From Balneolaceae bacterium (GTDB taxonomy: Bacteria > Bacteroidota > Rhodothermia > Balneolales > Balneolaceae): a stretch of 42,184 nucleotides of DNA. The notes below the pieces were generated by a model. The model was given only the letters and a program-made list of their open reading frames with translations. It searched no databases and had not been told where the DNA came from. Shown here piece after piece: positions 1 through 42,184 of this stretch. A program made the position numbers and the translations under genes. Location of the stretch: assembly GCA_009711805.1 (NCBI GenBank), contig VEMX01000020.1, positions 1-42,184 on the forward strand. The letters run 5' to 3'. Positions within the stretch are counted from its first letter, which is position 1. Each line of letters starts with the position of its first letter.

Positions 1-3
1 GGC

Positions 4-108
4 GAAATTTCCCCGTACGCTGCGTTCAAGTGAAAATTGGGGTACTCAGGGTACCACAGTACCCTTCCGTTCCCATTTCCACTTCGCCTTGCGTACGATT
101 AAATTTCT
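4..108. repeat. Imperfect long palindrome, about 105 bp
   Basis: The left arm starts GAAATTTCCCCGTACGC and the right arm ends GCGTACGATTAAATTTC, which are near-complements. Further in, AAGTGAAAATTGGGG pairs with CCCATTTCCACTT, and GGTACT with AGTACC near the centre. The whole could fold into one long interrupted hairpin. No coding potential is seen. It may be an intergenic palindromic repeat or a MITE remnant; a single copy in the window does not decide this. Confidence 0.55.
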
Positions 109-154
109 TGGTGAATAATCCGGGTTAAAGGGAAAAATTAATAAAAGCCTTCAT

Positions 155-287
155 CTGCGAGGGAGGGTGAGCCCAGCGAAGCAGACCGCGGCAGTCTCCT
201 TGTCTGTGGCAACTGATGTGGTCAGCGTTGGTATGTATCCCAAGCACATTTCAGGAGATCGCCGCATCGATGGAGGGCCGGGCCTTA
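155..287. repeat. Intergenic palindromic repeat with CCGCGGCAGTCTCC-type arms
   Basis: The left arm (155-199, TGCGAGGGAGG...CGCGGCAGTCTCC) and right arm (254-287, GGAGATCGCCGCATCGATGG) are imperfect inverted copies around a spacer of about 54 bp. The wording resembles the dispersed palindromes of the type TGCGAGGAGCGAAGCGACGCGGCAATCTCC known from many bacterial genomes; this likeness is from memory. The rest of 1-440 shows no gene I can support. Genes hisA, hisF and hisI, which often follow hisH, are not here. Confidence 0.5.
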
Positions 288-440
288 CTCAAATCCAGTC
301 TCTCTCAGGGAAAGGGAAGGATATATGAAGATTCCGGCCAAATATTCCTTGGTAAATACAGAATGACATCATTATTAACGTTAATACATTCACATATACA
401 ACCGCAAGAATCTAAACATATCCCAGAGCTGTCAGTTCAA

Positions 441-1034
441 CTACCCATACACCATATCCAGGAAGTTCTGCAAGATCATAGAACCTACTTCGCCGGATTT
501 CTCTGGATGAAACTGCATCCCCACATAATTATCTTTGGCTACCACGGCAGAAAAATCGTTGATATAGCCGCAAGCAGCCAGCGTGTGTTCACTAACCGGG
601 GCATAAAAACTATGCACAAAATACAGGTAGTAATTGGGATCAAGGTTTTTTAATACGGGGTGATTTCCTTTCTGCTGAATTGTATTCCAGCCCATATGCG
701 GTACCTTGGCCTGAGATTCATCAAATTTTTTGAGGGTACCTGGAATTACTCCCAGGCCCACCGTCTCTCCTTCCGAGGATGATTCATACAGCAGCTGCAT
801 ACCCACACAAATACCCAAAACAGGTTTACGGGTATTTTTAAGCCATTGATCAATTTGCTTTTCCTTCAGAGAGTTCATTGCAGTCCGGGCATGTCCTACT
901 CCCGGAAATATTACGGCATCTGCTTTATCCAGCTCACTGGCTTCTTCGGCAAAGAAAAAATCAGTATTCAACTTTTTTAATGCATTGGCAACGGATGCGG
1001 TATTCCCTGCTTTATACTTGATGATTGCAATCAT
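441..1034 (-). CDS. hisH: Imidazole glycerol phosphate synthase, glutamine amidotransferase subunit HisH
   Basis: HisH hydrolyses glutamine and passes ammonia to HisF, which converts PRFAR to imidazole glycerol phosphate and AICAR in histidine synthesis. The 197-residue protein has the class I amidotransferase fold. The oxyanion segment PGVGH lies at 44-48 and the nucleophile Cys76 in GICVGMQLL. The catalytic pair His176/Glu178 is in QFHPEKSG. Length is normal. The ATG lies 6 bp after the hisB stop, so the two are probably co-transcribed. It is the last gene of the cluster seen here; its partner hisF does not follow, and about 330 bp of repeat-containing sequence lie downstream instead. Confidence 0.96.
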   Translation of the reverse strand: MIAIIKYKAGNTASVANALKKLNTDFFFAEEASELDKADAVIFPGVGHARTAMNSLKEKQIDQWLKNTRKPVLGICVGMQLLYESSSEGETVGLGVIPGTLKKFDESQAKVPHMGWNTIQQKGNHPVLKNLDPNYYLYFVHSFYAPVSEHTLAACGYINDFSAVVAKDNYVGMQFHPEKSGEVGSMILQNFLDMVYG

Positions 1035-1040
1035 AACTAT

Positions 1041-1925
1041 CTACAGCGTCCCTTTTGAGCTTGGTATAAGATTCTTGATGCGCCCGTTTTGTTCTATAGC
1101 CGCCTTTAAAGCCCGGGCAAATCCCTTAAAGCATGCCTCAATTTGATGGTGATCATTTTCACCAGCAAAGCTAAGATGAATCGTTGCCTGCAGGTTCATA
1201 GCCAGACTATAAAAAAAGTGTTTTACCATTTCGGTAGGCATATCACCCACATATTCCCGTTTAAACTCTCCTTCAAAAACCAGGTAGGGACGCCCCGATA
1301 AATCCAAAGCCACCGTACTCTGCGCTTCATCCATAGGTAACACAAAACCATAGCGTTCAATCCCCTTTTTATTTCCCAATGCTTTTGAAATTACTTCCCC
1401 AAGAGCAATGGCAACATCTTCGATGGTGTGATGTTCATCTACTTCCAGGTCTCCATCACACTTCAATTCCATATCGATGAGTCCGTGACGGGAAATTTGT
1501 TCCAGCATATGGTCGAAAAAATTGAGCCCGGTTTGTATTTCTGATTGTCCGGTACCATCCAGGTTTATAGTAATACTGATATCCGTTTCGCTGGTTGTTC
1601 GTTCCAGGCTTGCCCTTCTGGCCTGGGTAGTGAGGAAGCTAACCACCACCTCCCAGCCTCCGGATAGCACCTGCTCTTTCTCCTTTGTCAACAATTTTAA
1701 CTGATTGCCATCCGAATCTATATAAAAATCGGGGCGTTTCTCATTGGTATCATAGCCGATGCCTTCCTGTTCAAGTAATCGGGCTTGTTCCCGGCCAAAG
1801 CCTTCTCCCTCTATACTCAGGGAATGCCCCGCATCAACAATCTTTTTGAGTGAGGTAATTGTTTTTTCCCGAAATATAAAACCGGCATCATCCTGTAAGG
1901 CTGATTGTGTTATATAAATAATCAT
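1041..1925 (-). CDS. hisB: Imidazoleglycerol-phosphate dehydratase HisB with a degenerate N-terminal domain
   Basis: The C-terminal part (about 108-294) is a complete dehydratase: FFDHM (136-140), DEHHTIED (163-170) and DHHQIE near 258-263 carry the metal-binding histidines, and the end SSKGTL is typical. The first ~105 residues are extra relative to monofunctional HisB. They sit where bifunctional HisB has its HAD histidinol-phosphate phosphatase, and a stretch around 24-60 (helix, DAGHSLSIEG, LLEQEGIGYD) loosely resembles that fold. The nucleophile motif DxDGT and the zinc-binding cysteines are absent, so phosphatase activity is not expected. Dehydratase function is secure; the HAD origin of the N-terminus is inference. 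Confidence 0.95.
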   Translation of the reverse strand: MIIYITQSALQDDAGFIFREKTITSLKKIVDAGHSLSIEGEGFGREQARLLEQEGIGYDTNEKRPDFYIDSDGNQLKLLTKEKEQVLSGGWEVVVSFLTTQARRASLERTTSETDISITINLDGTGQSEIQTGLNFFDHMLEQISRHGLIDMELKCDGDLEVDEHHTIEDVAIALGEVISKALGNKKGIERYGFVLPMDEAQSTVALDLSGRPYLVFEGEFKREYVGDMPTEMVKHFFYSLAMNLQATIHLSFAGENDHHQIEACFKGFARALKAAIEQNGRIKNLIPSSKGTL

Positions 1926-2012
1926 AGCGATCTGTTTATAAATTTTTTGTGATACTTTTTTAAGTCAGGTGCTCAACCATTAGATTTAAACAGTGAACAA
2001 ATTTTTCTTTTT

Positions 2013-2420
2013 ATGAACTCAAAATTCAAACTCCTGAGCTGGGTACTTCGAATTACTTCAGCCATTATTCTACTACAAACTTTATTCTTTAAATTCACCG
2101 GGGCTCCTGAAAGCATATATATCTTTGAAACTGTAGGTATGGAACCGTTTGGACGATATGCTTCCGGTATTGCTGAATTAGTTGCATCCATACTTTTTTT
2201 TGTACCGGGATTAACCTGGCTGGGCGCGTTCATTGGACTTGGAGTCATGAGTGGAGCCATTATAAGCCACCTTACCGTTTTGGGAATTGAAGTACAGGAA
2301 GATGGAGGGGTGCTCTTTGTCATGGCCATCATTGTATTTATCTGCTGTGCTATACTTCTTTTTATGTATCGCAAAGACATTCCCATAATTGGGTCCCGGT
2401 TTAATGATGTTGATTCCTGA
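2013..2420 (+). CDS. DoxX-like small integral membrane protein
   Basis: This 135-residue protein has about four hydrophobic segments (roughly 8-27, 50-68, 70-90 and 98-119) and the DoxX-type pattern of a short amphipathic loop (FKFTGAPESIYIFETVGMEPFGRYASGIAEL) between the first two. DoxX-like proteins are inner-membrane proteins of mostly unclear role, some linked to quinone or redox metabolism. It lies on the opposite strand inside the his cluster and ends 4 bp from the hisC stop, so it is convergent with hisC. It therefore splits hisGDC from hisBH. Function here is unknown; the family call is fairly sure. Confidence 0.75.
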   Translation: MNSKFKLLSWVLRITSAIILLQTLFFKFTGAPESIYIFETVGMEPFGRYASGIAELVASILFFVPGLTWLGAFIGLGVMSGAIISHLTVLGIEVQEDGGVLFVMAIIVFICCAILLFMYRKDIPIIGSRFNDVDS

Positions 2421-2424
2421 TACT

Positions 2425-3489
2425 TCACAATTCTGAAATTACCCGTTCGAGTGCTTTAAAAAAGCGTTCATTTTCAGGTGGAGTACCCACACTTACTCTC
2501 AAACAGTTTTCGCAAAGAGGTTCATTTCCCCGGTAGCGGATTATAACTCCCTTTTGGGCTAATGCCTCATACACATCCGGTGCACCTTCAATTTTAAAAA
2601 GTACAAAATTGGCATCAGAAGGATACACTTTCTGGATATAAGTCAGGGAATTTAACTTCCGAATCAACTTTTTTCTTTCTGCCAGCATAGCATTAATATT
2701 CCGATATACAATATTCAGTTTCGAAAAAGCTGCTATAGCAGTCTGGGATGTCAGCTTATTTACATTATAAGGAGCCTTCACCTTCAACATATAGCTGATA
2801 ATTGCTTTATTTGCGATGGCCATTCCAAGCCTGATTCCTGCCAACCCAAACGATTTCGACATTGTCTGCAACACTACAAGGTTCGGATATTCGTCTATTT
2901 TTGAAGCCATGCTTTGCTGTTCGCTAAAATCAATATAAGCTTCATCTACAACTACGATTCCTTTAAATCTCCGGGCTACCGTACAAATATCCTCTGCCCG
3001 TATGTTATTGGATGTTGGATTATTGGGCGAGCATATAAATATGATTTTGGTGTCTGGCTGTACTGTATTCAAAATACTCTCAGGCTGGAGCTGAAAATCT
3101 TCTGTCAACAAAACCTCATCATATCCCACATCATTTATAGCCGCAGAAACTTTATACATTCCATAGGTAGGCGGATTAATGAGGATACGGTCTTTGCCTG
3201 GCTTGCAAAATATCCTGAATAACAGGTCAATCGCTTCATCGCTTCCCGCACCTACAAATACCTGTTCGCTCTGCACTCCCCGGAATGCGGCAACCTTCGA
3301 CCGAAGCTCCTCTTGATACGGCATGGGATAGCGGTTCAGTTCTTGCTCGTCTGGATACGGAGCTCCAAAACTATTCTCGTTAGCATCAAGTAGTATCCCT
3401 GAATCGAAATCATCCCGTGCACTTCGGTAGGGTTTTAACGCCCGGATGTTATCCCGGACCAGTTCATCTATAGTTCGTTTTGTATTCAT
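2425..3489 (-). CDS. hisC: Histidinol-phosphate aminotransferase
   Basis: HisC is a PLP enzyme that moves the amino group of glutamate to imidazole acetol phosphate, giving histidinol phosphate. The 354-residue protein is a fold-type I aminotransferase. NENSFG (37-42) is the substrate region, SPNNPTS (154-160) and VDEAYIDF (181-188) hold PLP-contacting Asn and Asp/Tyr, and SKSFGLAGIR (211-220) has Schiff-base Lys212. The C-terminal RVSVGTPPEN segment carries the substrate carboxylate-binding Arg. Length is usual. The start lies 7 bp downstream of hisD, consistent with one transcript. Transcription continuing towards hisB would run antisense through the DoxX gene. Confidence 0.96.
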   Translation of the reverse strand: MNTKRTIDELVRDNIRALKPYRSARDDFDSGILLDANENSFGAPYPDEQELNRYPMPYQEELRSKVAAFRGVQSEQVFVGAGSDEAIDLLFRIFCKPGKDRILINPPTYGMYKVSAAINDVGYDEVLLTEDFQLQPESILNTVQPDTKIIFICSPNNPTSNNIRAEDICTVARRFKGIVVVDEAYIDFSEQQSMASKIDEYPNLVVLQTMSKSFGLAGIRLGMAIANKAIISYMLKVKAPYNVNKLTSQTAIAAFSKLNIVYRNINAMLAERKKLIRKLNSLTYIQKVYPSDANFVLFKIEGAPDVYEALAQKGVIIRYRGNEPLCENCLRVSVGTPPENERFFKALERVISEL

Positions 3490-3496
3490 TATTCTT

Positions 3497-4786
3497 TTAG
3501 TTGTTCAAATCGTTTAACCGGATAGTTACGGCATTTTTGTGGGCATCCAGTTCTTCCAGTTCTGCCAATTGTTCTACTACAGGCCCCAATTTCCTCAACC
3601 CATCTTCACTAATAGACTGCATGGTTATCGATTTTTGGAAAGCATCCAGGTTTACCCCGCTGTACATTTTGGCATATCCGTAAGTGGGTAATGTATGATT
3701 GGTTCCGGAAGCATAATCCCCGGCACTTTCGGGGGTATACTGTCCAAGGAAAACAGATCCTGCATTCATGATTTTATCACTGTATGACTCCGCATTCTCA
3801 ACATTCAGAATCAGGTGTTCCGGAGCGTACCGGTTAGAAAAACCGATACCTTCATCTATGTTTTGCACTCTAAGAGCATAGCTGTTATCCAGAGCCTGCC
3901 TGGCAATTTCTTTGCGGGGAAGGGCCTCTAACTGATCCTTCAATACCTGTTGCAGAGCTTCCATATCAAACTCTGAGGTAGCCACCAGCACCACCTGACT
4001 GTCAACTCCGTGTTCGGCCTGCGAGAGCAGATCTGCCGCTATATATTTGGGATTTGCTTGCCCATCAGCCACAATCAGCACTTCCGAGGGACCCGCTGGC
4101 ATGTCGATACTGATCTGTGCCTCGCTGTTTTGGAGTATCATTTTAGCTGCCGTCACATATTGATTCCCCGGCCCAAAAATCTTGTCTACCTTGGGAACCG
4201 ATTCCGTACCCATGGCCAGAGCTGCAATGGCCTGAGCTCCCCCGGCTTTCAGTATACAGTTGATGCCTGCCTTTTGGGCTATGTAGATGATTTCCGGGGC
4301 AACGGTGCCATCTTTGCGGGGAGGTGTGGCCAATACTTTAGTTGTGCATCCTGCTATCATAGCGGGTATGGCCAACATCATAGCAGTGGAAGGCAAAATA
4401 GCAGTACCTCCGGGCACATATAATCCCACCCTTTCTATAGGCCGGGATACTTTCATGCACCGAACCCCCGGCATGGTTTCCACCTCCACGGGAATCGGAA
4501 ATTGTGTTTTATGAAACCGGTAGATATTATCAAAAGCTGTATCAATAGCTTTTTTGATCTCTGCTTTAAGAGCCACTTCTATCTCTGTCGGATCAGCGAC
4601 TACCTCTTCCAGCTCCACTCCATCAAAACGGGCAGTATACGATTGCAGGGCTTTATCCCCCTCTTGCTTAACCGCCTCCAGGATGGGCTGAACCTGTTTA
4701 AATACAGAAACAAAGTCCATTTTGGGGCGCTTCAGCAGTTCTGCTATTTCTTCTTCCGGTAAAGTTGAATTATCAAAGGTTTTCAT
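3497..4786 (-). CDS. hisD: Histidinol dehydrogenase
   Basis: HisD is the zinc enzyme that oxidises L-histidinol to histidine in two NAD-dependent steps. The 429-residue protein is full length. [11 protein letters not shown] (205-215) and [11 protein letters not shown] (228-238) are family signatures. By family alignment the zinc ligands would be Gln256, His259, Asp357 and His416, and Glu323-His324 the catalytic acid/base pair; all are present. It starts 11 bp after the hisG stop and ends 7 bp before hisC, so hisG-hisD-hisC form a compact operon. Confidence 0.97.
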
Positions 4787-4797
4787 TGGTGGGTCAT

Positions 4798-5679
4798 CTA
4801 AAGTATCATACTTTCTATGGGTAACATCACAATATCGGATGCGCCTGTTGCTTTCAGTTCTTCCATCACTACCCAGAACTCATTTAGAGGAATTACGGTG
4901 TGTATAGCAACCATATCGTCTTCGGCCAGGGGAACAACGGTGGGACTCCTCATGGAAGGGATAATGGCTTTGATATCCTCAACTGCTGATTCCGGAGCAT
5001 TTAGCATAATATACCGACTTTTCTTTGCCTGCTGATATCCATCAATCCGCACCAGGAATTTCTCAATTAACTGTTTTTTGCCTGGCGACAATTCCATGTT
5101 GGTTTGAATAAGCTGGGTTTCGGATTCCAGGATGGTATCCAGTTCTTCCAGTCCATTGGCCCGGAGCGTTCCTCCTGTTGAAACCAAATCCACAATAGCA
5201 TCTGCAACTTCCAGTTGGGGAGCAATTTCAACCGCACCGGAAATACCTACAATTTTGATGTTTACCCCTTGTTCTTCAAAGAAACTACGGGTCAGGTTGG
5301 GGTAGCTCGTAGCCACTGTTTTACCGTCAAAATCCTGGGGTGTTTTGATGTTGCCATTTTTAGGAGCCGCCAGCGACAGCCTGCACTTTCCATAGTTAAG
5401 CCCGCGGAGTACTTTTACATCAGCGCGGGATTCGTAGGTTACATTGGCGCCAACAAAGCCCAAATCGCAAACTCCGTCCTGCACATATTCGGGAATATCA
5501 TCGTCCCGGAGCAGCAACAGTTCTACATCAAAATTGCGGGTTTTAACCATCAGGTTGCGTTTATAGTTGTCGAAATCGATGCCGATGCCTTGTAACAAGC
5601 TTACGGTTTTATCGGTCAGTCGTCCGCTTTTTTGAATAGCAATACGCAAAGAGGTAGAAGAATCTTTCGTTCGGTTCAT
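4798..5679 (-). CDS. hisG: ATP phosphoribosyltransferase, long form HisG
   Basis: HisG catalyses the first committed step of histidine synthesis, joining ATP and PRPP. The 293-residue protein is the long (hexameric) form: the catalytic part spans about 11-210, with the PRPP loop [10 protein letters not shown] at 163-172, and the ACT-like HisG_C regulatory domain spans about 217-293. The long form is inhibited by histidine through that domain and needs no HisZ; no hisZ is seen. It is the first gene of the operon. A 75-bp gap separates it from a His-rich leader peptide, so both feedback inhibition and transcriptional or translational attenuation are plausible. Confidence 0.96.
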
Positions 5680-5860
5680 GATAAACAGTATGTAAAAAGG
5701 ATTAGTAAAGAGTGGTTAATGAAAAAAGTCGGGAGTACGGGTGTCAGTTAATATTTACTGCACACGATGATGTCCACGATGGGCGTGATGGACATCGATA
5801 TGATGATAATGAAAGGAGATATGTATCTGTGACTTTTTCACGGCAGAAAAGATAGGCATT
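5680..5860 (-). promoter_or_regulatory. Candidate his attenuator region
   Basis: This is the transcribed leader between the promoter region (5860-6004) and hisG. Two stems are visible. An 8-bp perfect stem (5789-5796 with 5769-5776, 12-nt loop) lies inside the His-codon run, so a ribosome stalled there would disrupt it. A second (5762-5765 plus 5757-5760 with 5741-5748, one-base bulge) spans the leader stop codon. A T run follows in the transcript near 5722-5727, but I cannot draw a convincing GC-rich stem directly before it, so the terminator arm is not shown. Confidence 0.5.
5755..5859 (-). CDS. Histidine-rich leader peptide (34 aa) upstream of hisG
   Basis: From the ATG at 5859 the frame reads MPIFSAVKK, then a stretch with nine His codons between residues 13 and 31 (IHI, FHYHH, VHHAH, GHH), ending VQ and TAA. 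An internal GTG at residue 7 would give a 28-residue version. Nine His in nineteen residues directly ahead of hisG is the hallmark of a his operon leader peptide, whose translation senses charged tRNA-His. It is not homologous in wording to the enteric leader, whose His codons are consecutive. The function is inferred from composition and position. Confidence 0.8.
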   Translation of the reverse strand: MPIFSAVKKSQIHISFHYHHIDVHHAHRGHHRVQ

Positions 5861-6004
5861 CTTTTTGGTAAGGAGCAAGTGCTCAATACGGATTTTATAA
5901 ATTGGTAATATTGGAGTGTTGTGGGGTAATTTTGATAATGATATAAAATTGGCTTTCTACCCCAACAATGGGCAGAAGGCCAAAATAATATACTACCCTT
6001 TTTA

Positions 6005-6439
6005 TCAGTTAAATACCTCTCCCGGTTGCCGGGGCGGTCTGTCATAATCCATATATGGGTAGTCCCACCGGGGGTGGGTGAGATAATCTCTCCACTTCCA
6101 CACTTTGAGTGGGTTAAACCGGAAGGTTCGGTATATGGTGGTATCCTGGGTACCGGGGTTTTCTTCCAGGTAATCATTAAAACTTCGATCCATTATTTCC
6201 AGGTCTCTTTTCCCTCTTATTTCCGTAAACTCAAAATTGTGATTTTCGGTGGTGTAATAATAGTGAGTTAATAACCCGTCTATTCCCAGATATATAGGTA
6301 GTACCGGCGAACTATTTAGAACTAAAATAATCACCAGGATGGTACCACCAAGCCATTTCCATTGTTTTTTGACAGCCAGGGTTACAATAGTTGACAGTAT
6401 AATTACCCAGGCCAAAATCATAAGTACTAAATACAACAT
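6005..6439 (-). CDS. Small membrane-anchored protein of unknown function
   Basis: The family is not recognised. The 144-residue protein has two hydrophobic helices (about 3-24 and 29-49), a short third hydrophobic patch (SPVLPIYLGI), then a polar, aromatic-rich tail of about 80 residues with RGKRDLEIMDR and WDYPYMDYDRPP. It starts 18 bp after the stop of the longer reading frame of the upstream gene (6458), so the two form a tight pair on the minus strand. The context is compatible with a partner or protective protein for the peptidase-like product, which is speculation. The his leader and promoter follow downstream. Confidence 0.6.
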   Translation of the reverse strand: MLYLVLMILAWVIILSTIVTLAVKKQWKWLGGTILVIILVLNSSPVLPIYLGIDGLLTHYYYTTENHNFEFTEIRGKRDLEIMDRSFNDYLEENPGTQDTTIYRTFRFNPLKVWKWRDYLTHPRWDYPYMDYDRPPRQPGEVFN

Positions 6440-6457
6440 ATCGGTTCTATTTTTTAG

Positions 6458-6658
6458 TTACACGTTCCGGTATCATTAGCTGGATTACCAGCTATGCGTT
6501 CAGCACCTATCCCCACCAAATCTTCTCCAAAATTACCGGGATTAACCCCTCCACCTCCCGGCCAATCTCCAATTGTTAATGGTATATTTACCCCGGCAGC
6601 ATTCGCAACATTCACCGCAAGATGTGTACAATTGTGATGGCTCAGATGATAGGTCGTT
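6458..6658 (-). other. Out-of-frame C-terminal extension of the peptidase-like gene
   Basis: Read in the frame reached by adding one G (or losing two) in the tract, this strand codes GTTYHLSHHNCTHLAVNVAN, then AAGVNIPLTIGDWPGGGG, VNPGNFGEDLVG and ends TGTCN-stop at 6458. The pattern YxLxxxNCTxxA...AGVxxP...NPGxxGEDL is what I expect after GHSFF in Cys/His peptidase-like domains. The gap between the two genes is therefore coding sequence, not spacer. The combined protein would be about 378 residues with Cys321 opposite His235. Confidence 0.7.
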
Positions 6659-7589
6659 CCCCCCCCCCCCCCCCGGCATTCCTGATAATATTCAATATAC
6701 CATTTAATTCATCCGGCATTACCATCACGTCAAGGGTAACATTAAAATTTTCATCGTCATCAATTCCAAGAACACCTGAGGACATTGGGTCAGTAATTGG
6801 ATTCACCATACGCTCATTAGGGTAATATCCTATTGTTCTCCTTATTGTTTTCCCACCCAAATTTTGTTTGATTGTAAAAAAAGAATGGCCTACATCAAAT
6901 CCATTATGGGGTTCATCAGTTCCAGGATCAGGCTGATCCGCATGAAGAGATACTATAGCATGTTGACCTGTATCAAAACACGCCAGGTGCTCATCTATAT
7001 CTTCAATTGGGTGATCCGGACTCGGAACTTCAGCCTGAAATAGCTTCTCCTCAATATCCCAATAACACTCATCAACATCATCAGGGCAATCCTGGTAGTT
7101 CCCGTCGCCGGCTGGGGCTGTGCCTCCGGTTCCACCAGAAGCCCCTCCTTCGCCTCCACCCCCTCCCTGAACAGGCGAGCACACGGTTTCATATTCTACT
7201 CCTACAAACTCGGTATCAAGATATTCAACTGTGTTACCACTAACCAGATACCAATCTTTATATATATAGGTTGGTATCTCTTGACAATCCACTCCTAATG
7301 CTTGCGAGCCATTTTTTATGGCTGTGAACGCTTCTTTACTAATTGTTTCCGGAATTCCGGAAAAAACACCTTGATCATATCTTTTCTTAAACACTTTTTC
7401 CCCGCCAGCGTTAAAAAGTATAATCAAGCCTGTATATTTGTCTAAATGATTCCAGCGTACTTGTTCTGTATCTCCCGCTTCTCTCTTTAAAAATTTCAAG
7501 ACATAAAACTCCGGGCTTCCACCTTGTTCAACAGCAACTATTTTATATACTTTCAGGCTGTTTTCTTGTCCCTTTTTATCCCTTGTCAC
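6642..7589 (-). CDS. Secreted-type protein with Gly-rich linker and truncated Cys/His peptidase-like domain
   Basis: As it stands, this reading frame gives 315 residues. The first ~135 residues are a beta-rich region of the kind common in Bacteroidota exported proteins, although no signal peptide is seen and the only start is a GTG just after a stop, so the 5' end may be lost. A Gly-rich linker (142-162) follows. The third part has GHSFFTI (His235) and a DUF4105/NlpC-P60-like flavour (IGYYPNER, SSGVLGIDDD). The frame then enters a homopolymer coding GGGGG and stops after ERPII. In another frame the domain continues to 6458 with an Asn-Cys motif. The domain call is from motif memory only. Confidence 0.6.
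   Translation of the reverse strand: MTRDKKGQENSLKVYKIVAVEQGGSPEFYVLKFLKREAGDTEQVRWNHLDKYTGLIILFNAGGEKVFKKRYDQGVFSGIPETISKEAFTAIKNGSQALGVDCQEIPTYIYKDWYLVSGNTVEYLDTEFVGVEYETVCSPVQGGGGGEGGASGGTGGTAPAGDGNYQDCPDDVDECYWDIEEKLFQAEVPSPDHPIEDIDEHLACFDTGQHAIVSLHADQPDPGTDEPHNGFDVGHSFFTIKQNLGGKTIRRTIGYYPNERMVNPITDPMSSGVLGIDDDENFNVTLDVMVMPDELNGILNIIRNAGGGGGERPII
6659..6674. repeat. C16 homopolymer tract inside a coding region (candidate phase-variation switch)
   Basis: Sixteen consecutive C on the plus strand (G16 in the coding strand) fall within a conserved-looking domain. With 16 the frame ends 5 codons later. With 14 or 17 it would run on for 68 residues. Long G/C tracts in coding regions are known slippage sites used for phase variation. 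Sequencing or assembly miscounting of the tract is the obvious alternative. Confidence 0.75.
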
Positions 7590-7779
7590 GGCACTTAACC
7601 CGAATTATTCACGAATGGATGCAAAATGGCGATCTATATACTTTTTATTTGTACTCGTTTAGCTGAAACAAGTACTCATCCGGAATATTCCAACTAATTT
7701 TAAACTTCTTATTAGCCTCTTTGCTACAACTGCTTTAACTTTAAGGCAACAATAACTTAAAAAACCATACAAGATTTAT

Positions 7780-8025
7780 ATGAAAACTATTGCCCAGCTC
7801 TCTTATATCCCCTTGTCGACAGAAGATCCAAGAGAAAAAGTACAAGAGCTGCTTGAACACCTCGCACAATATGACGTCAAGATTGAGGTAGGTTATATGT
7901 CTACAACCATTATTGGTCAACCTGAGGTTGTTTTTGAAGTAATAGAAGAGCTCTACAAAACAATGACACTGGAAACCAACAGATTCCGTTTCCACATTGA
8001 GCTGCTATCTCCTTTAAACGAGTAA
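7780..8025 (+). CDS. Thiamine-binding-like protein, MTH1187/YkoF family
   Basis: This 81-residue soluble protein has the alternating beta-alpha pattern of the MTH1187/YkoF-like (thiamine_BP) family: an opening strand IAQLSYIPLS, helix EKVQELLEHLAQY, strand KIEVGYMSTTIIGQ, helix EVVFEVIEELYKTM and strand RFRFHIELLS. Family members bind thiamine or related compounds as dimers of ferredoxin-like folds, and the physiological role is often unknown. It is slightly shorter than the usual ~95-100 residues. A T-rich stretch just after the stop (8030-8060) may aid termination. No thiamine transport or synthesis gene is next to it. Confidence 0.6.
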   Translation: MKTIAQLSYIPLSTEDPREKVQELLEHLAQYDVKIEVGYMSTTIIGQPEVVFEVIEELYKTMTLETNRFRFHIELLSPLNE

Positions 8026-8124
8026 AAACTTTTTTTTGGTTTTTTATTCCGTTTTTGAGTTTGATGCATCTGTTAGCTAAAAATGCCGGGACCTATACAT
8101 TCCTGTGGTGTAGTAGAAGCCTTG

Positions 8125-8132
8125 TATATTTG
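8125..8132 (+). promoter_or_regulatory. Candidate -7 element TATATTTG for the DUF4174 gene
   Basis: TATATTTG matches the Bacteroidota sigma-A -7 consensus TAnnTTTG exactly and lies 42 bp before the ATG at 8175. At the expected -33 position there is only a weak TTC. A similar TTGTATATTG word occurs at 31251-31260 ahead of etfB. Confidence 0.45.
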
Positions 8133-8174
8133 AGGTCCATGCACAAGGTATAGATCTTTATTCAATCATATATT

Positions 8175-8546
8175 ATGAATTCTTTTGATCTGGAAGACTT
8201 TAAGGGAACAAATAACGTACTCCTGGTTTCCTCTCCCCATAATTATGATTTTACCCTTTCGGCTCTTTATAAAGTTTTTGATAATAACCGGACCGATTTT
8301 AACCAGCGGGATATAAAAATATTCCACCTTACCGATCTCAATATTAAAAAGCCTTTTGGTGCACGTATTCCTGATTCATCTAAAGTTGACCTTATGGATT
8401 GTTTTGGTGTGCCTGAATCTGAATTTGTTATGATCCTGATTGGCAAAGACGGAATAGAAAAACTCAGAACCAACGATATTATTCAAGCTGATATACTTTT
8501 TGATCTCATCGATTCTATTCCACCCACTAAAGCTGTTAAGAAATAG
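8175..8546 (+). CDS. DUF4174 family protein (thioredoxin-like fold)
   Basis: The 123-residue protein matches the DUF4174 pattern. It has an opening strand NNVLLVSSPHNYDFTLSAL, a central strand IKIFHLTD, then EFVMILIGKDGIEKLRTNDII and a final helix ILFDLIDSIPPTK, where the GKDG-x-K-LR motif is characteristic. The fold is thioredoxin-like but has no CxxC, so no redox activity can be claimed. Function is unknown; members are often small secreted or cytosolic proteins. It is a single-gene unit with its own promoter candidate, convergent with the OPT transporter. Confidence 0.75.
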   Translation: MNSFDLEDFKGTNNVLLVSSPHNYDFTLSALYKVFDNNRTDFNQRDIKIFHLTDLNIKKPFGARIPDSSKVDLMDCFGVPESEFVMILIGKDGIEKLRTNDIIQADILFDLIDSIPPTKAVKK

Positions 8547-8661
8547 CAATACCTGCTACAGTTAACAAAACAAGTTATTTCTGATTCCCTCTGCATGTTA
8601 TACAAATAAACTGCATACAAGGTGTATGCCTATTGAACATGCAGGTTAATCAAGCTTCAGT

Positions 8662-10707
8662 CTACACTTTCTTTTTAATGGCTACGCGATACAACCAAAC
8701 CATAAAGCAGATAGCTGCCAATACGCCAAGTGTATCCGTGAGCCAGCCATATCCTTCCGGCATAATACGCAAGGAGTCCGTGCTTTCAGTAATTGCGAAA
8801 GGAATCGCCAGTATAATACCGATTAACGCTTCGCCCGTAATTAAGCCAGATGAAAATAAAAGTCCCCGCCGTTCAGCTTCTTCTGTTGCTTCAGTTTCAT
8901 CCTCGCCGTTCAGCCCGGCTCTTTTCCTAACTACCCTTGAGGCTCCCCAGGCAATCATACCTCCCAGAAAAATTGGTACCGATAACTCCAAAGGCAGGTA
9001 AATTCCAACAGCAACTGCTAATACAGGAGCCCTGAATTCTGTACCCCTGGCTTTTAATATCTGGTCTAATATGATAATTGCTACTGCCACAATCCCACCT
9101 ATGATAATCATGGCCCATTCCAGGTTTTGGGCAAACACTCCTTCAGCCACCGACTGCATCAACGTGGCCTGTGGTGCTGTAAGCATCTCTTCGGGATTCA
9201 TCCCTTCTCTTGGGAACACCCCTCCCAATCCATAGGCATTAAACAACAGGCTTAAAATTGGTGCAATTACTAATGCAGCGGCCACAACACCAACAATCTG
9301 CATAATCTGTTGTTTATAGGGAGTAGCACCTACCAGTTGTCCGGCCTTTAAATCTTGTAAGTTATCCCCTGCAAGTGCAGCGGCACAAGCTACCATAGCT
9401 CCAATAATAACAGCAGCGGCAGCCGCTGAAGTAGCCTTACTCATATCAGTGGTAAAATCAACTTGCGAACCCAGTATGGCCAGCAAGCACAGAGACGCTG
9501 CAAGTATAGTTGCAATGGTTACACCCGATATAGGATTATTGGAAGATCCAACCAAACCTGCCATATAACCAGCTACTGAGGAAAACAAAAAACCGGCAAA
9601 CAGTGAAAACACCACCCCAAAAATCATGGCTCCCCAATAAGCGCCACTGCTAACACTCAGGTGATCTACATCAATCACATAAATAAATACAAAGAAGATA
9701 GGCAGGGCCAGCCCTGCGATCCCCCACATTACCAGGTTGATCGGAGTATCCAACTCGGTTCGGGGAACCAATCCCGCTCCGTTACTTTTAAGTTCTTTAA
9801 CGGCAGCCATAGATGATTTCACCCCATCAACCAGCGGCTTGGCTAAGGATACCAAGGCCCATACACCGCCAACAACCATAGCGCCTACCCCCAGGTAACG
9901 AATCTTTGCACTCCAGATGGAGAGGGCTGCATCATAGCCTTCGGCGGAACCCACAATAGAAGCTATCTCACCGGCATCGGCCAGAGCCATATAAATAGGT
10001 ATTCCAAACAGCCAGGAAATCAAACCGCCGGCAAAAATAAGAATAGCAATATTAAGTCCGACAATGTATCCCACTGCCAGCAGGGCAACCGACAAATCCG
10101 TTCCAAATCCAAAAATAGATTTCCCAGCTTTTACTGAACCTCCTACTGAGCCGGCAAAAATCTTTAATCCTGTTTGACTCAGTTTAAAAAAAGCCGCAGC
10201 CACACCAGCCTGTATAATCATTTTAATACCTGCACCTCCTTCAGTACCGGCTTTCAGCACCTCACCGGTAGCCACACCCTCTGGGAATTGCAGATCGCTT
10301 TCAACAATAAGAGCCCTGCGTAACGGTATGGTAAATAAGACTCCCAATATCCCGCCAAACATGGCTATAGCTGCTGTTTGCATAAAGGGGAAATCCATCC
10401 AATACTTAAGTAAAATGAGCGCCGGCAATGTAAATATAACCCCCGCCGCTAAAGACTCTCCCGCCGATGCAGCCGTCTGCACGATGTTATTTTCCAGTAT
10501 ATTCGACTCTTTAAACAACCGCAGCACGGCCATCGAAATAACAGCAGCTGGAATAGATGCTGAGACAGTCATTCCTACTTTAAGTCCCAAATAGGCATTT
10601 GCCCCAGCTAATATAGCAGACAGTAAAAAGCCCAGGATAACAGCTTTTATAGTAATTTGAGGGAGATCATCTTCAGGAGAGATATACGGTTTGAAACTTT
10701 TGTTACT
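8662..10707 (-). CDS. OPT-family oligopeptide transporter
   Basis: This very hydrophobic protein of about 681 residues has some 14-16 membrane helices. The opening ITIKAVILGFLLSAILAGANAYLGLKVGMTVSASIPAAVISMAVLR and later NNIVQTAASAGESLAAGVIFTLPALI are strongly conserved in the bacterial OPT branch. OPT proteins take up peptides or metal chelates with protons; the bacterial substrates are largely unknown. I start it at the Met preceding SNKSFKPYISPEDD because the upstream in-frame Met adds a non-family N-terminus. It is 230 bp downstream of cysN on the same strand, probably a separate unit. Confidence 0.9.
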   Translation of the reverse strand, partial: SNKSFKPYISPEDDLPQITIKAVILGFLLSAILAGANAYLGLKVGMTVSASIPAAVISMAVLRLFKESNILENNIVQTAASAGESLAAGVIFTLPALILLKYWMDFPFMQTAAIAMFGGILGVLFTIPLRRALIVESDLQFPEGVATGEVLKAGTEGGAGIKMIIQAGVAAAFFKLSQTGLKIFAGSVGGSVKAGKSIFGFGTDLSVALLAVGYIVGLNIAILIFAGGLISWLFGIPIYMALADAGEIASIVGSAEGYDAALSIWSAKIRYLGVGAMVVGGVWALVSLAKPLVDGVKSSMAAVKELKSNGAGLVPRTELDTPINLVMWGIAGLALPIFFVFIYVIDVDHLSVSSGAYWGAMIFGVVFSLFAGFLFSSVAGYMAGLVGSSNNPISGVTIATILAASLCLLAILGSQVDFTTDMSKATSAAAAAVIIGAMVACAAALAGDNLQDLKAGQLVGATPYKQQIMQIVGVVAAALVIAPILSLLFNAYGLGGVFPREGMNPEEMLTAPQATLMQSVAEGVFAQNLEWAMIIIGGIVAVAIIILDQILKARGTEFRAPVLAVAVGIYLPLELSVPIFLGGMIAWGASRVVRKRAGLNGEDETEATEEAERRGLLFSSGLITGEALIGIILAIPFAITESTDSLRIMPEGYGWLTDTLGVLAAICFMVWLYRVAIKKKV

Positions 10708-10937
10708 CATAGATCTAATTGTGTGAAATTTCTTTGCCGTAAATAACAAAAAATCTCATCTCATGCACAATTTCTTCTCTCTCAAGCCTCATGCCAGATA
10801 CTTCGGGATCATTCAACAACAACTAAAGCGATCTCTGAATACTGAAAAGACATATATCCTTTCCTTGCTGATCGCCCATCTACTACTTCACCAAAAAAAC
10901 TTTCGGCTTTTTGTTTTAACAGCTGAACACCCGCTAA

Positions 10938-12224
10938 CTAAATAATCATCCCGGCACCAACGGTGTTGTTGGTAAATTCATCCACGATGATAAGACTGCC
11001 CGTTGAGCGGTTTCGGGAATAGCTATCGTAGAATAGCGGCTCGGTAGTTCTGATGCGGATACGGCCAATATCATTGAGGCCAATACTCAAGTCACCTTCA
11101 ACGCGATGGAGGGTATTGATGTCTACTTTATACTTCACTTCCTTCACTATACAGCGGGCCTGTTTGGTAGTATGACGAATGGTGTATTTGCCTCTCGGGT
11201 GAAGCTCCTCTTTATTTAGCCAGCATACCATCAGATCTATATCCTGCCCTACTTTAGGCTGATTATCCGGTTTGGCAAGCATATCTCCCCGGCTTATATC
11301 AATATCATCCTCAAGAGTCATCGACACCGACATGGGTGCAAAAGCCTCATCCACTTCCTCGTTATGGTTATGGATACTTTTAATTTTGCTGGTAAAACCT
11401 GAAGGCAGGGCTATGATTTTATCCCCCGGCTTGAATACTCCACCTTCTACTCTTCCGGCATATCCCCTGTAATCGTGAAATTCATTGGATTGAGGCCGGA
11501 CCACCCACTGAACGGGGTAACGGCAGTCTACATGATTATGATCACTGCCTACTTGTACATTTTCGAGTGTGTATAGCAGCGTGGAACCTCCATACCAATC
11601 CATCTTATCGGATTTCTCCACTACATTATCTCCATACAAAGCACTGATGGGTATGTAATGGATATCCGGCACATTCAGTTTGGAGGAGAACTCTTTATAC
11701 TGGCTTACCACATCTTTGTATACCTCTTCGGAATAATCTACCAGATCCATTTTATTCACACAAAGCACAATATGTTTGATGCCCAGCAACGAAGCTATAA
11801 ACGAGTGACGGCAGGTTTGTTCAATGACGCCAGCTCTTGCATCTACCAAAATAACCGCCAGGTTAGCTGTTGAAGCACCAGTAACCATATTACGGGTATA
11901 CTGGATGTGCCCGGGAGTATCGGCAATGATAAACTTTCGGCTTGGCGTAGAAAAATAGCGGTAGGCAACATCAATAGTGATACCCTGCTCTCTTTCAGCA
12001 GAAAGCCCATCGGTTAGTAAGGCGAGATTGGTATAATCATCTCCCTTCTTTTTGCTGGATTCTTCGATGGCTTCCATCTGATCATCAAAAATGGATTTTG
12101 AATCATATAAAAGTCTTCCGATCAATGTACTTTTGCCATCATCTACACTGCCAGCCGTGGTGAACCTCAATAGGTCCATATTCAGATATGCGTTTTCGGC
12201 TTTATTCTTATTTGTGCTTTGCAT
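10938..12224 (-). CDS. cysN: Sulfate adenylyltransferase GTPase subunit CysN
   Basis: CysN is the GTPase that drives CysD-catalysed formation of APS from ATP and sulfate. The 428-residue protein has an EF-Tu-like G domain with Walker A GSVDDGKS (25-32), DTPGH (102-106) and NKMD (157-160), followed by two beta-barrel domains. It ends without a fused APS kinase, in line with a separate cysC in this operon. Normally cysN follows cysD by a few bases. Here 533 bp separate them, filled by a four-helix-bundle gene with inverted repeats, so co-expression of the two subunits may be altered. Confidence 0.96.
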   Translation of the reverse strand: MQSTNKNKAENAYLNMDLLRFTTAGSVDDGKSTLIGRLLYDSKSIFDDQMEAIEESSKKKGDDYTNLALLTDGLSAEREQGITIDVAYRYFSTPSRKFIIADTPGHIQYTRNMVTGASTANLAVILVDARAGVIEQTCRHSFIASLLGIKHIVLCVNKMDLVDYSEEVYKDVVSQYKEFSSKLNVPDIHYIPISALYGDNVVEKSDKMDWYGGSTLLYTLENVQVGSDHNHVDCRYPVQWVVRPQSNEFHDYRGYAGRVEGGVFKPGDKIIALPSGFTSKIKSIHNHNEEVDEAFAPMSVSMTLEDDIDISRGDMLAKPDNQPKVGQDIDLMVCWLNKEELHPRGKYTIRHTTKQARCIVKEVKYKVDINTLHRVEGDLSIGLNDIGRIRIRTTEPLFYDSYSRNRSTGSLIIVDEFTNNTVGAGMII

Positions 12225-12262
12225 TATATCGTTTTCTGAAATTTATCGTCTGTGAGAATGTT

Positions 12263-12749
12263 GTGGTTAGTTTTTTAGTGCTCAGTTTTTGGTGTTGAGT
12301 TTTGCGGTTTTTACTATTGAGGTTAATAACCGGACAAGTTCTTTACTTTGTTTGATTTCATCCTGAAACTGTAAATCCACCATTTTGCTTTCTCTGAGCA
12401 ATTCTAACCAATAGAGAGATTCGCGTGCTTCTTTTGATGAAATTGACATTTTGTGAATAAAATCCTTCTTGGATTCTGCCGCAGAAGCTTCCCGGATATT
12501 CGCTCCAACACTTGTCCCACTTCTGAGCAATTGTTTCGAAATAACAAATTCCTTTTGCTTAACCAGCTTTTTATATAAGGCAACTATACTTAGTGCAAAC
12601 TTAAAACTCTTTTCATAAACAGGGCCATTTTCTGTCATCTTATTCCCTTAATTTTGTTAATCCTCACTAATAAGATCCATATTCACAGCAATCCTTACAA
12701 AATTCATCCCAACTAAAAACTAAAAACTGAGCACTAAAAAACTACCCAC
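12263..12749. mobile_element. Inverted-repeat-bounded unit carrying a four-helix-bundle gene, inserted between cysD and cysN
   Basis: A 39-bp left repeat (12263-12301, containing GTTTTTTAGTGCTCAGTTTT) and a 39-bp right repeat (12711-12749) are inverted copies with 35 of 39 matches by hand. Between them is one gene, 12282-12638. The left repeat overlaps the gene's 3' end and encodes its last residues and stop. The arms are built of short words such as AACTAAAAACT. No transposase is present, so movement would need help in trans. No clear target duplication is seen. The unit interrupts an operon that is otherwise contiguous in most bacteria. Calling it mobile is inference. Confidence 0.65.
12282..12638 (-). 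CDS. Four-helix bundle protein (23S rRNA intervening-sequence/S23 family)
   Basis: The 118-residue protein shows the family pattern: helix 1 EKSFKFALSIVALYKKLV, the signature KQLLRSGTSVGANIREASAAESKKDFIHKMSISSKEARESLYWLELL and a last helix EIKQSKELVRLLTSIVKTAKL. The family includes proteins coded in intervening sequences of 23S rRNA genes and is related to the Avd accessory protein of diversity-generating retroelements. Its biochemical function is not established; a nucleic-acid role is suspected. Here no rRNA and no reverse transcriptase is nearby. The terminal residues LNTKN and the stop lie in the flanking inverted repeat. Confidence 0.9.
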   Translation of the reverse strand: MTENGPVYEKSFKFALSIVALYKKLVKQKEFVISKQLLRSGTSVGANIREASAAESKKDFIHKMSISSKEARESLYWLELLRESKMVDLQFQDEIKQSKELVRLLTSIVKTAKLNTKN

Positions 12750-12757
12750 TAATCACT

Positions 12758-13663
12758 CTAAAAATACCCCTGTTTCTTACGTTCTTCCATGGCCGCTTCA
12801 GAACGTTTGTCATCGGCACGCCCGCCCCGTTCTGTAATCCTTGCCGAGGCTACCTCCTGGATAATATCTTTCAGCGTTGAAGCTTCCGAAACCACAGCTC
12901 CCGTGCAGGTTACATCTCCAATGGTTCTAAAGCGGATGGTTTTCTCCACAATTTCCTCATGCTCAAAATTCTGAATAAAGCTTGATGATGCCAACAATGT
13001 ACCATCCCGCTCAAACACTTCCCGTTCATGTGAAAAGTACAATGATGGAATTTCAATTTCTTCTGAAGCTATATACTGCCATACATCCATTTCCGTCCAA
13101 TTACTGAGTGGAAACACGCGGAAGTGCTCACCATATTCTTTATTGGCATTGAACAGGTTCCAGAGTTCAGGACGCTGATTTTTCGGATCCCACTGCCCAA
13201 ACTCATCACGGTGCGAGAAAAACCGTTCTTTGGCCCGGGCTTTTTCCTCATCGCGCCGGGCGCCGCCAAAGGCGGCATCAAATTTATGTTCTTCCATAGC
13301 ATCCAGCAGTGTGGTAATTTGCAGGGAATTCCGGCTGGCTCGCGGACCTTTTTCTTCCTTCACCTTTCCGGCATCAATTGAATCCTGCACCTTAGATACA
13401 ATCATTTCTATACCCAGTTCCTTTGCCAGGTTATCACGAAACTCAATGGTTTCATCAAAATTATGTCCGGTATCTACGTGCAAAAAAGGAAATGGTATTT
13501 TACCCGGATAAAATGCTTTTTTGGCCAGATGTGCCATACAAATGGAATCCTTACCTCCGGAGAATAACAAAACGGGCTTCTCGAACTGAGCCGCCACCTC
13601 CCGCATAATTAAGATTGCTTCTGATTCCAGTTGCTGTATATGATTTAGTTTATAGGATCTCAT
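12758..13663 (-). CDS. cysD: Sulfate adenylyltransferase subunit CysD
   Basis: CysD is the adenylyl-transferring subunit of ATP sulfurylase and works as a complex with CysN. The 301-residue protein belongs to the PAPS-reductase-like N-type ATP-pyrophosphatase fold. The PP-loop SGGKDS is at 35-40, HVDTGHNFDET follows, and the C-terminus with ARITERGGRADDKRSEAAMEERKKQGYF is typical of CysD. Length is normal. It starts 9 bp after cysC. Its stop codon is only 8 bp from the right inverted repeat of the four-helix-bundle unit. Confidence 0.97.
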   Translation of the reverse strand: MRSYKLNHIQQLESEAILIMREVAAQFEKPVLLFSGGKDSICMAHLAKKAFYPGKIPFPFLHVDTGHNFDETIEFRDNLAKELGIEMIVSKVQDSIDAGKVKEEKGPRASRNSLQITTLLDAMEEHKFDAAFGGARRDEEKARAKERFFSHRDEFGQWDPKNQRPELWNLFNANKEYGEHFRVFPLSNWTEMDVWQYIASEEIEIPSLYFSHEREVFERDGTLLASSSFIQNFEHEEIVEKTIRFRTIGDVTCTGAVVSEASTLKDIIQEVASARITERGGRADDKRSEAAMEERKKQGYF

Positions 13664-13672
13664 AGCTTTGCC

Positions 13673-14209
13673 TTAAACCAGTGCTTTGTGATTATCTAAA
13701 TAGTCAATTACTTGTTGTACGGCCTCTTCAAGGCTAATACCGGTAGTATCAATTTCGAGTTCCGGGGCTTCGGGGGGCTCATAGGGATCATCCAAACCGG
13801 TAAAGTTTTTAATGTCTCCTTTTCGGGCTTTTTCATAAAGTCCTTTTACATCCCGGCGTTCACATTCTTCATAGGGGGTAGAAACATAAATCTCGGTAAA
13901 ATCCTCACACATATTCCGTACAAAATCCCGTGCTTCCCGGTAGGGAGATACAAAGGAAGCCAGTACAAACACCTTGTGCACCTGAAGCCGGCTTGCCAGA
14001 TATCCTACCCGTTTTATATGCGAATTGCGTTCTTCTTTTGAAAATCCTGTTTTGGGGAAAATATCCCGGATCACATCTCCATCCAGGTGTTCCACTTCGT
14101 ATCCCCGTTCTGCCAGCATTTTAAACATACGTTCCGAAATAGTGCTTTTGCCTGAACCCGACAGCCCGGTAAACCATAATACCGTTGGTTTCCATTTTTT
14201 CATATTCAT
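13673..14209 (-). CDS. cysC: Adenylylsulfate (APS) kinase CysC
   Basis: CysC phosphorylates APS at the 3' hydroxyl to give PAPS, the sulfate donor for reduction or for sulfotransferases. The 178-residue protein has Walker A GLSGSGKS (15-22), the DGD switch region (43-45, EHLDGDVIRD) and FVSPYREARDFVR near 85-97 with the conserved Ser. Other signatures are IYVSTPYEECERRDVKGLYEKARKG and a C-terminal lid. It is a stand-alone kinase, matching a cysN without fusion. The start ATG lies 5 bp after the cysQ stop. Confidence 0.97.
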   Translation of the reverse strand: MNMKKWKPTVLWFTGLSGSGKSTISERMFKMLAERGYEVEHLDGDVIRDIFPKTGFSKEERNSHIKRVGYLASRLQVHKVFVLASFVSPYREARDFVRNMCEDFTEIYVSTPYEECERRDVKGLYEKARKGDIKNFTGLDDPYEPPEAPELEIDTTGISLEEAVQQVIDYLDNHKALV

Positions 14210-14214
14210 CTATC

Positions 14215-14961
14215 CTAAAGACCTATTACAAAATTAGGGTTGAGCAAGTCTTCCTTGTTATACTTAATCCCCGATTCAAAAACTCCTTCTTTCGCCGAAT
14301 AGCGATATACGGCATCTCCGGCAGCCACATCCCATTCCATGGTTGGCCCCATCCGGGGATATAAATCGGCCGTACCGTCAGCCACCTTACAGATTTTGAG
14401 AGAACTCCCCGATTTAATGCGTTCCTTAACTTTAATACCTTCATCCTTCAGGTAATTCTCGAGGGCATCAGATCCATGCGAACGGCTTTCGACAATACTG
14501 AGTTCTTCACTTTTGTCGGCTGCTTTGGAATAAATTTGTTCGGCCTTGCTGTTCCCATCCTTTTTGAAGGAACCTAAACTTTCTTCGGCATAGTACAGTA
14601 CTTCTTTATCCGGAGCATACACGACCCCCAGTGTGGGCTTACCTTTTTCGATCAGTGCAATGTTTACGGTAAACTCTCCATTCTTCTTAATGAATTCCTT
14701 AGTTCCATCCAGCGGATCTACCAGCCAAAAACGGTCCCACCCTTTGCGTTCTTTATAATCAGGAACTTCGGATTCTTCTGAAATAACCGGAGTTTCGGGA
14801 TCTATTTGTTTTAAGGCTGAAACTATAATGTGATGTGCGGCAAGGTCGGCCTTGGTTAGTGGGGAATCATCATCTTTGGTAATTACCTCCACATCCGTTG
14901 TGTAAAATTTGAGTATCACCTGGCCAGCCTGTTCTGCGGTCTCTATAATCTGTTTGAGCAT
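14215..14961 (-). CDS. cysQ: 3'(2'),5'-bisphosphate nucleotidase CysQ
   Basis: CysQ removes the 3' phosphate from PAP (and can act on PAPS), recycling the by-product of PAPS-using enzymes. It belongs to the inositol-monophosphatase superfamily. The metal-binding motifs are the EE pair in VISEESE, DPLDGTKEFI near the middle of the N-half, and WDVAAGDA near the C-terminus. I place the start at the Met of MLKQIIETAEQAG, which leaves 8 bp after the transporter gene; an upstream Met would overlap that gene by 13 bp. In this operon PAP recycling fits better than the histidinol-phosphatase role of related HisN proteins. Confidence 0.92.
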   Translation of the reverse strand: MLKQIIETAEQAGQVILKFYTTDVEVITKDDDSPLTKADLAAHHIIVSALKQIDPETPVISEESEVPDYKERKGWDRFWLVDPLDGTKEFIKKNGEFTVNIALIEKGKPTLGVVYAPDKEVLYYAEESLGSFKKDGNSKAEQIYSKAADKSEELSIVESRSHGSDALENYLKDEGIKVKERIKSGSSLKICKVADGTADLYPRMGPTMEWDVAAGDAVYRYSAKEGVFESGIKYNKEDLLNPNFVIGL

Positions 14962-14969
14962 TTGCTTCT

Positions 14970-16739
14970 TTAAAATTCCCAAAATTGAGGTACTAAAGAT
15001 ACCGTTATCGCTGCTACTATCAAATTTAAAGGTAAGCCTATCTTTATGAAATCAGTATATCTGTATCCCCCCGGTCCATATATCATCAGGTTGGTTTGAT
15101 AGCCTATTGGAGTCGAGAAACTTGAGGAGGCGGCAATGATCATCACAATGGCAAATGGCACAAAGTTAAGCCCCATGGAAGTAGCCAGTGAAAAGGCAAT
15201 TGGAAATATCAAAACAGCCGCTGCATTATTTGTAATCAACTCTGTAAGCAGCCAGGTGGCTATGTAAGTTAAGAATAAAGCCATCACCGGGCTATCTCCC
15301 GCCATGCCCAACAAACCGGAAGCCAAATGTTCGGCCACTCCGGTAATCTTTAAAGCCTCGCCCAGCCCCAGCGATGAGGCTATAGCCAACAGCACTCTCC
15401 AGTCGATACTTTCGAGGGCTGTGGCATATCTGAAACACCGTGTAATTAACAGCACAGCACCTGCTACTATAGCCGCCTGAAACATACTTAACACTCCGGT
15501 TGCGGCCAGGGCTACCATGCCAAATAATGTAAAGCCTGCAATACCTGCTTTCTTTGTGCTTACCGGAGATGAATCTTCAATAGGGCTTACCAGGTAAAAA
15601 TCATTTGAGTTGCGGTACTTCTTAATGAAATTGGGCATAGACTCCAGCAGAAGCACATCACCGCTCTTGAGCACAATATCTCCAATTTTCTCGTGCACCC
15701 TTTCCCCATTGCGGGATACCGCCAACACCACCGCATCATATCGATCTCTAAACTTTCGTTCTTTGATCGTTCCTCCAATAATGGGATTTGATCTTGAAAC
15801 TACAGCCTCTATCATTTGGCGTTCGTTTCTGGGAGCATTTAACTCAAATACTTGTTTGGTAGCTGGGTTTAATCCCGGCATTTTCTGCAAATCAACAATG
15901 GAATCAATAATACCGGTAAAGATCAGGCGATCTCCTGTTTTTAGCATTTCATAAGGACCAACAGCCGGTATTGTTCGTTCTTTACGTTGTATTTCTGCAA
16001 GGTACAAGCCAGGCAATTGTCTCAGTCCGGCATTTTCAATGGTTTGATTGGCCAGGTTGCTTCCCTTTCCCACAATCATCTCTATTGTGTATTCTCTTGG
16101 ATCTTCAAAAATTTCCATACTGGATCCTCGCTCCGGAAGCAATTTATCTCCAAAAATAGCCAGGTATATAAATCCAGCTATCGCACAGGGAATACCAATA
16201 AGCGCCGGTTCAAATATTCCCAGTGACCGAATCGAAGCTTCTTCAATCAATAAGCCATTGATAATAAGGTTGGTGCTGGTACCTATGAGCGTACAGGTAC
16301 CACCCAATATGGCAGAATAACTCAGGGGAATCAAAATCTTAGAAACCGGTATAGATACTTTTTTGCTCCATCTCTCCAGGGCCGGGATAAAAGAGGCTAC
16401 AACCGGGGTGTTGTTGAGAAATGCACTCATAACCATGGTTGGTGCCATAATGCGCAGCTGTGCTTTTTTTACCGTGCGGGTTCTCCCCATCACCCGCTGT
16501 ACAATAACCTGTATTGCCCCTGTTTCTTTCAGCCCCGCAGCCACAACATATAAAGCAGCTATGGTAAGCATACCTTCATTAGAAAAACCTGACAATGCAT
16601 TCTCTACCGGTACTATACCTGCTATAAAAAGAAGCGATAATCCCCCAAACAGGACAAGATCAACCGAAAGCGTGGTACTAATCAACAGTACCAAACAGCA
16701 AACAATTACCCCAATAACAGCCCATCCTTCAAATATCAT
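14970..16739 (-). CDS. SLC13/SAC1-type anion transporter with two TrkA-C domains (likely sulfate uptake)
   Basis: The 589-residue protein has two transmembrane halves (about 1-200 and 395-589) of the DASS/ArsB-NhaD superfamily. The N-half has FLNNTPVVASFIPALERW and GTCTLIGTSTNLIINGLLI; the C-half has ELITNNAAAVLIFPIAFS and TPIGYQTNLMIYGPGGY. Between the halves are two RCK_C/TrkA-C domains (about 214-290 and 305-385, the second with SGDVLLLES). This layout matches SAC1-like and SLC13-like sulfate transporters. As first gene of the cysQ-cysC-cysD-cysN operon it probably imports the sulfate that they activate. Substrate is inferred from context. Confidence 0.88.
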   Translation of the reverse strand: MIFEGWAVIGVIVCCLVLLISTTLSVDLVLFGGLSLLFIAGIVPVENALSGFSNEGMLTIAALYVVAAGLKETGAIQVIVQRVMGRTRTVKKAQLRIMAPTMVMSAFLNNTPVVASFIPALERWSKKVSIPVSKILIPLSYSAILGGTCTLIGTSTNLIINGLLIEEASIRSLGIFEPALIGIPCAIAGFIYLAIFGDKLLPERGSSMEIFEDPREYTIEMIVGKGSNLANQTIENAGLRQLPGLYLAEIQRKERTIPAVGPYEMLKTGDRLIFTGIIDSIVDLQKMPGLNPATKQVFELNAPRNERQMIEAVVSRSNPIIGGTIKERKFRDRYDAVVLAVSRNGERVHEKIGDIVLKSGDVLLLESMPNFIKKYRNSNDFYLVSPIEDSSPVSTKKAGIAGFTLFGMVALAATGVLSMFQAAIVAGAVLLITRCFRYATALESIDWRVLLAIASSLGLGEALKITGVAEHLASGLLGMAGDSPVMALFLTYIATWLLTELITNNAAAVLIFPIAFSLATSMGLNFVPFAIVMIIAASSSFSTPIGYQTNLMIYGPGGYRYTDFIKIGLPLNLIVAAITVSLVPQFWEF

Positions 16740-17021
16740 TGCCTGCTCTTATATTTTCTGTGCAAATTAAACGTTCACATTCACATTGATCGCAATAATA
16801 AGCATTTAAGGTGAAAAACCATTAGCAAACTATTTCATTTTTCTGCTGGCTTATTTTTTGAAAAAATCTTCTCCTTGAAGGCTTTTAGAAACCAGGGGTT
16901 TTGTTCAATGTTAAGGCCAGAAGGAGATTGAAACCGCTGCATATACCCCATACTCGAGGATTTCAACCGAGCGATAACGCAGACTTTGGGCAAAACACCG
17001 GTTTTAAAAAACTTTCTCTTA

Positions 17022-19082
17022 CTAAAACCGAAACCGGAGTTGAACACCCACAGAGTTTCTGCGATTTCCTTGTATTTCATTCAAACCACTTCCCACAACA
17101 AAAGCATCTTCATAGGTAACCACCGCATATTTCAGCCAACATTCAAGGAAATCAGACACTTTATATTTTATAACTGCATAACTGCGCTGCCCCCGGTTGA
17201 ACAAGGCTACATTTGATAACACATACAACAAATCACTCTCAAACTGATACACCCGCGTATCAAAACTTTCGGTGTCAAAAAATGTCAGCCGGCCATCAAA
17301 ACGCAGCTTGGATGAGAGTTGAAGCCGTACATCCTGGTAGAGCAATATCCCCGATTCCCAGGCCTCTCCGGCCTCCCGGCTGCGAACCCATTCTATTCTT
17401 GATCTTAATCGTACATTCCGGTTCATTTTATATTCAAGATGTGTGCGTATACTCATCCTCTTTTCTTTGCCCAGTTGAAGCAACTCATTTCCCCTGGAAT
17501 TAAACGTAATGTACTCATCTTCCTTTTGCTCATTCCTTACTAAGACGTACACCTCCAACTCCGGGCTGAATTCAACTTCAGCTAAGCCCAGCACATCAAA
17601 TCCTCGTGTAGACTGCCGGCTTCCGAATCTGGGGGCAGGAAAATAATATTGATCTGCATAACCGCTCAGGCTAAGCCCCTTGCCTACATTATGCCTGATA
17701 CCTACGTAAAACCCTTCCTCGTTCTGAGGAGCGGAAGAAATCTCTCCAAATCCATCGCCAAATATAGATTGAAAATTTTTGCCGTAATATCTGTACGAGA
17801 ATGAAACATCTGTTTCTTTGCCAACCGGAGCTTCGACCCCTGCTATGCCTCCCATTCCTCCATTTTTACTCCGGGCCATTTCGCCCAATATAAGAACCGG
17901 ACCCAGCAGCAGCTGATAATCCAGGCCAATTACAGTGTGATCCCTGCCTTCATAATCATACAAATCTGCCACCGATGTGCCTTTACTTATATAGCGATTG
18001 AATTGGTTATAATAAGCGGTGATGCCAATCAGTCCCAGCGGAGAGTCGGCCTGCAGGTGTCCCCCGGCCGTGGTTTGAATAATATTATTTTTCCTGGCTT
18101 GCTCATTCCACGTGCGATGAAAACCACTGCCCCCGGGGAAGCGTGTTGTATCTCCTGAAATAACCGATGCGCTTGCGGGACGCCTGGAATAAAAAGTCGT
18201 CAACTGAAGCTGCATACCGTACGTTGCAGCTACTCCCCGAAAAAAATCTGTTTCTCTAGCTGAAGTATAAGCCCGGACTCCCCGTGGATTTTTAGCTGGT
18301 GCTCCTATTACTTCCCGGCCTTTTCCAAAAGCCCCTCCCGACCATAACACCAGCCCCTGTCCAAAAGCAAGACTATAATCTCCGAACACCAGTGTTTTCA
18401 ACCTCCCGTTATCCCGAAGAGCCAGGTGCCCTGAGGTAAAATCAAATCCTGAATCAGTATTCAAGGGTTCTCCGGGATCTTTTTCCTGGGTGATGTTTAG
18501 CGAATAGTGATTGCTTTGCATTCGGAAGCGTTGGTAATACTTTCCGGGACCGCCGGTATATCCCCCGGCCGAATCTGGCAATCCATATCCTTTTTTCTGT
18601 TGAACATCCTGCTGGTAACGCATCATAATATCGATGTTGTTACCCGCCGTCCAATAGCCGGGCCTCAGGTACATATCCCGAAACCGGGTACTCCCTCCCC
18701 CCACTTTCAGATAAGGGCGCATCCGTTGATAGGTGGCCTTCCCCACCCCTTTTAAATCCATCAGCTCCCCGAGGTTTTCGAATGGTTTCGTCTTCCGGTA
18801 GTTTATAACTGAACGGGCTATTTTAAGATTAACGCCCGGAATTTTCAGCAATTCATGTAATCCCACCCGGTTTATGTTAATTGGATTAGCAGCCAGGTCT
18901 TCCAAAAACTGGATAAGCTGCTCTCCATTCTGCTGCGTTTCTTCAGTATCGGTTTCTTCCAGGGCTGCTTCAATTTGCTTTTGAACACCAGTCTGAGTGG
19001 TATCCTGCTGGCGTGCTGCCGACCACACGGGGTTCATCAGCCAAAAGCAACATACAATCGCTATGAACACACTTGCCTTCAT
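17022..19082 (-). CDS. Helix-hairpin-helix plus outer-membrane beta-barrel protein
   Basis: Starting at the ATG that overlaps the upstream stop as TGATG, the protein has 686 residues. A signal peptide (KASVFIAIVCCFWLMNPVWSA) is followed by a ComEA-like pair of helix-hairpin-helix motifs (about 70-128: ININRVGLHELLKIPGVNLKIARSV and LGELMDLKGVGKATYQRM). Then a long stretch of alternating aromatic/polar strands ends in SVGVQLRFRF, a typical outer-membrane barrel terminus with C-terminal Phe. This HhH-plus-barrel architecture is common in Bacteroidota. Its function is not known to me; DNA binding cannot be assumed. Confidence 0.8.
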   Translation of the reverse strand: MKASVFIAIVCCFWLMNPVWSAARQQDTTQTGVQKQIEAALEETDTEETQQNGEQLIQFLEDLAANPININRVGLHELLKIPGVNLKIARSVINYRKTKPFENLGELMDLKGVGKATYQRMRPYLKVGGGSTRFRDMYLRPGYWTAGNNIDIMMRYQQDVQQKKGYGLPDSAGGYTGGPGKYYQRFRMQSNHYSLNITQEKDPGEPLNTDSGFDFTSGHLALRDNGRLKTLVFGDYSLAFGQGLVLWSGGAFGKGREVIGAPAKNPRGVRAYTSARETDFFRGVAATYGMQLQLTTFYSRRPASASVISGDTTRFPGGSGFHRTWNEQARKNNIIQTTAGGHLQADSPLGLIGITAYYNQFNRYISKGTSVADLYDYEGRDHTVIGLDYQLLLGPVLILGEMARSKNGGMGGIAGVEAPVGKETDVSFSYRYYGKNFQSIFGDGFGEISSAPQNEEGFYVGIRHNVGKGLSLSGYADQYYFPAPRFGSRQSTRGFDVLGLAEVEFSPELEVYVLVRNEQKEDEYITFNSRGNELLQLGKEKRMSIRTHLEYKMNRNVRLRSRIEWVRSREAGEAWESGILLYQDVRLQLSSKLRFDGRLTFFDTESFDTRVYQFESDLLYVLSNVALFNRGQRSYAVIKYKVSDFLECWLKYAVVTYEDAFVVGSGLNEIQGNRRNSVGVQLRFRF

Positions 19083-19906
19083 CAAAAAAACAGAAGTAAA
19101 TCCAAGCCGGGACTAAATCCCAACAGCTGATGTTTCTGAACGGCCATATTCACCTCCCATAACTTCTTCCGATAGCCAAAACCGAAGGAGTATGTAAAAG
19201 GCTCTGCCGTAACCCCCAGTCTTCCATACAGCTGGTCAGCGATCTCTACATCCACACCGCCCCTCCAGGAAATGGGAAACTTGACATCTTTCACTACATC
19301 GAATACAAAAAGGGCTCGCTCCTCCAGGTGATATGACATCCCAATCGACATACTTCGGGGCAAATCTTCGTTGATAGCGGTATAGGAAGCCTGGTTTAGA
19401 TTGGTGGCTTGTGCGCCCAGCATCAGCTCATTTGTAATTTCAGCTGCAATACCCGCATCCATTCCCATCGCATTGCCAGAACCATATCCACCCCCAAACG
19501 AAATATGATTATAATTTAGCACAAGGCCTATATGAAGCTGCCGCCAGCTATTTTTATACGCGGCCCTGACCCTGTTTTCTGAATACAGCTCATTTCCATA
19601 CCGATGTATTCCAACAGCTACCACCCCCCATTTTACAGGTACACTTGCGGTGGCGGCCATATCGGTAAGTTCGGCAAAGCCGTAGTTTCGCAAACCATAA
19701 AAACCCACTTTTAGCTGCTCATTATCCATCAAAGCCGGGTTCATAAACACCGACCAATGATCTTCAGGAACAGCAGTCCCCGCCTGCCCCATACTCATAG
19801 CCCTGGCCCCAATAGTTAGTTGGGCGTCCAGTTCTACCCCATACATGGAAAGTGTGAGTACAAAAAGCAGGAAAATTTTTAATCTCAAGCTTCGTATACT
19901 TAGCAT
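19082..19906 (-). CDS. PorV/PorQ-like outer-membrane beta-barrel protein
   Basis: The 274-residue protein has an N-terminal signal peptide (LRLKIFLLFVLTLSMYGVELDAQ). The mature start LTIGARAMSMGQAGTAVPEDHWSVFMNPA matches the PorV/PorQ and FadL-like pattern, in which GAR.MgmGgA.ta...d....fwNPA opens a 14-strand barrel. In Bacteroidota such proteins include type IX secretion components and general outer-membrane proteins; which one this is cannot be told here. Its stop overlaps the start of the HhH-barrel gene by one base, so the two are translationally coupled. It is divergent from the DUF4835 gene with only 38 bp between. Confidence 0.75.
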   Translation of the reverse strand: MLSIRSLRLKIFLLFVLTLSMYGVELDAQLTIGARAMSMGQAGTAVPEDHWSVFMNPALMDNEQLKVGFYGLRNYGFAELTDMAATASVPVKWGVVAVGIHRYGNELYSENRVRAAYKNSWRQLHIGLVLNYNHISFGGGYGSGNAMGMDAGIAAEITNELMLGAQATNLNQASYTAINEDLPRSMSIGMSYHLEERALFVFDVVKDVKFPISWRGGVDVEIADQLYGRLGVTAEPFTYSFGFGYRKKLWEVNMAVQKHQLLGFSPGLDLLLFF

Positions 19907-19944
19907 ATTATCCTCACTAACTTTCTTATTAGAGCTACAAGCGC

Positions 19945-20841
19945 GTGAATACTTACACTTTTGCTTTTATTTTTTTCTTTCTGATGCTTTCAAGTCCGTT
20001 ACAAGCCCAAGAGTTTAATTGTGAAGTAAGCCTAAATTATGACCAGCTGGAGACGGCTAATCTTCAATATCTTGACAATTTGAAAAATGAGATTCAGAAC
20101 TATATCAATGAATATGAATGGACTGATGTAGACTTTGAGGAGCACGAACGCATTCAATGCCAGCTTCGCATTATCCTAACCAGCCATAATGGAGGATCTG
20201 TCTTTGGCGGGCAGGCTATTTTTACCAGCAGAAGGCCGGTCTACAACACTACAGCTCAAACAACGAATTTTCTTTACAGTGATGATACCTGGCAATTTGA
20301 TTATTCCAGGGGACGCAGCCTCATTCATGATGAGCTCCAGTTTGAAGCCTTAACCGGTTTTATTGATTTCTTCTGTTTCATCATGCTGGGCTTCGATTTT
20401 GACAGTTTCTCCGAATTAGGCGGGACCCCCTATTTTAATGAAGCTCAAAATGTGTTAAGCCTTGCACAAAGCACCTCGGCTATTGGATGGTCCAGAAACA
20501 CCAATAACCGCCGTAACCGTGCTACCATGATCACAGATCTTCTGAGCACAAACTACGAGTCTTTCAGAAGTGCATACTATCGCTACCACCGTAAAGCCCT
20601 GGATACTTTTGTTGATGAACCGGAAGATGCACGGCAAGAAATGTTAAGTGTATTAGCCGCCATACAAGATTCAAAGAGACGAAGTACCAGCAACTACATC
20701 TACGATCTGTTTTTTGATACCAAGGCTAGTGAAATAACCTCCTTTTTCACTGATGCCCAAACCTCTGTTCGCCTGGAAGCATATAATATTTTGAGAGAGA
20801 CAGATCAAAGTCATCTGTCTGAATATGAAAGTCTGCAATAA
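19945..20841 (+). CDS. DUF4835 family exported protein (PorD-like)
   Basis: The 298-residue protein begins with a signal peptide ending in LQAQ, then EFNCEVSLNYDQLETANLQYLDNLKNEIQNYINEYEWTDVDFEEHERIQC, the characteristic opening of DUF4835. Further family marks are SRRPVYNTTAQTTNFLYSDDTWQFDY and the mid-region FMLGFDFDSFSELGGTPYFNEAQ. In some databases this family is named PorD and linked to type IX secretion. That link is by family and by the neighbouring PorV/PorQ-like barrel, not by experiment. Its promoter must lie in the 38-bp divergent gap or within the neighbour's 5' end. Confidence 0.8.
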   Translation: MNTYTFAFIFFFLMLSSPLQAQEFNCEVSLNYDQLETANLQYLDNLKNEIQNYINEYEWTDVDFEEHERIQCQLRIILTSHNGGSVFGGQAIFTSRRPVYNTTAQTTNFLYSDDTWQFDYSRGRSLIHDELQFEALTGFIDFFCFIMLGFDFDSFSELGGTPYFNEAQNVLSLAQSTSAIGWSRNTNNRRNRATMITDLLSTNYESFRSAYYRYHRKALDTFVDEPEDARQEMLSVLAAIQDSKRRSTSNYIYDLFFDTKASEITSFFTDAQTSVRLEAYNILRETDQSHLSEYESLQ

Positions 20842-20987
20842 TTCAATTTAGGTATTGATACAGCCTTTGGGGCGTTTACGGCTCGTTCAATTCTTAGGAA
20901 ACCCCGGCTCTCTCTTCTTTCCGATACAACCCTGTCCCGCATTGTTTGCTGGTGAATGGTATTGCTTTGGGATACAAGTTATAAATA

Positions 20988-21033
20988 AAAAGGCTGCTCA
21001 CTTCTTCCGGTTAAAAGAAGAGCGAACAGCCTT
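20988..21033. terminator. Bidirectional hairpin terminator between convergent genes
   Basis: AAGGCTG and CAGCCTT form the base of the stem, with a second stem segment CTTCTT/AAGAAG inside around loop CCGGTTAA. An A-rich run lies on the left and GTTTTT about 10 bp to the right, so it can serve both the DUF4835 gene (plus) and the peptidase gene (minus), which converge here. Confidence 0.8.
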
Positions 21034-21058
21034 GTAATATCCGTTTTTATTCTTCCCG

Positions 21059-23383
21059 CTACCGGATATTATCCCCAAATACAAACTCTGCAGGAGGTTC
21101 AACTCCTTTCAGATGCTTCACAAAATAATCCCAGCGACGCTTCATAAAATACCGGGAATTTCCAAAGCCGTGTCCTGCATTCGGGAACACCAGCATATCG
21201 AAATCCTTGTCGGCCCGTATCAAAGCTTCTACCACCAGCAAGGTATTGGTTGGAGGTACATTGCTATCCATCATACCGTGAGCTATTAATAATTTTCCTT
21301 TCAGGCTATCTGCCAATAAGTGGTTAGCCTGGCTGTCGTAATTATCGCCCTGTGCCAATAGATTTGAGGTACCATCTACCTCACTTTGATTCTCAACCAG
21401 CAATCCGTGCCACTTTTCACCCCAGTCATCTTCATAATTACGGTTGTCGTGGTTGCCGGCTCCCGATACCGCTACTTTGTAAAAGTCGGGGTACCGAAGA
21501 ATACCACCCGTTGAGGCAAATCCCCCGCCAGAATGTCCCCAAATACCTACCCGATCCAGATCCATCCACCTGTGGCGTTCGCCAAGCTGTTTGATGGTAG
21601 TCACCTGATCCGGTAATCCGTTATCGCCCATATTGCCATAATAGGCGTCATGGAACGACTTACTCCGGCCGGGAGTCCCCATCGCATCTACTTCAACAAC
21701 TATGAAACCCAACTCAGCCAGTGCCTGTTTGTCCGAGCGTGAAGGCCTGAATGAGCGACTGCCCACACTCCCCGATTGTGGACCGGGATATAGATAATTC
21801 AGCACTGGATACTTTTGCGAAGCATCAAAATTGGAAGGTTTATACATCAGCCCATAAAGATCGGTTTCTCCGTCCCGAGCCTTAACTGTAAAAGGTTCCG
21901 GGGCTACCCAGCCGCCTTCTTCCAAATCGGTGATATCTGCCGTTTCCAGTTCGGCCACTACCTCTCCATCTACATTTCTTACCACTGATACAGGAGGTGT
22001 AGTGGGAGTGGAATAAGTATCGGTAAAATATTGCTTCGAAGCCGACCAGCTAATCTGATGGTTCATAGATTCCGGGGTTAACAGTTGCAGCCCACTTCCA
22101 TCCATATTCACTTTATAGAGATACTCGAAGTATGGGTCACCTTCCTCCCGGTTCGATCCCAGGAAGTAAATCACCCGGTTTTCTTCATCTATATGCTGCA
22201 CATTCAACACGCGCCAGTCACCCGATGTAATTTGGTTTTTGAGTTCACCGGTATTCAGATCGTAGAGATACAGGTGCCCCCAGTCATCCCGCTCCGAGAA
22301 CCAGATGACTTCGTCAGAATCTTCCAGCGCCCGCCAGCTTCTGCCGCCATCACCAGACTCGAAATAGGTTTCGGTTTCTTCCCTCAATACATCCTGCACC
22401 CTTCCGGTATTAGGATTAGCTGTTCGCAGCTGTGCGATCTTATGGTCTCTGGAAGATGATACAAAAGACAGCTCTTCCCCATCATCGCTCCATTCTACAT
22501 CCAGGAAGGTTCCTCCCCACCCCGCAATATGATCGGTGGTGGTGGAACGGTGGGCATCCGGTTCCATATCAAGTCGTACCATTCTGGGGCGGTTACCAAG
22601 GTGTATCACCACCCGCTCTATCCTAAAAATAAGGCTGTCGCCGGGCAACGGATATTTCCATTGCTCCAGATTGGAATGGCCTACTTTGGTATCATAGAGA
22701 TACATCTCGCCGACCCCGCGACCATCGTGCTGGAAGGTGGCTATTTTGTCTGAATCGGGCGACCATAATACCACCGGCGTATTACTGCGTACCCACCCGG
22801 CATTGTTAGTGGCATATCCGTAGTCTTCTTCTCCGTCAAACGTAAGTTGCACTTCCTCATCGGTATCAATATTGCGGATCCAAAGGTTGTGGCCCCTGGT
22901 GAAGGCTCCCCACTGCCCATCCGGCGATACTACCTCACTCCACCGGGTGTTGGTCTCGATGGTCTGCGTTTCGTAGGTATCCAAATTGGTTTCTACCATA
23001 TGACCATTAGCCCGATAACGCAATGTATTGTCTTCACTCCACTCCATCTGCGACAAGTTCAGAGAATCGGGATGCATCTCCGTTTCGGTAGCCTCCGAAA
23101 GGCTGGCTGCGAGTTTTTGATAATCGAATGCTGCAGACTTACTCCCACTTTCGGAGTCAACTTTAAAGTATCGAGTACCCTCCCGGGTTTGGGTTCTGTA
23201 AATCAACTGGCCATTCGACAGCCAGTTTTGCCCCGACACGGTCCGATATACCTTATCCCAGGTATTTTGTCCCAATGTTTGTTCTGCCCGTTTGTAATCT
23301 TCCAGGCTTACCGTTTCACATCCGCTTAACATAAGTAGTGCGGCAAACACTACAGCGGTATAGGTACCAAATGCATATCTCAT
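21059..23383 (-). CDS. Lipoprotein dipeptidyl-peptidase IV-like S9 peptidase
   Basis: The 774-residue protein opens with a lipobox (LMLSGC, Cys22), so it is probably anchored in the periplasm or outer membrane. Residues about 110-480 form the DPP-IV-type beta-propeller, and about 500-760 the S9 alpha/beta-hydrolase domain. The nucleophile is Ser618 in GIWGHSGGG, the Asp is near 706 in HGMMDSNVPP and the His near 738 in NAGHGF. The elbow reads GHSGGG instead of the DPP-IV GWSYGG, as in an S9 subgroup of Bacteroidota. A role in peptide use is likely; exact specificity (post-Pro or other) is not shown. It is a single-gene unit. Confidence 0.92.
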   Translation of the reverse strand: MRYAFGTYTAVVFAALLMLSGCETVSLEDYKRAEQTLGQNTWDKVYRTVSGQNWLSNGQLIYRTQTREGTRYFKVDSESGSKSAAFDYQKLAASLSEATETEMHPDSLNLSQMEWSEDNTLRYRANGHMVETNLDTYETQTIETNTRWSEVVSPDGQWGAFTRGHNLWIRNIDTDEEVQLTFDGEEDYGYATNNAGWVRSNTPVVLWSPDSDKIATFQHDGRGVGEMYLYDTKVGHSNLEQWKYPLPGDSLIFRIERVVIHLGNRPRMVRLDMEPDAHRSTTTDHIAGWGGTFLDVEWSDDGEELSFVSSSRDHKIAQLRTANPNTGRVQDVLREETETYFESGDGGRSWRALEDSDEVIWFSERDDWGHLYLYDLNTGELKNQITSGDWRVLNVQHIDEENRVIYFLGSNREEGDPYFEYLYKVNMDGSGLQLLTPESMNHQISWSASKQYFTDTYSTPTTPPVSVVRNVDGEVVAELETADITDLEEGGWVAPEPFTVKARDGETDLYGLMYKPSNFDASQKYPVLNYLYPGPQSGSVGSRSFRPSRSDKQALAELGFIVVEVDAMGTPGRSKSFHDAYYGNMGDNGLPDQVTTIKQLGERHRWMDLDRVGIWGHSGGGFASTGGILRYPDFYKVAVSGAGNHDNRNYEDDWGEKWHGLLVENQSEVDGTSNLLAQGDNYDSQANHLLADSLKGKLLIAHGMMDSNVPPTNTLLVVEALIRADKDFDMLVFPNAGHGFGNSRYFMKRRWDYFVKHLKGVEPPAEFVFGDNIR

Positions 23384-23640
23384 AGTAGTTGTTCTTATCT
23401 GGTGTTATAGATCGGGACTAATTTAAATGAATACGCATTAAAAAAAATGTAAAGTGAATGTATATGTTGGGTGATGGAGATTTATGCAGGATTAGTATAG
23501 ATGTATTCGATATTCTGGCGGGCCTCACTATGGGGTTTACTTGTATGGGCTCTTCTTTTCTCTATTCGAAATAAATAATCTTTTAAAATAAACAGTTAGC
23601 CTTAGCGTATTTTAATTAATATTTACTAAACCCTTTGATT

Positions 23641-24336
23641 ATGAAAAAACTAACTCTTCTATTCTTCGCACTTACCATAATTTCCTGCAATGAATCTCAG
23701 GATCCACCATCTATCCAATTAAATGTAGATCAAAAGGTCCGTATTCCCATCGAATATATTTCTATATCTGCTCAAGTTCAGGTAAACTCTGGTGATCCTG
23801 TTGAAGCAGAACAAAAAGGCTATAAAAAGTTAGCAGATGTAGTAAAATTATTGCAAGAAACCGGGTATGAAAGAGAACAATTGATCATAAACTCGGGTAA
23901 TATTTCTGATCACTCTTACCGCGATAATAAAAGAATTAGATTCTCCTCAAGCCTTAACTTCGATCTATATGAGACAGACAAATTGGACGCGCTCAGAAAA
24001 TTATTAGTAAAAGCCGGGGCTACAAATTTTAATATTCAGGGATACCACAACTCTAAGGAAGATTCCCTTTTCGAGCAGGCTTATCATCAAGCCATAGAAA
24101 AAGCCCGAACGAAGGTAGATAGATTCATCGCTGATGAAAATCTAAAGACTGGAAAGATCATCAATCTGTCAGAAGGATTTCATGATTTGATAGTTGTCTC
24201 AGGTTTGAGCGGATCTAATACTCTTCCACCCCCGCCGCTCAGCATGCCCGGCCCACCTGTTGACCCACTATTTCAAAAAGAGTATTACCACAGAGATATT
24301 GAATTTACCATCAAGTTTGAGCTGAAGGGAAAATAG
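23641..24336 (+). CDS. SIMPL-domain (DUF541) lipoprotein
   Basis: From the ATG of MKKLTLLFFALTIISCNE the protein has 231 residues with a lipobox ending ISC (Cys16). The remainder is a SIMPL/DUF541 domain: an opening IPIEYISISAQVQVNSGDPVEAEQKGYKKLADVVKLLQETGYEREQLI, then the S-SLNFDLYETDKLDALRKLLVKAGATNF segment and the helix AYHQAIEKARTKVDRF. SIMPL proteins are periplasmic and mostly of unknown function. Preceding intergenic sequence (23384-23634) shows no gene. It is followed by the AraC-type regulator with its own promoter candidate. Confidence 0.82.
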   Translation: MKKLTLLFFALTIISCNESQDPPSIQLNVDQKVRIPIEYISISAQVQVNSGDPVEAEQKGYKKLADVVKLLQETGYEREQLIINSGNISDHSYRDNKRIRFSSSLNFDLYETDKLDALRKLLVKAGATNFNIQGYHNSKEDSLFEQAYHQAIEKARTKVDRFIADENLKTGKIINLSEGFHDLIVVSGLSGSNTLPPPPLSMPGPPVDPLFQKEYYHRDIEFTIKFELKGK

Positions 24337-24351
24337 AAAACGTACTCTGCC

Positions 24352-24383
24352 TTGACTCTCTTCCATGAATTCTCCTACCTTGG
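24352..24383 (+). promoter_or_regulatory. Promoter candidate TTGAC-N19-TACCTTGG for the AraC-type gene
   Basis: TTGAC at 24352-24356 and TACCTTGG at 24376-24383 match the Bacteroidota -33 TTG and -7 TAnnTTTG elements with standard spacing (21 bp between TTG and TACC). Transcription would start near 24390, giving a short leader before the ATG at 24415. Confidence 0.55.
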
Positions 24384-24414
24384 TTGATATTCTGACAGAG
24401 CGGATAAACAATCC

Positions 24415-25464
24415 ATGGTTACCAAAATACATCCCGACTTAAATGAGGTACTTTTCATCAATAAGTACACCATGCTTCATGTACTTGACGGCAGCGGGGG
24501 GATACAGGTCGATTTCCAGAATTATTTCGACTGGTCGGATAAAATCATATTTCTGGAGAAGGGACAATACATCAAATTTCTTTCAGATGATTTTGTAGTA
24601 CGAAAGATTGAATTTAGGGAAGAGGATATTTTTCATAACAAAGATGTACGGGTACTTTTCAAGCATCTTGTATCGCTGGGTTATATTAATTTTCAGGATT
24701 GTGAAGAGTGTCAAAAATATCTTGATGACACCGTTTTACTGGAACATAAAGACATTGTGGATATATCATCCAAACATTGGTTTTGGCAAAACCCCTTTAA
24801 TGCCAATTCTCGGGAGTACCACGTTATTTTTGATATAAAGGATGTTGTTGATGAGGAATACCGGAACCATTTATCGAACCGACAGCTTACAGAAATCATT
24901 GGGCATTCTCATCTAAATCCACATGCCCTCTTTTCAGATAAAGTAGGGATTACCGTTAAAGATCTGCTCAGGGGTAAACGTTTTACTGAAATCCAAAAAG
25001 AGATTGCCTTCAGCAATCGAAGCTTTAAGGGAATAGCTTATGATTTCGGCTATAAAGATCCCGCCTATTTCAGTCGGGTGTTTAAAAAGCATACAGGGCA
25101 AACCCCTTCCGGCTTCAGGGAAAACACTGACTTTGAAACTACCGATGCTTTTGTTCAGAATTTGTTTGAACTACTGGATGAATTTCATGCTGAACACAGA
25201 AAAATAGATTTCTATGCCAATAAAATGCATCTCTCTGTAAAAGCATTTTCCCGTAAGGTGAGAGATAAACTTCAAATCTCCATCGGACAACTTATCCGAC
25301 AACAAATAATCATGACTGCTAAAGAGCTTTTGGCTGAAGATTTACCCGTTAATGAAGTGGCCTTTAAACTAGGGTTTGAAGAAGCCAATCATTTTTCAGC
25401 TTTCTTTAAGCGTTACACCAATACCACTCCCTCGGCCTTTCAGGAGCAAAAGTACAACCATTAG
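24415..25464 (+). CDS. Transcriptional regulator with two AraC-type helix-turn-helix domains
   Basis: The 349-residue protein has an N-terminal cupin-like sensing region (about 10-70, including FLEKGQYIKFLSDD) and two complete AraC DNA-binding domains. The first spans about 157-235 and ends FGYKDPAYFSRVFKKHTGQTPSGFR; the second spans about 247-345 and ends LGFEEANHFSAFFKRYTNTTPSAFQ. Both keep the GY/GF...F.R.FK....TPS.F signature. AraC proteins usually have one such domain; a tandem is unusual. It lies 84 bp upstream of an NTF2-like gene and a small membrane protein on the same strand and may control them; this is inference. Confidence 0.88.
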   Translation: MVTKIHPDLNEVLFINKYTMLHVLDGSGGIQVDFQNYFDWSDKIIFLEKGQYIKFLSDDFVVRKIEFREEDIFHNKDVRVLFKHLVSLGYINFQDCEECQKYLDDTVLLEHKDIVDISSKHWFWQNPFNANSREYHVIFDIKDVVDEEYRNHLSNRQLTEIIGHSHLNPHALFSDKVGITVKDLLRGKRFTEIQKEIAFSNRSFKGIAYDFGYKDPAYFSRVFKKHTGQTPSGFRENTDFETTDAFVQNLFELLDEFHAEHRKIDFYANKMHLSVKAFSRKVRDKLQISIGQLIRQQIIMTAKELLAEDLPVNEVAFKLGFEEANHFSAFFKRYTNTTPSAFQEQKYNH

Positions 25465-25548
25465 TCCTTTTCTTGTAGGAATATCCTGTCTGCCTTTTTT
25501 CATCTTTGCAGCGCAAACAATTTTATCACTAAACAAAAACGCTTAGCA

Positions 25549-25908
25549 ATGGATATAAAAACAAAAGTAGCACAAATGGATGAAATGATAAGCAAGGGCG
25601 AAATATTAAACGCCGTTGATACTTTCTTCTGTGATGAAACACAAACCTCCGATTATGGAAAAGTAACTACTTCTGGTAAGCAGCAGATGATAGAGAAAAT
25701 GGAAGGGTTTCTTGAAGCTATTGAGAATATTAATGGCATTACCCATCATCACTCCATTGTAGACGGTAGTATTTCTGCATCTGAGTTCACCTTCGATTTT
25801 GACATGAAAGATGGAAGTGAAATTTACTGGCACGAAATTATCCGCCGCATTTGGAATGATGACGGAAAGGTTATTAACGAAGAATATTTTGACGCTCAAA
25901 ACCAATAA
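25549..25908 (+). CDS. NTF2/SnoaL-like protein
   Basis: The 119-residue protein has the SnoaL-like cone fold pattern: an N-terminal helix pair (KVAQMDEMISKGEILNAVDTFFCDE), a further helix GKQQMIEKMEGFLEAI, and C-terminal strands EFTFDFDMKDGSEIYWHEIIRRIW and KVINEEYFDA. Such proteins are polyketide cyclase-like or ligand-binding; many are uncharacterised. No catalytic residue can be assigned. It ends 8 bp before the next gene, so the two form an operon downstream of the AraC regulator. CATCTTTG at 25501-25508 is a weak promoter candidate. Confidence 0.75.
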   Translation: MDIKTKVAQMDEMISKGEILNAVDTFFCDETQTSDYGKVTTSGKQQMIEKMEGFLEAIENINGITHHHSIVDGSISASEFTFDFDMKDGSEIYWHEIIRRIWNDDGKVINEEYFDAQNQ

Positions 25909-25916
25909 TCATCGTT

Positions 25917-26294
25917 ATGAATGTAAGAATCATATCTCCTACTGTACATGGAATCATTGACTATTCAGCAGCAATAGCACTCATTTTCCTACCCTTTATT
26001 TTAGGTTTGGGCAGTTCGAGTCCATTGGCTCTGTGGTTATCTGTGATTACAGGTGCTGCCGTTGTTCTGGTGAGCATATCTACCATTTACAGATATGGCT
26101 TTCTGAATGTAATCCCCTTCGACGCACACCTGATGATAGACCTGATGGCGGCTACCACTTTTACACTTGCTCCCTTTGCATTCAATTTTAGCGGCATTGA
26201 CCTCTATTATTACATAGCCAATGGAATCGTTGTTTTCCTTGTAGTAGCTCTAAGTAATAACTGCGAACGCCATCCACCGACAGCTGAAGCCTAA
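25917..26294 (+). CDS. Small integral membrane protein, VHGxxDY (SPW-like) type
   Basis: The 125-residue protein has four hydrophobic segments. It opens with TVHGIIDYSAAIALIFLPFILGL, a motif seen in small four-helix membrane proteins related to the SPW-repeat family, and repeats a related element later (FDAHLMIDLMAATTFTLAPFAF). Function is unknown. It follows the NTF2-like gene by 8 bp and is closed by a strong terminator. The near-repeat of the H-x-x-x-D-plus-hydrophobic unit suggests an internal duplication. Confidence 0.65.
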   Translation: MNVRIISPTVHGIIDYSAAIALIFLPFILGLGSSSPLALWLSVITGAAVVLVSISTIYRYGFLNVIPFDAHLMIDLMAATTFTLAPFAFNFSGIDLYYYIANGIVVFLVVALSNNCERHPPTAEA

Positions 26295-26336
26295 TCTCTA
26301 AGCCTTCATAAAGCTGTCAGGCTAGTAATAATAACT

Positions 26337-26371
26337 GCCGGACTTTTGCCTAAGAAGTCCGGCTCTTTTTT
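26337..26371 (+). terminator. Rho-independent terminator
   Basis: A perfect 9-bp stem GCCGGACTT / AAGTCCGGC with a 9-nt loop is followed by TCTTTTTT. It closes the NTF2-like/membrane-protein operon 42 bp after its stop and sits directly ahead of the UDG-like gene. Confidence 0.92.
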
Positions 26372-26380
26372 ATTGATGAT

Positions 26381-26962
26381 ATGGAACAACTAATCCAGGA
26401 AATTAAAGCATGCACCATTTGTGAACCCGAACTCTCACATGGGGTGAATCCAGTTTTCAGTGTACATCCCAACAGCAAGATTGCCATTATCGGGCAAGCG
26501 CCGGGCAGTATAGTCCATCGAACGGGAATTCCCTGGGACGACAAAAGCGGTGAACGTCTTCGTAAATGGATGAAGATAGATACCCATGTTTTTTATGATG
26601 AGAAACAGATTGCGATTATTCCCATGGGATTCTGTTATCCGGGAAAAGGTAAATCCGGAGATTTGCCGCCTCGTCCCGAATGCGCTCCCACATGGCACGA
26701 TCAACTCTTTGATTATCTCCAACATCTTGAGCTTATACTTTTGGTGGGGTCTTATGCTCAGAAATACTACCTGGAGGAAAAAATGAAGCGAACCCTCACT
26801 GAAACTGTGCGAAATTATAAAGAATATTTACCCCGTTTTTTTGTATTGCCCCATCCATCCCCGCGAAATAATATCTGGCTTAAAAGAAACCCCTGGTTCG
26901 AAACTGAAATACTCCCCAGTCTGCAGCAACACATAAAGGCGTTGAATATTGAACAGTTTTAA
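26381..26962 (+). CDS. Uracil-DNA glycosylase superfamily protein
   Basis: The 193-residue protein shows the UDG fold: IIGQAPG (36-42) followed by HRTGIPWDDKSGERLRKWM, the strand MGFCYPGKGKSGDLPPRPECAP, the central LILLVGSYAQKYYL, and LPHPSPRNNIWLKRNPWFE (157-175), where HPSPRNN matches motif 2. It belongs to a compact subfamily found in proteobacteria and Bacteroidota whose substrate is not established. Two Cys near the N-terminus (CTIC) recall the iron-sulfur family 4 enzymes, but the full four-Cys set is not evident. DNA repair is likely but unproven. The ATG lies 10 bp beyond the upstream terminator's T run. Confidence 0.8.
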   Translation: MEQLIQEIKACTICEPELSHGVNPVFSVHPNSKIAIIGQAPGSIVHRTGIPWDDKSGERLRKWMKIDTHVFYDEKQIAIIPMGFCYPGKGKSGDLPPRPECAPTWHDQLFDYLQHLELILLVGSYAQKYYLEEKMKRTLTETVRNYKEYLPRFFVLPHPSPRNNIWLKRNPWFETEILPSLQQHIKALNIEQF

Positions 26963-27114
26963 CTGCCGTCTACTTTCTGAATGTTACCAATGACCGATCT
27001 GTACCCAATCCTCCTTGTCAAACCCAAGCCGGGTCAGCTATCATGTTATCGTGGGATATCCAAAAGTGGAAACCGGCACCTCTGTCTATTTGTTTATAGA
27101 AATCCGATTGTCAC

Positions 27115-28755
27115 CTACTGATCATGGCTTCCATTTCCATTGGTATAGCCGTTTCCGTTCGAATACCCATTACCGTTGGTATACCCATTGCCATTCACTT
27201 GATTACTGCTGTTTGCAGGACTATGCCCATTTCCATTCCCATTCCCGTTACCCTTGGCAGCCATTTTGAGTAAGGCAGTATAATCTTCTTTTTCATCATC
27301 TGGCATAATCAGGTTTGCAGATGCATTATCAGGTCGTCTTTTTGAGGAATGGTTATGGCTATGGCTGATATCATTATTTTGGGTGAGGGATGTTGAACCA
27401 TTATGGCCATTTGCCACCCGTTTGTTGATGTCCTCAATAGCGGTACGTAATACATGAATCTTGCTTTGCAATTCTTCAGAAGTAGAGGCATTTCTTTCAG
27501 CCGTTTCTGCTGCGTTATCGGTTGTTTGAGATATGCTGGCAATATTTGCTTTCAACTCATCAAGGTATCCTACCTGTTCCCCGCTTAAAGACAATACTTC
27601 TTCAATCCAGTCTACCAGCTCAAGTATCTGTTCCGTAATACGCTCCGAAACTTGAGCTCCCTCATCAGCTTTGCGGATGTTTTCCTGGATCATGCCTTCA
27701 ATTTCGGTAGCTGCATCTGCCGTTTTCTGGGCAAGTACACGAACTTCTTCAGTTACAACAGCAAAACCAGAGCCTGCTTCTCCCGCTCTTGCCGCCTCTA
27801 CTGCCGCATTCAGTGCAAGCAGGTTTGTCTGGGAGGCAATACTGTCAATCATTTTGGTAATATTGGCAATATCGCTGCTCGATTCCTTCAGCTTTTCCAT
27901 CGACTCGTTCATTTGAGTAGTATTGTCGGTAATATGCTCTACTTTCTCTTTCACATACGAAGTCTTCTCATTCAGTTCAGAGATTTTAACATTCATCTTG
28001 TCAATCGACTTATTTGACTGCATTACCGACTCAGCATTCTGATGGGCATCCGTGGCCAGGTCTTGCCCCGAACTAGAAATAAAATCGGCAGCTTCGCTGG
28101 TATAGTGAACCGATTCGTTCAAATCTCCCATGATGTTAAACACCTCGGCATTATTGAGGTATTCATTGGTGAGATTAATTATAATATGGCTGATTACCAC
28201 CCCTTCTATAATCACAAAAGCGGCATGAATGGCTACAATACCCCAACCGCATCCATAATCAAATACCATAAGGGGAGTTCCTGCCAGGGTAAGTTCATAC
28301 GTTTGGGCCAGGTTAAAAGCTGCATGATGCACGGCTGTGGTTACAACTGCGGCTATGACCGGGCTTATATCCTTATATCGAATCAGGAAGGCAATGGCCG
28401 TAAAAATATGGAAGTGCATTTCTATCCTTCCCATATGCTGTTGAATAAAAATCATGGAAAAAGCCATAAAAGCCCCTCCCATGGTGATCCTGCTTATAGT
28501 AGAACCTGGATTCATCTGATATACCAGATATGCTGCTCCCACAATAATACCTCCCCCAATAAACCCCAGTAAATAGGTACCATAGGAAAAAGCGGTTATG
28601 GTTGATGCTACTGCCCAGTGTATCAACAATAAGCGGATCATAAATTTGTCTGTTTCTACAAAAGAGCGATTTAATCTTTGGCTCACCCCCTTAGATAGTC
28701 CGGAATTATGAGCCGGAAACCATGTTGATAGCATACTTTTATTAACTGTATTCAT
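27115..28755 (-). CDS. Methyl-accepting chemotaxis protein with membrane-embedded His-rich sensor
   Basis: The 546-residue protein has five or six membrane helices (about 38-200) in place of a periplasmic ligand domain. The region contains EMHFHIF (112-118), AVHHAAFN (141-148) and further His at 177 and 190. A cytoplasmic coiled coil follows, with the MCP hairpin tip at about 300-345 ([20 protein letters not shown]), the CheA/CheW contact site. The last ~50 residues are a low-complexity tail of NGNG and NGNGYT units. No chemotaxis genes are nearby. The histidines could bind a metal or haem, which is inference. Signalling function is well supported; ligand is unknown. Confidence 0.9.
27117..27255 (-). 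repeat. Short-unit tandem repeat coding the NG-rich tail of the chemoreceptor
   Basis: CCATTGCCATT- and GGTATACC-type words recur, coding repeats of NGNG and [12 protein letters not shown]. The tract is likely variable in unit number between strains because such repeats slip. It lies at the C-terminus, away from the signalling tip. Confidence 0.6.
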
Positions 28756-28807
28756 AATACATCCTTGGGCTAACCTCTTTATTTATTACAAAATCTATTG
28801 CAAAAAC

Positions 28808-29398
28808 CTATACATCGGCTTGCAGAGCCAATGCTTCACTAACTACTTGCTTTATCGTTTGCTGATCACTCTCATTCGACAGTACCCGGTATATTTTCCA
28901 GTTGCCGTTCTTCCTGTGAACTACAAAGAAGTGATCGGTATGAAATATCTCCCCCGGATTTTGAAAAGACTCGTTTACACGCACCCCAAAATCCTTTGTT
29001 AATGCCTCTAATTCCTGGGCTTCAATATTAATGCCTCTTATTTTTGGTGAAAATAAATGGCTGTATTCATTGGCAGAAGGTCCTTTTGACTCAGTATCTA
29101 TATCAACAAAAAAAGCACCAGCAGCTGACTCTTTATTCTCTTTTTCTACCTTTTCCAGCACCTCTTTTACTTTCACCAGCGAAGAGGGACAAATAGATGC
29201 ACATCCCACATATCCAAAAAACACAACCTCTACCTGATTCTTGGATTGGGCTAAAAATTGATTTTGAGTTATACTTTTTGATTCAAGTGGGTGTCCTTCT
29301 CCAATAAAGGAAAAACCGACAGCAAGAGCGGCGGGCAAAAACAAAATACTTCCTGCTAAAATAAATGATATAAGCTGTTTCCTAACCAATGGGGGCAC
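28808..29398 (-). CDS. SCO1/SenC-type thioredoxin-like protein
   Basis: The 196-residue protein has an N-terminal signal anchor (about 8-30) and a thioredoxin-like domain with FFGYVGCASICP, the SCO CxxxC copper motif (Cys66, Cys70). A conserved distal His is in HTDHFFVV (His156). SCO proteins deliver copper to cytochrome oxidase CuA or act as thiol reductases outside the cytoplasm. The only starts are GTG at 29398 or a TTG shortly after, because a TAG precedes in frame. No oxidase gene is adjacent. It lies 52 bp from the chemoreceptor on the same strand. Confidence 0.85.
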   Translation of the reverse strand: MPPLVRKQLISFILAGSILFLPAALAVGFSFIGEGHPLESKSITQNQFLAQSKNQVEVVFFGYVGCASICPSSLVKVKEVLEKVEKENKESAAGAFFVDIDTESKGPSANEYSHLFSPKIRGINIEAQELEALTKDFGVRVNESFQNPGEIFHTDHFFVVHRKNGNWKIYRVLSNESDQQTIKQVVSEALALQADV

Positions 29399-29576
29399 CT
29401 ATGATATTCACATTTTATGCTATTTCGTTTATCGCCCGAAAGTCCTAAATCTTAAGTTCCAAATAATCTTTGATTAACATTTTAACACCCTTTTCTCCCT
29501 GTAATAGCTGGTTTTTTTGATAGAATTATACTTTATTCAATACAGGGTTTGAAAATCAGGGATTAAATATACGGTC

Positions 29577-30560
29577 ATGAAGTTTTTTTGGGTTCTCTTG
29601 TTTCTCTTTCTATCGATAAATGCATTTGGGCAATCGGCCTCTTCACAGGTTAATAACACTTCAGTTTCTATACTCGAAGCCAATGAGCAAGGGGCAAAAT
29701 TCCTTTCCGGCTTTGATAATACATCACTCCGTTCTCTCTCAACCAAAGAAATCACCATTCAGAAAAACCAGCTTATATCTGACGCATTAATAGCACATGG
29801 GATTTTCCCGGAGATGAATGCAAGCTTACTGGTTGGCTGGCTAAATCCTGAACTTGAAGATATAAACCGGGTTACTGCAAATACAAGGCTTAGTATTCCG
29901 GTAGTAGAAGACAATACATCATCCGGAAGAAAAGAAAATCAATGGTTCTACCTAAATGTATCGAAAGAACTGGGAATATTAACCAGCGAACGAATAGATC
30001 TGTTGGGCAACAACTTTGACGACCTCCCGGAAAGCAGTACTTCAAGTTTTACCTCATTCCAAAACAACTTAGCCACACTCGAACAACTTACCCTGGAAGA
30101 ATATGGAGCCTCCGCCACCGGTTACTACATACTGCTGGATAAATACCTAAATGCTTTTCATGAAGAAAGCCGGGATTTGCATAATATCCCCAATTCGAAT
30201 ATTGATGTTGGAAGCTTTAACAAACAAACGGAAATACTGAACGCATTTATCAAAACTTTTAACAATCAAAAATTTCTCCGTGATGTTAAGGTAAATGTAA
30301 AAAAAGGGAATGAGAAGATACCTGAATGTAGAATTCATGCCAAAATTGAATACTTTTTTAATGATGAAAGCTGCAATTCGGAACCATGCATGATTTCTCT
30401 ACCGGGCTTGAGCTCTCCTGCTGAAGGCCGGCTTTATGGGGCACATTACCTGGTTTGGGGAACGAAAGCGAAGGTTGGAGTAACAGACACCCTTAAAGTA
30501 AATGTGCACTCCCTCAAAGATGATGATGAAATTGATTTAACCTACCTGGGTGATGAATAA
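29577..30560 (+). CDS. Exported protein with a LysM-like segment, function unknown
   Basis: The family is not recognised. The 327-residue protein has a clear signal peptide (FFWVLLFLFLSINAFGQ). Residues about 55-110 look LysM-like: a helix ISDALIAHGI, then LLVGWLNPELEDINRVTANTRLSIPVVE, ending in the typical NP...N.....T.L.IP pattern. The rest is helical (about 150-230), then a C-terminal strand-rich part with paired Cys (CRIHAKIEYFFNDESCNSEPC). If the LysM reading is right it could bind peptidoglycan. Its stop overlaps the start of the following membrane-protein gene by 8 bp, so the two are coupled. Confidence 0.6.
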   Translation: MKFFWVLLFLFLSINAFGQSASSQVNNTSVSILEANEQGAKFLSGFDNTSLRSLSTKEITIQKNQLISDALIAHGIFPEMNASLLVGWLNPELEDINRVTANTRLSIPVVEDNTSSGRKENQWFYLNVSKELGILTSERIDLLGNNFDDLPESSTSSFTSFQNNLATLEQLTLEEYGASATGYYILLDKYLNAFHEESRDLHNIPNSNIDVGSFNKQTEILNAFIKTFNNQKFLRDVKVNVKKGNEKIPECRIHAKIEYFFNDESCNSEPCMISLPGLSSPAEGRLYGAHYLVWGTKAKVGVTDTLKVNVHSLKDDDEIDLTYLGDE

Positions 30561-31110
30561 AATCAACAAAGCCATAGACACCGTAACCCTGGTAACCGGT
30601 ATGTTTGGGGGATACCTCTTCAACATTACCCCTCCCGAAAATGGACTTGTATTTATATCCGGCATCTCGTTCTTAAGCGGAGTATTGCTATACCTGATTA
30701 TAAAAGGACTGGCCCATCTTATTCCTGAAAACAAAATGGTAGGTTATTTCTCTCTTGCAATATCTGTTGTTCTGGCCGGTGTATTTATCTTCGCGGCATT
30801 TCAATACAATACCCAATACAATCAAACGGTATTTACTTACCAGAATGAGCTTTTTATAGGCTGTGGAGATGATGAGACATCAATGACTGATGCCACCATC
30901 ACTGAAATAGAAAATAACGATTTCACTTCGCCAGCAGATAAGGTGATGCAACTTTCTGTTACATTCATTGACCATGTATGGAAAGCTGATGCCCTGGAAA
31001 AATGCAAAAACAGCTTAAACCGAAACTACTTTATAATGGTTGCGTTATTTTTTGCAGCCTTATTCGTGCTCACCCACTTCGTACTTCCATCGGAACAAGA
31101 AGTATCTTGA
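30553..31110 (+). CDS. Four-helix membrane protein coupled to the preceding exported protein
   Basis: The family is not recognised. From the ATG inside the previous gene's last codons the protein has 185 residues. There are four hydrophobic segments: about 12-27, 32-55, 65-90 and 158-180. A polar domain of about 65 residues lies between the third and fourth (YNTQYNQTVFTYQNELFIGCGDDETS...CKNSLNRNY), probably on the periplasmic side, with two Cys that may pair. The 8-bp overlap points to a joint function. No terminator is obvious before the etf operon; a possible T-rich stop is absent. Confidence 0.6.
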   Translation: MNKINKAIDTVTLVTGMFGGYLFNITPPENGLVFISGISFLSGVLLYLIIKGLAHLIPENKMVGYFSLAISVVLAGVFIFAAFQYNTQYNQTVFTYQNELFIGCGDDETSMTDATITEIENNDFTSPADKVMQLSVTFIDHVWKADALEKCKNSLNRNYFIMVALFFAALFVLTHFVLPSEQEVS

Positions 31111-31253
31111 TTCAACTAAGTATCCGGCCTCTGTCAGATGAGCTACATCCACTCCTTCCCCTTTTTTGCATATATCGTTACCTGCCCAATACATTCCCCT
31201 CTATTAATCCCCTAAAAAATGGATGAAAGTATAACACTTTAATCAGGCTTTTG

Positions 31254-31260
31254 TATATTG
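31254..31260 (+). promoter_or_regulatory. Candidate promoter element TATATTG for the etf operon
   Basis: TTGTATATTG at 31251-31260 repeats the word seen ahead of the DUF4174 gene and is a partial match to TAnnTTTG, 55 bp before the etfB start. No good TTG is seen at -33, so this is tentative. Confidence 0.35.
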
Positions 31261-31314
31261 CCCGCCCCTAAAAAAGCGTTTCCATTTAAATATTAACTGA
31301 AGATTTTTTAGAGA

Positions 31315-32085
31315 ATGAAAATATACGTTTGTATCAAGATGGTGCCTGATGTAAATGCACCCATTCAAATCAAGGAAGGAAAGCTCATTCAGGATGCTGA
31401 CCGGATGATCCTGAATGCCTACGACGCCTCTGCTGTAGAGGAAGCCCTGGTACTAAAAGAAAAGCACGGCGGAGAAGTAGAAGTAGTAAGTGTAGGAGCC
31501 GCCAAAGCTTCCGAAACCATCCGAAAGGCACTGGCTATGGGGGCGGATAAAGCTACTCATATTACAACCTCCGGGGATGAATTGTTTGATTCTGGCAGCT
31601 ATGCACGGATTTTAGCTGCATTTTTTAGCGACAAGGAATTCGATATCCTCTCCCTGGGGAAACAGTCACAGGACACCGACTCCGGACTGACCGGTAGTAT
31701 GGTAGCAGAGCTTCTGAACCTCCCCTATACCACTAATGCGGTAGGGCTCGAAATCGAAGATGGAAAGCTGATTGTGAAAAGACAGGGAGATACCGGACAG
31801 GAAATGATTGAACTGCCCACTCCTTGCGCCGTTACCTGCTCTAATGATATGAACGAGCCACGCATTCCCAACCTGAAAGGAATTATGGCATCTAAACGAA
31901 AGCCGGTTGAGCAAATTGAAATAGACGATCTTAGTATGGATGATTCAGCACTTGAAGCCAACACCCAGGTCGTTTCTTATGAAGAAAAACCCGCCCGGGA
32001 AGCAGGCAAAAAATTTGAAGGTGAAGCGGACGAAATCGCCCGTGAAGTAGCACAACTGCTCGATACCGAAGCAAACGTCCTGTAA
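31315..32085 (+). CDS. etfB: Electron transfer flavoprotein beta subunit (EtfB/FixA)
   Basis: The 256-residue protein is the AMP/FAD-nucleotide binding beta subunit: KIYVCIKMVPDVNAPIQI at the start, NAYDASAVEEALVLKEKHGGEVEVVSVG, then GKQSQDTDSGLTGSMVAELLNLPY, and the signature VTCSNDMNEPRIPNLKGIMASKRKPVE. It pairs with EtfA to carry electrons from acyl-CoA and other dehydrogenases. With split fixC and fixX downstream, the operon has the FixABCX layout. Whether this ETF is the simple or the bifurcating type cannot be decided by eye. The gap to etfA is 103 bp, longer than usual. Confidence 0.95.
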   Translation: MKIYVCIKMVPDVNAPIQIKEGKLIQDADRMILNAYDASAVEEALVLKEKHGGEVEVVSVGAAKASETIRKALAMGADKATHITTSGDELFDSGSYARILAAFFSDKEFDILSLGKQSQDTDSGLTGSMVAELLNLPYTTNAVGLEIEDGKLIVKRQGDTGQEMIELPTPCAVTCSNDMNEPRIPNLKGIMASKRKPVEQIEIDDLSMDDSALEANTQVVSYEEKPAREAGKKFEGEADEIAREVAQLLDTEANVL

Positions 32086-32188
32086 TATGGAGTGAGATAG
32101 AAGCTGCCAGATGAGTTTATCCATCTAAGGCCCACACTTAGCATTTGAAGTTCACTACACAACAGATTTTAAATTATTCTCAAAACAA

Positions 32189-33163
32189 ATGAGCACATTA
32201 CTTACACACATTGCAATCTCAGACGGTAAAATTAAACGCTCCTCCCTGGAAGTTTTATCGCATTGTAAACAACTCGCCGACCAAAACGGACACACGGTAG
32301 AAGCCGTGATTGTTGCCCCTGAAGCATCTTCTTTTACAGATGAAGTTCAAAAGTACGGAGCATCAAAAGTTTATACCGTTGAAGATCCTATCTTTAAAAA
32401 CCACATGAACACTCCTGTTTTAAAAGCACTTGCCAAAGTAATGGAACAGGCTAACCCTTATGTATTTGCTTTTGCTTCTACTGAAGGCACCAAAGATATT
32501 ATGGGAGCCCTGGCTGCCAACCAGCAAGCAGCTGTACTTCCCGATGTTTCAGCCTTTAAATTTACGGATGACGGCATCCAGGCCAAACGCCCTGTAATGG
32601 CAGCCAAAATCATGGCCAATACTGAAGCTAAGGGCGACACCATATTGGTTTCTGTTCGTTCCGGCTCCTACGATCTCAACGAATCACCAACCGAAGCAGA
32701 AGTAGTAAACATCGACTTCAGCATGGATGAAGGTGAGCTCAAAGCTACCCTGCGTGAAATTATTTCGGCAAGCGGAGATACCATTGACCTAAACGAAGCA
32801 GAAGCTATTGTAGCAGCAGGCCGGGGGGTAAAAGATGAAGAAGGGCAAAAACTGATTTCGGAATTAGCTGAAATTTTAAATGCTGGAATAGGAGCTTCCC
32901 GGGCATTAACCGAAGCCGGAGTGTACGATCCCAGCTTGCAGATTGGGCAAACGGGAAAAGTAGTTTCACCACAATTATATATTGCGGTAGGTATTTCAGG
33001 GGCTATTCAACACGTAGCTGGTATGGCGAACTCAAAAGTAATTGTAGCCGTAAATAAAGATGCTGACGCTCCTATTTTTGATGTAGCGGACTACGGCATT
33101 GTCGGAGACTTATATAAAGTACTCCCTCCCTTTATTGAGGAAATCAAAAAAATTAAAGGCTGA
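32189..33163 (+). CDS. etfA: Electron transfer flavoprotein alpha subunit (EtfA/FixB)
   Basis: The 324-residue protein binds FAD in its C-terminal domain, with GRGVKDEEGQKLISELAEILNAGIGASRALTEAG and the signature QIGQTGKVVSPQLYIAVGISGAIQHVAGM, then VNKDADAPIFDVADYGIVGDLYKVLP. All are diagnostic of EtfA. The N-terminal half is the ETF alpha/beta domain shared with EtfB. It is the electron donor to the FixC-type dehydrogenase coded 82 bp downstream. Confidence 0.96.
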   Translation: MSTLLTHIAISDGKIKRSSLEVLSHCKQLADQNGHTVEAVIVAPEASSFTDEVQKYGASKVYTVEDPIFKNHMNTPVLKALAKVMEQANPYVFAFASTEGTKDIMGALAANQQAAVLPDVSAFKFTDDGIQAKRPVMAAKIMANTEAKGDTILVSVRSGSYDLNESPTEAEVVNIDFSMDEGELKATLREIISASGDTIDLNEAEAIVAAGRGVKDEEGQKLISELAEILNAGIGASRALTEAGVYDPSLQIGQTGKVVSPQLYIAVGISGAIQHVAGMANSKVIVAVNKDADAPIFDVADYGIVGDLYKVLPPFIEEIKKIKG

Positions 33164-33245
33164 TATTTGAAGCCTTAAACTAAATCTATATTGTTGAGAC
33201 CTTTCCCATTACATGTGGGAAGGACAACATATAAATACTATTTCT

Positions 33246-34571
33246 ATGGATGATAAGTTTGATTGTATCGTTATTGGAGGAGGGGTAGCCGGATTAGCAG
33301 CCGCCATGACCCTGGCCAGGAACAACATGAAGTTTCTTCTCATTGAGCGGGGTGAATTCGCCGGTTCTAAAAACGTATCCGGAGGCGTGCTTTGGGGGCA
33401 TGATCTTGCCAAGCTTGTACCCAATTACTGGGAAGAAAAAGATGGTGGCTGGGAACGGTTTATCAACCACCGCCGGCTTACTCTTATAGACGAACAATCA
33501 AGTTTTTCGCTGGATTTTAAATCATCCCATTTTAACCAGCCGCCCTATTCCGGGGTAGTAGTTCTGCGTTCAAAATTCGACAACTGGCTGGCCGGCAAAG
33601 TCCAGGAAGCTATCGATGCCAGCAACTTTGCCATGGATTCTTTCATTGCTACCAATATTAAGGTGGATGAAGTGCTCATGGAAAATGACAAAGCCGTGGG
33701 TATCAAAACCGGAGACGATGAGTTTCATGCCGAATCGGTGATTATTGCCGAGGGCGTAAATAACCTCCTCACCCGCCAGGTGGGCCTGCAGGATAAATAT
33801 GTACCTGCCGACCATATGCTTACCGGAATTAAAGAGATTATCCGGTTCGACCAGGATGTGCTTGAACACAAATTCCAGCTCAATGGTCTAAGTGGTATGT
33901 CGAACGAGTTTGTGGGCTGGGCTACCGATGGTGTGGAAGGCGGAGGCTTTCTCTACACCAACCGCGATACTATTTCGCTGGGCTTAGTACTGGGTATCAA
34001 AGACATGCGGGAGAAAAAGAAAAGTCCACATGATGTGCTCAATCACTTTAAAACCCACCCCGTTATTGCCGATGCCATTAAAGGCGGGGAAATTGTGGAA
34101 TATTCGGCCCATGTGGTTTCATCCGGCGACAAGCGAGCCATGCCCCGCGAATTGTATAAAGATGGAATACTGCTCGTTGGAGAATCAGCCAACCTGCTGA
34201 TGAACGCCGGGAAAGCCATCCAGGGTATGGATTATGCCATGCGGTCTGGGATACTTGCAGCCGAGACTATTGTGAAAGCCAAAGAGAAAAAAGACTTCAC
34301 TTCGGCTACTCTGAAAGAATACCGGGCTGCCCTCGATGACAGCTACGTCATGAAAGACATTAACGGTTTCCAGGATGCCGTTCACCTTCTGCACACCGAC
34401 ACCATGCAGCATAAAATACCTAACCTGGTATGCGATTTTGGACGACAGTTCTTCACTATCAAAAATGAACCCACACCCAAATCCAAGGATATGTTGAAGG
34501 GAGCTATCAAAAGACATTCATCGCTGTGGGAGCTGGCAAAATTAGGATTTAAAGCCGGAAAATCGTTGTAG
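33246..34571 (+). CDS. FAD-dependent ETF:quinone oxidoreductase subunit, FixC-type
   Basis: Starting at the ATG of MDDKFDCIVIGGG the protein has 441 residues. The N-terminal dinucleotide-binding motif is GGGVAGLAAAMTLARNNMKFLLIERGEFAGSKNVSGGVL, and the second FAD motif GDKRAMPRELYKDGILLVGESANLLMNAGKAIQGMDYAMRSG is the FixC/ETF-QO hallmark. Full ETF-QO carries a fused ferredoxin domain. Here that part is the separate fixX, so it is FixC-like. It accepts electrons from EtfAB and passes them through FixX to quinone or a low-potential acceptor. An upstream in-frame Met would add 11 non-family residues. The gene is separated from fixX by a four-helix-bundle pseudogene. Confidence 0.9.
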   Translation: MDDKFDCIVIGGGVAGLAAAMTLARNNMKFLLIERGEFAGSKNVSGGVLWGHDLAKLVPNYWEEKDGGWERFINHRRLTLIDEQSSFSLDFKSSHFNQPPYSGVVVLRSKFDNWLAGKVQEAIDASNFAMDSFIATNIKVDEVLMENDKAVGIKTGDDEFHAESVIIAEGVNNLLTRQVGLQDKYVPADHMLTGIKEIIRFDQDVLEHKFQLNGLSGMSNEFVGWATDGVEGGGFLYTNRDTISLGLVLGIKDMREKKKSPHDVLNHFKTHPVIADAIKGGEIVEYSAHVVSSGDKRAMPRELYKDGILLVGESANLLMNAGKAIQGMDYAMRSGILAAETIVKAKEKKDFTSATLKEYRAALDDSYVMKDINGFQDAVHLLHTDTMQHKIPNLVCDFGRQFFTIKNEPTPKSKDMLKGAIKRHSSLWELAKLGFKAGKSL

Positions 34572-34578
34572 GAGGATG

Positions 34579-34610
34579 GGAAAAGTGAAAAGTTTCTTAA
34601 AGACTTTTCC
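34579..34610 (+). terminator. Weak A/T-rich hairpin after the fixC-type gene
   Basis: GGAAAAGT (34579-34586) and ACTTTTCC (34603-34610) form a perfect 8-bp stem with a second AAAAGT/ACTTTT register inside. The stem is AT-rich and is followed only by TGTTT, so termination would be weak. The low-complexity word GGGAAAAGTGAAAAG recurs in similar form at 35357-35376. Confidence 0.4.
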
Positions 34611-34664
34611 TGTTTATCAAACTTTTGTATCTGATTGTGAATAACGACTTTAATATACTTGATC

Positions 34665-35008
34665 ATGATCAAGTTAAACCATAAAGACCTAAATGTTTAT
34701 AAGAGTAGCATTGAACTTGTTACTGAAATTTACAGATTGACACAGATTTTCCCGAAAACAGAAACATTTGGGATAAGCAGCCAAATGAGAAGAGCATCAA
34801 TTTCTGTACCTCGAATATTGCGGAAGGTTCTTCTCCTTTTTCAAAGAAAGAACGAAAACGATTTTATGAAATAGCAAGATCGTCTCTTGTAGAACTTGAT
34901 ACACAAATAGAAACCTCGTTCAATTTGAAATATCTGAAAAGAACTGAAACTGAAAAAGTTGAAAACTTAGCCAATAAAACTTTTGCCATGTTATCTAACA
35001 TGATTTAA
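34665..35008 (+). pseudogene. Frameshifted four-helix bundle protein gene (23S IVS/S23 family)
   Basis: The first frame reads MIKLNHKDLNVYKSSIELVTEIYRLTQIFP...SSQMRRASISVP and then goes out of frame at about 34811. One base down, the next frame continues SNIAEGSSPFSKKERKRFYEIARSSLVELDTQIETSFNLKYL to the stop at 35006-35008. SVPSNIAEGS is the family signature, so one missing T near 34811 explains the break. Restored, it would be about 115 residues. It sits between the fixC-type gene and fixX, a place normally without a gene. Either the deletion is real decay or a sequencing error; the sequence alone cannot tell. Confidence 0.85.
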
Positions 35009-35034
35009 AAAAATTCACGTCTCACTAAATAACT

Positions 35035-35337
35035 ATGAAGAATCTCAAACTTACAGAGCGCTTAGGTTTAGTCAGCTACCGAAATCAGGCTAAATCTGAT
35101 ATCAAACCACATATTATTGTAGATACCGATATTTGCAACACCACTTGCCCTCATAAATGCACGACTTATGTATGCCCGGCTAACTGTTATACTATGGATG
35201 AAGATAAACAAGTGCACTTCCAGGTTGAAGACTGTATTGAATGCGGAACCTGTATGTATGCCTGCGACCAGGGTGCGGTAGACTGGAACTACCCCGATCC
35301 AGAAATCGGCCGTGGTGTTACCTGGAATTTTGGGTAA
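35035..35337 (+). CDS. fixX: Ferredoxin-like protein FixX
   Basis: The 100-residue protein carries CIECGTCMYAC with Cys67, 70, 73 and 77, of which three or four plus a distant Cys bind a 4Fe-4S cluster. Other Cys (34, 38, 42, 47, 51) lie in the partly conserved N-terminal region. It matches the C-terminal ferredoxin domain of ETF-QO and FixX. It would carry electrons from the FAD of the FixC-type protein to the quinone pool. A four-helix-bundle pseudogene separates it from its partner gene by 463 bp, which could lower its expression. Length is normal for FixX. Confidence 0.92.
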   Translation: MKNLKLTERLGLVSYRNQAKSDIKPHIIVDTDICNTTCPHKCTTYVCPANCYTMDEDKQVHFQVEDCIECGTCMYACDQGAVDWNYPDPEIGRGVTWNFG

Positions 35338-35467
35338 GCATTCGTATTTCGTAACCGGGAAGAAAAGTGAAAAGGCAGAAGATTTTTGGGCTTAACAAGT
35401 CAAATGAGGCGGGTAGCTTGAACATCTCTTTCATCTACAATCTCAAATCTCACTTCTCACCTTCAAA

Positions 35468-35848
35468 TCAGTACCCCAGGTTTTGTAACACCTCATCTTT
35501 TGTAGCCAGCGGATATTCATTCAATAAAGCAGTAGCCACAATAAGCTTGTCTGCCAGGTCATCCGGGAAATTTGACGAAAGCTTTCGTTGAGCCAATATC
35601 ACCTCTTCATCAATAGGAATAACTTTACAGACTTCAGGTTGAGTTGCCACTTTTATCCAGCTTTTCAAATCCGGAAGCAGTTCAATTTTCCCTTTGCGTT
35701 CAAGTACTTCCACCTCCCATATGGAAGCACTTGAAATAGCAATTTCTCCTTTGGATGCATGCTCGTCCAGGGTATTTCTTTCATTATCTGTTAGTGGGCC
35801 GTCTTCGAGCAGCCACCAGAGCCAAACGTGTGTATCCAGTAATATCAT
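35468..35848 (-). CDS. PIN-domain toxin, VapC type
   Basis: The 126-residue protein is a PIN ribonuclease: the opening MILLDTHVWLW has the first acidic residue Asp5, SSASIWEVEVL has Glu45 and FPDDLADKLIVATALL has Asp96/Asp99. These are the metal-binding acids. VapC toxins cleave tRNA or rRNA and are held inactive by a partner antitoxin. Its start overlaps the stop of the antitoxin gene by 4 bp, the usual arrangement. It is of the DTHVWLW subgroup found in many Bacteroidota and cyanobacteria. Confidence 0.88.
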   Translation of the reverse strand: MILLDTHVWLWWLLEDGPLTDNERNTLDEHASKGEIAISSASIWEVEVLERKGKIELLPDLKSWIKVATQPEVCKVIPIDEEVILAQRKLSSNFPDDLADKLIVATALLNEYPLATKDEVLQNLGY

Positions 35849-36066
35849 CCTTCGTAATCTTCCAATCCTGAATCAGTAGGGGCCAAATCCGATGCCGATC
35901 CCCTCCCCCTTAAATCTTTCCAAGGGGTATCCGAGGATGAAGTAAAAAGATCAAGTTCTTTCTTCAGGCTCCGTATAAAAAGATCCTTAAGGCTGATCCC
36001 TTCCTCAACGGCTTTTATCTTGGCTTTCTTCATTAATTCGTCAGGTATATCTATCGATGTTCTCAT
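35845..36066 (-). CDS. Ribbon-helix-helix antitoxin, VapB type
   Basis: The 73-residue protein opens with RTSIDIPDELMKKAKIKAVEEGISLKDLFIRSLKKEL, a typical ribbon-helix-helix DNA-binding domain (strand MRTSIDIP and two helices). The disordered acidic C-terminus (about 45-73, ending LEDYEG) would wrap the PIN toxin. Such antitoxins also repress their own operon. The gene comes first and overlaps the toxin gene by 4 bp. Confidence 0.85.
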   Translation of the reverse strand: MRTSIDIPDELMKKAKIKAVEEGISLKDLFIRSLKKELDLFTSSSDTPWKDLRGRGSASDLAPTDSGLEDYEG

Positions 36067-36219
36067 ATTTGCATATTAACATAATTGATGAAAGCACCCA
36101 AGTGTACGAAAGCAGAAAACTATTATCCACCCTAACTGTAATTGTTTTTGGATTTTGGATTACCGGCCATGTTCTGCCAATAGGTTTTAAAAGCGATGAA
36201 TCCCCTTAGGATCTATCCA

Positions 36220-36393
36220 TAACCCGTTTACCGGTTAGAAGTACCATTTAGAGAACCTACGCGTCCGCAGGTCCTCGTAGCGTTCGGCTTTCCAGCGAGA
36301 ATCCCGTAACGCTCGCAAGACCTACGGACGCTGCGAGGTTACTCCCTTTCAATACTGTTTTAAGCTAATCTCCAACCGGTAAACGCGTTATCC
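36220..36393. repeat. Large imperfect palindrome (about 174 bp)
   Basis: Outer arms: ATAACCCGTTTACCGGTT on the left (36220-36236) and AACCGGTAAACGCGTTATCC on the right (36374-36393). Inner arms: AACCTACGCGTCCGCAGGTCC (from 36254) and its imperfect inverse ending near 36340, with further pairing of CGTAGCGTTCGG and CCGTAACGCTCG around a short centre. The rest of 36067-36743 has no gene I can support. It contains this palindrome, an AATTAAG repeat and the low-complexity word at 36571-36605. It may be a MITE or palindromic intergenic unit. Confidence 0.65.
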
Positions 36394-36504
36394 ATATTTT
36401 TTGAAGCCGTACCAAAGGAACTACCCGACTCCCCTTTCCTGCCACATCATAAGAAGACGCATCTGCCATGGGCATCCCTTATGGATAAACCATTTCGGAG
36501 TGGA

Positions 36505-36549
36505 TAATTCAATTAAGAATTATTCAATTAAGTATCAATTAAGTATTAG
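36505..36549. repeat. Short AT-rich direct repeats ATTCAATTAAG / CAATTAAGTAT
   Basis: ATTCAATTAAG occurs twice and CAATTAAGTAT twice within 45 bp. This is simple-sequence character in the gap between the antitoxin gene and the beta-propeller gene; no function is evident. Confidence 0.5.
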
Positions 36550-36743
36550 GGATGGGGGGCAGGGACAACTCTTTCACCTTTCACTTTTGCCTTCTGCCTT
36601 TTCACATCCTGACTATTTTGCACATTTGTGATCTTTCTCCATGGGGATGTCGGGGCACGCGGTAAAGCTTCTTCCCCGAACAAATATTCTCACACTCAGG
36701 ATTACAGCTTTGATTGTTGTAGGGGTTAGGCTATATATTGGAG

Positions 36744-37874
36744 TTAATGCTTACTCTCTTTTGGATATTCATACAAGGCAAACGTATAATCATTCAACCG
36801 AACCCCGAGATGCCATTCTGAAATATGCGTTAAATAAGAATCTTTGGGTAGCCTCACCTTCTTGGTTATTTTACCCTCCATATTGACAATAAACCACACA
36901 TCATTTGTTCCTCTTAAATTAGACTTAAGCCAGATTTCATTGTTGTGGTATTTTACTGCAGATACAACGGCCTTAAATTTTGGTAACTCGGGTTCTACAG
37001 ACCTCCAGTCTTTGGTAGAAAAATCCTCTTTTACCCTAAACGTATCTTTCTCTGCTTCAGTCAACCTCTCAATGGGTAAATCTATCTTAATTGCTTTTAG
37101 GGTATCAAAATTTTCATCCACTTCGGCAATAACATCTGTACTGCTATCAAAAAGAAGCATGGTCTTGCTCTCATCTTTATACTCGATATATTGGTCATCT
37201 CCGAAAGGCAGTTGAATTGCTGATCCGTACCCGCTGCCTATAAGATCCCCCAACGGAATGTACCTCCGGGCATTTAATTTTACTGAATCTCCATAAGTCT
37301 CTGTTTTGAGATTATATTTGATGAGTATAGTACCGGACTTTTCATTTCTTCGCCACCCGGTATTCCTGGCTTCAACTACAATCTCTCCATTTTTGAAGGG
37401 AGGATGAGTTCGGCTGACATAGTACCCTTTTACATTATCTATATTAAACTCATCAATCAGCTGTAGCTTGTCTTCATCAAAAATCAGTCCCTTATGTTGG
37501 TTGAAATCGAATACATACACCGCTCCATTTCCCTGCTTTGGAATACCAATATCAGTTATTTCACCCGGACCTCTGCCCTGGGTGGTTTGAGCAATCACTT
37601 TTTTGCCTTCAGAATCGATCTTCAAAAGCAATGCCGGATCCCAAACCGGTAAAATAAAATCCCCGCCTGATGTTGCAAAAGAATTAATCCCTAAAAAAGA
37701 AAAATACACCTCCCCCACATGGTCAAAGCTTGTTATTTCTTGAGGCGTAAAACTTGGAACCGGTTCCACTTCGGTAGACTCTACTACTCTTTCATCACCG
37801 GAACAGTTCACCAAAACAAAATTTAAACACCCTAAAACTGCCAGTAACCAAATCGGAAACCCTTTTCTATACAT
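36744..37874 (-). CDS. Lipoprotein of the 6-bladed beta-propeller type
   Basis: The 376-residue protein has a signal sequence with lipobox FVLVNC (Cys24). After a linker, repeated strand patterns read SSGGDFILPVWDPALLLKIDSEGK-like, GRGPGEITDIGIP and GNGAVYVFDFNQHKGLIFDEDKLQLI, typical of the Bacteroidota 6-bladed propeller (NHL-like) lipoproteins. The motif GRGPGE is a family mark. Function is unknown; members are surface or periplasmic and some sit near polysaccharide-use genes. A GH20 gene lies 200 bp away but on the opposite strand, divergently. Confidence 0.75.
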   Translation of the reverse strand: MYRKGFPIWLLAVLGCLNFVLVNCSGDERVVESTEVEPVPSFTPQEITSFDHVGEVYFSFLGINSFATSGGDFILPVWDPALLLKIDSEGKKVIAQTTQGRGPGEITDIGIPKQGNGAVYVFDFNQHKGLIFDEDKLQLIDEFNIDNVKGYYVSRTHPPFKNGEIVVEARNTGWRRNEKSGTILIKYNLKTETYGDSVKLNARRYIPLGDLIGSGYGSAIQLPFGDDQYIEYKDESKTMLLFDSSTDVIAEVDENFDTLKAIKIDLPIERLTEAEKDTFRVKEDFSTKDWRSVEPELPKFKAVVSAVKYHNNEIWLKSNLRGTNDVWFIVNMEGKITKKVRLPKDSYLTHISEWHLGVRLNDYTFALYEYPKESKH

Positions 37875-38076
37875 ATTTAAAAAGTTTATTTAATTGTACT
37901 TATAGATACTGTATGCTATTATATAAAAACATACCGAATAGTTATAATTTCAATCTCAAAAATAATCGGCTTGTTGTAGCATTGCCGTCTCATTGCTTTT
38001 CGGCTTCTTTGTTTTTAGGAAAAATTTACTATACTCTCTTCCATAAAAAATACTCAGTTAGATCACTTATCGAATA

Positions 38077-39750
38077 ATGAAAACAGCTTGTATTAAACTC
38101 ATTCTCAGTCTATTTGCAGTTTCCTGCTTTACCACTCTTTCTTTTGCTATGCAGAAAGCTCCACAGCAACGCGTAATTCCCAAACCGGTTTCTATGGAGG
38201 CTGGCGAAGGACATTTTGAGCTAAACCGGAACACGAAAATCAGAATCAGTGCTTCGGAAAAAGCACTCACCGAACTGGCAGATTACCTGTCTGATTTAAT
38301 CTACGCCGCCACCTGGGTTGAAACACCTGTTGAAACCGGCGGCTTTAATGCCCCGGACAGCAGTATCCACCTAATTGTGGATGAATCGACCGATTTTGAA
38401 AATAACGAAGCATATGCTCTTTCGGTCGCCCCGGATGGCATCACCATAAAAGCACCCACCAGCACTGGTATTTTTTATGGGGTACAAACACTGCGGCAGC
38501 TGCTACCTGTTGAAATTGAACATTCCGATCCTTCGCTGGTTCCACAAGATGTTAAGTGGACAGTTGATGCCGTTGAAATTCGGGATTATCCCCGTTTTCA
38601 ATACCGTGGGCTCCACCTCGACGTAGCCCGGCACTTCTTCCCTGTGGAGTTTGTGAAGAAGTATATCGACCTGCTGGCCATGCATAAAATGAACCGTTTC
38701 CACTGGCACCTGACAGAAGACCAGGGATGGCGTATTGAAATCAAGAAGTATCCCAAGCTAACCGAAGTAAGTGCCTGGAGAAACTCAACATTGATTGGCC
38801 ATTATACCAGCGGAGAGTATGATAACATCCGTTACGGAGGGTACTATACACAAGAAGAAATTCGTGAAGTGGTTGAATACGCCCGCAAACGCCATGTTAC
38901 CGTAGTGCCTGAAATTGAGATGCCGGGACACTCCAGTGCGGTACTTGCCGCCTACCCCGACTTTGGATGTATAGACGGTAAAGACTATAAAGTACAAACG
39001 ACCTGGGGCGTGTTTGAAGATATTTTTTGTCCTAAAGAGGAAACCTTCCGGTTTTTGGAAGATGTATTGACGGAAGTGATGGAGCTTTTCCCAAGCAAGT
39101 ACATACATATTGGAGGAGACGAAGCGCCCAAAAAGCAGTGGGAAGAAAGTGAGCAAGCACAATCTGTGATCCAGCGGGAAGACTTGAAAGATGAGCATGA
39201 ACTGCAGAGTTACTTCATCTCAAGAATTGAGAAATTCCTTAATAGTCATGGTCGCCAGATTATCGGATGGGATGAAATCCTGGAAGGAGGACTTGCCCCA
39301 CAAGCTACCGTAATGAGCTGGAGAGGTGAAGAAGGTGGAATTGAAGCCGCCAAAATGAACCATGATGTGATTATGACTCCCGGAGGAACCAACTACTTCG
39401 ACCACTACCAGGCTAATCCTGAAACTGAACCACTGGCCATTGGCGGTTTCACCCCCCTTGAGGATGTATACCATTACGAACCTGTTCCTCATGAGCTCTC
39501 AGGTGAAAAAGCGAAGTATGTGCTTGGTGCTCAGGGTAATGTTTGGACGGAGTATATGCACACAACGGATAAAGTGGAGTACATGGCCTATCCACGTGCT
39601 GTGGCGTTATCTGAAGTGCTGTGGACTCCTGCCGATAACAAAAACTGGATGGAATTCTGGGGCAGGCTCCAAACCCATTTCAAGCGCCTTGATATTTTGG
39701 AGGTGAATTATGCAGACCATTATAAAGGGCACATTCCTGGCCAAAAATAG
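38077..39750 (+). CDS. Glycoside hydrolase family 20 beta-N-acetylhexosaminidase
   Basis: The 557-residue protein has a signal peptide (about 1-24), a GH20b domain (about 30-165) and the GH20 TIM barrel (about 170-530). The catalytic pair Asp348-Glu349 is in KYIHIGGDEAPKKQW. Other substrate-binding signatures are RGLHLDVARHFFP, HMHLTEDQGWRIEIKKYP-like text near 209-226 and EMPGHSSAVLAAYP. It cleaves terminal GlcNAc or GalNAc from chitin fragments or glycans by substrate assistance. It is exported and has its own terminator, so it is probably monocistronic. Confidence 0.96.
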   Translation: MKTACIKLILSLFAVSCFTTLSFAMQKAPQQRVIPKPVSMEAGEGHFELNRNTKIRISASEKALTELADYLSDLIYAATWVETPVETGGFNAPDSSIHLIVDESTDFENNEAYALSVAPDGITIKAPTSTGIFYGVQTLRQLLPVEIEHSDPSLVPQDVKWTVDAVEIRDYPRFQYRGLHLDVARHFFPVEFVKKYIDLLAMHKMNRFHWHLTEDQGWRIEIKKYPKLTEVSAWRNSTLIGHYTSGEYDNIRYGGYYTQEEIREVVEYARKRHVTVVPEIEMPGHSSAVLAAYPDFGCIDGKDYKVQTTWGVFEDIFCPKEETFRFLEDVLTEVMELFPSKYIHIGGDEAPKKQWEESEQAQSVIQREDLKDEHELQSYFISRIEKFLNSHGRQIIGWDEILEGGLAPQATVMSWRGEEGGIEAAKMNHDVIMTPGGTNYFDHYQANPETEPLAIGGFTPLEDVYHYEPVPHELSGEKAKYVLGAQGNVWTEYMHTTDKVEYMAYPRAVALSEVLWTPADNKNWMEFWGRLQTHFKRLDILEVNYADHYKGHIPGQK

Positions 39751-39778
39751 TTAACCATCTTAATAAGATTGATTCAGG

Positions 39779-39807
39779 GACGCATGCTATGCGTCTCTTT
39801 TTTTATT
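39779..39807 (+). terminator. Rho-independent terminator after the GH20 gene
   Basis: GACGCAT-GCT-ATGCGTC forms a tight 7-bp stem followed by TCTTTTTTT, 28 bp after the stop codon at 39750. Confidence 0.88.
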
Positions 39808-39960
39808 CAATATTTCTATCACCTCGGGGTTTGTTAATGATGTATTGGTTATAGCGTCGCAGGCATGCCTTGGGCAGGTGATCAGAGATTGAGTTATTGA
39901 GTATTGAAAGGAGAGGGAAAAAAGAGAAAACAGAAATGAGAAAAAGAAGCAGGGGCTGTC

Positions 39961-39982
39961 ATCCCGCTGCCAATGCCGGGAT
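39961..39982. repeat. Small ATCCCG...CGGGAT hairpin in the GH20-antiporter gap
   Basis: ATCCCG and CGGGAT flank a 10-nt loop. The text GTCATCCCGC...GCCGGGATC resembles common dispersed intergenic hairpins of the GTCATCCCG type. Otherwise the gap 39808-40036 holds purine-rich low-complexity sequence (39905-39955) and no gene I can support. Confidence 0.4.
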
Positions 39983-40036
39983 CTTATTTGTTGAAAGGGT
40001 TGGCGACTTGAATTAAAGGCACACCCTTTTCGCTTT

Positions 40037-41107
40037 TCACATATCTTTCCGACCTATATAAATACGGATTAGCATATACACCACGGTTGCAGGTAATATG
40101 CCCCACATCATCACATTCTCCATAATGGATTCCAGGGGAGAACTCAGGACATCCAGAGCCAAGTAGGTAAGATAAGATGCATAATAGAACAAGAAGATAA
40201 TCCCATCCATCAATGTGAGATTCAGTCCGGCAATAAAGATGGGAATACAAGCTATACTTACGGCTACCATGAAGGGTAGATCAAGGGCAATAGCCGCATC
40301 AGAAACCGTGAGTATATTGGGAGCGATAATCAGGGTGAGCCCCATCGTCAAAAATATGTTGTATAAGTTGCTACCCAGTACATTGGCTACAGCCATATCT
40401 GTATTGCCTTTGCGGATGGTAGCTACACTGGTGGCAACCTCAGGCAGCGAGGTCCCTATAGATACAATGGTAAGTCCAATCACCAACTCCGACATCCCCA
40501 ATATCGTAGCAATCTCCACAGCACTTTCTACCATCCAGTCTGAACCTTTCACAATAAACGCGAGACCTAAAATCAAAAAACCAATGTTCTTGAGGTAGAA
40601 CCACCAACCGGAAGCTAACTTTTCTACCTCCTCATGCAAGTCTTTGTTTATCTCCTCTCCTCTTTCCTTCCGAATTTGTATAAAAGTAAACAAGGAGTAG
40701 GCAATAAGCCCCAGCATCAGCCAAACCCCATCCAGGGTAGTGAGCTCTCCATCATACGCTAACAGATACAGCAACAAGCTGGCCCCTATGACGATGGGCA
40801 CATCAATACGGACAACCCGCAGGGTAATATTCAGTGGTTTGATGAGGGCACATATCCCCAGAATCAGTAGAATGTTGGCGATATTGCTCCCAATAATATT
40901 CCCCAGTACCAAATCGGCACTGCCGGAAGCTGCGGCCTGTAAACTAATGGCCAGCTCGGGCGCGCCGGTTGCAAAAGCCACCACGGTGAGCCCCATGATA
41001 AGTGGTGAAATCCTCCACTTTACTCCAAAATGGTCGACTCCTTTTAGAAATAACTCGGCTCCGCCAATCAAGGCAGCCAGCCCAGCGATGAATAGTAAAA
41101 CGGTCAT
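40037..41107 (-). CDS. Calcium/sodium antiporter, CaCA family (YrbG type)
   Basis: The 356-residue membrane protein has about ten helices and the two inverted alpha-repeats of the CaCA superfamily. They are FATGAPELAISLQAAASGSADLVLGNIIGSNIANILLILG (about 46-85) and SIGTSLPEVATSVATIRKGNTDMAVANVLGSNLYNIFLTMG (about 215-256), each with the G-x-x-x-PE and GSN ion-binding motifs. A cytoplasmic loop around 145-170 separates the halves. It exchanges Na+ (or H+) for Ca2+ across the inner membrane; ion preference is not determined. It is a single-gene unit. Confidence 0.93.
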   Translation of the reverse strand: MTVLLFIAGLAALIGGAELFLKGVDHFGVKWRISPLIMGLTVVAFATGAPELAISLQAAASGSADLVLGNIIGSNIANILLILGICALIKPLNITLRVVRIDVPIVIGASLLLYLLAYDGELTTLDGVWLMLGLIAYSLFTFIQIRKERGEEINKDLHEEVEKLASGWWFYLKNIGFLILGLAFIVKGSDWMVESAVEIATILGMSELVIGLTIVSIGTSLPEVATSVATIRKGNTDMAVANVLGSNLYNIFLTMGLTLIIAPNILTVSDAAIALDLPFMVAVSIACIPIFIAGLNLTLMDGIIFLFYYASYLTYLALDVLSSPLESIMENVMMWGILPATVVYMLIRIYIGRKDM

Positions 41108-41187
41108 TATATAATATGCTCCTTAATGCATGCAAAAATCAGGTGGTGAATATAGGGCTTTCAATGTTAAATGTGGGGAATGAGGTG

Positions 41188-41252
41188 AGAGATATGAGAC
41201 ATGATTTAAGACTTTTTTTGCATTGGGGTCTTATGTCTTTGGTCTGGGATCT
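41188..41252. repeat. Imperfect inverted low-complexity words (GAGAC/GTCTT type)
   Basis: AGATATGAGACATGATTTAAGAC and GTCTTATGTCTTTGGTCTGGGATCT are imperfect inverse complements around a T-rich centre. In style it resembles the word-like termini beside the four-helix-bundle genes, but there is no gene inside. It may also act as a weak terminator. Confidence 0.4.
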
Positions 41253-41257
41253 ATGTT

Positions 41258-41531
41258 GAACCCTTGCAGGGTTCGTGCTGCTTTTTCTCTTCCCCGGGTT
41301 GGCACCCGGGGTTATTCATGGTTCAACCCCGTTGGGGGTGTTCTTATCCAAACACAAACATTTTAATACATGAACCACAAGATACCTTAACTCCGTGTCC
41401 ATTGAAATGTAGCAAGTCTATGGAAAATTATAAATATCCCCCCTCCCACTGCGAAGCAGTACAACTATGAATAACCCCCGGTGCAAACCGGGGGACATCT
41501 ATCCCCTAACTTGCAAACCCCGAAAGGGGTT
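41258..41531. repeat. Cluster of GC-rich hairpins in two facing groups (REP/IS200-end-like)
   Basis: Left group: GAACCCT-TGC-AGGGTTC (41258-41274), CCCCGGGT/ACCCGGGG (41292-41311) and CAACCCC/GGGGGTG (41324-41340), joined by GTTATTCATGG. Right group: CCCCCGG/CCGGGGG (41475-41494) and AACCCC-GAAA-GGGGTT (41516-41531), preceded by ATGAATAA, so it mirrors the left group. Between them 41341-41470 shows no gene. The layout matches hairpins that accompany IS200/IS605-type transposases, one of which lies just right. This accounts for the gene-free stretch 41108-41542 together with the 41188-41252 repeat. Confidence 0.65.
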
Positions 41532-41542
41532 AAACAAAAGCC

Positions 41543-41860
41543 TCAAAACACATACCGCTCATCAAACTCTACTTCGTGCTCTTCCAAAAGAGCTATATAC
41601 TCTTCCCGGAATGAGACCTTCCGATGATGTTCCTCTTGATTCTTCACATATTCAATTAATCCATCTTTGGCATCTACTGAATAGGTAAATGCACCATATC
41701 CCCGTCCCCAACCATAGAAACCCTCAAACAGTTCTTGTTTTTTGATAAATATGCTGCTACTCACCTTCACATCCTTCATCAATGAAGACAGTGCTACCCC
41801 GGGATTTATTTCAGTGATGATATGAATATGATTGTCTACTCCGCATAGTGTTATTACCAC
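41543..41860 (-). pseudogene. IS200/IS605-type (Y1) transposase, 5'-truncated
   Basis: The remaining ~105 residues match the C-terminal two thirds of a Y1 HUH transposase. GVDNHIHI holds the His-x-His metal motif. SLMKDVKVSSSIFIKK and FYGWGRGYGAFTYSVDAKDGLIEYVKNQEEHHRKVSFREEYIALLEEHEVEFDERYVF follow, with the catalytic Tyr likely in the GAFTYS-IEYVKNQ region. About 45 N-terminal residues expected in the family are missing: upstream of 41860 only a few codons are open before a stop. An IS630-type transposase starts 52 bp further in the opposite direction, so that insertion probably cut the gene. Confidence 0.8.
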
Positions 41861-41911
41861 TAAATAATTAGGGTATAAAGATTAGAGTTTCGTATTTTTC
41901 ATCAAAAACTC

Positions 41912-42184
41912 ATGGCCAAATTAGCCTTTCCTGATATCTCTCAACAAGTCCTTGACCAGCTCATTACCTATGCACGATCACACAAAATAGAGCGTCGTCT
42001 GAATTTGCGTGCACAAATTATTTTGGATTGGAAAAATGGTTTAACTTATCGGGCTTTCAGCGAAAAAAACAGTGTTACTGAAACAGTTATTGGTAAATGG
42101 AGAAAACGGTTTGCCAGTAACGGACTGGAGGGGCTGGCAGACGCACCCCGTCCGGGTAAACCTGCCACGTTGACCGAGGCCGAC
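41912..42184 (+). CDS. IS630-family transposase, N-terminal part, running off the window
   Basis: The frame from the ATG at 41912 is open for 91 codons to the window edge. It begins MAKLAFPDISQQVLDQLITY and contains a helix-turn-helix segment (RRLNLRAQIILDWKNGLTYRAFSEKNSVTETVIGKWRKRF) and the linker GLEGLADAPRPGKPATLTEAD, which is typical of the IS630/Tc1-like transposase N-terminus. The DDE catalytic part lies outside. The left end of the element should lie between 41861 and 41911 next to a TA dinucleotide; the terminal repeat cannot be confirmed without the right end. Confidence 0.85.
   Translation, partial: MAKLAFPDISQQVLDQLITYARSHKIERRLNLRAQIILDWKNGLTYRAFSEKNSVTETVIGKWRKRFASNGLEGLADAPRPGKPATLTEAD

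What the first reader, a model, noticed from the sequence alone, without database searches (positions are those of the whole stretch)
5680..5860. Histidine-rich leader peptide and stems ahead of hisG: attenuation control in a non-enteric lineage
Seen: a 34-codon frame with nine His codons within nineteen, ending 75 bp before hisG, with an 8-bp stem inside the His run and another stem over the stop codon. Known: leader peptides rich in the regulated amino acid control his operons by ribosome stalling. The His codons are interspersed, and no clear intrinsic terminator is seen, so the mechanism could be translational or use another structure.
Basis: partly seen in the sequence, partly recalled or inferred. 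Interest (0 to 1): 0.7.

Follow-up and report, generated by a model that had tools for sequence, protein, structure and literature searches.

The report
Histidine-sensing leader lacking its terminator
A short histidine-rich reading frame in front of the histidine-synthesis genes of a Balneolaceae bacterium is conserved across its family and almost certainly senses histidine supply through the ribosome, but it has lost the transcription stop signal that its relatives, and the tryptophan genes of the same genomes, still carry, so its output must work in another way.

Summary
A His-rich short ORF precedes hisG throughout the family Balneolaceae (63 non-identical leaders analysed); its sequence drifts but the His codons stay. 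The real start is probably GUG at 5841, not the ATG at 5859, which overlaps the promoter. A -33/-7 promoter ends 4-5 nt before the start codon, so the leader mRNA is predicted to be leaderless. Stems at the His run (P1), over or just after the stop codon (P2) and, in the window's clade, between start codon and spacer (P0) co-vary beyond swap controls. Elsewhere in Bacteroidota (broad sense) about 26 of 29 hisG leaders carry an intrinsic terminator; in Balneolaceae 62 of 63 lack one, although 8 of 8 Trp leaders in the family have one. The spacer before hisG is instead pyrimidine-rich and G-poor. An invariant YAUA at nt 19-22 is unexplained. I read it as a ribosome-sensing His leader whose output is no longer an intrinsic terminator. 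Rho is the likeliest replacement (about 0.4), but a Rho-site pattern test failed and P0 fits poorly. No expression data exist. New variant of a known kind.

The parts
5876..5878 (-). -33-like promoter element TTG
   Evidence: TTG(G) conserved at -37..-33 from the start codon in 63 aligned leaders
5847..5854 (-). -7 promoter box TATCTTTT (Bacteroidota type TAnnTTTG)
   Evidence: box ends 4-5 nt before the start codon across the family; box lies at -12 to -5 of mapped start sites in F. psychrophilum (PMC9723704)
5755..5841 (-). His-rich leader ORF, 28 codons, GUG start at 5841-5839: MKKSQIHISFHYHHIDVHHAHRGHHRVQ*
   Evidence: alignment with relatives; predicted transcription start at or next to the GUG
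   Evidence: lies upstream of the predicted start site and abuts the -7 box; not kept in frame in relatives
5820..5823 (-). YAUA motif (CAUA), nt 19-22 from the start codon
   Evidence: nt 22 is A in 63/63 leaders; Y 63/63, A 62/63, U 61/63 at nt 19-21
5831..5841 (-). P0 5' arm GUGAAAAAGUC, includes the start codon
   Evidence: same-species versus swapped arms, clade A z about -5
5720..5730 (-). P0 3' arm GACUUUUUUCA in the spacer
   Evidence: as above
5789..5796 (-). P1 5' arm GAUGUCCA in the His run
   Evidence: marginal in clade A, z -3.0 to -3.6 in clade C
5769..5776 (-). P1 3' arm UGGACAUC
   Evidence: as above
5757..5765 (-). P2 5' arm GUGU-g-CAGU, reaches the stop codon
   Evidence: clade A z -3.2 to -3.9, clade C z -5 to -6
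5741..5748 (-). P2 3' arm ACUGACAC
   Evidence: as above
5680..5754 (-). pyrimidine-rich, G-poor spacer between leader stop and hisG; no intrinsic terminator
   Evidence: 21 C, 4 G, 31 T, 19 A; in the top 1.2% of own-genome upstream regions for C minus G and for pyrimidine; no terminator
4798..5679 (-). hisG, long form with C-terminal regulatory domain
   Evidence: Pfam PF01634 and PF08029
3497..4786 (-). hisD
   Evidence: Pfam PF00815
2425..3489 (-). hisC-like aminotransferase
   Evidence: Pfam PF00155; name from position in the cluster

Best explanation
It is a ribosome-sensing histidine leader for hisGDC. Transcription starts at or next to the GUG of a 28-codon His-rich ORF, so the leader is read from the extreme 5' end of the mRNA (predicted from the promoter, not measured). 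When His-tRNA is scarce the first ribosome stalls in the His codons, the first usually being codon 7, and the downstream hairpins P1 and P2 can form. When His-tRNA is plentiful the ribosome runs to the stop codon and melts P2. Shown by comparison: the leader, the stems and their place relative to the His codons and the stop. Inferred from codon content and target gene: the response to histidine. The intrinsic terminator used by the rest of the phylum is absent, so the OFF signal must be something else; most likely Rho loads on the pyrimidine-rich, G-poor spacer once the ribosome has melted P2 and left, and stops transcription before hisG. I give about 0.9 to 'translated His leader acting in cis on hisG' and about 0.4 to Rho as its output; the confidence stated here is for the whole statement.
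For: His-rich ORF at the same place in 63 non-identical Balneolaceae leaders, one third His in diverged sequences. Co-varying stems over His run and stop. Promoter box 4-5 nt before the start codon. Ancestral form in the phylum is a His leader with intrinsic terminator, lost in 62 of 63 here but kept by Trp leaders of the same genomes. Spacer C 25%, G 6%, against C 18%, G 16.5% before other genes and C 18.5%, G 17.5% in classic-attenuator loci. Rho is encoded. With the ribosome modelled at the stop, spacer exposure rises in 22/29 (clade C) and 7/13 (clade B) leaders and falls in none, while the hisG start region is unaffected.
Against: A simplified Rho-site pattern of regularly spaced YC dimers is met in only 2 of 63 leaders. 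In clade A, which holds the window, spacer exposure does not rise with the ribosome at the stop (2 up, 7 down of 21), because P0 pairs the spacer with the start codon; a stalled ribosome would free the spacer, opposite to what the Rho model needs. The stems do not exclude one another, so no classical switch was found. No expression, start-site or termination data.
Confidence: 0.4

Rival explanations
1. Post-transcriptional output. The stalled ribosome controls hisG translation or mRNA life rather than transcription. A ribosome stalled at codon 7 of a leaderless mRNA covers its 5' end and blocks P0; this would keep the spacer free for ribosome loading at hisG, or shield the 5' end from decay. 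When histidine is plentiful P0 closes over start codon and spacer.
For: P0 is the best supported stem in the window's clade (z about -5) and pairs the start codon itself. First His at codon 7 in 48 of 63 places a stalled ribosome at the 5' end (inference from footprint size). Leaderless poly-Cys leaders of mycobacteria act on downstream translation (Canestrari 2020 as cited in PMC9031893 and PMC13236596).
Against: Accessibility of the hisG start region does not change with ribosome position in the model; P0 3' arm lies about 40-50 nt upstream of the hisG start; hisG has no Shine-Dalgarno sequence to hide; P0 is not found in clade C (p 0.47).
Confidence: 0.3
2. Unusual intrinsic termination or pausing. 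P2 acts as a hairpin that pauses or releases RNA polymerase without a proper U-tract, or a weak terminator was missed by the search.
For: P2 is a conserved hairpin near the right place and the spacer is T-rich.
Against: 62 of 63 lack a stem followed by T4 below -8 kcal/mol while the same genomes use textbook terminators at trpE. A terminator made of P2 would be melted, not formed, by a ribosome at the stop, giving the wrong direction.
Confidence: 0.15
3. The His leader is a relic, or only a translation enhancer by reinitiation, with no histidine response.
For: The terminator is gone, and one Balneolales lineage outside the family has lost the leader altogether, so it is dispensable there.
Against: His codons make up a third of the leader in strongly diverged sequences, the stems co-vary, and promoter spacing and nt 19-22 are almost invariant. 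A relic would decay. The distance to hisG (57-130 nt) is long for reinitiation.
Confidence: 0.07

Closest known systems
Enteric his operon attenuator (hisL; Rfam His_leader RF00514)
   Same: Short ORF rich in His codons directly before hisG; ribosome stalling as the inferred sensor
   Different: No Rfam match, no intrinsic terminator or alternative antiterminator found, His codons interspersed rather than in one run, predicted leaderless GUG start
His leaders with intrinsic terminator elsewhere in Bacteroidota, Rhodothermia and Ignavibacteria; conserved 5' element before hisG reported for Flavobacteriaceae (PMC9723704)
   Same: His-rich leader before hisG; presumably the ancestral form
   Different: Those keep a strong stem and U-tract; the Balneolaceae form has lost it, gained a pyrimidine-rich spacer and a start codon 4-5 nt from the -7 box
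Leaderless poly-Cys leaders of mycobacteria (Canestrari 2020; predicted without terminators in PMC1262725)
   Same: Leaderless short ORF rich in the regulated amino acid, no intrinsic terminator, polyY stretch in the spacer noted there too
   Different: Cys rather than His, different phylum; their reported output is on translation, and hisG here has no Shine-Dalgarno sequence to hide
Leaderless trpL of Sinorhizobium meliloti (PMC7298713)
   Same: Leader peptide ORF starts at the mRNA 5' end
   Different: Keeps a classical terminator
Leader ORFs with Rho-dependent output (tnaC, speF leader and others; general knowledge and PMC6386406, PMC8429421 abstracts)
   Same: Short translated ORF followed by a stretch without intrinsic terminator; ribosome position would control Rho access
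   Different: tnaC and the speF leader respond to a free metabolite rather than to a run of hungry codons; Rho is not shown here and the Rho-site pattern test failed

Membership tests
Classical his transcription attenuator (RF00514-like) | Short ORF rich in His codons just before hisG, conserved | tested here: met
Classical his transcription attenuator (RF00514-like) | Intrinsic terminator between leader and hisG | tested here: not met
   absent in 62/63 and in the window; present in about 26/29 His leaders elsewhere
Classical his transcription attenuator (RF00514-like) | Mutually exclusive terminator and antiterminator helices | tested here: not met
   the supported stems P0, P1 and P2 are compatible with one another
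Classical his transcription attenuator (RF00514-like) | Match to the Rfam model | tested here: not met
   no match at gathering score
Ribosome-mediated leader-peptide control (general) | RNA stems placed so that ribosome position changes them, supported by covariation | tested here: met
Ribosome-mediated leader-peptide control (general) | Expression of the operon responds to the amino acid through leader translation | not testable with these tools
   needs an experiment
Leaderless leader-peptide attenuators (mycobacterial poly-Cys type) | Transcription starts at the leader start codon | tested here: inconclusive
   predicted from a -7 box 4-5 nt before the start codon (spacing from PMC9723704); not mapped
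Leaderless leader-peptide attenuators (mycobacterial poly-Cys type) | Leader pairs with and hides the downstream ribosome-binding site | tested here: not met
   hisG start accessibility independent of ribosome position in the model; no Shine-Dalgarno sequence before hisG
Rho-dependent leader attenuators | Rho present in the genome | tested here: met
   match over cut-off to TIGR00767
Rho-dependent leader attenuators | C-rich, G-poor loading stretch | tested here: inconclusive
   composition fits but spaced YC dimer pattern met in 2/63 only
Rho-dependent leader attenuators | Termination before hisG relieved by loss of Rho activity | not testable with these tools
   needs an experiment

The most novel reading that the evidence does not exclude
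One bacterial family replaced the intrinsic terminator of its his attenuator by another output (Rho or post-transcriptional) while keeping the leader peptide. The new form reads a mostly GUG-started leader from the extreme 5' end of the mRNA, with a stop-codon hairpin, in one clade a start-codon-to-spacer helix, and a fixed four-nucleotide signal at nt 19-22 of unknown role.
Probability: 0.55. Interest if true: 0.7.

Novelty: new variant of a known kind. Interest (0 to 1): 0.55.

Why it matters
The family is a natural experiment: the same genomes carry textbook Trp attenuators and terminator-less His leaders, and relatives keep the ancestral His version. It shows an attenuator apparently changing its output while keeping its sensor, and makes two questions directly testable in culturable strains: what reads ribosome position in these leaders (Rho, translation or mRNA decay), and whether a GUG-started leaderless mRNA can serve as an amino-acid sensor. 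It also supplies a phylum-wide set of His leaders.

Tried and rejected
Rfam families: no match in the window. Intrinsic terminator: absent. Hiding of the hisG start by ribosome-dependent structure: not supported by the model. Rho-site pattern of spaced YC dimers (own simplified version): not met. RNAalifold on a MAFFT alignment: gaps misplace the arms and only P1 is recovered, so same-species versus swapped-arm duplex tests were used. P0 as a family-wide stem: not found in clade C alone (p 0.47). A box 4-5 nt before the start codon as a general habit of the genome: rejected, few other genes show it. YAUA at fixed distance as a phylum-wide signal: rejected. YAUA as a second -7-like box, or as a partner of the hisG start: no convincing match by eye. 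Pyrimidine-rich spacer as a habit of all upstream regions: rejected.

Full report
What is there. On the minus strand hisG (5679-4798), hisD and a hisC-like gene follow each other. The nearest named relatives of the genome are Gracilimonas and Balneola, family Balneolaceae. In 442 kb of the same genome only one other 19-codon open stretch has eight or more His.

Conservation. I took the sequence before hisG from about 180 loci, 119 of them different after removal of duplicates. The Balneolaceae loci in which a leader was found and enough sequence was held were grouped into clade A (21, with the window), B (13, Fodinibius type) and C (29, Rhodohalobacter type). The only Balneolaceae loci of ordinary hisG in which the search found none are cut by contig ends; a further small group (L022-L027, L141) has a His-rich leader of another shape. 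Leader stops lie 57-130 nt before the hisG match and a third of the codons are His while the rest drifts.

Predicted leaderless mRNA. A -7 box (TAnnTTTG type) ends 4 or 5 nt before this start codon in most leaders, with a -33-like TTG at the expected spacing. In Flavobacterium psychrophilum the box occupies -12 to -5 of mapped start sites, and leaderless mRNAs are only 5.5% there (PMC9723704); in Bacteroides thetaiotaomicron about 3.7% of 5' UTRs are under 10 nt (PMC7366714). So the start site is predicted at the start codon or 1 nt before it. Few other genes of this genome show the arrangement, and in Trp leaders of the family where a box was found near the start the gap is 7-15 nt. No start site was mapped.

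Structure. For pairs of windows along the leader I compared duplex energies of arms from the same species with arms swapped between species. Without choosing positions beforehand, the strongest pair was start 0-15 with stop+18 to +33 in clade A (P0), a hairpin just after the stop in clade B, and P1 and then P2 in clade C. After removal of similar leaders: P0 in A z about -5; P2 z -3.2 to -3.9 in A and -5 to -6 in C; P1 z -3.0 to -3.6 in C but marginal in A; the B hairpin z -1.8 to -3.8 with few sequences. P2 is also more stable than versions with a shuffled 3' side (z below -1) in 19/21 and 21/29 leaders. The swap test removes close relatives but is not a full phylogenetic null. The stems do not exclude one another, so no classical switch was found.

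Terminator lost. In 40 hisG upstream regions spread over the phylum, about 26 of 29 plausible His leaders are followed by a strong stem and U-tract, by my reading. In Balneolaceae 62 of 63 leaders have no stem plus T4 below -8 kcal/mol, and the one hit is weak. One genome of the family with a divergent hisG (46% identity, L176) has the classic form. The own-genome Trp leader MITQSIQLQNWWWPYVQKNSGRFA is followed by a textbook terminator, and in all eight Balneolaceae genomes with a detected WW-type Trp leader a terminator of -12.8 to -20.2 kcal/mol is present. So the absence at hisG is specific.

Spacer. The stretch before hisG is on average C 25%, G 6%, pyrimidine 68%, against 18, 16.5 and 49.5% before other genes of the genome; about 1% of those are as pyrimidine-rich and 3.5% have as large a C minus G excess. 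In the classic-attenuator loci the same stretch is C 18.5%, G 17.5%. The composition resembles a Rho loading site, but a simplified pattern of regularly spaced YC dimers is not met (2 of 63). Rho is encoded.

Which output. With ribosome positions modelled as unpaired stretches, the accessibility of the hisG start region does not change, while exposure of the spacer rises with the ribosome at the stop in clades B and C but not in A. In A, P0 pairs the start codon with the spacer, and a stalled ribosome would free the spacer, against the Rho model. I therefore give Rho only about 0.4, keep post-transcriptional control as the main rival, and regard the sensing layer as close to certain on comparative grounds though untested by experiment.

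Unexplained. Counting from the start codon, nt 22 is A in 63 of 63 leaders and nt 19-21 are YAU in almost all. Codon 7 is His in 56 and Tyr in 6; codon 8 is Ile, Thr, Ser or Asn, always with A first. In two leaders of other Balneolales, L051 and L058, CATAY recurs one base off frame (sequences, read by eye). This looks like a nucleotide-level signal at fixed distance from the predicted 5' end. It is not fixed in His leaders elsewhere in the phylum.

Known work. Leader-peptide clues for amino-acid operons and a conserved structured element before hisG without Rfam match are mentioned for Flavobacteriaceae (PMC9723704). Cys leaders without terminators and with polyY stretches were predicted in mycobacteria (PMC1262725) and later shown to be leaderless attenuators (Canestrari 2020, as cited in PMC9031893). 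A leaderless leader peptide is known for S. meliloti trpL (PMC7298713). A survey of his genes in this superphylum does not mention leader peptides (PMC8305728). I found no description of the Balneolaceae form in the open-licence papers that could be searched.

Noticed in passing
window 6659-6674: A run of 16 C near the 3' end of the unassigned ORF 6642-7589 (minus strand); could be an unstable tract or an assembly slip.
   Followed up: no
window 2013-2420 (+): A 135-aa ORF that looks like a small membrane protein (DoxX-like by eye, not tested) sits on the opposite strand between hisC and a hisB-like ORF (1041-1925, minus), so the his cluster is interrupted.
   Followed up: no
L209 / L252 (own genome, upstream of trpE) and L253, L255, L259, L261, L263, L267, L270: Classic Trp leader peptides with strong intrinsic terminators before trpE in Balneolaceae; several relatives have no such leader there.
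   Followed up: partly
L212-L251, upstream of hisG: His leader peptides with intrinsic terminators are widespread in Bacteroidota in the broad sense, including Ignavibacteria-like and Rhodothermia genomes; the region of the first His codons often complements a stretch after the stop, as in a classical attenuator.
   Followed up: partly
L049, L053, L055, L057, L059, L061, L110, L184, L186: One group of Balneolales outside the family has no His leader; a -7-like box lies about 40-50 nt before hisG instead.
   Followed up: no
L176 (G015), L177 (G020), L179 (G004): Members of the family with divergent hisG (43-46% identity); L176 has a classic His leader with terminator, which suggests replacement of the his genes by transfer.
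   Followed up: no
L022, L024, L025, L141: A small group of the family has a His-rich leader with a long stem GGGGAUUUGUGC with GCGCAAAUCCCC spanning the leader end, a different shape of the same idea.
   Followed up: no
window 5820-5823 and nt 19-22 of 63 leaders: Invariant YAUA at a fixed distance from the leader start codon, apparently conserved as nucleotides rather than amino acids; no explanation.
   Followed up: partly

What the first reader, a model, noticed from the sequence alone, without database searches (positions are those of the whole stretch)
6458..7589. C16 tract may switch the catalytic-type Cys of a peptidase-like domain on and off
Seen: 16 C in a row inside a coding domain. 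With 16 the protein stops five codons later. With 14 or 17 it gains 68 residues containing YHLSHHNCT and NPGNFGEDL, and the stop then falls 18 bp before the next gene. Inference: His235 (GHSFF) needs the Asn-Cys beyond the tract, so slippage would toggle activity. Homopolymer slippage in G/C tracts is a known phase-variation mechanism.
Basis: partly seen in the sequence, partly recalled or inferred. Interest (0 to 1): 0.76.

Follow-up and report, generated by a model that had tools for sequence, protein, structure and literature searches.

The report
Orphan toxin-like cassette with C16 frameshift
A run of 16 identical bases does cut a predicted antibacterial enzyme in two just before its conserved active-site cysteine, but the gene has also lost its start and export signal, so it looks more like a dead leftover toxin cassette beside an intact protective gene than a working on/off switch.

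Summary
Sixteen C lie at 6659-6674 inside a minus-strand ORF (7589-6642), and the 68 codons beyond the tract are out of frame. They are genuine: 47 full-length domain homologues run straight through this point. His (6885-6887) and Cys (6628-6630) are invariant, and many homologues end, like the window frame, in "GTCN". A confident model of a homologue (pLDDT 96.7) matches permuted NlpC/P60 enzymes (TseH Z 10.5, PPPDE1 7.2, YiiX 7.0). Homologues sit at the C-terminus of lipoproteins or directly after Rhs cores. Most have a small gene just downstream, and the window's downstream gene is related to those of three of them. So this is a C-terminal toxin/immunity-like cassette.

The switch itself is not shown. 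The window copy lacks about 90 N-terminal residues, including any signal peptide, and has no ATG upstream of the catalytic His. No homologue carries such a tract. The genome's other two long tracts are intergenic. I favour a 5'-truncated orphan cassette in which the tract grew with little or no selection. A contingency locus, or a wrong tract length in the assembly, stays possible; reads or sister strains would decide.

The parts
6642..7589 (-). ORF as assembled (GTG start; ends ERPII-stop just after the tract): C-terminal part of a lipoprotein-type carrier, Gly-rich linker, first two thirds of the permuted NlpC/P60-like domain incl. catalytic-type His (codon 6885-6887)
6659..6674 (-). C16 (G16 in the mRNA) tract, in the loop before the nucleophile helix; homologues have 2-6 residues and no glycine run here
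6454..6658 (-). out-of-frame continuation of the domain: YHLSHHNCTHLA...NPGNFGEDL...GTCN, stop 6454-6456; contains catalytic-type Cys (codon 6628-6630)
6005..6439 (-). intact 144-aa membrane protein gene, candidate immunity gene; related to the genes downstream of the domain in L116, L117 and L118
   Evidence: E 1e-15 to 2e-8
7113..7175 (-). Gly-rich linker (QGGGGGEGGASGGTGGTAPAGDG) between carrier part and C-terminal domain; similar linkers in relatives
7596..7779 (-). stretch where the missing carrier N-terminus and signal peptide would lie; stops in all frames and no remnant better than shuffled sequence
7780..8025 (+). intact divergent small ORF (81 aa) that occupies the space where the carrier's 5' end would have to be

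Best explanation
The locus is an orphan C-terminal cassette of a Bacteroidota-type polymorphic toxin: a fragment of a lipoprotein carrier, a Gly-rich linker and a C-terminal permuted NlpC/P60-like hydrolase domain, followed by an intact membrane-protein gene that is probably its immunity gene. In complete relatives the lipoprotein carrier (or an Rhs shell) would bring the domain to another cell's envelope, where the His/Cys pair would cut a lipid ester or an amide, while the small downstream membrane or lipoprotein gene product protects the owner. Here the 5' end with start codon and signal peptide has been lost, and a poly-C tract has grown in a loop just before the nucleophile helix, so that at 16 bases the Cys is not translated in frame. 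The tract most likely grew by slippage with little or no selection in an already silent cassette; the immunity gene is still intact. Shown: tract, frames, homology across it, invariant His/Cys, fold of a homologue, Rhs and lipoprotein carriers, paired downstream gene, missing 5' end. Inferred: toxicity, immunity, substrate, and lack of selection on the tract.
For: Homologues run continuously across the tract position; H and C invariant in 47/47; AF2 model pLDDT 96.7 matched to TseH Z 10.5, PPPDE1 7.2, YiiX 7.0; profile hit to TseH 6v98, E 0.016; Peptidase_C97, Lnb_N and TseH among weak Pfam hits. Polymorphic-toxin architecture: directly behind Rhs_assc_core in L087, L099, L104, L107; lipoprotein carriers otherwise; N-terminal relatives carry other C-terminal domains, e.g. 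Tox-MPTase3; small downstream gene a few bp away in most loci, the window's homologous to three of them. Orphan state: first about 90 residues absent, no ATG before the catalytic His, no other carrier in the genome. Truncated or broken relatives exist: L013/L124 starts without its 5' end right behind another gene, L010 and L011 have internal stops, L105, L114 and L115 start mid-domain. Neisseria mafB-CT cassettes without initiation codon followed by mafI are a published precedent (PMC4287609).
Against: The ORF is still open for about 300 codons before the tract and 68 codons after it, so the decay is recent or something maintains it. A GTG at 7589 could start a cytoplasmic protein. Toxicity and immunity are unproven, and no promoter or expression data were examined.
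Confidence: 0.6

Rival explanations
1. Contingency locus: slippage of the C tract switches the C-terminal half of the domain, and so the enzyme or toxin, on and off in a population, with the immunity gene always on.
For: Very long tract inside a conserved domain, far above chance; only 1 of 3 length classes gives the full domain; both halves open; the tract lies in a length-tolerant loop. A relative (L034) has a G11 tract that puts a T9SS-type C-terminal sorting domain out of frame.
Against: No start codon or signal peptide for the carrier; no homologue of 56 has a C/G run of 8 or more in this gene; the other two long tracts of the genome are intergenic; no length variation could be observed.
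Confidence: 0.17
2. Assembly or amplification error: the tract is real but its length is miscounted, and the true allele may be in frame.
For: Draft assembly of 99 contigs; homopolymers of 16 or more are prone to miscounting (general knowledge); the post-tract sequence keeps every invariant residue of the family.
Against: Cannot be tested here. Even in frame the gene would still lack its 5' end.
Confidence: 0.15
3. Transcriptional slippage on the G16 run makes a mixture of in-frame and out-of-frame products from one template, so that some full-length protein is made without any change in the DNA.
For: Length and position of the run. This is a known mechanism at long homopolymers, mostly A/T runs (general knowledge).
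Against: Less expected for rG:dC runs; same 5' truncation problem.
Confidence: 0.05

Closest known systems
Tox-Act1 / TseH / DUF4105 (Lnb_N) clades of permuted NlpC/P60 enzymes (PMC12994826; PMC3142127)
   Same: His before Cys, same fold (TseH Z 10.5), toxin context, membrane-associated neighbour protein as reported for Tox-Act1
   Different: Carriers are lipoproteins and Rhs proteins of Bacteroidota, not T6SS effectors of Salmonella or Vibrio; no Pfam or NCBIfam family reaches its cut-off over the domain
Polymorphic toxin systems (Zhang et al. 2012, PMC3482391)
   Same: Exchangeable C-terminal domains, small downstream gene, Rhs shells, Tox-MPTase3 on a related carrier
   Different: The window copy is orphaned and out of frame; the lipoprotein carrier is not described for this domain in what I read
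SitA lipoprotein toxins of Myxococcus (PMC5562445)
   Same: Lipoprotein-carried polymorphic toxins
   Different: Sequence relation to SitA and delivery by TraA-dependent outer membrane exchange were not tested
mafB-CT silent cassettes of Neisseria (PMC4287609)
   Same: C-terminal toxin cassettes without initiation codon, followed by an immunity gene
   Different: No full-length carrier found elsewhere in this genome
Poly-G/C contingency loci (e.g. Neisseria meningitidis, PMC5084427)
   Same: Long mononucleotide run in a coding region with frame-dependent product
   Different: No evidence of length variation; defective 5' end

Membership tests
Permuted NlpC/P60 (papain-like) enzymes | Catalytic His precedes catalytic Cys; both conserved | tested here: met
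   Invariant in 47 homologues plus the window pieces
Permuted NlpC/P60 (papain-like) enzymes | Fold of the permuted NlpC/P60 core | tested here: met
   Model of homologue L067: TseH Z 10.5 (133 aligned, 3.6 A); PPPDE1 7.2, YiiX 7.0, PLAAT3 4.2. Foldseek alone gave nothing significant
Permuted NlpC/P60 (papain-like) enzymes | Curated family match by sequence (Peptidase_C97, Lnb_N, TseH) | tested here: inconclusive
   13, 7 and 3 of 47 members match weakly; best E 0.00056 is for Peptidase_C97; for the window piece Peptidase_C97 E 0.2, below the cut-off
Polymorphic toxin system | Same C-terminal domain on different carriers, and same carrier with different C-terminal domains | tested here: met
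   Lipoprotein and Rhs_assc_core carriers; N-terminal relatives with Tox-MPTase3 and other C-termini
Polymorphic toxin system | Candidate immunity gene directly downstream | tested here: met
   Small gene within about 20 bp in most loci; the window's is homologous to those of L116-L118. Immunity function itself not tested
Polymorphic toxin system | Toxicity neutralised by the neighbour protein | not testable with these tools
   Needs expression in laboratory E. coli
Phase-variable contingency locus | Tract whose length sets the reading frame | tested here: met
   C16; only 14, 17 and similar lengths join the frames
Phase-variable contingency locus | Tract length varies among clones or strains | not testable with these tools
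   One genome in the genus, no reads
Phase-variable contingency locus | In-frame allele encodes a complete exportable product | tested here: not met
   5' end with signal peptide missing, no ATG before 6809
Phase-variable contingency locus | Tract kept in orthologues | tested here: inconclusive
   No C/G run of 8 or more in any of 56 homologous loci, but these are distant (best 43% identity); true orthologues were not available

The most novel reading that the evidence does not exclude
A toxin/immunity pair in which slippage of a poly-C tract inside the enzymatic domain itself switches only the toxin's nucleophile on and off while immunity stays on, so that a clone always contains a few armed cells.
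Probability: 0.12. Interest if true: 0.75.

Novelty: new member of a known kind. Interest (0 to 1): 0.42.

Why it matters
It joins two things that are easy to misread in annotation: a C-terminal domain family of Bacteroidota that reaches no curated Pfam or NCBIfam cut-off but has the marks of a permuted NlpC/P60 toxin, and a homopolymer tract that looks like a phase switch but lies in a gene with no usual start. If reads did show tract variation with in-frame alleles, it would be a toxin switched at its own active site.

Tried and rejected
Pfam, NCBIfam and PADLOC on the assembled ORF gave nothing. tblastn against plasmids gave nothing. The first genome-contig scan with the whole ORF found no relative, probably because the query carried the variable carrier; an alignment of the domain found 56 loci. 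I looked for a decayed 5' remnant upstream of 7595: tblastn and a frameshift-tolerant alignment did not beat shuffles (score 39, against a shuffle mean of 29.5 and maximum of 45), so I do not claim one. Considered and rejected: that the extension is chance reading of another frame (excluded by homologues); that the tract is part of the Gly-rich linker (it lies in the domain, about 440 bp further on). Foldseek against PDB gave no significant hit; the relation came from the second aligner. I examined tracts of 11 or more in related genomes for a common gene class: they are scattered and mostly unrelated.

Full report
Observation. On the minus strand an ORF runs from a GTG at 7589 to a stop at 6642 and contains G16 (C16 on the plus strand, 6659-6674). 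It is the only homopolymer longer than 8 in the window. A first-order Markov estimate for the 4.08 Mb assembly is well below one run of 16 or more. The assembly has 35 C/G runs of 8 or more, of which three reach 11; these are 16, 17 and 24 long. The frame arithmetic of the finding is right. The downstream gap is 14 bp (stop 6454-6456, next ATG 6439), not 18.

The extension is real protein sequence. A search of 394 genomes of the phylum with the two parts of the domain joined found 11 other genomes whose proteins cross the tract position without interruption. A scan of named genomes with a profile found 56 loci: Flavobacterium, Kordia, Chryseobacterium, Chitinophaga, Mucilaginibacter and others, with single Bryobacterales and Planctomycetota bins. 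In 47 aligned domains the His of GH[TAS]F, the Cys of N-C-[TS] and the Pro of NPG are invariant. Many homologues end in GTCN or a close variant, as the window frame beyond the tract does. The tract falls in a short loop between the last helix of the first part and the nucleophile helix; homologues have 2-6 residues there and none has a glycine run.

Fold. An AlphaFold2 model of the homologue L067 domain has pLDDT 96.7. Foldseek alone found nothing significant, but structural alignment of its candidates ranks TseH (Z 10.5), PPPDE1 (7.2) and YiiX (7.0), with PLAAT3/H-REV107 lower. These are permuted papain-like enzymes of the NlpC/P60 type, with His before Cys (PMC3142127; PMC12994826). Weak sequence hits agree: Peptidase_C97, Lnb_N/DUF4105 and TseH. 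Related toxins Tox-Act1 and TseH have phospholipase activity (PMC12994826), so 'peptidase' should not be assumed.

System. In four sampled loci the domain follows an Rhs_assc_core (L087, L099, L104, L107). In most others it ends a lipoprotein of roughly 400-640 residues. The window's N-terminal half has five related places in four genomes of the same family, and there the C-terminus is something else: Tox-MPTase3 in L012 (E 6e-16) and other domains, some with HExxH-like motifs. A small gene follows the domain within about 20 bp in most loci, usually with a signal peptide, lipobox or membrane segment by eye; the window's 144-aa neighbour is homologous to those of L116, L117 and L118. This is the architecture of a polymorphic toxin with its immunity gene (PMC3482391). 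Toxicity and immunity are inferred, not shown.

Why not simply a switch. The window ORF lacks about 90 residues that relatives have at the N-terminus, including the lipoprotein signal. The reading frame has no ATG before 6809, which is already beyond the catalytic His codon. The 184 bp upstream are closed in all frames and hold no detectable remnant, and a divergent ORF starts at 7780. No second carrier was found in the assembly. Other members are damaged too: an internal TAG in L010 and TAA in L011, a 5'-truncated copy behind another gene in L013/L124, and mid-domain fragments L105, L114 and L115. None of the 56 homologous loci has a C/G run of 8 or more in or near the gene, and the genome's other long runs are intergenic. 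Neisseria has comparable C-terminal cassettes without initiation codon, each followed by an immunity gene (PMC4287609). I therefore favour an orphan, silent cassette in which the tract grew with little selection, and give about one in six to a true contingency locus. The long open frames on both sides of the tract are the main point against decay.

What cannot be decided here: tract length in reads, variation among strains (only one genome is held for the genus), expression, and activity.

Noticed in passing
L034 about 1502-1512 (G050:C1:579111 region): A G11 run in a relative puts a T9SS-type C-terminal sorting domain (LSSGTYIYRLEAG...) out of frame with the preceding GVYEVYFD: a second candidate tract-frameshift in a secreted protein of the same family.
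   Followed up: partly
L060 about 1500-1511 and L046 1502-1514: C/G runs of 12-13 lie at the start of a lipoprotein ORF (L060) and directly before a start codon (L046), positions typical of phase-variable genes.
   Followed up: partly
G000:C11:21180-21196 and G000:C33:31581-31604 (L015, L016): The two other long C/G runs (17 and 24) of the genome are intergenic, the second between two convergent genes (one of them gcvP-like).
   Followed up: partly
L087, L099, L104, L107: The same domain sits directly behind Rhs_assc_core, in Bryobacterales and Chryseobacterium; it reaches no Pfam or NCBIfam cut-off.
   Followed up: yes
L123 and L125 (ends of two contigs of G034): Two very similar carrier parts with different C-terminal domains lie at contig ends, as if a repeat of carrier genes broke the assembly; one has an internal TAG.
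   Followed up: no
L105, L114, L115: In-frame fragments of the domain that start in mid-domain, next to immunity-like genes in Flavobacterium: broken or orphan copies seem common.
   Followed up: no

Follow-up and report, generated by a model that had tools for sequence, protein, structure and literature searches.

Mobile units of S23 genes and inverted heptamer arms in the operon gaps of Balneolaceae and other bacteria

Between cysD and cysN of a Balneolaceae bacterium we identified a compact unit, in which a single gene of the S23/IVP four-helix-bundle family is enclosed by two inverted arms made of seven-nucleotide words. Units of this kind move as a block with their arms to new operon gaps, usually directly behind a stop codon, and their mobility is well supported. 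Which words an arm contains depends on the S23 protein, with which they are inherited, and not on the site. Moreover, the window unit is not a one-off, as genomes from several bacterial phyla contain arm-bracketed S23 units at dispersed places. An S23 gene together with heptamers was known before from the intervening sequence (IVS) in the 23S rRNA of Coxiella (PMC4990558); the units described here lie in protein operons. We consider it probable that they are mobile elements of the IVS type which inhabit operon gaps; the heptamers may be recognized by the S23 ring.

The window, the whole stretch of 42,184 nucleotides that was analysed, holds a cysC-cysD-cysN run on the minus strand. The host gene upstream of the unit is cysD (12758..13663, minus strand; NCBIfam CysD) and the one downstream is cysN (10938..12224, minus strand; NCBIfam CysN). 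The gap between them spans 533 bp, from the end of the cysD stop at 12758 to the cysN start at 12224, and contains the two arms and one gene only, encoding an S23/IVP four-helix-bundle protein of 118 amino acids (12282..12638, minus strand). This protein belongs to the S23/IVP family according to both PF05635 (1.6e-26, 93 bits, curated cut-off 33.8) and TIGR02436 (1.1e-30, 106.1 bits, curated cut-off 24), and it has a solved relative of five chains, 2RLD (1e-29). Read in the sense of the S23 gene, the 5' arm, GTGGGTAGTTTTTTAGTGCTCAGTTTTTAGTTTTTAGTT, lies at 12711..12749 (minus strand), was found by a repeat search and supported by a shuffle test, and consists of words beginning with AG(T). The 3' arm lies at 12263..12301 (minus strand). 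The arms measure 39 nt each, are complementary at 35/39 positions (90%) and are separated by 409 nt; the S23 gene ends inside the left (3') arm, which holds its final codons and stop at 12282-12301. In relatives, the 5' arm occupies the same position in the gap. The best inverted match in the cysD-cysN gap scores 29; when this sequence is shuffled 1000 times with its dinucleotides preserved, the mean is 9.1 and the highest score 16.5 (0/1000 reach 29), which rules out a chance inverted repeat. A promoter-like element, TGTAAGGA-N15-ATCTTATTAG, is located at 12667..12699 (minus strand), between the 5' arm and the S23 start codon. The original prediction, made from the letters of this DNA, had described the two 39-bp arms around a single S23/IVS-type gene, the coding of the last residues and stop by the left arm, the 533-bp spacing and the word-like character of the arms, and all of this was borne out; the words proved to be heptamers (AGTTTTT AGTTTTT AGT). 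RNA folding, which it had put forward as a check, gave a fold of the gap that beats 100/100 shuffles, with an only moderate margin (z -2.45).

To place this unit among its relatives, we collected 100 S23 genes from Balneolaceae with 800 bp on each side; the family searches gave the best matches first, start codons were set by rule, and the compared loci share phylogeny. Inverted arms scoring at least 12 are present in 76/100 of these genes, compared with 3.8% of arm pairs taken from mismatched loci, and direct repeats between the two flanks occur in 11 of the same 100 loci. Over 120 bp on either side of the gene, self-identity at lag 7 exceeds expectation by 6.3% (before) and 6.4% (after; SE 0.7-0.8), with weaker signals at lags 8, 14 and 21; there is no lag-7 excess inside the S23 gene or in the flanks 360-480 bp away. 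As a control, ordinary ORFs 270-900 nt long were taken from the same DNA, and only 2/217 of them score at least 14, versus 25/48 S23 genes. An artefact of flank composition is excluded, since other lags, genes, far flanks and the 217 control genes show nothing. Outside Balneolaceae, 39 S23 loci of other Bacteroidota have a lag-7 excess of 7.8% in both flanks, and arms scoring at least 12 in 25/39. In a further set of loci from cyanobacteria, Verrucomicrobia, Planctomycetes, Beggiatoa and some Bacteroidota, arms scoring at least 14 were found in 23/26 with a wider search span, against 6% by chance; this set was reached via the TAACTGA pattern and is therefore biased to repeat-rich genomes. Clear arms are absent from 24-36% of S23 genes at the looser cut-off (Balneolaceae and the rest of the Bacteroidota). 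An S23-like gene of another subfamily lies in an operon without heptamer arms at about positions 8000-9000 of three loci (L170/L171/L169), with an internal deletion in one genome (G027), and may be domesticated.

The repeat unit of the arms is well defined: in 83 units with clear arms, a period of 7 fits far better than 5, 6, 8 or 9. The heptamer consensus in the S23 sense is AGTWWTN (A 0.84, G 0.73), C being rare in the 5' arm. Heptamers within one arm agree at 65%, while arm against arm the same 83 units agree at 89%, an upper figure because arms were picked for matching. Word variants of one arm are thus mirrored in the other, and the two arms did not arise by separate expansions of repeats. 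The most frequent run length is five heptamers for the 5' arm and five to six for the 3' arm. Both solved S23 relatives, 2RLD and 2GSC, have five chains; this coincidence fits one heptamer per subunit but does not prove it.

Arm vocabulary follows the protein. Across 3252 pairs of units whose neighbours are not homologous, the word cosine averages 0.04 below 45% protein identity, 0.24 at 60-70% and 0.77 above 70% (three pairs), whereas the far flanks of the same pairs are nearly flat (word cosine 0.21-0.23; p 5e-4; the loci share phylogeny). Members of one S23 clade carry TCAGAAT/TCAGGAG across several genera, and AGCTATC marks another clade. Additionally, arms stay complementary within a unit, differ between units and change within a lineage. 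In one S23 clade they can lie either inside or outside the promoter.

Several comparisons show that these units move. In relatives, the cysD-cysN gap is either short (4-165 bp) or S23-bearing, and most relatives have no gene in it. S23 genes inside this gap occur in 11 species of several genera and fall in several lineages: placed on the S23 tree, the gap as a label requires 7 changes, of which well supported branches force at least 5; the gap is therefore a repeated target. When filled, it mostly has an arm beginning within ~16 nt of the cysD stop; more generally, in 43/54 cases the beginning of the 5' arm lies from -10 to +19 bp relative to the stop codon upstream. At another location (site A), three of six species of one genus are filled and three are empty, one of the empty sites holding a heptamer array of a different vocabulary. 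At a further location (site 1), four species share one S23 gene, genome G147 has a different S23 gene with different words, and G123 has nothing. The site A unit of G003 has a copy in the rluD-corC gap of the same genome, with 84% identity over 469 bp and unrelated flanks; this gap is filled in G003 and G171 only and empty (21-59 bp) in five congeners. Homology between the two G003 copies begins ~35 nt outside the 5' arm, at the promoter-like element, so that the promoter outside the arms was copied too and the arms may not mark the precise ends of the unit. The nearest sister of the window unit (66% identity) has a VWA gene on one side and a glycerate-kinase-like gene on the other, and its orientation is reversed. 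Twin copies in G033 were rejected as a case of transposition, being an assembly overlap. No target duplication is visible at the filled and empty sites compared, where the insertions are all too old for one to be read. The original prediction had read gene plus arms as a mobile unit, which would fall if no empty site existed anywhere or if other copies of the family lacked inverted arms; empty sites exist and other copies carry such arms. Its core therefore stands, and the interpretation as a whole is partly supported: a non-autonomous nature, movement as RNA and a role of the arms as recognition ends are possibilities. What it had missed are the seven-nucleotide period, the arm vocabulary specific to S23 clades and the promoter.

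Movement could also take place at the DNA level, the unit being a non-autonomous transposon with the arms as terminal inverted repeats and the S23 gene as a passenger; a transposase acting in trans (e.g. Y1) would move the unit, either as DNA or as a hairpin of one strand. Inverted arms, filled and empty sites and an intragenomic copy are what such an element would show, the copying of the promoter outside the 5' arm speaks for it as well, and a Y1 transposase fragment is present in the window. Nonetheless, we regard this as unlikely: between units the arms have no fixed sequence, and they change within a lineage yet remain complementary, unlike ends recognized by a transposase. Moreover, they vary with the S23 protein, and the target duplication expected of a transposon is not seen, the insertions being old.

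Heptamer arrays can exist or spread without an S23 gene, because many of them have none nearby. In 664 kb of Balneolaceae DNA this is the case for 25/47 arrays, and the strand bias of solo arrays is nil (9 vs 9). Contrary to expectation, TAACTGA arrays as a whole are not linked to S23: in a pattern scan of public loci, an S23 gene was nearby in 1/110. The S23-less arrays may be remnants, repeats in their own right, or binding sites for a protein supplied in trans. The window itself has a solo array, CTTTCACCTTTCACTTTTGCC, at 36570-36600 with no intact S23 gene nearby. In three loci (L172, L178, L179), arrays occupy several gaps of one operon and use in part the arm vocabulary of the resident S23, so that arrays may spread locally. 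Gene-less inverted heptamer hairpins with 75-144 bp between the arms, resembling MITE-like derivatives, were observed at L346 2130-2290, L302 4476-4672 and L348 1608-1800. In Microcystis (L333 527-1159), a TAACTGA inverted pair surrounds a 177-aa non-S23 ORF, and arms may bracket other genes too.

These arrays could accordingly be independent intergenic repeats, in which S23 cassettes land or through which they recombine, the arms being a by-product. The absence of S23 near more than half of the Balneolaceae arrays and nearly all TAACTGA arrays of the pattern scan would follow naturally, as would the several occupied gaps of one operon, the short gene-less hairpins and the array of different vocabulary at an empty site A. 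We find this improbable, since arm vocabulary tracks S23 protein similarity at unrelated sites, arm matches arm much better than heptamer matches heptamer within an arm, and 22/47 arrays lie within 250 bp of an S23 gene, in a part that makes up ~7% of the DNA. Finally, it is very improbable that S23 regulates the cys operon as a resident protein, with its ring binding heptamers of the message (like TRAP) and its gene inherited with cysDN: its position in the operon in 11 species of several genera and the pairing of a ring protein with repeated AG words would suit this role, but the cysDN copies belong to several separate S23 lineages, most relatives have the gap without the gene and the same family occurs in unrelated operons, also antisense, and a vertically inherited cys-specific gene is rejected by the empty sites and the S23 tree.

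Many units appear to bring their own promoter. In 46/100 Balneolaceae units, GTAAGG and a TCTTAC-like box precede the start codon, and the distance between the two is conserved. In the genome of the window, the sole exact match to a stricter form of this pattern precedes ssb. It reads TGTAAGGA-N15-GTCTTAC (L381 1500-1530, on contig C16), is the same element as in the S23 units and is possibly a promoter of the ECF type. Because TGTAAGGA-N-TCTTAC also precedes ssb, we rejected it as a mobility signal, and the element is more likely a host promoter. Units with the element are freed from operon orientation: only 9/39 of them are co-directional with both neighbours, versus 40/58 units without the motif (Fisher p 1.1e-5). 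In the rest of the Bacteroidota, where the motif is absent, 32/38 units are co-directional. Lacking a promoter of its own, such a unit depends on the message of its host, as an intervening sequence would be expected to.

The window contains a second S23 gene, a frameshifted pseudogene (34695..35011, plus strand) within an etf-type operon, where it has a FixC-like ORF on one side and a FixX-like ORF on the other. No clear inverted arms are left around it, and it is another operon-gap insertion, now decaying. A toxin-like ORF with a PIN domain (PF01850; 35468-35848) adjoins the FixX-like gene, and a partial Y1/IS200-like transposase ORF (PF01797) is found at 41543-41860.

How would an IVS-type element of operon gaps work? 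The unit comprises a 5' array of ~5 degenerate heptamers, often a promoter of its own (in Balneolaceae), the S23/IVP gene and a reverse-complement 3' array. In the operon transcript the arms could pair into a long stem, which RNase III might cut as it does in rRNA IVSs, splitting the host message between two cistrons without damage. More speculatively, a pentameric S23 ring might bind the heptamer array with roughly one subunit per heptamer, in which case the words would be its recognition code. A broader idea, which we put forward tentatively, is that S23 proteins are the recognition subunits of widespread RNA-level mobile elements, each ring reading its own vocabulary and co-evolving with its arms; scattered four-helix-bundle genes would then be the elements themselves, rRNA IVSs the members that live in rRNA, and many intergenic heptamer repeats (TAACTGA and cyanobacterial types) what is left of such elements.

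Although Bacteroidota and cyanobacteria commonly carry S23/IVP genes, the open literature that we found gives no function for them; intergenic heptamer repeats have likewise been described without explanation so far. In the open-access literature searched, there was nothing on S23 units outside rRNA or on a link between S23 and heptamers beyond Coxiella. Three oddities so far seen as unrelated, namely rRNA IVSs, four-helix-bundle genes and intergenic seven-base repeats, are now linked. Operon gaps are a recurrent home of a mobile element, which bears on the annotation of operons and on their messages.

Among known systems, the accessory protein Avd of diversity-generating retroelements (DGRs) has a related four-helix-bundle pentamer fold; going by the ORF list of the window, we noticed no reverse transcriptase or template repeat in the cysD-cysN gap. 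MITEs and other transposons with terminal inverted repeats resemble our units in their short length, inverted ends and filled and empty sites. They differ in that the copies here share no terminal sequence (word cosine ~0.04 for unrelated units) and show no target duplication, the insertions being old. The intergenic TAACTGA heptamers of Beggiatoaceae, cyanobacteria and some Bacteroidetes have the same seven-nucleotide period and in part the same words, but were described as direct repeats, with no mention of S23 in the main text (PMC4679880). In our loci, S23 lies between TCAGTTA/TAACTGA arms in Calothrix, Plectonema and Anabaena; Microcystis has a close variant, the pair TCAGTAA/TCAGTTA.

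A close counterpart is the 23S rRNA IVS of Coxiella and Leptospira (PMC4990558). In the case of Coxiella, it comprises 428 nt with an S23p ORF, inverted repeats and 2-3 tandem GACAGAT heptamers before the S23p ATG, which its authors treated as a local feature; RNase III cleavage takes place where the first heptamer repeat begins, and the Xanthomonas S23p is a toroidal homopentamer (PMC4990558). The suggestion that Coxiella S23p is not made in vivo counts against the reading that we favour (PMC4990558). The window unit shares with this IVS an S23 ORF, a similar size (487 bp), terminal inverted repeats forming a stem around the ORF, and heptamers just upstream of the S23 start, here as period-7 arms. 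It differs in lying between cysD and cysN and not in a 23S rRNA helix, and the units described here have long heptamer arrays on both sides, often a promoter of their own, and many different copies per genome.
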